In this document: in pieces, positions 1 to 64,000 of the stretch
Numbering within the stretch: the first letter of the stretch is position 1
Layout of the letters: every line of letters begins with the position of its first letter
Assembly (NCBI RefSeq): GCF_018873765.1
Contig: NC_057924.1
Location: 4,774,001-4,838,000 of the forward strand
Origin: Telopea speciosissima
Taxonomy: Eukaryota > Streptophyta > Magnoliopsida > Proteales > Proteaceae
DNA length: 64,000 nucleotides
Direction: 5' to 3'
Position numbers and translations under genes: made by a program
Notes under the pieces: model-generated
Database searches by the model: none
The model's input: the letters and a program-made list of their open reading frames with translations, nothing else
Told to the model about the DNA's origin: nothing

Positions 1-32
1 GTTTGGTCTGGTTCAATTCTGCACCAATTATT

Positions 33-300
33 TGTTAGAGTTTATGTAATAGGGGTACTTTAGTCACTGGTTTATTGAAATGTCATGTTGAGTTGTAATT
101 TTTATCTTTTTTTACTTTTTACCTTTTGCCTCCCTAGGGAGGCATATGTAATTTCCATGAACTGATTAATGAACGATATAGGGGAGAGAAGTCGATTCTC
201 TCTTCCTACGGTTCTCCCATCCCTTTTTTCTTTGTTCTTCTCTCTTCCTTCTCTTCTCTACTCAGCAATTACTTCCTTGTTCCTTGTTTGAATTGATCCA
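33..300 (+). repeat. LTR-like sequence, degenerate
   Basis: The stretch begins with TGTTAGAG. It shares layout and words with the solo LTR at 5931-6208: a 'gggtacttt' block, a CCTCCCTAGGGAGG palindrome followed by 'atgtaat', then a pyrimidine-rich tail. I infer a related Copia-type LTR. The 3' border and a target duplication could not be fixed, so it may be only a fragment. Confidence 0.35.
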
Positions 301-1305
301 TACTTGGTTTCTAACTTTATTTAGTTCAAATTGGGCCTGTGTAACTATTCACGTGTAACCAACACTGAATTCACGTTTACTATTCATGCCCAGTTTTTAT
401 TTTCTTATATTAAGTGTTAGTAGTTGGCGGGATTTTATGAGTCAGCCTTATTTCAAGTTGTTTTCCTTTATTTTATGCAGGGTTTTAATTAGTGAAGACC
501 ACCTCAATAACAAGCTATTGGCTAGAGAAGTTTTAAGCTTAGTTTGAGTTTGTTTTTGAGTCTTTTATATAAGATTGTAAGGGGCTTCAGCCCTGCACAC
601 GAATTTATGAATGAACATGAAGCTTTCAGCTCAATTGGTTATGTGGATCTCGGACCAGTCTTTGTGGATTCAAGGATGTTCTTGCTTAGTGGATTCTAGG
701 TGGACTACTGTTGGATTCAGTAGTTGTTCTGCTGTGGACTCAGCATAAGATCAGGTGGAATTACTGGTTCATATCCTTCTTTTGTTTTCTCCATCGATCA
801 GGTTAGTTTTCTGCAACTTTTCTTTACTCTGGGCAAGTTAATTCTCTCTCTTATCTTGATTCTAGTTGCCATAATTTTATACTGTTCTGCTAATAAGTTT
901 CAGCCTTAGTTTATCTTTATTTTCTATTCTGGTTTTCCTGTTTCTTATTCTAGTCCAGATCTGTTTTAAACCTTAAAATACCATCAATATCTAGGAGTCC
1001 TACATCTATTCCTTTTCTTCCAATTCTCAGTTTCTGGTTCAGTTTTCTCAATTTTGATTTCAGGCAACTGATAAGCTCTCATATTGCTGTTATTCCATTA
1101 CATCAGATCTATATCTAATTCTGTTTTAGACCATTAAAGAACCTGCTATTGAATTCTGGTTTTCTGTAAGAATCTTTTAGTTTCCTATCTTAAGAAGGAT
1201 TTCTCTTGTATTTAAAATCTGACCATCGGATTGCTTCCAAATTTTGATGGTTTGTTCCCTATACCGAATAGAGAAATGAACTGAAATATTTGACCAATAG
1301 CAACT
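301..1305. other. Non-coding, probable retroelement-derived DNA
   Basis: No convincing coding region. The stretch near 580-640 ('aaggggcttcagccctgcac', then a 'tttatgaatgaa' word) looks like the R/U5 part of a plant LTR, but no second copy is present to prove it. The 61-codon open frame at 724-909 has no recognisable domain and is not called. Confidence 0.3.
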
Positions 1306-1667
1306 TTGCTGACTAAGATATTTGACTTTCTCTTTGTTGACTTAATTCCTAATTTCCTGCGATTCTGGTCTAGTTGGGCTTTCTACAACCCTAACCCTTC
1401 GATGACCTAGAATCTCCATTATTTTCATTTTTGAAGAAATAGAGGGCAGTATTACAAATTAAATGAGAAGTCAGAAAGGATGATGACTCCCAAATAATCT
1501 TATCACCTTCAAAGGAAACCGTACTTTGCATGATACGTATACCCATTCAAGCCATTCCACCACCTTAACCCACAATTCCTCCAAAATACAAGTGGAAACA
1601 TACTTGGCTAACTTATTGGGTTTGTTTGCCTCCTTGTTTCACCAATAAGGTTTTCGTTATGTGCACA

Positions 1668-4237
1668 GATAATCTAAAGGGAAAATAAGAAAAAAGAGAA
1701 ATAATAGGGGGAGAGAGAGAGAATAGGGATTTGCTTTACCGACGGAGCAAGGGTGTCATGGCGTAATTGGGAGATCACCTAGAGAACTAGTAGAGAAAAA
1801 AAAGAGAGAATGATTTGGCTTGTCAAGATGACAGAGGTCACCACTTTATTTATAAATTGAGATTATTACATATATGGAATGATTTACTCAATTCCAGTCT
1901 AGCACAATTAACATGTGCGTAATGAACCCAGACACTACAATGTATCTGGTTACATTACACACATTAACAAAGGAATAGGGATTTGCTTTACCGATGAAGC
2001 AAGGGCGTCTTGACATAATTGGGAGGTCGCCTAGCCTCTTTCTTAATAGAGAATTAGTTGAGAAAAGAAAGAATGATTTGGCTTGTCAAGATGACAGAGG
2101 CCACCACTTTATTTATAACTAGAATATTACATTATGGAATGATTTACTCAACCCCAATCTAGCACAATTAACATGTGCATAATGAACCTAGACACTACAA
2201 TGTATCTGGTCAAATTACACACATTAACGAAGGAACTAAACCAGCTGGGGAACCGGTCTACACTTCAACAAAATTTTTAGGGGATTCAATACTTATCTCT
2301 TCCATTTGATACTACTAATAAATAGGGCTGCTAAAGGCAGCCGTTACACAACTTCTACGCTTGAGTTAACACTTCCATTACAACTCCTCCCACGTATTAC
2401 AACTCACTCCTAAACCTCTATCACTTAACCGTGACGACCCAATAACTCCTTAACTGCCCCACATAACACTAGAAATAACCCATCCATTACCAAATAACTA
2501 ACTTCAATATAGCAAAGCAATAATCCAGCCTTGATGCACGTATTTGTTACGTGCAAGGGTAACCTAAACAGAAAATAAGAAAAAGAGAGATAATAGGGAG
2601 AGAAAGAGGGAGAGTTCACTTCTTTGGCTTCCTTTCTTTGGAAGGGCAACGAATCCTCAAGATTTCTTCATCCTCTAAGTTGGGCTGCTGTGTGTCTCCC
2701 TAAGAAGGAAGATGGCTTGGGTATTAGAAGAATCAAAGAAGCAAACTCTGCTGGTATCATCAAGCTAATTTGGAAGATTGTTACAAAAATGAAAAAGCAT
2801 CTGGGTCGATTGAATTTACTTGGGCCTCCTTCGTCAGGATTCCATTTGGACTGCCTCAGCCTTGTCAAATGCTTCTTGGGTTTGGCGCAAGATCCTAACT
2901 ACCCGCCACCTGGTGCTTCAGGCCATTCACTCCCAGATTGGTAATGGTCTCTCTTCTTTCCTTTGGCTGGACCACTGGCACCCAATGAGGATCCTCCTCC
3001 ACTCGGTCACCTCGAGAATCATTTATGCTTCTGGCCTTCATAGGCTAGCTTTGGTGGCTGACATCCTAGATCAAGCTGATTGGGGCCCCCCTACCACTTC
3101 CCCTGTGCTTAATCTTATTTGGAATGATCTTCATTCCATCTCCAGAAGACCTGCGACTAGAGGCGATTGTGTTTCTTGGTCGTCAAGCAACTCAAGGTCC
3201 TTCTCCTCCAAAGCAGCCTGGAATTTCATTCATCAGAAAGGTCCGTTGGTTTCTTGGTGGAATCTTCTTTGGTTCAAGCATCACATTCTCCGCCACTGCT
3301 TCACGGCCTGGAGGGTCTTCACCAACTGTCTTCCAACTCATGCCTTTCTTCGCAATCGCCAGATCTTAGTCTCCCCTACGTGCTGCCTCTGTTGGAACAA
3401 TGTGGAAGACTCTGATCACTTATTCTTTGATTGCCGTACATCGGCTGCCATTTGGAAGGGCATTCTGATCAAATGCTGGCCTGCCCTTCAAAGAATTCTC
3501 CCTTTCTCTAGAGAGTGGATTTGGATTGATATGACCTATGTTGGCTCCTCTATTTGTGATACGGTTGGAAAGATGGCTTTTTGTGCAACTCTCAACCATA
3601 TTTGGATGGAGCGTAATTTCTGGAAATGGACCTCCAACTCTCGATCTTATCAGCAGATTTGGGATTCCATTTCTTTTGAAATTAAATCGAAGTTATCGCT
3701 AGCTCCTCCCTCCTTTTGTTCTGACAACCCCCAAGGAACAAGCTAATAGTTGCCTCCTGGGGTCTCTCTAATGTCTCTTTTGTTGCTCCAGCTCCCCTTA
3801 GCTGAGGCTTTGGCTTGCTGTTTTTCGTTTGTTGTTCCCCTTCGGGGGTTCTTGTAATTCTTTTTCTCTCTTTGGTAATGAATTCTTTTATTCACCCAAC
3901 CAAAAAGAGGGAGAGAGAGAGAGAAAGAGAACAGGATAGGGGTTTGGCTTTACAGACGAAGTCGGACATCTTGGCTTAGGTGAGGAAGCCTACCTCATCT
4001 CTTAGAGATATTTTAGGGTTCCAAAAGTCTATCTTTATTATTGCTTCATATCTATTTAAGGATTACAATAAGGAGTTGTAACAGCTCCCACTTCTCAATA
4101 ACCGAACCCATACCTCTCCCACTATCGTCTAACTCCATCAACTAATTACCATCCTACTAACTCCCTACAACAACCCATACATAACATATTACAAATAAAA
4201 TAATTAATTTAAATTAAATAATACTTAATAGTTTTAC
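1668..4237. repeat. Insertion in unit A: 270-bp direct repeats plus a LINE
   Basis: This segment is absent from unit B. It opens with two direct copies of a roughly 270-bp unit (about 1720-1975 and 1976-2240) that share 'agggatttgctttaccga', 'atgatttggcttgtcaagat' and 'cactacaatgtatctggt'. A further related stretch follows the LINE at about 3930-4010. It looks like a non-coding retroelement remnant that later received the LINE at 2615-3903. No protein domain is seen outside the LINE. Confidence 0.55.
2615..3903 (+). mobile_element. 5'-truncated L1-type LINE, C-terminal RT/zinc-binding part
   Basis: Two overlapping open frames (2624-2944 and 2820-3746, one frameshift near 2815) encode the end of a plant non-LTR retrotransposon ORF2. 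The first has the FLWKG and KKEDGLGIRRIKEANSAG blocks that follow the RT. The second ends in a zf-RVT zinc-binding region with a CCLCWNNVEDSDHLFFDC Cys/His cluster. A 12-bp direct repeat AAAGAGGGAGAG flanks the copy (2603-2614 and 3904-3915), as expected for target-primed insertion. The catalytic RT and endonuclease are missing, so this copy is dead. A second member of the family lies on the minus strand at 10003-11490. Confidence 0.85.
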
Positions 4238-4690
4238 TTCTCACAATGTTTTTTAAACTCTAGGCACAAGTGCACAACACAAAACTCTCCATAAAATTAC
4301 TTCCTAGTAATACTAATTGGTGGATTTGGGGAATATAAGAAATTAAGAACTAAGCAGACTACCAACAAAATGTACAGTGAAATATGTGATAGTAGAACAA
4401 ACAAGAAATAATTTTTCTGAATTGATTTAAAGAAAGAGCCAAAAAAAAAGGATGAGATACATCCTCCTGAAAAGAAAAGGTATTTCGCTACAAAAAGGCC
4501 AAAGTGGATAGTATACTCTGGAAAAAAATAGTACATAATATACAAAAATGAGGAAAATAATCAGCATAAGTTCAGAGAACAAAATTGATGGACCTGTTTG
4601 GCAACAGTCTAGAACATACTTTGATAACAAATTGACCATAATGTAGATTTACAATTTCAAAACAGAATTAACAAAGGGTTATGGACGTAC
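4238..4690. other. AT-rich intronic DNA of unit A, no gene seen
   Basis: This lies just downstream (minus sense) of CNOT9 exon 2. The part from about 4305 to 4950, exon 2 included, is missing from unit B. I searched by eye for the next conserved CNOT9 exon here and down to position 1 and did not find it. The remaining exons must lie left of the window or be lost. Confidence 0.5.
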
Positions 4691-4762
4691 CTGTAAGAGT
4701 GCAGCAATAGTACCAAAAGAATTCCACAACAATGGGGCCAAATCTTGGAATATCTCCCTCTT
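4691..4762 (-). CDS. CNOT9: CNOT9 (CCR4-NOT subunit 9) exon 2, intact copy
   Basis: Read on the minus strand, this 72-bp phase-0 exon encodes KREIFQDLAPLLWNSFGTIA plus ALLQ, the start of the armadillo-like core of the RCD1/CAF40/CNOT9 family. A TTTAG acceptor precedes it and an ACAG|GTACGT donor follows. CNOT9 is the conserved adaptor subunit of the cytoplasmic/nuclear CCR4-NOT deadenylase that docks RNA-binding proteins. No downstream exon was found in the window. Unit B lacks this exon, so it is the only exon 2 here. The exon 1 in the same unit (5839-6380) is broken; the intact exon 1 lies about 8.5 kb upstream at 13251-13445 and is in the same splice phase. Confidence 0.8.
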
Positions 4763-5838
4763 CTAAAGAAAAGAAAAACACAAGTTATAGCCTATCACAG
4801 AAAAGTAAAACCTCAATTTATGTCATAAATGTCAAAAGAAAATGTTCTTGGCACAATTCAGTCAACCATTGATAACTTGCAGATGTAGAAGAAAAGGTCT
4901 TTAATTAAAAATGAATACAAACATCCGATAACTCTAGATTATAAATACAAAAAAATAAACTAAAATAAAATAGGACCACAGAAATTGAATGTCCCTGCAT
5001 GCAATCTTAAGTTCTTAACAAAGCAATTGGAAAGGTATTAACACAACATGATGAAAATCTGTGGATAAAGCACCATAATAGGTTAGTATATAAGTAATAT
5101 TGAAACTCACGAGCAGAAACTGCATAAGATACCTCAAACCAAATCGGTTATTCTAGATTAATGCATCCAACCTACTGCAACATAATACAGCTACAACCAA
5201 TTGAAATGTATAACTAAAACAATCTGGCAAAAGCCACATGCAAGCATAAAAGAGTATCAACATGTTTCTTAATTTCATGTCCTTCAAGCCTTGACTGAAG
5301 TCATATAGAGTTGTCAGACAAGTATAAAGATGGAACTTTGAGTCTAGCATGGATGAGCATTTGATCATGGCCGCAGTAACAGATATCTGAATATTAATCT
5401 CCAGACATCGTAAAATGCTTTATCCAAGTAGCCAACAAGTAGAGCAAGTTAATCCAACTGAAGCATTTTTGAAAAAAGAAACTGATAAACTAAAACAGAT
5501 CATTCTTCGATGATTTGCAATCGATGAATCTACCACTAACAAATTTCAGAATGAACATATTTGTCACATATAAAACATTCTATGATGACTTTAAAAGAAA
5601 TGAAAATTGACAATTCTTTGGGGTCTTCAACTAAGATTAAAATTGATAATTCTTCAAGAGGCTTCAAGAATTCAATAAAAGAAGTGGCATGGGACCCTTT
5701 TTGTTTTTTCAAATGCCCATTAAAATCCAAAAAAAAACACTAGCAATACAACTTAGCTATAAACAAAGGACAATCTTAGATTTAAACAATACTAATCAAG
5801 TGGAAGAGGGTTGGGGGAACAAAACCAGAAGGGTATAC

Positions 5839-6380
5839 CTTAGAGAGTTTAAGAAGTGCATTCGCTTTGAGAATCAAGATCACGGTTACTAAGCTCAAGC
5901 ACCAACTGCTCGGGAGACGCCATTTTTGATAGTTATATATTAAGGGTACTTTGGGAACTAGTTTATTTACTTATTGTCTTACATTGTATTTGTCCTTTTT
6001 TACTTTTCAACTCCCTAGGGAGCTGTATGTAATTCCATATATTATGTTAGTGAAGTAATATAGGCGTGGTAGAGATCATTTTCTCTAACACACAACATTC
6101 TACCATCATCTCTCTTCTTCTTCTTCGTCGTCTTCTTCTTCTTCTTCTTCAACCTTCTACTCTCATCTCTCTCCTTGTTCTCTTACAATCGTTAACTTCC
6201 AACTATTCTACGGTCCTTATTGGCCTGAGCAGAGTTAGCGCTGGCGTTGGCGTTGGCATTGGCATTGGCGTTGGCGTTGGCATTGGCATTGGCATTGGCA
6301 TTGGCATTGGCGCTAGCAGAAGCAGTCTTGGGGCCGCTGAGGGGAGGATTCAGAGAGAATGATTGAAAAAGGATAGACAT
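5839..6380 (-). pseudogene. CNOT9: CNOT9 exon 1, broken copy in unit A
   Basis: The minus-strand start at 6380 gives MSILFQSFSLNPPLSGPK, followed by an expanded Ala-Asn dipeptide tract (about 6225-6310). It is homologous to the intact exon 1 at 13251-13445. A roughly 278-bp LTR (5931-6208) is inserted just before the conserved MASPEQLVLELSN segment. After NRDL a net 7-bp length difference from copy B shifts the frame and produces a stop before the exon end. The splice donor (AAG|GTATAC at 5839) is still present. I conclude this exon no longer codes, although transcription from its old promoter is possible. Confidence 0.8.
5931..6208 (+). mobile_element. Solo LTR inside the broken CNOT9 exon 1
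   Basis: Unit B reads straight through this site (GCCATTTTACGGTC), while unit A has about 278 extra bases starting TGATAGTTATA. The flanks 'atttt' and 'attct' look like a 5-bp target duplication with one change. The insert has the CTCCCTAGGGAG palindrome and pyrimidine-rich tail also seen at 33-300. With no internal region left, it is best read as a solo LTR produced by LTR-LTR recombination. Confidence 0.65.
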
Positions 6381-7452
6381 AAGCAGAACTCAGCGAGGCA
6401 TCGTGGTTGGATCACTTCACGTGAGTATTACCGGCCATTGACACGTTATAAGAGAAGAGCAACAAAATAGGGGGCTTTCCCCTATTTTACAACTTCAAAA
6501 GCGATTTTTTCGATCTCCACTGGGGAAAGCAAATGTGCAAGACAAGTGATAAACTCAGATGGAAACCGAAATCAGGTAATAAACAAGTGTCAATGGACTG
6601 AGGCCTAATATCTATAGCCCAAGTTCTCTATGGAATGCGGATATAGACGATTCCCTACAAGCACCATTGTGGGGCGGAAACTGCCCGCCACACCAATAGT
6701 CATTCTGAAAAAGGTATCATCCACATGGAGCCCACATTCAGATTTAAAGAAAAAAAATATGTGACAAGGAAATTACACTCTAGTGTAATGGGGAAGCTTT
6801 TTCCTAAAAGGGAGGCAAGGTTTCTATACCGGCCTGTCTAGAGTTTGGTCATGTGGATGAGTAATGCAACAATTTTAATGGTACGGGTATCTAAGAAATA
6901 GTTTGCATCCATTAAAAGTCAAATTTTAGTATCAAATTCAGTCCTATATATCCCATATATCTTCATATAGCCCCTAGACATTCTTTTTTTATATTATTTT
7001 CTATGACTTACCCAAAATAGTCCTTGCATCCTCTTGGTTGTCTTGACTTCTTTAATGACCGTTTGGTAACTCCACTTAAGCTTAAAACTGGCCATGTGAG
7101 AAAAAGACCTTGGGGGTCTCCAAAATTTCAGCACTATCCAATTTTCCATGTGGCAAATACTTGTGTAGTCCAGGAAAATCACTTCCAATCTCACGAATAG
7201 CTCATGATTTCTCTCATCGATCATTTTTCCCTCATCACATCAAGGATTCAATTGTATGCTCTAGCCATGGTATATTTTCTCTATCCTTTCTTTTTTTTGG
7301 GGGGGGGGGGGGGGGGTGAGGGGAGGACGACTAAATCTCCCCCTCTAAAATCTCTCCTCCTCCTAAAGATTATTAAATCTCTAATCTTACCAATTGTGCG
7401 ATAGTCAAATATAAATCTTCCTTTTAAGGATTATTAAATACTATAATCTTAC

Positions 7453-8202
7453 TGATGCAGCCCAGACCTGCAATATGAAGCCCAGATTACCAGCCAGGCC
7501 GACCAGGCCAAGGCCTTAAGAAGATCGGCCAGGATAGCCCATAACAAGGCCAAGAAGAACCGAGCACAGCTGGCCAAGGTTAAAGGTCCAGCATACTTGG
7601 CCATGGTTAAGGGTCCAATCCTTTTGATTGATGCACCTACCATTCTTGGTTGATTGACAATCCAATCCCTTTCATTGATGCACCTACCATTCTTGGTTGA
7701 TTGGCAATCCAATCCCTTTGATTGATGTACCTATCATTTTTGGTTGATAACAATCAATCAAGAATCTCTCCCATTTTGGTCGCACCACTATTTGGGAGAA
7801 TTTAATTTATATAAGGATGATTTCCATCTCTGCTAATAAGGAAACCATATTCAGAAGATCTCCACCAACAGCTGGCCATTCCCAAAGGAAGAAATCCAAA
7901 ATCGTGGAGGAGACTCAGCCCTTCCACGATTCTTGCAACAGTGCTCCCCTGATTTGAATTTTCTTCTTTAATTTTTATTTTTTTATTTTTTTTGCATTTC
8001 ATGATTTGAGATCTCTCGTATAAGTTTAAGTCTGGTAGACATTGAACTTCAATGATTATTGGAATGAAAATTGAGACATTAGTCTTTGGAGCTCAAGAAG
8101 AGTTTCCCTACAATCGTGTTGTGCTTGTTCGATTGATCAACTCCATGACGAATTACAGCGTTCTCGATTCTCCCGATCCATAGCCGCCACAAGGCTGCAT
8201 TA
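7453..8202 (+). repeat. 5' LTR of the 7453-9823 element
   Basis: A 750-bp direct repeat with TGATGCAGCC and GGCTGCATTA ends. It contains an internal triplicate of the word 'cctaccattcttggttgatt' (about 7625-7745), which also occurs in the 3' copy. Confidence 0.85.
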
Positions 8203-9107
8203 TTTGGTATCAGAGCTCTTGGAGGAGAACAAGAGACAAAAATAGCACCAACACGACAAAGACGTCATACCGTCCATGTTGAGAATATCAATGCAAGAGA
8301 CGAACGTTTGCGTGTTCAGCAAGAACTTGCCGAACTTCGCCTCGAGAATGAACATTTGAGGAAAGCTTTGCGACGTCCGAGTTCGAATGAGGAGACATCT
8401 GGCGCTTACTCTTCGTCTTCAAAGAGTCAAAAATTTGTTTGAATGAGGAGTACTAATCGACACAGATCCCCCGATTGGACTCCACCAATATGGGATATGA
8501 GCTTCAACGATAATGAACCAGAAATTATTAGTTCGGCTTCACAAGTCGACATCGAAGGTGATCAATTCATCACCTAGGTTGATTATAGAGAACCTCCCAA
8601 GTTTGACGAGTACCAGGATGAGTACATTGACGAACATTGCGGTTTTGAAAACCTTAAACCTGATTCTATTTTAGAAGCACAACACGTTTCTATTTCTGAA
8701 GATTTCTTCATGAAGGAAACAATGAACATGGCACCATATCAAGATCCATATTACTTATTCGCTGACAATGTAGCAAAGAAGATGAATGGAGACACATTCC
8801 AGCGGGTCAACATTACTAGTACGTATGATGATCCGTATTTGGCTGTTATTTCTCTCCCATCTCTACTTCAATTTGTTCAAGGTATAAGCATCATCTACAA
8901 GCCATATTTTAATCCCTCATTTATTCGAGCCGTGAATACATCAATTGCTATCGTCATCAAATTTGAAGTCGAGTTGCAAATGCTGGTATATTCAATTGGA
9001 GAGATCACTAATAACTTTGCTTGGTTTCCGATTGATCTCAGTGGGTGACAACCATCATCGATCGGGGCAAGAGTTCGAGGACGAACTCTTTTACAACCTG
9101 GAGGGAA

Positions 9108-9823
9108 TGATGCAGCCCAGACCTACAATATGAAGCCCAGATTAGGCCGAGCATTCTACAGCCTTAAGAAGATCGGCCAGGATAGCCCATAACAATGCCA
9201 AGAAGAACCAAGCACACCTAGCCAAGGTTAAGGGTCCAATCCCTTTGATTGATGCACCTACCATTCTTGGTTGATTGACAATCCAATCCCTTTAATTGAT
9301 ACACCTACCATTCTTGGTTGATTGGCAATCCAATCCCTTTGATTGAAGTACCTACCATTTTTGGTTGATTGACAATCAATCAAGAATCTACCCCATTTTA
9401 GTAGCACCACAATTTGGGAGGATTTAATTTAAATAAGGATGATTTCCATCTCTGCTAATAAGGAAACCATATTCAGAAGATCTCCACCAACAGCTAGCCA
9501 TTCCCAAAGGAAGAAAACCAAAATCGTGGAGGAAACTCAGCCCTTCCACGATTCTTGCAACAGTGCTCCCCTGATTTGAATTTTCTTCTTTAATTATTAT
9601 TTTTTATTTTTTTTGCATTTCATGATTTGAGATTTCTCATATAAGTGTAAGTCTGGTAGACATTGAACTTCAGTGATTATTGGAATGAAAATTGAGACAT
9701 TAGTCTTTGGAGCTCAAGAAGAGTTTCCCTGCAATCGTGTTGTGCTTGTTCGATTGATCAACTCCATGACGAATTAAAGCGTTCTCGATTCACCCGATCC
9801 ATAGCTGCCACGAGGCTGCATTA
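9108..9823 (+). repeat. 3' LTR of the 7453-9823 element
   Basis: A 716-bp copy of the 5' LTR with the same ends. It differs by scattered substitutions and by a short deletion after the first 40 bases. Confidence 0.85.
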
Positions 9824-10002
9824 CTTACCAAGTTTACAGTAGTCGTATACAAATAAAAACTTTCCTTTTAAGAGCAATTAAATTCTTCGTTTCTTTGTAT
9901 AAATAGCCTAGAAAAGATACTCTAGTGTGCTAGTATGGTTTGTATAATATGGTGCAAATTAAATCCCCTCATTTTAAGGTTAGTACGGAGTTATGCACCT
10001 TT

Positions 10003-11490
10003 TTGTTTATGAATAAAAATATCATTACCAAAAAAGAAAGCCCTAAAAGGGATACAAGAGAGAAAATACATACAAAGCCCCTAAAATATGCTAAAGGGGG
10101 AGATTCCAAGAAGATACAATATGCCTATTTTTTGGAGTATCAATAAATCTAAGGGGCACACCAACAATTTTGCTTTTGATATCAAAGGAGACGGATTCAC
10201 AAATCTGATGGAAGGATCGAGAATTGGGAGACCATCTTTTGTGGTTACGCTAGAGCCAAATATGGTGGATTGCAACACAGAAAGCAAGCTTCCCCAAACG
10301 ATCACAAGCTAAAGAACGTCCGTAAATCATGTCAATCCAGATCCACTCTCGCTGAAGAGGAAGGATACACCGCCTAGAGGGCGAGCAACGAGAAAGAAGC
10401 CAAGACCAGATCCGAGAGGTGAAAGGGCCGCTGAAGAACAAATGGTCAACATCTTCTAATCCATTCCAACAAAGGATGCAGAATGGGGCAGCAGGGATAT
10501 GCCTTGGGATGAAAAAAGACTGAGTCAGCAGGAAATCTCTAAGAGCTCTCCAAGAAGTGAAACTTTGGCGGGGATGTGGCTAGGGAACCAAACTAAATTG
10601 CGCCATACAACCACCAATCCCTGAGATTTAAGGAGATTCCAAGCAAACTTCAAGCCAAATTGGCCCGAGGAAGAAACAGTCCAAGTAATCCGGTCACCCC
10701 TCCCCACCAGTCTCCTGGAGATGTTGGAGAGAGCTGTCCAAAAATGGTAGAGAGAGGAGGGGGATGGGTAAGGGGGTACCCATGGCCATCTCTGATAATA
10801 GATGAAACCATCGCAAGTCTATCAGAACCCAGGCTGCAGATGACTCTATCACTCACCAGCTGCTGAAGACTACCCAACGGGTGCCAAGGTTCCAACCAAA
10901 GTCTCGTGGCAGCACCATCATCAATCAAAGAAGAAATGTATCTAAGGGCCAAGGTTCTAAATTGCAAGATTTTCCGCCAAATGCAAGAGGCTTCAGAGAG
11001 AATGGGAACCGACCAAATGGAGTCTTTTCGGAGAAGTCTAGAATAAACCCAGTCCACCCAGTTACTCTTTTGCTTTGATGCTATCTTGCAAATCAGCTTG
11101 AGGATACCGGCAGAATTTATATCTTTGATTCGTCTAAGACCCAATCCTCCCTCTGCTTTGGGGAAACAGACAGAAGCCCAGGAGATGAGATGGAGGCATT
11201 TGGTGTAGTCCGAACCTTTCCAAAGAAAGGAGCACATTAGAGCTTCCAATTTGGCAATAAAAGCTTGAGGAATGCCAAAAATACCTGACCAATAAAGATA
11301 AGAGGAAGAACCGATCGGATTAGTTCAAGGCGATCTGCAAAAGATAGGAGCTTGCCCTTCCAAAGTTGGAGCCGTTTGCGCACAAGGTCAAGCATAGGGG
11401 TGCAATGATGGGCAGTTAACCTAGCTGGAATCAGAGGCAAACCCAAATACTTGACAGGGAGAGAATCAATAGAGAAACCTAAGAGATCCT
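10003..11490 (-). mobile_element. 5'-truncated L1-type LINE, minus strand
   Basis: On the minus strand, broken frames (11446-11237, 11249-10650, 10707-10525, 10441-10250) encode the same ORF2 C-terminus as the LINE at 2615-3903: FLWKG, KAEGGLGLRRIKDINSAG, a WIDM...GKLAFC..IHHIW block and the zinc-binding tail. Compared with unit B the copy interrupts 'ttatgcaactatttactatc', and short 'cctttttnt' words on both sides suggest a target duplication. Several frameshifts and stops make it non-functional. Its 3' end lies near 10003. Confidence 0.8.
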
Positions 11491-11782
11491 TTTTCTGTCA
11501 TGCTAATGGAAAGTATAATGATTTAGTACTTAGAGATATTCCTAGTTGTGATAAAACTACCATCCATGTGAAAGCGTCTAGAAAAGAAAAAGGGAGGGAC
11601 TTTGCTGACTAAGTATTTGACTTTCTCTTTGTTGGCCTAATTTCCTGCGATTGTGGTTTATTTGGGCTCTCTACAACCCTAACCCTTAGGTGACCAAAGA
11701 TCCCCATTATTTTCATTATCAAAGAAATAGAGGGCAGTATTACAAATTACATGAGAAGTCAGAAAGAATGGAGACTCCCAAA

Positions 11783-11993
11783 CATTGAATGAGGTATCGG
11801 TATGGGGTCGGCCGAAACGGGTCTGACCGATCCTGGATCGGGAGTTGGTATCGAATCAAGGGTAAAATCGTAAAAAAAAATGATTTGTAATGAAAACTAG
11901 GGATAAAATCAACCAATCCAAGCTGATATGGGCAGACCCAGATCGGTATCGAGAGAGACCGATACCATCCCCAATACCAATATCTCAATCCCT
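11783..11993. mobile_element. MITE, MULE-like, 9-bp target duplication
   Basis: Present only in unit B. The 9-bp direct repeat ACTCCCAAA flanks it exactly (11774-11782 and 11994-12002), and unit A carries the single uninterrupted site. The ends form an imperfect inverted repeat ('attgaatgaggtatcggta' against 'attgagatattggtattg'). The 9-bp duplication points to a Mutator-type transposase. The 211-bp interior is non-coding and rich in 'ggtatcg' words. Confidence 0.85.
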
Positions 11994-13250
11994 ACTCCCA
12001 AATTATCTTATCACCTTCTAAAAGGAAACTTTATTTTGCATTATATGGATACCCTTTCAAACCATTCCACCACCTGAATCCACAATTCAACAAAATACAA
12101 GTGGAAACATACTCAGCTAACTTCTTGGGTCTGATTGTTTCCACGTTTCAACACCAATAAGGTTGTACGTCTCGCAATGTTTTCAAACTCTAGGCACAAC
12201 ACAAAACTCTCCATGAAAATACTTCCTACTAATACAAAAAATAAAAATAAAGCCACTGAAATATTCAATCCCTGCTTGCAATCTTAACAAAGCAATTGGA
12301 AAGGTATTAACAAACACAACATGATGAAAATCTCAGGCTAAAGCACCATAATAGGTTATTATATAATTAATATTGAAACTCACGAGCAGAAACTGCATAA
12401 GATACCTCACACCAAATCGGTTATTCTAGATTAATGCATCCAACCTACTACAACATAATAAAGCTACAACCAATTGAAATGTATAACTAAAACAATCTTG
12501 CAAAAGCCACATGCAAGCATAAAAGAGTATCAACATGTTTCTTAATTTTCATGTCCTTAAAGTCTTCAATGAAGTCATATAGAGTTGTCAGACAAGTATA
12601 AAGATGGAACTTTGAATTTAACATAGATGAGCATTTGATCATGGCCGCATTGACAGATACCTGAAATATTTATCTCCAGACATTGTAAAATGCTTTATCC
12701 AAGTAGCCAACAAATAAAGCAATTTAATCCAACTAAGCATTGTAGAAAAAAAGAAACTGATTAATTAAAACGGATCATTCTAAACTAGCAAAATTACCAA
12801 ACTTTCAACCGAAATTATGCTGCTTCTGGGTTTCACCTCCTGTTTCATCTCGGGTATGTTGAAATTAGCAAATTTCACCAAGATTTTGAGGAAATTTTAA
12901 ACTACGATCTTTGATGAACTTGCAATCGATGAATCTATCACTAACGATTTTCAGAATGAAAATATTTGCTTACATATAAAGCATTCTACGATGACTTCAA
13001 AAAATGAAAATTGACAATTCTTTGGGGTCTTCGACTAAGATTAAAATTGATAACTCTTCAAGAGGCTTCAAGAATTCGATAAGAGAAGTGATAAGGGAAC
13101 CTTTTTCCTTTTTTCAAATACGCATTAAAATTCCATGAAAAAAAAAACCCCCCGGAATACAACTCGGCTATAAACGAAGGACGATCTTGGATTAAAACGA
13201 TAATAATCAAGTGGAAGAGGGTTGGGGGGAACAAAACCAAAAGGGCATAC

Positions 13251-13445
13251 CTTGGAGAGGTCAAGAAGTGCGTTCTCTCTAAGATCAGGGTTACTAAGCT
13301 CAAGTACCAACTGCTCAGCGGACGCCATTTTACGGTCCTTGTTAGCGTGGGCGGCGTTGGCGACGTTGGCGTTAGCACTGGCAGAAGTAGGATTGGAGCC
13401 GCTGAAGGAAGGATTCAGAGAGAATGACTGAGGAAGCATAGACAT
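13251..13445 (-). CDS. CNOT9: CNOT9 exon 1, intact copy in unit B
   Basis: The minus-strand start ATG at 13445 opens a 195-bp exon of 65 codons: MSMLPQSFSLNPSFSG, a short Ala/Asn-rich linker, then KMASAEQLVLELSNPDLREN and ALLDLSK, the N-terminus of plant CNOT9/RCD1 homologues. It ends at AAG|GTATGC with phase 0, so it joins exactly to the KREIFQ exon at 4762-4691. The ancestral exon 2 that should lie just below is deleted in unit B. The intact gene, if expressed, would need to splice from here over the broken exon 1 of unit A to that distant exon. Remaining exons are outside the window. Confidence 0.8.
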
Positions 13446-13723
13446 AATCAGGACTCAACCGAAGCGGCGTTGTTTGATCACCTCACGTGAGAATTGAAGA
13501 CCGTTGACATGTTTATAAGAGAAGAAGAACAGAACGGTGTTTTCCCCATTTTACATATTCAAAAGCGAAATTTTCGATTTCCTAGTGGGGAAAGCAAGTG
13601 CGCAAGATAAGTGATAAGCTTTACCAAAAAAAGATAAGTGACAAGCTCGGAAATGAAAACCGGAATCACGAAATCTGCAACTGTCAACCTGACCGGGAAA
13701 GCGGATAGGAGGGGGGGGGGGGG

Positions 13724-13900
13724 GTACCCCGGATCTTTATCACCTCCAGCTCCCTGCCCGGCCCAGTTCCTCTAACAAGGGGGTTGAAATGACCACCCTA
13801 ACCCTGCTCAAAGACTGCCCAAGTGGGGTCTACCACCCCTTATTAGAGGAACCGGAGAACTGGGCCGGGCAAGGAACTGGAGGAGATAATTTTCCGGAGT
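13724..13900. repeat. Foldback (inverted repeat) element
   Basis: The arm 'tgcccggcccagttc' (about 13755) is matched by its complement 'gaactgggccgggca' (about 13857). Further outward, 'cctccag' pairs with 'ctggagg' and the edges pair as 'ccgga' and 'tccgg'. This is a hairpin-forming MITE-like insert absent from unit A. The borders are approximate and no clear target duplication was resolved. It lies upstream of the CNOT9 exon 1 start. Confidence 0.55.
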
Positions 13901-14869
13901 TCCCCACACATGGGTTTCAAAAAATGGAATCGAATGGGAGAGCAAGCCAATCCGGATTGGAATCAGTGATTCTCTATCGATCTTAATCCTGAATTGAAAT
14001 TGAATCGAATCAGATCGACTGATTCCTAGCCATTTTCTTCATGGTTTAACTTGGATTCGACTGATACTCGATTTCTGAAGCTGATTCCATTTTCCTTACA
14101 AAAAAAACCATCTTAGAATCGGTTGGTTCGGACCAATTTAGGTTGATTTAGATTTGAATTAGATTGGAATTTGCTCTGATCGATTGATCCCTGAATTCTA
14201 ATTTTAAAACCTTGCTCCCACGAGTCACAACATGGGTGTGGCAGGCGGCCATTCTGAAAAAGGTATTATCCACATGAAGCCCACATATTCTGAGTAAAAT
14301 AAAGAAAAATTTTAATTCAAAAAAAAACTATGTGAAGGGTAGATTGCACTCTGATATCGTGGGGTAGTTTGTTTTTTAAAAATGCATTAAAATTTTCAAA
14401 ATAGAAGAAATGTTTCTATATCGGCATATTCAGAATTGTATGTGTATAAATGATGTGACAATTTCAATGGTTTGTATCTAGGAAATAGTTCGCATCGACT
14501 ATATGTCAAATCTTACCCTTAATGGTCCTCGCCCTTTCGGTAGTCTTGAACTCTTGAACTCTTGAATTCTTTAATGCTTTATTTTCCCACTTAGTAGATT
14601 CTATTTAAGATTAAAACTGGCCATGTGAGCAAAAATCCATAGGGATCTTCAAAATTTTAGCACTATCCAATTTTCCATGTGGCAAATAATTGTGTAGTCC
14701 AAGAAAATCACTTCCTATCTCACAAATAGCTCATCATTTTCTCTCCATCGATCATTTTTTTTTTCATCACATCAAGGAATCAATTGTAGCTCTAACCAAT
14801 GTATATTTTCTCTTCTTTTTTTTCCAAGAAGATTTTTTGGACGGGAAGGGAGGAGGACCATCCCTCTAA

Positions 14870-15510
14870 AACCCCTCCTTCTAAAGATTTTTAAATCTCT
14901 AATCTTACCAAGTGTGTGATGGTCAACCGTCCTTTTAAGAACTACCAAACCCTACAATCTTATCAAGTTTATGATGATTGTTGCAGACAAAATCCTTCTT
15001 CTTAAGAGTCATATGATTCTTCATTTCTTTTTATAACTAGCCTAAAAGGGGGAGGAGGATCCCCCTCCTAAAGATTATTAAATCTCTAATCTTACCAATT
15101 GTGCGATGGTCAACCTTCATTTTAATAGTTATTAAATCCTACAATCTTACCAAATTTATGATGATTGTTACTAGTAAAAACCTTCTTATTAAGAGTGATA
15201 TAGTTCTTCAATTATTCGAATTACTAGCCTAGGAAAGGGGGGAGGAGGACCCCTCTAAAATCCCCCTCCTCTCTAAAGTTTATTAACTAGGAGGATTTTT
15301 TGGGGGGAAGGAGGGAGAAAGGACCCCTCTAAAATCCCTCCTCCTTCTAAAGATTTTGAAATCTTCAATCTTACCAATTGTGCGATGACAACCTTCTTTT
15401 AAGAATGATTAAATCCTACAATCTTACCAAGTTTATGATGATCATTACAGCTAAAAACCTTCCTTTTAAGAGTAATTTAATTTTTCATTTCTTTGTATAA
15501 CTAGCCTAGG
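14870..15510. repeat. About 200-bp unit, three tandem copies
   Basis: The block 'aaatctctaatcttaccaa', then 'tttatgatgat' and 'ataactagcct', recurs near 14893, 15077 and 15360. Unit A carries this block once (7377-7445 continuing at 9824-9920), so the triplication happened in unit B after the duplication. Purine-rich 'ggaggagga' tracts separate the copies. Confidence 0.7.
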
Positions 15511-15732
15511 AAAGATAGTCTATTGTGCTATACAGTTCGTATAATTTGGTGCACATTAAAAAACATTGTTCTAAGGTTAATAAGTCTTATAATCACTATT
15601 TACGAGATTTATGCAACTATTTACTATCATGCTGAGGGTAAGTATAATGTGTTGGTATTTAGATATACTCCTAGTTCTGATAAAACTACCATCCATGTAA
15701 AACATCTAGAAAAGAAAAGAGGGGGGATAGTA

Positions 15733-17140
15733 TTGGAAATGTGTGTCCATCAAATCCTAATTTGATTAATAAATAATTTATTTCTTTTATGGATGATGTT
15801 ATTCAAAAGACTTATAAGTTTGTTCCATGGGTATTCACCTAAACCATTTTCGGTTAGGGATAGGAATGGACATCTTATCTATACGGTCGTTACATGTATG
15901 TCAGGAAAAATGTTGATTTCAAGACGTAAAATGTAATTACACATTGAATGTGGGTATAGAAAAGAACTTGGTATGAATCTCTCATGTGTTACTGCATATA
16001 GTATAAGGAAGAGATTTGTACCCGTCACTAGTTGACCCTTTAACCTAAAAGATCCTTATCGTTATGATGTTACATAATGAATTTTGGTACACCAAAAAGT
16101 TGATGTCCTTTGGACTATATATCAATGCACTAGATTCCTGGTGGTGCATCATGGACGAAAAAGATGTTCAACATGGAATCCACTACCCTTGATTGAGGAA
16201 TATCAAGTAGAGAGAATGTTTGTGATCGATCGTACTAGAATCTGGATTAAATGATATTTTTATAAATTATTTACAAAATTATTTTCTCATTATCAAATGT
16301 ATTATTTTATTATTTAATTGATGTTTGATCACGTTTTTTGCATCCAACCATGATCACAAAATCTCTAATAAGGACATGTACAATGAATTGGGATTTGACA
16401 GTATTAAATTATGTCATATAGTTCATTATGAGATATTGTTTAATGGAATCATATGTGCAAATTAACGGAATTTAATGATCCACAATATTTATTTAGAATA
16501 ATAATAAGTTAATTATCTCTTTGACTATGTGAATGAGACATACTCTAATTAGATTGGATTCATAGTCAAAATTGAAAGAGATAAAATATCATTTTTAGAT
16601 TCTATCTCTTCCACTTTAGAAGCTTGATTGTGTGTGTAATATTACGAAATTCAAATTCTCACCAAAGCAGTTGGTTTAATTTAAAGAAACTAAACATCAC
16701 AAAGTGCAAAGAGGCAGGTACAGTTTAGGAAACTAACCGTCTCATATCACCCAAGCCTTCATAAAGGTTCACTATTTAAACAAAGAGAGGGAGAGGTTGC
16801 ACGGTTTTGCAATCTCTCCCCTGGCTCTCTCTCTCTCTCCTCTTGAGTGGTGAGTGGTGAGTGGTGAGTGGTGGTTGGGGATTTTGAATCTCTACTTTAG
16901 TGAAAGTAATGGTCATGGAGTGCGCCAAATTGAAGATTCAAAGAATTGAACAGTTCAATCTCTTTCGCTATTCAAATGAGGAAGAACTATTATCTGGAGC
17001 AACTACAATTGCAATTCTCAAGTAATCTCACATTTCCCACATCTATTTGTTTGGGTTTTCTCGAATTTGAATGCAAAAGTGTAATACTCAATCCGAATCC
17101 TTTACGCAATCAGGTCAAATTCCTTCAGATAGAAGGATAG
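15733..17140 (+). repeat. Probable degraded solo LTR
   Basis: From 'tattggaaatgtgtgtccat' the sequence has the feel of a long plant Copia LTR: AT-rich upstream part, a 'ttcactatttaaacaaagag' TATA-like region (about 16765) followed by a CT-rich stretch. A 'gagtggt' heptamer is repeated four times at 16843-16875. No second copy or target duplication is seen, so the call rests on composition and layout. The 64-codon frame at 16946-17140 has no recognisable domain. Confidence 0.35.
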
Positions 17141-17594
17141 AAATGCCACACCCTGCACACACACAAAATTTTCTAATCTTACTATGCCATTTCTGTCCAA
17201 CTGCATAGTGTCTCTCTCTCTCTCTCCTCCCACAATATTTTTCGAAGATGACCTAAAAAAATTTGCAATATATATATATATATATTTTTTCCCCCCCCTA
17301 AAGGGAATTGATGCAAAATATTCACTACTTAATTATACTTCTGTTCGGGGTATAATCTGAGTACTGGAGGCTAACCAGAAAACTGAGGCTAAGATTACAG
17401 TTTATATAAAGAGAGAATAAACAAGATTAAGATTAACGGGAGTGAGCAAAAACACACATTTTTCTCAGTTTGCTCATGAGATGTGATAGGGAAAAGCATA
17501 TCAACAAATTGACAACTTAAAGGATACCATATTAAATTAAAAGTCTACAGAAAGCCACCAAATCTTTATGAACAAGCAGAGACTTTGAAGATTG

Positions 17595-35045
<17,451 letters not shown>

Positions 35046-35049
35046 TCAT

Positions 35050-36489
35050 CTCAAGTCTTCTACACCATTAATTAGAAAATACGAGACTAGAATATCGGCT
35101 GTGGGCTGAGGCCCGGATCACGCGATGTGGGAGAACTACCTTCACGTATTTTAGTTTTTTTTTTTTTTCTGAGAAAGTTATCGTTCACCATTGGAAGTGG
35201 GAAAACAAACTCCACGTATTTTTTCAAAGTTTTTTTTTTTTTTCAAAGTTTTCTTTCTTGAAGGTTCACCCTATTACCCTAGGATTAACAAACTCCAATA
35301 GGGTTTTAATATGTTCTCCAAAATATCCTCCTTGTACCCTTCTGTGGGATTGAGTTCCTCTCCAGGGAGCCCAGCACGCCTAGGGAGCATCCAACCGTTG
35401 GGCTGTGACGCACACACCCCTAGGCATGCACCGAGATATGTGCAGCATAACCCAACCCTTGGATGCCCCCTAGGCACTCTCTGGGTGCTGAGCTCCCTAG
35501 AGAGGAGCCGGATCCCTCTTCTGTGTATCTGAAGTCCCACAGTGAATGGTTACCCAAAAAAAAAGTCCCATGGTGAATGAATTCTCGTTCAATGTGTTTT
35601 TTTTCTCCATCTTGTCGTAATTTGTAAATTATAATTATGCTAAAAAAATAAATCAAATAAGAGAAAAGGTTTTTCACCCAAAGTGAAGGTTCATTAATCC
35701 CAATAGGAGTACGATCGGCCGGGTTAGGCCAGATTTTTTAAAACCCCAACCCAACCTTAGGTCCCTTAGCTCAATCCAGGCTAAGGATGTCGATTCGGTA
35801 CCAAAACCATTTATCGAATCGGTAGCATACAAAATTACTGGTACTGGTATGAGAAAATGGGACTGTACTAGTTATAGTACAGTATCAGTATGGGGTGTTT
35901 GGCTTCAGTATCGAACCGAATTGTACCGAATTGACACCCTTACTAGGCCTAGCCCAACCCAAAGTCAGACTAGGCTATTGCAGCCCAGGCGCAATCCTAC
36001 CGAGCTCAATTCAATTTGACCCTACTCCACCGGGAAATCTCAACCTTGGCCCCAACTCATGGGCAGGAAAGCACAGCCTAGGCATTGTTAGGCTCACAAC
36101 AAGCTCAGGCTCAGGCTCATTGGATCAAACTTGCACCCCTAGTTCCCACACATGAGATACCCATCAAAGAATTTAAAAAAAATAAAAATAAAATCCTAGA
36201 AGGAAACTTGAGGCCCATAAATCCCATTTATGGTTTTGGGAGCGGGATTTCTGGTTGGATGATCCAACTAAGCTTAGTAGGGCATGGGTGGCACCAATTT
36301 ATGCCACCTTAGACAGATTTTGAATGGGACTGAAATTTGGTAGACATGTAAACTACATTCTGCCTTACTTTTTTTTTTTTTTTTCGTAAGAAACATTCTG
36401 CCTTACTCAAATGTTAAATTTCATTCTAATCCAAGTTGGCTAAGTGGCAAATCTAATCATTAAAAAAAAAATCTGAGACTATTTAGTAT
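35050..36489. other. Intergenic DNA upstream of PLPBP, with MITE-like repeats
   Basis: This contains long T-runs (35155-35180, 35230-35250). A foldback arm pair sits at about 35351-35515 ('gagttcctctccagggagc' against 'gctccctagagaggagc'). Next comes a short element with 'ggatgtcgattcggtac' and 'gtaccgaattgacaccctt' ends (about 35786-35942), then a stretch of 'agcccaaccc' words (35725-36130) also seen at 44145-44570 and 56955-57240. No gene is seen. Confidence 0.6.
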
Positions 36490-36830
36490 CCGTGATGGAA
36501 AGGTTTCTTGAGAGTATCCGTGATGGGCTTCTTGGGGCTCACTTCTTAGATTTTAGTTCTGCTGTTGTGTTTTCAGACTGTTTGTCTGTTGTTCGTGCCT
36601 CACAAGGCCTTTCCTTTGCCTTAGATTGGGCTGCTAGAGTTGTTGTTGAGAATATATTCCTCGCTCCGGTAATGGAGAGGCCCATTCCCTTGTTAATGGT
36701 GCCTTGCATCTGGGATGTTTGCGGTTTTGGTGGGGTATTCCTTCTTTGTTGTTTGATTCTGTTGTTCCTAGAAGGAGATTCTCATCCTCTTATTTCTCTT
36801 GAATAAAATTTACTTCTTACTTTGGCCCAA
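36490..36830 (+). mobile_element. LINE 3' fragment with RNase H-like tail
   Basis: The open frame from 36492 contains VFSDCLSVVRASQGLSFALD, matching the C-terminal RNase H-like (RVT_3) end found on many plant L1 LINEs. It ends GDSHPLISLE, followed by an AATAAA and a short A-rich tail ('ggcccaaaaaag'). Middle parts are shifted out of frame. It is a short dead fragment, not a gene. Confidence 0.6.
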
Positions 36831-38860
36831 AAAAGAGAGTTTTGAACAGGCATTCACATCCTGAGCTGCCCCACTTGGGATCATGCTTTTTAAAAATGGT
36901 ATTGGATTCGGTCTATCAAGGGTACCCGATATCAATGCCTATACCCGATCTTATGATTGATTGGTATTGGTGTTGGCCGAGATTGATACCGATCTTAATA
37001 CCATTTTTTAGAAGGGAAATTATAAGCGCCACCTCCTGAGTTATCCCGTTATTTTAATGCAATCCCACTAAGTACCATAATATCAAATTTGACCCAAAAT
37101 CATTATAGATGATAAAGAACATATATATATTTATTTATTTATTTATTTATTTTTTTGGGGAAGAGATAAAGAACACATTTAGCATTGAGAATTGATGTGT
37201 TTGCCAATTTTTTTTTGGGTAGGTAGAAAAAAAATTCTATTAAGATAGAAAACATATGTTATATAACTATATAAGGTTGTTTAGCAAAATAAATAATAAA
37301 TAAAAAAACTGTATAAGGTTTTCAAAACATTAAATTTTAAAAATCAAATAATAGAATGTGACCATATCTTACATGTCATAAACGAGGTCTTTCGAATTAA
37401 AAAATGAACACAACCATTAATATCCCTAAAAATGAAACTGCACACTAAAATATATATATCAAATATATCATTCACATGTAGTGTTTGCCAATAGCAATAC
37501 TAAAATATTTCATCATCCATGATTTCATGAAGCATTATATAGGGTTTATGGACTAACATAATACATATTGGGGGGGGGGGGGGGTTGTGTTCTGTGAACG
37601 GGCGACTGAGAAGAAGTCAAGGAAACTAAGATGTATTTGGCCTAATTTACCCGAAGAAGTACGTACCTAACTATTCCATTCCAAGCCCAAACAAAGTTGG
37701 CCAAACCCAGCAGTTCCCACTGTGTTCTATTGCTTCTGTAATGTCAACCTAAGTTTGGCATCAATTGTCAGCAATTATCTTCACCTAAAATTCCAAACTC
37801 TTTACATACGTGGCTATGTTTACTTTTAGTTTCCGACCTACCTCGCATCCTTTTATTTATTAATGCATAAGAAATTGCTGTCTGCTTGCATCAGTGCGTG
37901 TAAGGGCATCGATATGGATGGGATTTTTTTATTATACAATAGAGGGATGGTAATTTTATGTGTTCCAATATCTGGCACAAGGCTACATAATCAAGCAATG
38001 TTTTTTATCTTAAGAACCTATTAAGGAAAGCCAAAACAAAACCAAATCCAAACCGGACCAAAATTGAGATCAACTTTACCTAATTACCACTATTACTTCA
38101 AGTTGACCCAATATTAATAGTACCGAAACTGATTCAACTTGACCAAAACCGGACCTAACCCATGGATTGACACCTAAAAAATCCTATGCAGTGCGTTAAT
38201 CTTGTGATGCCTTATAGTTCGGGCCTGAGAGCTCAACATGTGGAAGATGCGAAATCCAACGATACTGAGCTTGAGAAGAAAGAAAAAAAAAAAAAAAAAA
38301 CTGAGTCAATCAAGATCGCACCCTTGGATAAAGTATCTTCTACGTGTCGAGCTCCTAGGTCCGAACTGCAAGACACCACAAGATGAAGGAATTGCAGAGA
38401 ATTTTAATCCCTACTCTAAAATACCTACTCTAGGCACATGTTGAGGCCAATGGGGACCGCTTAGTTTCTAGTCTTATAAGCTTTTGATGGTAAATACTTA
38501 AACAAAGTAATTATATTCCAAGTTGAATTGAGCTTGTACCCATAGACGAGCGCGGAGGTACGGTTTTAGGAATCAGTATTGGGGATGAGATCGGTCTTGG
38601 TAGATACTAATCCAATACCAATCTAGATTGGCCCATATTGAACAGATTTGCCCCTGGTTTTCAATTAAAATTTGTTTTTTTAAAAAAAATCTATCGTTGG
38701 TCCGTAGTAATCCAAATATAGTGGATCGCCTTAGAATTGATATCATCCTTTGCCGATTCCAATAAGAATCACTTGATTCGATGATCCAATAATGATTCCT
38801 CAATCTGTTTTCCAGGAGGTTTTGGTTTCGAGCCTTCTGTTCCTCGAGTTCGGATACATT
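36831..38860. other. Intergenic, AT-rich, with degenerate repeat pieces
   Basis: A 'ggtattgg'/'ccgat'-rich stretch at 36895-37010 resembles the MITE at 11783. A 14-base G-run lies near 37571, and an A-run near 38283. Another 'gatcggtct'/'ccaatacc' stretch lies at 38570-38800. No coding region is supported. Confidence 0.5.
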
Positions 38861-38870
38861 GTCATATTGC

Positions 38871-38972
38871 AGGGTGTGCGGTGCACATTCTACGGCATAG
38901 TAAAGACCACGTATGTCAATGTGAGACACATGGCACAAATGGCCTTTGCTGTGCACCGCACACCCTGCTATG
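38871..38972. repeat. Foldback element
   Basis: The arms 'gcagggtgtgcggtgcaca' (38870) and 'tgtgcaccgcacaccctgc' (about 38950) are perfect inverted complements about 60 bp apart. It is a compact hairpin-forming MITE. Confidence 0.7.
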
Positions 38973-39307
38973 GCAGAGAACTTTTATTATTTTTCTCACC
39001 TAATCCCCCTTTCATCCACCCTTTGTAAAATACCTTAAAAACCAAAAACAAAATCTTTTTTTTTTTTTGTATTCCAAGTTGAAACTACCTTTTCTAGTAC
39101 TGAGAAGCCGAAAAAGAAGCTTAGCCCCAAATCATGTCTCTTTGTGGTGTCCTTCATGGACCAATTGATTGGATGGTTCATAGCTGGACTCTGAAACCAC
39201 CGACCCTTAATGCATGGTTCAGGCCACCATGATCAAGTTTTAATTACAAATTATTATCCTAATACGTAAACCATAAACATGCTGTGTTGTTAAAGTTTAA
39301 CAATTCA

Positions 39308-39493
39308 GATCCTCTATGGTGTGCTTGCTTGTAATGGTCTGAGTGTTGCAGATTGAGCCGCGCGCATAAAAATCACCTTATCTCTACCCAAATGCTTTGC
39401 ACGAGTGGAAATAGGACAATCATTATACGTGCAGCCCAGTCTATATCGCACATATCGCTACGAACAACTGCACCATAAAAGATCTGGATCCTA
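39308..39493. repeat. Foldback MITE, ctctac family (degenerate)
   Basis: The edges 'cagatcctctatggtg' and 'caccataaaagatctggatc' are inverted. The interior has the 'atcaccttatctctacccaa' word shared with copies at 45720, 46115, 51290 and 61350. Confidence 0.55.
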
Positions 39494-40640
39494 AGCTTTA
39501 TAGGTTTCCATCGCATTAACTGATTTAAAAATAAACTCTCGTACTTCGACCGTATTTTAATCGCCCTTTTCTTTTATTTTTTTGGTAAAACCCTTTTCTC
39601 TTCAAGTTGGGTTAAACTCACGAGGACAACATTCTGCTCACTCCAGTTGTACCTTTAGATTACTATATATATACTGAGCAGTCAACCATTCCGCGTTGTT
39701 CTGAATGTCGGAGGTTGGACTGCTCAATTAGGCTACGTTTTTTTTTATAGAAGAATTGATTAATATTAATAAAATTTCTACTAAAAAAAAATTAATCTTA
39801 ATAAAATACATTTTTATAGAAGAATTGATTAATCTTAATAAAATAGCACCTGATCTTGCTCTTAATTAGTTTTAAGGGTGTCAAATTAGAATTGAAATTG
39901 AAAATTGGAATTTCATTCAATTTGGTTCAATTTCGATTTGAGACTAAACCGTCGGTTTGAATTGAAAAGAATCAAATGAAGTATAACTTGTATAAACAGA
40001 ACATGCTAAGGTGCTAAAACATACTTAAACCCCTAAAAGGCTAAAACACAAATACTTCGTCTCTACCTTTCCTGTCTTCGACCATTGACTCTCCTCATTT
40101 CTCTTTTCTAGTTCTGCATTTCTTCTGGTTTCATTTTTGTGCCTGTTTTTAATTAAGAAATTTCTAAATCTCATATGAACCAAAAAAAATAAATCAAATA
40201 AGGTAAACCGAATCACTTGTTTCCGAGACTGTACACAAACCCGATAAAATTGAATATAGAAAACTAAATAAGAACCGAACGAATTCGATTTGTACATATT
40301 TATGTACATAACCAAGCCAAAACCGAAACAATGACATCCTCACTTAGGCAACGTTTGGTATATAAGCATTCTATGTCAATTTTGCATTTTCAAATGATAA
40401 AAATAATCGTTTTTATCATTCAATTAAGAATGCAAAATCAACCTTGAATGCATACCAAACACAACCTTAGTTTGAATCGAGTTAGCTGTCCTTTCTTAAG
40501 TCAAAATTTCATTCTGTTAATGACTTTTGGTTTTATTATTCAGTAGCCCTTGACCAACCCACTAAAAACCCAAACAAAAAACGTACGTGTTTACCACTCC
40601 TTCACATTGTCAACTCTCTCGCTCCAAATTGCAATTTCTC

Positions 40641-40647
40641 TATAAAA
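40641..40647 (+). promoter_or_regulatory. TATA box of the STIG1-like gene
   Basis: TATAAAA lies 145-151 bp before the ATG at 40792. A pyrimidine-rich stretch with a CATCA-type initiator context follows. This is a typical plant core promoter layout; inferred from sequence only. Confidence 0.55.
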
Positions 40648-40791
40648 GCTGAACTCACCCTTCCAACCTCTGCATCCCATCCTCTCAACGTTCTTTGTAT
40701 CTATAAGACACTGGCAAACAGATTTCATCACTAACCCTCATTGTAAGTTCTATTTCCTTCCATTTCCTCAAGCATTAACTCAAGTTAAACC

Positions 40792-41295
40792 ATGAAGTTG
40801 ATAAAGGTATTCTTAGTTCTAGCAGTGGCAATGGCCTTAATCATCGGCATCGCCACCGCAACAACGCCGAGCAAAGAAGATGAAGAAGAAGAAGAAGTAG
40901 ATGATGATGCCATGGAAGTGCCTGTAGAGGTGTTCGACCCTTTCAACCATTCCTTGCCTGAAAGCGAACAACCATCATCTTCTACTTCTCTAAGGGGAAT
41001 TGGTCGATTCCTGAGACAAACGAGTAGCCCCAGGCAGCAGATGACTTGCAACAGATACCCTAGAATATGCAGAGCAAAAGGTAGCCCAGGACCCGATTGC
41101 TGCAAGAAGAATTGTGTAAATGTGTACACAGACCGATTAAATTGTGGGATTTGTGGGAAGAAGTGCAATTACAACGAGATATGTTGCAGAGGTAAATGTG
41201 TCAACCCATCATTTGATAAGAAGAACTGCGGGCTATGCAACAATAGGTGCAAGAAGGGGAGATCATGTGTATTAGGGTTATGCAACTATGCTTAG
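40792..41295 (+). CDS. STIG1-like small secreted cysteine-rich protein
   Basis: An intact 167-residue single-exon gene. Residues 1-24 form a signal peptide (MKLIKVFLVLAVAMALIIGI, then ATA). An acidic spacer follows (SKEDEEEEEVDDDAMEV), then a variable serine-rich part, and from about residue 85 the STIG1 domain with 16 cysteines, including the DCCKKNC, NCGICGKKC, ICCRGKC and NCGLCNNRC blocks. STIG1 proteins are apoplastic. The Petunia/tobacco and tomato members act in stigma exudate and pollen-tube growth through receptor-kinase binding, and Arabidopsis GRIM REAPER belongs to the same family. The start is the first ATG after the TATA box. Which family member this is cannot be decided here. 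Confidence 0.92.
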   Translation: MKLIKVFLVLAVAMALIIGIATATTPSKEDEEEEEVDDDAMEVPVEVFDPFNHSLPESEQPSSSTSLRGIGRFLRQTSSPRQQMTCNRYPRICRAKGSPGPDCCKKNCVNVYTDRLNCGICGKKCNYNEICCRGKCVNPSFDKKNCGLCNNRCKKGRSCVLGLCNYA

Positions 41296-42493
41296 AATTT
41301 GTTTCACCCTTATTCTTAAATTTGTTTTCTTTTTGCTATGTAAACAATAAGAGGTAACCAATCTAATCTGCAGAAGCTCTCTGCCAATTGTTTTTATGGA
41401 TGGAGATGTATCTATATTCTTATTTTTTATTTTCACCAAGTGTTCCTCCACCCATAGAGGACGGTTCACCCGTCATCCTAGGGTTCATAAATCCCTTTTA
41501 GGGTTTTAGTATGTTCCAAAATACCTTCCTATACCCATTCTCGCCCCTCAGTGAATGAAATCCCCATTCATTTTGGGTGGAGAGAAACTCGGTCCTTCAT
41601 TTAATCATAGAAATTGCAACTTCTTTTGCCCGTCGTCATCCTTGATTGAAATTTACACTACTAGAATGTAATGGTTTCATATAAAAAAATGAGAATGTAA
41701 TGGTTTCGGGTTTAGGATATTTAAGTGTGCATGAACATACATGAGGAGCTGAATATATAGTAATACATATGTGAAAATTTGATTGAATCGAACTTTGCAA
41801 TTTGACACATGGATAAGTCAGGTTGTGTCCATTCTATTCAATAGTTGGAATAATCACATCAACTTTTGACATGGAAAAAGAATAATGAATGTATGAGAAT
41901 GGGTTCCTATCATGAACATGCATTGAGTGTCCCTCCACCCATTGTGAATAAAATCCCATTCACTGCAGGGTAAGAGAGGATGGGAGAAGGCATCACGAAG
42001 GTCTTTTGGGAAAATATTAAAACTCTATTGGAGGTTTGTGAACCCTAGGATGGTTGGTGAACCGTCTCTATTGGTGGAGGAAAACTTTGCCCTTTCTCTA
42101 AAATTTATTTGAAAATTTCAAATTTGATTGAGATTCTTTGAAGAACAAGAATTGCTGAAAAACAAGGGGAAAATATGTACACGATAAATGAGATGGATAG
42201 GCCATCTATTTAACTATAAAAATGTCAAATTAGTAATCTACAAAGTAGAAAGCTATCCATTGGGAATTTTTCCCCACACCATCGGTAGAGAAAATTTTAT
42301 CTAAAATTTTTTATTTAGGTGAATAAAACAAGAAATTTATTAAAGCAATGGAAGAAGATCATTGCATACTTTCTTACATGAACATGACTAGACTAGACTT
42401 TTGGATCTAATCCTGTCTTCACTTCACCTGGGTGGATGGATGGGTGCCTGGAACTACAAAGTTTGAACTTTTAAAGGGTACATGAGTAAATCT
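41296..42493. other. Intergenic between STIG1-like and CSL copy 1
   Basis: AT-rich. It includes two copies of a block with 'ttcctccacccatagagga'/'ggttcacc' and 'cctagggttc' words (41445-41600 and, in reverse, 41930-42080). No open frame of note. Confidence 0.5.
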
Positions 42494-43839
42494 TCAAAAG
42501 GTTCGATCTTTTGAACCCACACGAATTGAGAAGTACATGAAGAGTAACGCCAAAGTAGCGGACTTGTATAAGATTGATGAGGGAATCCCATAAATTCCTT
42601 CCCGGAAAAGCCCTTTCAGAAATGGCAAGAAGCTCAACACTACCCATGTACTGCAAATGATCTCTCCAATCCCCGGACCGGACCGGCCAGGCCAGCTCGA
42701 ATCGTTTGAAAAGGCTGAACCGTCAAGCCGGCCATTGCAAGTGCAGTTAGGTGAACCAATAGGAGGGTTGTGGCCGGGACAAAGATTGGCGACTCATCGA
42801 AAGTGAACCGGCCGCTATCGGAGTCTGTACCGCCACTATCTTCGCTTGATTTGTTTTGGTCTTTCCGTGTTACTACAAAGACAGTCTCTGATATCCCTAA
42901 CAGCTTAAGAATGACAGCTAACAGCCCAAACAACTATGCTGTAGATGATTGTATCCTCGACATTTTCTGGTTGTTCCACCATGCTCGAATCGATACGCCA
43001 CATCGGAGGTAATCTGATAGGGTGCTTAGATTATAAACCATGAAAAGAGAACCAACAACGAAGAAGGCCGGTTCGGAGACCTGCATATCAAGTTACCAAG
43101 ATTTAAGAAACTATGTTGGGATGTAATTAGCAATTTATATAACATTGAAAAATTCCTGCTTACTCTTTCTCATTTGCATGTTTCATTTTTTTGGAGAAAG
43201 TTTTCCTCCACCACGGTGGAAAGTTCACCCCAAAATCCTAGGGTTCAATAACCTCATAGGATTTAGTATGTTCCCCCATATGCGCATCTGAAACCTTGTA
43301 GTCAAGGAATTCCCCTAGACTATAGACTTAGGAAAACTCGATCCTATATTTTATAGCTAGTTCTGATTTTTGTAAGACTGATACAAAGATGAACCGAGTT
43401 TTCCTCAATCTTTTTCTTTCACCGATCATTACACTTGGATGAATGCCTCGAAACAATAATAAAGGGTTTCAGACCTCCGACGTTTAAGGAGGAAGAGTAA
43501 TGATGATTTTAAATTAGTGGGTAAAGTAAATCCTTAACCGTAAGTGAAAATAAACTTTTCCTTACAATACAAACGAAACTACGATGCACGACTCAAGTGG
43601 TAGAGTGGCATATAAAAGCCATGATTATAATGACAACTTGGGGAGAGGGTTTTCCGAACAAGTGACGACAGCCTATGTATCAATGAAGAATAATGAAACA
43701 GTTTCATATATAAAGTGCAAAGAGGTCATTTCAAATTAGAAACAGAGATATATAAAGAAATAGTATACTAGTGTACCATTGACGAACGACTTAGAGAATT
43801 ATTTCCCCAACGAGTCGAGATCCTTTACCTAAGGGTGTC

Positions 43840-44600
43840 AATATGTATCACATATCGTATATTGATACTGATATTGTACCATTTTATTTGTATCGAATCA
43901 TATAAATTTGTTATGGTATCAATATAAGATATCTATATCGAGTCGGTATTTGATATGATTTTGGTATTAACAAAATAGTGAAAATGTACCATACCATATC
44001 GATATCATATTGAATGCCTATATCGAACAATATAGAATCAATTTAGTATGATATCGATAAGAGATACCTATACCTATCGATATTCGATAGAGTATCGATA
44101 TGAGAAATATGTATAGTGTACCATACCAATATTAGAACTGCAATAGGGTCAGGTTGGGCCGGGATTTATAGAACCCTAGCCCAACCCTAAGTCCCCTTAA
44201 CTAGGCCCAGGCCTGACCCAACCCTGACTTAGGGTCAGAAAAATCCAACCCTGATCCACCCTCAGGGTCGGGCTGGGTTGACCCTGATTGGCCCTCATCA
44301 TGGGGAGGGGGAAGGAAATGCATGGGCTGAAATGGGCCAGGAGAAAATTATTAATTTTATATAAAATAACATTATATCACTTATTATCGGGCCGGGCTGG
44401 GTTAGGCTTAGCTCGAGCCCTCAACCCTAGCCCAACCCGACCTTGACTCAGAGCCAGAAATTTTCAGCCCTGATCCAATCTCAGGACCAAATATCTCAGC
44501 CCAGACCCTATTATGACTCAGGATGGGTCAAGACAGGTTCAGACCGACAGGGTTAAACTTGCGCCCCAAACCGATACCATAACTATTGACATTCTTACCT
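43840..44600. repeat. Two repeat-derived stretches in CSL copy 1 intron 7
   Basis: 43840-44130 is AT-rich with 'gtatcgatat' variants and begins 'gggtgtcaatatgtatcac', like the TGTCAA-type TIR elements. 44140-44575 is made of 'cagcccaaccct'/'agggtcaggttgggcc' words, shared with 35725-36130 and 56955-57240. Neither contains coding sequence. Confidence 0.5.
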
Positions 44601-45714
44601 CTACCCTAGGATGCCACTGCCACGGTGCCACCCCCAACAAGTTATGTAAGAATATATAAAAATTCAGTACTGATGCCAATAAATGGGGTAGGTAACTTTT
44701 ATGCAATTATGACAATCCATGGGGTAACGGAGGTAGGTTTATGCAATTATGACAATACATGAGATGGGTAGATTTTAGTACCAGGGCAGACTCATGTCAC
44801 GTGATGAAAAGCCGTGCATTTATGACATTTAGTGTCGACCTTATGACACTTTACCAAAAAAGACAAAAGAAAAAAAAACTAAACCTTATGACAAGACCTG
44901 CCAAAGATACAAGTTGGGTGGATACACTAAGCATGCAATCATGTACATAGTAATAAAGTAGTTTAATTTTTGGATTAAAAAAAAATTGTAATCGATATGT
45001 TACATGGTCATGCAGCGCACTCACTCTAAATCATTTACATTTTGGAGTTACATTTCAATTTATTTTGTATTTAAATTTTTTATATTTGAAAAGTAATATA
45101 AAAATTGAGAAAAAGATCTTTTCTTAGTGATGTTTCCTATACCCTGTCATAGAGCACACTATGAAATAATGCATTTGCCCCCTAGGTAGATACCTAGGTA
45201 TGCTCCCCTATTGGCTCAGAGGTTTATGTAAAGGTCATACAATCAAGTAGAGATCTTTTACCCATAAAAATTACATCTAAAAGATATTATTATTATTGAA
45301 TATGATAAATTTGAAAAAGATCATATTAAATATGATAATGATTATAAAAATTTCACCCTTAAATTTCCCAACAAAAAGGAAACAAAATAAAGTAAAATCA
45401 GAAAATAAAATCATATATGTAAAGAAAATGAAAATTTTGTAGTCAAGATTGTATAAATTATCTAAACTCTTACCATGATTGATAAATACAATTTTATGGT
45501 AGGTAAAAAGAATGTTAATTGAATCTCGCATGATTCTTGCACCCAAACATAGGATCCGATCACATGAATTTACCGTTGGTCCACCATTCAAATTAAAAGT
45601 CCTGAAAATTTATTAGACTTTCTTTCACCTAATAAAAACTAAGAAGAATTCCTTCTTCCACCTTCTTTCAGGGTGATGTGACCTTGATTGGAGACTTCTA
45701 TCATCTTTATCAAT

Positions 45715-45893
45715 CCAAATCCTGTATGATGCGACTGCCCCAACGGCTTATGTTGCGCAAACACAAGGCGGTGCATAATGATCGCCTTACCCCTACCCAA
45801 GTGCCTTGCCCAAATAGGGGTAAGACGACTATTGTGCACCACCTTGCGTCTCCGCAGCATAGGCCATACAGGCAGCCGCGCCATCTGGATCTC
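45715..45893. repeat. Foldback MITE, ctctac/ccttaccc family (degenerate)
   Basis: The edges 'atccaaatcctg' and 'ggatctcat' are loosely inverted. The core pairs 'ccttacccctacccaagtgc' with 'aaataggggtaagacg', the family's central hairpin. It lies in intron 7 of CSL copy 1. Confidence 0.6.
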
Positions 45894-46099
45894 ATCATTA
45901 CACTCCCATTTCTACCAAGGACTTTTTTTTCTTTCAAATCCACAATACTAGTGACAATCAATATGGGGACAAATTCTGCACGTTACACTCATGGCAATGT
46001 AGATGTGCAGCGAATATTATCATCTACATGGGTCAGGATAAGATAGAGATTTATCATTATGGGTCCCATATCTCATTATGTGAGAGTTGAAGATGCACA

Positions 46100-46325
46100 C
46101 TGGAGTCTGTGGATTTGGATTCCCTCCCCAGAGTATGGATCCTCTACTTCTGCCAGCCCCTATTTTCTTGTGCGCCCTACACACAATGGGGCGTGCAAAG
46201 ATCACCTTACCCTTGCCTGAACGCCTTATCCGAACGGGGGTAAGGCGGTCTTTGCATGTCACGTTGTGTGTAGGTCGCACACGAAAGTAGGGGCAGGCGG
46301 AAGTAGAGGATATCAATTCCCCCTC
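46100..46325. repeat. Foldback MITE, ctctac/ccttaccc family
   Basis: The arm 'ggatcctctacttctgcc' (46137) is matched by 'ggcggaagtagaggata' (46296). The inner hairpin pairs 'aagatcaccttacccttgcc' with 'ggggtaaggcggtctttgc'. 'attccctcc'/'attccccctcc' words lie at the borders, consistent with a roughly 9-bp target duplication. Confidence 0.7.
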
Positions 46326-46624
46326 CTCATGTGGTGGAAGGATCCCCTCCCCTTGTGTCAGAAGGGGCGATGACATCATTTCAGAGCAGGAGAAGATCCC
46401 ACATGGGGAGGTCCCCAAGTGGGGGGCTGAATCGGATTCGGAATCAGCACTTTGTGCATTTCCCTCCAATTATTATATTGGCAAAGATTCTTTGGGCTGT
46501 CAGTGGAGGGTACACTAGCACTCTCTGTCTCTCTATTTCTCTCTGTTTCATTGTATCATATTGGTGAGCCCCTTATAACGCTAGCTCAAAGAACCCTTTC
46601 TCTAATCATATGGAATTGAAATAG

Positions 46625-46790
46625 AGAAACAGTTTTCTGTCTTGGAGTATGGTTGACGCTAACACTCCCATGTGTCTTAATCTCTCTCCTCCTCAAAACA
46701 AGGGGGCAAAGGTGTCTTTTCAAAAGGGAAGAAGAGAGAAAGACTCATGGGAGTGATGGTGTAGACCATGCACACTCTCAGATTGAGTTC
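46625..46790. repeat. Foldback MITE, tctatctctctcctc family
   Basis: 'aacactcccatgtgtcttaa' with 'ctctctcctcctc' is mirrored by 'agagagaaagactcatggga' and 'gtgatggtgtagac'. The family also occurs at 49290-49450. It ends a few bases from the exon 7 donor (46811) of CSL copy 1. Confidence 0.6.
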
Positions 46791-47567
46791 TTTTTCCCAT
46801 AAAAATATTACCGTAGGTAGGAAACTGGTGTTGGTGAAGATGGAGTAGGCTGGCAATAGACTGTAGCACAATTCAGGTAGAGAACGTAGAGCCCAAATCA
46901 ATATGTAAAGATAGCCCAAGCATTGCCGGAATTGAAGCTTTCCGGTGAGCGTGCCAATGATGGGACTGTTGTTGCTCCATAGAATCTCTAGTAGACCAGT
47001 GGACCATCTCTTCATTTGGGTCAATGTCATGGGCCCAGTCACAGGTGCACACCCGAGAAATGCAGATGGGTCCGAGTCAAAATAGATGGTCTTCCAACCC
47101 TTTGTATGAATCCTGAGTCCGGTGAGAACGTCTTCTGTTGTGGAACCGTAGACCCACCCCACCTGTTTACCCCACTGTGTGTTGTACTCGTATTCACAAG
47201 AAGCTACTAAGATAGCTGCCTTGATAGAGCTCGAAAGATCTTTCAGATGGCCCGGGTTTTCATCCATAACAAACAATACCCGACTCGTAGATTCCATAAA
47301 TTCAATGGAATTTCCAAATTCTGCTCGAAGTGCTTCGTAAGATGATTTTCCTAGCAAAAAGAAGAAAAAGATTAAGTTAAATCTCTTCATCAATGGTGAT
47401 GTGATACTATGATTGGATTCTTGGTTCATCGTTATTTCCCAACCTTATTGTTCATGGTCTGAAATACCCTTCTCCGGGGTGCATATCAGATGGTAGGTGT
47501 GGAGAGTAACTAGGTCCAAGAAGAAAAATGCCAATACTCCGAGAAAATAAACATCTTACCTCAAGAT

Positions 47568-48211
47568 AGGGGTGTCAATTTTGGACCGGAACCTGTAACC
47601 AGACCAAAACCGTCCCGCTAGGAATCGGAACTGACCCACCCAATAGCTTATTGATCCGGATCTGGTCTTAGTGATATGTTATTGGTCCGGCCGGATTTGG
47701 TCGGGTCCCCGGAACCGTTGGAACCAGAAGAAATGGATACACTTGAACTTGTCTTGCACAATTTTTTCTTTTTTAAAATGTTAAAAGATGATCTTTGCTA
47801 TTTTAACGTATAGTTAAAGTGACTTTTATTATACAGTTGTTGTCCAGTTACTATTAGAACATGACCCAAGACTAAGCAAGACACTTGGCCCCTCAAATTC
47901 TAGTATTCTACCCCTCTCATATTGTTGCACATAGAGGACACACACCGGTAGTTAATGAATTGCTTTTGAAAGATTCTAGCTTGCTTGAGATTTCTAATTC
48001 CAATGGGAAAAATGCTTTACATTTGGCTACTCAACAAGGGCATGTTTGGATCTGATTAAAAACCGGAACCGGACCACCCATTAGTTAATGGTCCTGGATC
48101 TCAAATTTGGAACTGGCGAGCTTATTGGTCCGGATCTGGTCTTGACACCTTAGAGCCGAAACCCCTAGAGAACTGGACCGATAGCCCAGAATTGGACCAA
48201 TTGACACCCCT
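47568..48211 (+). mobile_element. Pack-MULE-like element carrying an ankyrin-repeat gene fragment
   Basis: The 644-bp insert is flanked by the exact 10-bp duplication ACCTCAAGAT (47558-47567 and 48212-48221). It has inverted ends 'aggggtgtcaatt' and 'aattgacacccct'. The sub-terminal arms are GC-rich, with 'ggtccggatctggtctt' in both arms. The centre (47839-48046, plus strand) is gene-derived: VVQLLLEHDPRLSKTLGPSN in one frame, then after a 1-nt shift AHRGHTPVVNELLLKDSSLL and SNGKNALHLATQQGHV. These match the ankyrin repeats of plant ITN1/ACD6-type membrane proteins. No transposase is present. CSL copy 2 has no insert at the matching intron. Confidence 0.82.
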
Positions 48212-49289
48212 ACCTCAAGATTACATAATTTTCATGCAATGTTACCAATGTAATAATATCAATACATTATGTTGACATACTATGATTGAACTTATGAGAT
48301 TCAAAAAAACAAAGAAGAAGAACTACCATTAATTAAACTCATATATCTTGCTTTAGTTTCTGCCTCATCCGGTGATAGTCCATATATAACTTTCCTTCTA
48401 TGAAAGCATCCTGATCCACCACATAAAGACCCTTGTATTCCTGCTAATCCACGGCCCACAATCTGAGCAGAAAACGTAATGAAGTTGAAGACAATGTTAG
48501 AAAAGAAATCAAGAGAATAAAATGGCAATAATAGGTAAAATGACTCACTTGTTGTAGTAGAAGCAAGAATTGGTTTCCCAACGGGTCATCCTTTGAGATT
48601 CCATAGAATTTTTGTGGGTACAAAACGAATCCGCTTTCGCTTTCTTTCTCAGAACCAAGTAGGTGACACATTGCCATGAGAACAATCTTTGGGTTGTTTG
48701 CGAACATATCACAATCGACGTTGAACATGAAAGAGGAGTTTGTCATCACTCCTGAGACTCTAGTCTGATCATTTCAATATCGTAAGTAATATTAGGTAAT
48801 TTGATTGTCTGAATGACACATTATAAGAGTATTTAGAACATGTAACCTTCTTTTATCTGTCCTATAAGGGTAAAAAAAAGTTTTTAAAAATGATTTACTA
48901 TTATGTCATTTTCAAGAATTACCATTGTCTCTCACATTTTTCGAATACATATATAAAATGATAGATTTTACCATCAATTAAAAGAAAAAAATGTGTTCAA
49001 CTAAGAGATAAAAAAATTTAGGTCATAAATTAATTGACACTTTGGTGTGTCAATAAGTAAAGGGAAAATCTTGTTGGTTACAACAAGATTGTAAGCTTAC
49101 TTTGTTTTACCCTTTGTTTTATTTTTAAAAAGTTATTTAATGTATATTTAATGCATGGGTAAAATGGTTTTTCAAAATATTGAAAGTCATTTAATGCAGT
49201 ATCTAAGATAGGCACATATGAAATTATAGGATTACCCTTTTATATATTAAATAACTTTTGAAAATAAGAAAGTCCACTATAAGTAAATA

Positions 49290-49455
49290 GGGAAAAAGAT
49301 CTCTTCTCGGGAGTGTGGCCTATGCCAGCGCTCCCATGAGTCTATCTCTCTCCTCCCATGTGAAAAGACACCTCTGCCCCCTTGTTTTAAGGAAGAGAGA
49401 GATAGACACATGAGAGTGCTGACGTAGGCCCCACTCCTAGACAGAAAACTGCTTC
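49290..49455. repeat. Foldback MITE, tctatctctctcctc family
   Basis: 'cgctcccatgagtctatctc' is mirrored by 'gatagacacatgagagtgct' about 70 bp later, and 'cctatgccag' by 'ctgacgtagg'. It lies in intron 4 of CSL copy 1. Confidence 0.7.
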
Positions 49456-49743
49456 CCAAGTAAATATATTAGGAAAAGGAGGCAAGGTTTCAGTTTTGGT
49501 ACCTTGATTTTGATGTTTAACTTGGAGTTTGGTTCCTCTGCACGTATCAACAGGTGAACGTACATGAGAGAGCCAAACACCTGTTCTGTTTTTGCTATTT
49601 ACAAAGGGAGGAGGGTTTTTTTTATGAAAACAACAATAAAATGTGATTGGCTCTAAGATGTTCGTTCACCTGTGTATACGTGCAGATGATCCATCTATGC
49701 TGTGGTCTACCCATTTAAAGAAACCCTTTTTAGGGTAAGACAT

Positions 49744-49877
49744 TTAAAGTAACTTAATAACTTGAAAGTAAGTAAGGGAGGGACTACAGTCTACAATAAT
49801 TGATTTCCTTTTAAAGTAACTTAATAACTTGAAAGTACGTAAGGGAGGGACTACAGTCTACAATAATTGATTTCCTT
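49744..49877. repeat. 67-bp tandem duplication beside CSL copy 1 exon 4
   Basis: The unit 'ttaaagtaacttaataactt' through 'attgatttcctt' is present twice (49744-49810 and 49811-49877). By eye there is one mismatch (aagtaagt/aagtacgt). It lies 16 bp below the exon 4 donor, so it is very recent or homogenised. Confidence 0.85.
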
Positions 49878-51289
49878 TTTATAAGTTCTTACCAAAACAT
49901 TCATGGCACCTGCTTTGAAATGATGCGGGTTCTTGGGCCGCTTCTCTCTAGACACATATACTAGGTGCGGCACCTCATCTGGAAGGTTTCCCTTGTTCTC
50001 CCATATGACCTGCAAATGAAATACAAAGAACAAATGAACCCTATACTTCTAATTGTTACAGGTAGTTTTTTTTTTTTTTGGATTTAATCAAGAAATGGGT
50101 TATCTACCTTGATTATGCATGGATGGTTTCTAGGATCTATTTTTGAAAAAACTTCAAATTCACCAGTCAGATCACATGGAACGGATTTCTGAGCAGCCTC
50201 TTCGATTCTTTGGTTAAGCTCTTCATATTCATTCTGTAAACTCAAAAATAGAGATGAGAGATGAGAAGATATACCTCTATTTGTTAGGGTTAGGGTTTAA
50301 GCACAAGGTTATTTAAAGCAATTATACATCTTGTTTATCAAGTTTGGAATAAACAGGTTGTTGTCTTCAACTAGTATTTATAGGAAAAACTAGAGTTTTA
50401 AGTTAGATAATACAAGATACAAATAATGGAAAGAAATTAAGATCTGGAGCTATATATTGCCTTAATCTTCTTCCATTCCCTTTGGAAATCTGACGATGAG
50501 AAATGGGAATTTGCATTGGTGGGCTCAGTAGAAAAATACATGAAAGGGGCTCTAACTTGAACTTCATATTTTTTGCAGAAAGGAACCCAAAGCTTGGCAA
50601 ACTTAGATGCTTCCACAAGAGAATAAAAGGTAAGAGGAGAAGCTCCATCATCAGAGACATAACAAGCTAGCTTGTGAGCTGGGTAGTCTACAGCCAACAA
50701 GGAAAGCACAGTGTTCACAGTGATAATTGGTGGTTCAAGAACTGAATCTGCTGTTGTCACAAACATGTCCACTGGGGGAAGCTCATCACCAGCCCTATAT
50801 AGAAAGAGTGGTTTTAGGTATTAAAAAGAGGAAGAGAAGAAGAAAGAAAGATCTGTTATCAATACCATTGTAAGAGGCGTTCAGGGTAAGTGGTGTAATC
50901 AACAGGAGTCCATCTAGCATTCATGGTGAGGATCCAGCAGAAGGTGAACCATGACTCACAGAAGAATGCAAGCTTCCAAGCTACGCCATGAACGTTGAAT
51001 GACAGTAGACGATACAAGAGGAGGAGAAGGAGGAGAAAGAAGATGATGAGATCTATAACTCTCTGAAGGGTGTTTCTAGCAGGGATTCTCTCTTGGAGTG
51101 GGAGACAGATGGGATTCGCCATGGAAAATGGAGATTGAGAATTGGTTCACACAGGGTCACTTAAGAGTTAATATCGTCCTATATATAAATGGGCAAAATC
51201 CAGGTGTCAAGCTACGTTTTCCTGCCATGCCAGTGATGCTGGCATCATCATCTCTTATGAGAACGACATTTGGCATAAGAGAGATCTAA

Positions 51290-51468
51290 CAATTCGGCTC
51301 CTCTACTTCCGTACTCCTATTGTCGTGCGCGCCACATACAAGCAAGGCGGAATATACCGCCTTACCCTTGCCCGAACGCATTGCCTGAGTGGGGGTAAGG
51401 CGATACTTTCCGCTGCGCTTGCGTGTGGAGGCGCACAGCGGTACCACGCAACGGAAGTAGAGGAGTCC
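51290..51468. mobile_element. Foldback MITE in the CSL copy 1 promoter, 10-bp target duplication
   Basis: The 10-bp repeat AGAGATCTAA flanks it exactly (51280-51289 and 51469-51478). Terminal inverted arms are 'ctcctctacttccg' and 'cggaagtagaggag'. The inner hairpin pairs 'ccgccttacccttgcc' with 'gggggtaaggcg'. The 179-bp element lies 168 bp above the CSL copy 1 ATG (51122). Confidence 0.88.
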
Positions 51469-51478
51469 AGAGATCTAA

Positions 51479-54410
51479 TGGGCCATTTTAAATTTTTTCA
51501 AATTTGCTTCGATGAGATAAACGGTAATCAAAACAAAACAGACCGACTCAATTGGACCAAACCTAAACCAAAAACAAAACAAAACCTTATTTTCAAAAGC
51601 AAGGAGATTCACGATGGAGAATCTGGAGAATCTGGGTCTGCACATTCCGTCTTCTTCCTTTCACACATTTCAAGAGCCATGGTAGAAAACAACAGAAGAT
51701 AAAAGGAATTTCCAAGAATTGAAGCAAAACCCATGAGGCAATTAATATTGACCAACTATGAACTTCTAAAAATTTCAAAGAATGAATAACCAAACAACTC
51801 TTCGAGAAAAGAAGAACAAGAAAATAATATCTAGTTATGATTTAAAGTGAGTGAAATATTCAATTACAACGGAGCTGAGTAGAGAATACAGTTCATTTTG
51901 AAGAAAAGGTTGGATAAGATCGATGGAAATTATGGTTTTGGTCTCAACTAACATTCAAGTACTGGTCATAAACGGTGGCCAGTAGACTCAAGTACACTGG
52001 GACCAACGTGCTGATCCAACATTCAATGTATGGGTGTCAAATCCTTTACGAACCGGTCAAATTGAGCGAATCTGATGAAAAAACTTAAATTGATTCGAAC
52101 CAATTATTGTTGAATAGGTTTGATTTGGGGTATTATGGAACCTGCTGAAAATCAGACTCAAATCTGACAGAAATCCGCATCAAGGATAGAAAATCGGATC
52201 GAAACCGATATGAAATGATATTAAACCAACAAGAAACAGATACCAACCTGACCCAAATGGGCCTCCTATGAAATAACCAAACCCTCCCCCCCCCACCCCC
52301 TGTTTTTGGGTGTCTAGACCCTCCAGCTCCTGCCAATCTGAAACTGACAGCAACCCAAAAACACTTAGTATTGATTTGGTTTCGAATTCATCCATTCTCA
52401 CCGGAAAATGAGACCAAACGGATTGATTGACACCTTTAGTTTTTTTTGGATAACATTGGCGCCCTTAATTCAATGATTTAGATGTTTTGGTTTCAAAGTC
52501 ATCCATTCTCAGCCAAGACCAAACTGACCGATTGACACCCTTAGTTTTTTTTGGGTAATATTGTCGCCCTTAATTCAATGACTTGGATGTTTTTCCTTTT
52601 TTTTTAGCCTGTCAAGTTCCTCTCAATTCTAGAAACAAAGCCTTCAGATTCTAATTCCTAGCTTGTTTTCCTTTCTCTTTCCCTGCCGAATTTAGATGCT
52701 AGTACAAGCAATCATGCATTTTCCATGAGACAATTTGTTCGTCTATTATACTTGCCCACCTTATCTGCTTGCCGACTCACTTCCTTGGTCTTTTTGAATT
52801 ATCATTCGTTAGAAAAAAAAAATCATTTTTAAATAAATTTCCATGTTAATTACTTTCTCCTCTTCCTATCCTAAAGAATTTATGATCTCAGGAAGAGATA
52901 TATACCATAATTTCTTTTCAAATAGAAACATTTGATTTTTATACTACAAAAGAGTTGCAGAAAAACTAAACGGCCCATTGAGGAAGATCACCCAAAAATT
53001 TGACTCAAAACTTTGTTACAGCAATTTGAATGGAAATTAAAATTTGTGGACATGTAGAACCCAAGATCCCCTCACATGAATTATTAGCACATTCTTAGAA
53101 TAAACTAATCACATATATCAACTCCACAAGCTTGCTAAAAGGGCCATCTCACATCCTTGTAAGGATTCCTAGACCATAGTTAAAATTGGAACGTGCAACT
53201 ATTTGTTGATGTGGATATCTTGTAAAAGGTGAGAAACACTGAAGAGACCCAGAGCGGACTCCGAGGGGGATCATCTGATGCTTAAGTCAGTCCGATGAAT
53301 AGATAATATTTTCAGAAGGGGTACGGAGAGATCGAGCAATAAGTGAAATCAAGATGCCTTTACCTGGGGTCCCCCTGTGGGCATTTATACTCGGGGTAGT
53401 TATTGAGGTGGGTCCATAGCTAGTAAGTTTGGGTACGACGATAATACGAGAACGGATATGTACGACAATTAATCGGCCACACAGTAATAGTTCATTTTTC
53501 AAAAATTCGGCGCAATAAAATGTGTATGTCAATTAATTGGTACATGTTTAATATGTGTTTTAATACGGTTGCTTTGAAATAGTAAGGGAACAAAAATATG
53601 GGTTTATCCCAGTAAAAATCAAGGGGAAAACTGATTTTTTTGCAACTAAATTCTAATCTTCTCATGCATTCATGAACGCTTAAAACCAATATGGCTTTCC
53701 AAAAGGAAGAAATTTCATGCATCCCAATTCTGCAGAGGTGGTAATTAACATAAATTTCCCTATGAAATAATAGAAAGTAATTCATTAATCATGTAGCAAT
53801 AGAGGCATCAAAATATGAAATAGTAAACTCAATTTAGAATTTGGTATGCTTTTTAACAGAGTTATCGGTTTTAAAGAAATTAAACAGAACTCTAAGAATT
53901 GGAGAGAAGAAGAAACAAAAGACAAATAGGCTTACTGGCTTAATGAAGAGAGGAGTGGAAATTTTACTGACTGACTCAAAGCTTTGAAAAATGGGGTCGA
54001 ACGTAACAGAGCTGTTGAAGAAAGGAAAAAACATTATATATTGACAATGCTAGTCTTACAATGCATTATAGGCGATTCGAGATGACAGATGGGAGATGAA
54101 AGGGTTCTCTTACAACTTACATTTAAGAATCACCTTCAGAGCTGTATTTGTACAACAATCCTGATGTTTCATCAAAAGTTCAGACTGCAAAATTCCTTCA
54201 GGTTCAACAATTTTTCTTCTGTTTTTTTTTCCGATGTGTAGATGATTTGTAGGAAAGAGAAGGGGTTTAGGCTGTTTAGGGTTCAATGTTTCTCATTTTT
54301 ATTTGGATTTGAAAAGAGAAGGAAAAGAGATGGGAAAAAGAAGGGGTTTAGGGTTGTATTGTTCGTGAATGGATGAAAGGGCTGTCTTGTTCGTGAATGG
54401 GTTTACGTTT
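51479..54410. other. Intergenic upstream of CSL copy 1
   Basis: AT-rich, with no supported gene. A 111-bp direct tandem repeat is at 52375-52590 ('catccattctca', 'attgacacc', 'cgcccttaattcaatga' in both units). A TGTCAA-type TIR remnant begins near 52031 (gggtgtcaaat) and may end in the tandem repeat. Short frames at 53287-54034 show no recognisable domain. Confidence 0.55.
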
Positions 54411-54530
54411 AGGGGTTACACTCTTCTCCCATAGGGAACACTTGAGAATGACAATTGATGTCACGGACCATTTGAAATGGTTGAACCCTCAAGCCATAAC
54501 TACAAATAAGTTCACATATAAAATAGACTT
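54411..54530 (-). pseudogene. Relic of a CSL last exon and its flank
   Basis: 54461-54495 (tcacggaccatttgaaatgg, then ttgaaccctcaagcc) differs at one position from 56299-56333 inside exon 8 of CSL copy 2. 54411-54442 matches 55854-55887 just below that gene's 3' end. The two matches are adjacent here but about 410 bp apart at copy 2, so this is a deleted leftover of another duplication. Confidence 0.65.
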
Positions 54531-54617
54531 AGAATAAGGTCCGACCTTATAATTAAGAATAATTGATGTCTCTTCTATGATAAGATATAACTACAAATAA
54601 GGTCACATATAAAATAA

Positions 54618-55792
54618 CGAAAATGTTTTGTACACGGTCGTGTAAACCGTGTACGAAAGTCCCCCCTTAACTTTTTGTTTTTCTTCAAAATTCTCCAAAA
54701 TTACTTTTCATTCACAATTTTCTCTCTCTCTCTATTCACGAACCTTCCAAGTGAACTTCCCACTCAATACATCAGAAACAGGACCTGCGAGACAAGCGAG
54801 GATGACCACAAAGAAGACTGTAACTCACAAAATTCCAATATTCTGAGTTGGAATGATTAGCGCAAACCATTTATCCAAATATGTGTAATTGTAATCTGCG
54901 ACCTCCGATGAAAAATTCACCTCTGGAACAGTGCAATCAAGCTTGAGCTCCCATTTTTGGCCAAGCGGTGCCCCACATGATGTCCAGATTAGAGAGGAAT
55001 TCAGAAACCCAAACGCTGGAGATGCTTCTCGATCTCTTTCCCTTTTCCTTTTCTGATTTCACTCTCAAACCCCTGATTTCTTATTCTCCCTTTCTCGTTT
55101 TCTTTTTTTTCTCTCACTCACCCTGATTTTTCATCTCTCAAATAAGAATCTGAGATTAAAAATCCAGAATTTTGGGTGATTTCATAAAACAAAAAATTAG
55201 AGTGTCAGATTGACACCAAACAAAAAATTGTTGGGTTTTTTTTCCCTCTGTGTTTCTAGGAATCCAATTATGTTTCTCTTCTCTTCTTCTCCAGGTTTTT
55301 TAGTTTATCAAAAAAACTATTGAAAACAATTTAGGAATAACAGTGATTCACTATTTAGTAATCCAATGATGTTTCTTCTCTCCTTCTTTAAGTTTTCTTT
55401 TGAAACCATCACAGCCTCTTAAGAACGTATTTGAAAAAAGGAATTGCAGAGATTTTTCTTTTGTTTCTGTAAATGGAGTTGCAGAGTACGAAACAAATGG
55501 AAGTTGTTTGGTTTTTTTTTTTGCTTCGCCGGAGACAAAAGAAGAGAGATACGGGGATGGGAATTGCAGAGATCTTTTGTTCCTCGTTTTGATTTTTGTT
55601 TTTCTCTCTCTGCTACTGATTGTTGTGGACGACGATGAAGCTGTTTCGGATTGGCTAGGCTTCATCGGAGACGGAAGAAGAGAGATACGGTGAATGAAAA
55701 GTAGTTTTAGGGAATTTTGGGGAAAAGTAAAAAGTTAAGGGGGGGAAAAGTTTCGTACACAGTTTACACGACCGTGTACGAAACCTTTCCCC
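54618..55792. mobile_element. MULE-type element with long terminal inverted repeats
   Basis: The 10-bp repeat TATAAAATAA flanks it exactly (54608-54617 and 55793-55802). The arms are about 75 bp and inverted: 'gtacacggtcgtgtaaac' (54635) against 'gtttacacgaccgtgtac' (55762), then 'ccccccttaactttttg' against 'aaaaagttaaggggggg'. Each arm also contains its own small palindrome (gtacacgg.../ccgtgtac). The 1,175-bp interior includes a duplicated 'aagaagagagatacgg' block but no recognised protein. It lies between the two CSL genes. Confidence 0.85.
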
Positions 55793-55802
55793 TATAAAAT
55801 AA

Positions 55803-56102
55803 TATTTTATATAAAGCGGATTAGTTGACCGCCTGTTGATGCTTCTATGCGTAAGGGCTACACTCTTCTCCCATTGGGAACACTTCCCCATTTTTAAATT
55901 CTAAGAAGCGTTATTTCATTGGGAATTAATTTAAATTGCATTCATGGTGGGTTCAAGAAATCATTTCCCATGCCAAAACTTATCCATTGCATGCTTACAT
56001 TAACATGTGTGGGTTAGGGTTTTGCAGTAAATCTTTTCCTATCCCAAAAAAGGTGACCAGCCTTATTCAAGTTTGAACTTTGAAGCGTACATGAGCAAAA
56101 CT
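55803..56102. other. Downstream flank of CSL copy 2
   Basis: Minus-strand 3' region below the stop codon at 56103. It contains the block duplicated at 54411-54442. No gene seen. Confidence 0.5.
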
Positions 56103-59100
56103 TCACAACATTTGACCTTCGGAACCCATACGCATTGAGAAGTAAATGAAGAGTAATGCCAAAGTGGCGGACTTGTACAAGATTGATGAGGGGATCCCAT
56201 AAATTCCACTTCGGAAAAGCCCTTTTAGAAATGGCAAGAAGCTCAGCACTACCCATGTACTGCAAATGATCTCTCCAATACCTGGCTCGGTCCGGCCATC
56301 ACGGACCATTTGAAATGGTTGAACCCTTAAGCCGGTCATTGCAAGTGCAGTTAGGTGAACCAATAAGAGGGTTGTGGGCGGTACAAAGATAGGCGACTCG
56401 TCGAAAGTAAACCGACCATTATCGGAGTCTATAACACCACTACCTTCGCTTGATTTATTTTGGTCTTTCCGTGTTACTACGAAGACAGTCTCTGATATCC
56501 CTAACAACTTGAGAATGACAGCCAATAGCCCAAACAACAATGCAGTAGACGATTGTATCCTTGCCATTTTCTGGTTGTTCCACCATGCCTGGACCGGTAA
56601 ACCACATCGGAGGTACTCTAATAAGGTGCTAAGGTTATAAACCACGAAAAGAGAACCAACAACGAAGAAAGCCGGTTCGGAGACCTGCATATCAAGTTAC
56701 CAAGATTTAAAAAACCATCTTAATTAGCATGTAATTAGCCAAATACAATTTTTTTTTGAATTTTTTTCCTTTTCTTTTCTTGCCATCCAAACATAGACTT
56801 AAGGAGAAGGCTCTCTAAGCAAGCGGCATACAAAGCACACCAAGTTCATGTGGGGGAAAAGAAGTCATTTTTTTTGTTTAAGGAAAAAGGTCATTCCTTT
56901 GTGGTCAGCTCATAAAACCTTTTCCCCACAGCTTATGTAAGATAGGAGTGTAAGTTTAACCCTGTTGGCCTGAGCCCGAACCCAAAGAAAAGTCTAATAG
57001 TCAATTGAGTATGAAACAAACCACTACCCAATCTCATGAGACTGGTCAATCAAGGCCAACCAGGTGCTTCCTAGCAAAAATCAGGATCAATTAGGACCGA
57101 GCTGAGCCGACAAGGTGGGACCTAGGCTGAAATATCTCAGCCTGACCTAAGGCCGGGTTGGGCTTGGGTTAAACTAAGAGGATTCAAGGTTGGGCTATGC
57201 TTTTAAAAAACCCGGCCCAATCTGGTCTTATTTCATCCCTAATATAAGAGTACGAGTGGTGCATTAATTAATACTGATTTATGGGTACGGTTTATGCATG
57301 ACAATACATGAGGTTTGATAGACTTTGATAGATACCGGGGACACAATTTGGCTCTCCTCCAGCTGTGGCGAGAGCTGGAGGATCCAGCCCAACAAGACAA
57401 GGGGTGTTTGAGTCATTTCGCCGGGGACAGACTCATGTCAGTTGATAAAAAAGCCGTGCATATCTGACAATACATTGGGGTAGTAGACTTTATGCATTTA
57501 ATACAACACATGGGCACTTTGGGTAGAATTTATGCATTTAGATTTCTATGTGCGAAATCTTTTTTTTTTTTGGGTAAATGTACGAAACTTAATTTTACCT
57601 CCCAGATGCAATTCCCAGTACCAGTACCAGTGGGTGAAAGAAAACTTAGTCCTTGTTTGGACTAATGTCTGGACTAAGGGATGGCATGCCGCTTGCTTAC
57701 GTGCATGCGGGTCAGGGGCTTGACTTTCTGGTCTAAGATAATTATTCAAAACCTTGCAATCAAATGCTTGTTAATAATTAGGGAAAAAGATTAATGTCAG
57801 ATTGTGTGGAATCTACGCCCAAACAGAGGACATGCGAAATTACCATCCCATTCTCATGAAATAAAAGATCCCTTCCATGTTGATGCTTATGCACTTGCTC
57901 TTATTGGCCCCCACGCTGGTGCAGGCCATGCAACTCAATAGCGATCTTATGCCCTAATAATTATAAGGGAGAGGATTCATCCCCACGGTGTTAGTATGGG
58001 GAGAATCTATAGGTAACATCAATGTGAATTAGTTATTGTTGGCCGTACAATTCATAGTTATTGCACTCCTGCTTATTTTTTCCTATTTAATATAAGGGGT
58101 GTTGTTCTCGGTGCCGTAGCGCAACCTGCGCCTAGGCACATGGGGGTGGACACAATGACCATCTTGCCCCCTGCACAAGTTGCCCATGTGCATGGGCATA
58201 GGCTGCGCTGCGGCACAAAGAACATTCTCCCTTAATATAAAGAAGTCAAAAGAGTACCGTAGGAAGGAAACTGGTGTTGGTGAAGATGGAGTAGGCTGGT
58301 AGTAGATTGTAGCACAATTCAGGTAGAGAACGCAGAGCCCAAATCAATATATTGAGATAGCCTAAGCATTGCCGGAACTGAAGCTTCCCAGTGAGGGTGC
58401 CGATGATTGGACTGTTGTTGCTCCATAGAATCTCAAGTAGACCAGTGGACCATCTTTTCATTTGGGTCAATGTCGTGGGCCCAGTCACGGGTGCACACCC
58501 AAGAAATGCAGATGGGTCCGGGTCAAAGTAGACCGAGTTCCATCCCTTTGTATGAATCCTCAGTCCAGTGAGGACGTCTTCGGTTGTGGAGCCGTAGACC
58601 CACCCGACCTGTTTACCCCACTGTGTATCGGACTCATAGTCACAAGCTGTGACTGAGATAGCTGCTTTGACAGAGCTCAAAAGATCTCTCGGACTATCCG
58701 GGATTTCATTCCGCACAAACAATACCCGATTCGCTGATTCCATAAATTCAGGAGAATTTCCAAATTTCACTCGAAGTGCTTCATAAGGTGATTTTCCTGG
58801 CAAAAGAAGAAAAGATATATTAAGTTGAATATCTTCACCAATGGCGATGTGACACTATCATTTAACTCTAGGTTCATTGTTAACTCTCACCCCCTATTGT
58901 TTATGGCTAAAACATCTTTCCTCAGCAAGGTTCAAAATTCAGGTATCGGACTCGGGATTGGTCATGGCCGAAACCTTTTCGGATCGGGATTGGATTGGTA
59001 AAAAAACCCCTCAAAATCATTTTTTGTACGGATCAGGTCATGTATCGGCCAAAGTTGGTGGGTGTTGTGATCTCAGGATCGGATCGGTCAAAATCGATTG

Positions 59101-62100
59101 GTATTGGTCGATATCGGTCAAGGTAATATCAAAAATAAAAAAAAATATTCAGTTGGATCGGTCAAGGATCGGATCGGATCGGCCAATCCAACCGAGTTGG
59201 GCGATCCAATCAACAATCCAGTCAAATCTTGTTGTATCGGTCAAATCTTGGGAACGGCCTTGACCGATATCGATCCGATCCGGCCAATATTGACCGATCC
59301 AATCTGATACCTCAAACCATGTTCCCCAGTCCAATATCACATGGTATGAGACATTTTACCTCAATATTGCATAATTTCATGCAATATAATAGTATCAACA
59401 CATTGACAAACTCTTCTTTTTTTAGTTTAATATAGGGAGAATGTTCGGCACAGGCTGCGACTAGATACATGGGGGTGGGCGCAATGACCACCCTGCCCCC
59501 CTGAGTGGCAGGCCCATGTGTCTGGGCGCAGCTTGCGCTGCTGCATAGAGAACATGAGCCCTATTTGTCTTTCCCATAAAAGAGAAAAAGAAAAAGAAAA
59601 AAAAAAAACATATGGGATTCAGCAAAATAAAGAAGAAGAACTACCAGTAATTGAACTCATATATCTTGCTTTAGTTTCTGTCTCATCCGGTGATAGCCCA
59701 TATATAACTTTCCTTCTATTAAAGCATCCTGATCCACCACATACAGACCCTTGTATTCCTGAGAATCCACGGCCCACAATCTGAGCACAAAATATAATGA
59801 GGGTGAAGGCAATGTTAGAAAAGAAATTAAGAGAAGATGGCAATAATGGGTGAAATGACTTGGCTGTTTCGGGTGTTTTCTTTGCTGACTCACTTGTTGT
59901 AGCAGAACCAATTGATTTCCGAATGGGTCATCTTTTGGGGCTCCATAGAACTTTTGGGGGCACAGAACAAATGCGCTTTTGCTTTCTTTCTCGAAACCAA
60001 GTAGGAGACACATTGCCATGAGAACAATCTTTGAGTTGTTTGCAAACATATCACAATCGACATTGAGCAAGAAAGGGGAGTTTGTCATCACTCCTGAGAC
60101 TCTAGTCTGATAATTTCAAAGTCAATATTGTAAGTAATATTAAGAAAATTCGTATTTTAATCAAAATAGTGAATTAAGAAGTTTGTAATCTTATTTTTTT
60201 GTCCTTTTAAGATAATATACTTCTAGGGTAAGAGATTGGTGTCTAGTTGTGTAGCGCCTGCACTAGTGCAAATTAAGACCAGTAGGAATGCTGCTGGAGC
60301 ATTTGACTGAAGTGGATTATTTAGTTCACTCGGGCTGAGCGATAATTTCGCATGATCCTATGTTTGAGCGTATGAATCACGCGACTTGTTAGCGTTCTTT
60401 TTCCCATACATTTTTTTTTTCTTTCAACGAGGGCAAATCTTGTCATTTGTATAAATATTGCAATAAATAACTTTCAAATTTTAATTGAAAATCCCTTTTT
60501 ACTCATACATTAAATATTGTATTAAATAATTTTTGAGAATAAGACAAGGAGAAATTAAAAGAAGGTTTTTTTTGGTAAGAAATCAAAAGAAGGTTACAAC
60601 CTCTTAATTCACTTCATTGCTGACAACAAGTTACACCTATTAAGTAATGAGATTGTGTGAATGACACATTATAGGTATATATAGTTGGAAAATCAGGTTT
60701 TGACTCAGCCGAGTCACCCTAGTCGAGTCAAAATTTTGGAAAACATGTTCAAAAGTCACGTAGACTTGATTAGGGTAAAAACTGGCAAGAATCAGTCACA
60801 ACCCATCCCAGTCATATGAGATTCGATTTTTGCTCGAATCACACCATAATGGGAGAGTCTATTCATTTTTTAAAACTCATTAAATTAACCCACTTGAGTT
60901 GGGATTTGGGTCCTCTATAGTGCGACAGGGAGTGTAGTGCACCATCCGATGGCCTGTAGTGCTTGGGCACATAGCCCAACACACAGGGGGGTGTTGGGCT
61001 GCGTGTCCAAGCACAACAGGCCGTTGGATGTGCGCTACATTCTCTGTCGCGAGGAGCCCAACGCCTTGAGTTGAGTAAACTATTAAACAACCTCAAAACC
61101 CTAAATTCAAGAGTTCCAATACTTGCAGTTTGCTTTGCTAAGAAAAAACCGAAACCCTTAAGGGCTGTTTATTTGGCGGGAAAAAATGGGTGAGATAGTA
61201 AGAGGTAGGGGTGGGACCCATGTGTAAAGGATAGGAAAAGTGGTTTTGGTGGTCCCACATATATAAAATAACCAATTCTCTCCATTCCTTATAAAATCCT
61301 TCTTAAAAGGGTGGGATTTTTGGAGAGGGATGGGATGAGAAAATTTAAAGCAATTTGGATCCTCTACTGCCGAGCTGCCCGACACGACCCTACTGTCAAG
61401 ACATAGTAAGGCGATAAATGATCGTCTTACACCCACTCGGGCAAGGCACTCAGACAGGGGTAATGTGATAATTTATCATTTTACTGTGTCTTGGCAGTAG
61501 AGTCCTGCCAGGCAGCTCGGCAGTAAAGGATCAGGGTCCAATTTAAATAGATAATTCCTTTTTTTTGGTAAAAATAGACAATTCCTTAAATTATGGAAAG
61601 TTGTCTCCCCATTTCTCCTACCCAACAACCAAACAAACATGGGTTTTTTGTGTTTTATGGAAAACTTGTTTTTTTTCCCACCATGTTTAAACAAAGGGTT
61701 TTTAACAAATGCCCCCTAAAAATGCTCATTTATTCAAATGCCCCCTTAATTTCAAAACATTGTAGCACTGTGGTCCAGTCCGTTTATTTGGGACATTAGA
61801 CATTAGACATTAGTTTTAAGGAATCTAATGACCAAAATGCCCTTCTAATAAAAACCCACCAAAATTAAAGAATAAAATGACCAAATTGCCCTCATCTTCC
61901 CCAAATGGTTTCAGATAGTTTTTTTTTGTTTTGCTTGATTTAATCAAGGAATGGGTTACCTTGATTATACTTGGATGGTTTCTAGGATCTATATTTGAGA
62001 AAGCTTCAAATTCACCAGTCAGATCACATGGAATGGATTTCTGAGCAGCCTCTTCGATTCTTTGGCAAAGCTCTTCATATTCATTCTGTGAACTCAAAGA

Positions 62101-62842
62101 TAGAGATGAGAGATATATGGGAAGATATAAATAATGGAAAGAAATATCTGGAGCTATATACAACCTTAATCTTCTTCCATTCCCTTTGGAAATCTGAGGA
62201 TGAGAGATGGGAATTTGGCTTGGTGGGCTCAGTAGAAAAATACATGAAAGGGGCTCTAACTTGAACTTCATACTTTTTGCAGAAAGGAACCCAAAGCTTT
62301 GCAAACTTAGATGCTTCCAGAAGAGAATAAAAGGTAAGAGGAGAAGCTCCATCATCAGAGACATAACAAGCTAGCTTGTGAGCTGGGTAGTCCACAGCCA
62401 ACAAGGAGAGCACAGTGTTGACAGTGATAATTGGTGGTTCAAGAACTGAATCTGCTGTTGTCACAAACATGTCCACTGGGGGTAGCTCATCACCAACCCT
62501 ATCACAAAGAGTGGTTTAATTAGGTAGTAAAAAAGAAGAAGAAGAAGAAGAGAGAAAGAAAGAGAGAAAGAAATCTTCTCTATACCATTGTAAGAGGCGT
62601 TCTGGGTAAGTGGTGTAATCAACAGGAGTCCATTTAGCATTCATGGTGAGGATCCAGCAGAAGGTGAACCATGACTCACAGAAGAATGAAAGCTTCCAAG
62701 CTACGCCATGAACGTTGAATGATAGTAGACGATAGAAGAGAAGGAGAAGAAGGAGAAAGAAGATGATGAGATCTATGACTCTCTGAAGGGTGTTTCTACC
62801 AGGGATTCTCTCTTGGAGTGGGAGAGATATGGGATTCGCCAT
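56103..62842 (-). CDS. CSLB: Cellulose synthase-like gene, CSLB/H clade, copy 2, lacking exon 4
   Basis: Minus-strand exons: 62842-62586, 62498-62165, 62085-61960, 60106-59894, 59780-59645, 58796-58258 and 56684-56103. All GT/AG, 2,187 bp, a predicted 728 aa with no internal stop. It begins [20 protein letters not shown] and has N-terminal TM helices, SDDG (133-136), DCD (256-258), TED (427-429), QMKRW (467-471) and a complete C-terminal TM block ending at TGA. The 117-bp exon that in copy 1 (50009-49893) encodes 39 residues ending FKAGAMNVL is absent. I read 60107-61959 and found no trace. Exons 3 and 5 join in frame. In the GT2 cellulose synthase fold the KAG segment contributes to UDP-sugar binding, so the product is probably impaired or altered. 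The parent activity of CSLB proteins is itself not settled. Confidence 0.85.
56955..57240. repeat. agcccaaccc-type repeat in CSL copy 2 intron 7
   Basis: Begins 'gtgtaagtttaaccctgt' and ends near 'aaacccggcccaatctgg'. Same word family as 44145-44570 (where 'agggttaaacttgcgcccc' closes the element) and 35725-36130. No target duplication resolved. Confidence 0.5.
58096..58231. mobile_element. Foldback MITE, 9-bp target duplication
   Basis: TTAATATAA flanks it (58087-58095 and 58232-58240). The arms pair 'gccgtagcgca' with 'tgcgctgcggc' and 'cacatggg' with 'cccatgtg'. The 136-bp insert ends 25 bp below the exon 7 donor of CSL copy 2. Confidence 0.78.
58925..59310. repeat. ggatcggatcgg-rich MITE-like stretch in CSL copy 2 intron 6
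   Basis: Dense 'ggatcgg' and 'gatatcggtca' words. The edges 'aggtatcggactcgg' and 'ccgatccaatctgatacct' are inverted. It resembles the MITE at 11783-11993 (ggtatcgg). A target duplication was not resolved. It is absent from copy 1. Confidence 0.55.
59430..59565. repeat. Foldback MITE in CSL copy 2 intron 6
   Basis: 'gggagaatgttcggcacagg' is mirrored by 'tgcatagagaacatgagccc', and 'acatgggggtgggcgcaatg' by the 'cccatgtgtctgggcgcag' side. Same family as 58096-58231. It ends about 80 bp from exon 6. Confidence 0.6.
60905..61058. repeat. Foldback element in the space of the missing CSL exon 4
   Basis: 'gggtcctctatagtgcgaca' is mirrored by 'tgtcgcgaggagccc'. 'catccgatggcctg' pairs with 'caggccgttggatg', and 'gcttgggcaca' with 'tgtccaagc'. 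It lies in the enlarged intron (60107-61959) of CSL copy 2. Confidence 0.7.
61350..61539. mobile_element. Foldback MITE, 8-bp target duplication
   Basis: AATTTAAA flanks it (61342-61349 and 61540-61547). The arms are 'ggatcctctactgccgagct' and 'agctcggcagtaaaggatc'. The inner hairpin pairs 'aaggcgataaatgatcg' with 'gataatttatcatttt', as in the ctctac family. It lies in the enlarged intron of CSL copy 2. Confidence 0.82.
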
Positions 62843-64000
62843 TGAGATTTGGGATACAGGGTCACTTAAGAGAGCGATGAGAATAATGGGATTGTGATAT
62901 ATGGGCTCAAAGAGGGTTTTTGGTCCCAGATGTGATGTTTTTGGTCCTCATAATTAAATAGATGGTACGTGTGTGAGATCCTGGTGGTTAAATGTAGAGA
63001 TGTAAATGGATAATCGAAATTTCGAATCCGATTTGTATCTCTATCCATTTAGGGATATCCGTATTTGTTTAGAGATATCCGGAAAAAAAATTGAATACTT
63101 TGACAAAAATTTATCCGGAAATTTTTTTTTCCGAATACTTAATAATAAAAAATAAAATAAATAATGATCTTGAGGGTTTTTGAAGATTCAATAAGTTCTA
63201 AAATACGAGGAAAACAGAATCATGATCTGAGATATTGACCTAGGAAGTAGGAAGTGATGTTTCTCTTTTTTGCCCTTTCAGAAGTCATAGTTAATAAATT
63301 CAAATTTGGGAATTATTCGAAATAATTCATTTTGTTAATTTAAAAATCCTATCAAAAAAAATATATATATAGGAACAAAAATAAAATTCGGATTCAAGAA
63401 TAATTTTAATTTTAGAAAAAAATAATTCAGACCTTACTTTTAATATTTGTAATACTTGTATCATATTATCAACCAATTATCATATATGCACAATATATAA
63501 GTGATATAAAAATTGAAATAATATTTGTTTCATTCATCAAAATACATAACACAGATTAAAAATCATAACTATTAGGATTTACGTATAAGGATCTCAAGTT
63601 AAACTTTACGATGATTTGTACACAGGAGTTGGGGATTGAAACATCCACTTGCAGTTCTATTTCAGTTGCATGCTAGGTTCCCTTCCCAACCTTTCCAATA
63701 ACCAAGAGGATCTTTATTCATCATTTTAATACATTATTTTGATCAAATTACAAAATACTTTCTTCCTCCTTTTCTCACAAGGATCAAGATAGTATGTTTT
63801 AATTTTATTTGATAGTGTAATATTTACCCACCCAATATGCCATGTGGCAAAAAAATAGATACATGGCATGAAATAAGTACCTTTGTCATTTATTGGATCA
63901 TTTTATTTTTAATTCATATCATCTCAACACTCCACTACCTACTCAAAAGTAGAATGGTTGTGCATAATATAATATTAATAATAATATTGTAATATTTCTC
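62843..64000. other. Upstream region of CSL copy 2, no gene seen
   Basis: The first about 40 bases share 'cagggtcacttaagag' with the CSL copy 1 promoter, so the duplication extends a little above the ATG. Beyond about 63000 the sequence is very AT-rich, with 'atatccg'/'atttatccgg' words (63045-63130) and no coding or element structure that I could support. Confidence 0.6.

Follow-up and report, generated by a model that had tools for sequence, protein, structure and literature searches.

In the 64,000-nucleotide stretch of Telopea speciosissima DNA analyzed here (the window), one gene of a tandem CSL array, g2, lacks an exon. We conclude, with a probability of about 0.86, that g2 is a recent loss-of-function copy that arose by a microhomology exon deletion near a hairpin in an eight-gene CSL array. 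The exon loss is real but ordinary: g2 is a decaying tandem copy and, because intact sister genes hold the pre-deletion state, the event is explained at single-base resolution, and a hairpin marks its breakpoint. As such, g2 provides a clean example of tandem plant gene decay, and it carries a warning for annotation, in that its in-frame 728-aa model looks normal yet is missing the donor-binding segment. Our array survey covered the window plus 106 kb of adjacent sequence on one flank and recovered at least eight CSL genes, in tandem and on one strand (g1 to g8), in an array that extends past the window. We take this subfamily to be CSLB/CSLH-like, going by sequence likeness rather than by placement in a tree.

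Gene model of g2 and its missing exon

The g2 gene (copy 2 of the first-pass annotation) occupies window positions 62842-56103 on the minus strand. It begins with exon 1 (62586..62842; 257 nt; donor GTATAG), exon 2 (62165..62498; 334 nt; VTTAD and DDG motifs), and exon 3 (61960..62085; 126 nt), which ends with ...NHPSIIK in phase 0. Alignment with g6 and g7, together with tblastn, defined the following interval (60107..61959) as a hybrid intron composed of the 5' part of intron 3 and of intron 4, without exon 4. The gene then continues with exon 5 (59894..60106; 213 nt; opening with TRVSG in phase 0 and carrying the DCD motif), exon 6 (59645..59780; 136 nt), exon 7 (58258..58796; 539 nt; TED and QxxRW), and exon 8 (56103..56684; 582 nt including the stop codon), which encodes the gating-loop motif FVVTRK and the last membrane helices. 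Every intron has a GT donor and an AG acceptor, the hybrid intron running from GT (61959) to CAG (60107). When spliced, the exons yield a 2,187-nt open frame encoding 728 aa plus the stop, and apart from the loss of exon 4 there is no further stop or frame change. The frame survives the loss of exon 4 because this exon has 117 nt and starts and ends in phase 0; with exons 3 and 5 joined in frame through canonical splice sites, the first-pass annotation was right that the flanking exons remain compatible. It was also right that the catalytic motifs are kept: reading the spliced frame by eye, we found DDG (with the catalytic D), DCD, TED, QMKRW (the QxxRW motif), and the gating-loop FVVTRK. The product matches Pfam PF03552 (cellulose synthase superfamily) at 435.1 bits over three stretches (E 7.7e-130; cut-off 24.7).

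The lost exon is represented in g1 (copy 1) by exon 4 (49893..50009, minus strand), which has 117 bp, encodes 39 residues (VIWENKGN...KAGAMNVL), and is in phase 0 at both ends. Its absence from g2 had been read from the letters alone, and our searches bear it out. In six-frame tblastn of the window under three scoring schemes, the g2 interval (61959-60107) showed no counterpart of exon 4; a diverged KAGAMN exon was sought there, and only chance-level matches appeared. Among the matches listed, copy 1's own exon came first and chance-level hits followed, the next best having E values of 0.11-0.19. A blastn search (E <= 1e-3) over 170 kb, comprising the first 40 kb of the window and the 130-kb array, recovered exactly seven copies of exon 4, and within that scope no exon 4 of g2 was present, displaced or in place. 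The sequence of window and array contains no N. Exon 4 is thus found in 7/8 array genes, g2 being the only one without it. All 39 residues of the exon are also present in a more distant copy located on a different chromosome, and exon 4 is therefore ancestral.

The seven other exons of g2 had been described as matching copy 1, and this holds in part: exons 1, 2, 3, 6, and 7 agree in length and exon 5 agrees within one codon, but exon 8 of copy 1 (42494..43080, minus strand) is broken. It carries an in-frame TAG at ~42936-42934 and a 5-bp insertion at ~42695-42691, positions that were counted from the alignment and, for the insertion, depend on it. The stop occupies a codon that reads TGG in g3, g4, g6, g7, and g8 and TTG in g2. 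The donor of the second intron in copy 1 is also GC rather than GT. Copy 1 cannot serve as an intact reference.

Sister genes and the deletion junction

The closest relatives of g2 in the array are g6 and g7, with which it groups in trees of exons 3, 5, 6, and 7 and which lie ~60 and 74 kb away on the same chromosome, measured from start codon to start codon. They have the same exon structure and the same intron 4 foldbacks as g2, are ~98-99% identical to it in coding sequence outside exon 4 (from dN and dS), and range from about 92 to 100% identity with it per 300-column window over the gene body. Unlike g2, both keep exon 4 and encode 767 aa.

These sisters decide what fills the g2 interval. 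The first-pass annotation had described it as foldback elements and unrelated DNA, and an insertion of a foldback transposon that replaced exon 4 would fit the presence of foldbacks there. The interval does contain one foldback element at 61358-61532, a second at 60943-61030, and a 488-bp segment at 60150-60637 that has, close to its ends, inverted arms of 29 nt (76% complementary). g6 and g7 carry all of these in intron 4 as well, with exon 4 intact next to them, and in g7 the match to the first covers 145/175 bases. At E 1e-8, none of the three had a match in intron 4 of g1, g3, g5, or g8, g4 lying outside this comparison. Moreover, the interval aligns throughout, small gaps aside, to introns 3 and 4 of g6 and g7. 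The description as unrelated DNA thus fails, and replacement by a foldback transposon is extremely unlikely. What lies there is not replacement DNA but intron 4 fused to what is left of the 5' part of intron 3.

Aligning g2 with g7 revealed one clean 484-bp deletion, which spans exon 4 together with the last part of intron 3 and the first part of intron 4. At the junction (61904..61911, minus strand; placed by alignment with g6 and g7) is an 8-bp microhomology, AAACCATT, with ancestral copies in intron 3 and in intron 4 and a single copy left in g2. This arrangement, a short direct repeat at both breakpoints with one copy at the junction, is that of a microhomology-mediated deletion. In g7, we counted 195,130 pairs of endpoints whose joining would delete exon 4 but spare the outer splice sites; for endpoints drawn at random among these, the probability of a microhomology of at least 8 bp is 0.0010 (0.10%). 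The right breakpoint falls in the 3' arm of a near-perfect DNA hairpin in intron 4 that is still present in g7, where it has a 20-bp outer stem and a folding energy of -27.8 kcal/mol versus -8.2 for shuffles (z -10). The hairpin spans ~69 bp (G000:C9:4909088-4909020 in g7 and 4895834-4895766 in g6), its outer stem is unbroken in g7 and has one changed base in g6, and within the 170 kb the whole hairpin occurs only in the introns of these two genes.

A double-strand break or replication stall may have occurred near the intron 4 hairpin. Repair would then have joined the direct repeat of intron 3 to that of the hairpin arm, and this joining would have deleted the 484 bp including exon 4, presumably through microhomology-mediated end joining or slippage.

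Near-identical tandem copies are hard to assemble, and the junction could in principle be an artefact, a collapse or a chimera of g2 with another copy. We consider this very unlikely. A collapse would be unlikely to leave one clean deletion with microhomology, the sequence immediately on either side of the junction is ~99% identical to g7, and g2 bears substitutions of its own in sequence free of N.

The junction is most simply read as a plain deletion. An exchange between copies may also have had its border near the deletion, since the identity of g2 and g7 is higher left of the junction (mostly 98-100% in windows at 61.9-64.3 kb) and lower, at 93-99%, further right. On the left, g2 is 99.2% identical to g7 and 93.2% to g6; in the first window on the right, it is 99.1% identical to each of them. 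We rejected an ectopic fusion of two different copies: g6 exons 1-2 group with g1, and this largely explains why g2 is closer to g7 than to g6 on the left side. The uneven closeness of g2 and g7 across the junction, together with the g1-like 5' end of g6, indicates that exchange between copies occurs in the array and limits the dating of the simple deletion that we favor.

Consequences for the enzyme and status of g2

In g1 exon 4, the lysine of the KAGAMN motif lies 24 residues before the first aspartate of the DCD (DxD) motif. CesA8 of poplar (PDB 6wlb, 8g27, 8g2j) is a GT2 relative to which copy 1 exons 4 to 6 match with an E value of 1.5e-31, and its Lys436 precedes Asp460 by the same 24 residues. 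From residue 11, exon 4 aligns without gaps to CesA chains (7d5k, 7ck1, 7ck3) up to the DxD. In CesA8, the uridine of UDP-glucose is sandwiched between Glu265 and Lys436, according to an excerpt of PMC10592267; g2 is without the segment that holds this uridine-binding lysine in CesA8. The claim that the in-frame loss adjoins the UDP-sugar site is upheld, in that the lysine's equivalent lies within the lost segment, and g2 is missing the KAG segment expected of an active GT2 enzyme.

Exon 4 probably supplies the preceding strand and helix, and the g2 product should either have a broken fold or have lost its donor site. Because the lost segment holds the equivalent of CesA8 Lys436, a dead or misfolded enzyme would be the most likely outcome. 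The first-pass annotation had left the product as dead, dominant-negative, or altered; with the lysine gone, the first is likeliest, and nothing supports the other two. Judged from the structure of a homologue, a 728-aa product deprived of the uridine-lysine segment would fail to fold or fail to bind a UDP-sugar, and g2 would be a pseudogene in the making. Set against functional-looking relatives, it carries a presumably disabling mutation, as a pseudogene does.

We also considered that the 728-aa product might have been retained as a noncatalytic partner or a dominant-negative CSL subunit. The open frame, the canonical splice sites, the retained gating-loop, DxD, TED, and QxxRW motifs, and the absence of a further stop or frame change would all suit such a role. 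In addition, from the junction to ~2.6 kb upstream of the g2 start codon, g2 is 97.4% identical to g7 (3,574-column alignment), which makes transcription of g2 plausible. The intactness of g2 is, however, equally explained by recency (dS 0.014 to g7), there is no sign of stronger constraint on g2, and the 39-residue hole in the GT-A core would make stable folding unlikely. A maintained partner is thus quite unlikely, and we think it very improbable that g2 gives a stable, expressed 728-aa pseudoenzyme that pairs with and modulates the products of the intact array genes. If it did, a one-step exon deletion would have turned g2 into a regulatory subunit.

Over 728 codons, g2 and g7 differ by a dS of 0.014 and a dN of 0.009. 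Copy-unique codons in exons 3-8 (nonsynonymous/synonymous) numbered 4/3 in g2, 8/4 in g6, and 10/2 in g7, numbers too small to reveal either decay or constraint, and hence to tell a live gene from a dead one, and for which the outgroup state is partly ambiguous. There is no excess of amino-acid changes in g2 over its intact sisters, which, with the lack of any other stop or frame change, speaks against loss of function. g2 is not decaying faster than they are, but a recent deletion predicts the same.

The surrounding array and other features

Although the exon loss had been called unusual for a GT2 synthase, what we find is a simple deletion at a microhomology, in a tandem set of eight genes of which half appear to be damaged. 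Each of the eight has recognizable exons 1-3 and 5-7. By gene models, g3, g6, g7, and g8 have intact frames of 765-767 aa, and the other four (g1, g2, g4, and g5) have apparent lesions. Both g4 and g5 contain stops and frame changes, although some of the small indels could be sequencing errors, and exon 8 of g5 was not detected. Orphan exon-8 stretches between array genes (G000:C9:4913884-4913275 and 4839918-4839689) are possibly remnants of further lost copies. The stretch comprising g6 exons 1-2 and upstream DNA (G000:C9:4896482-4898387) is 96.7% identical to g1 (4824414-4826319), and the remainder of g6 groups with g2 and g7; g6 is a mosaic gene, from gene conversion or unequal exchange.

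The array is an instance of birth-and-death evolution of CSL genes. The CslB/E/G/H/J families are described as fast-evolving with intragenomic duplications (PMC3091534), and CslB, CslE, CslG, and CslM as usually forming arrays of 2-4 (PMC9062648). The tandem duplicates, similar gene structures, and rapid evolution described there for CSLB/CSLH-type arrays are seen here as well (PMC3091534, PMC9062648); the difference is one of size, with eight genes here versus the usual 2-4 (PMC9062648). Our literature search on CSL exon skipping and in-frame deletion returned no title on CSL exon loss among the matches listed.

The window holds several other features. At 54460-54495 is a short fragment that matches 12 residues of CSL exon 8 perfectly, adjoining what appears by eye to be a long inverted-repeat element (54633-55780); the fragment could have been captured as filler DNA when a break was repaired. 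On the plus strand, at 22308-26697, are stop-broken frames that we named by eye as those of a Copia-type retrotransposon (gag, integrase, reverse transcriptase, and RNase H). An open 168-codon frame, also on the plus strand (40789-41295), presumably encodes a cysteine-rich secreted protein resembling the stigma-specific STIG1 type.
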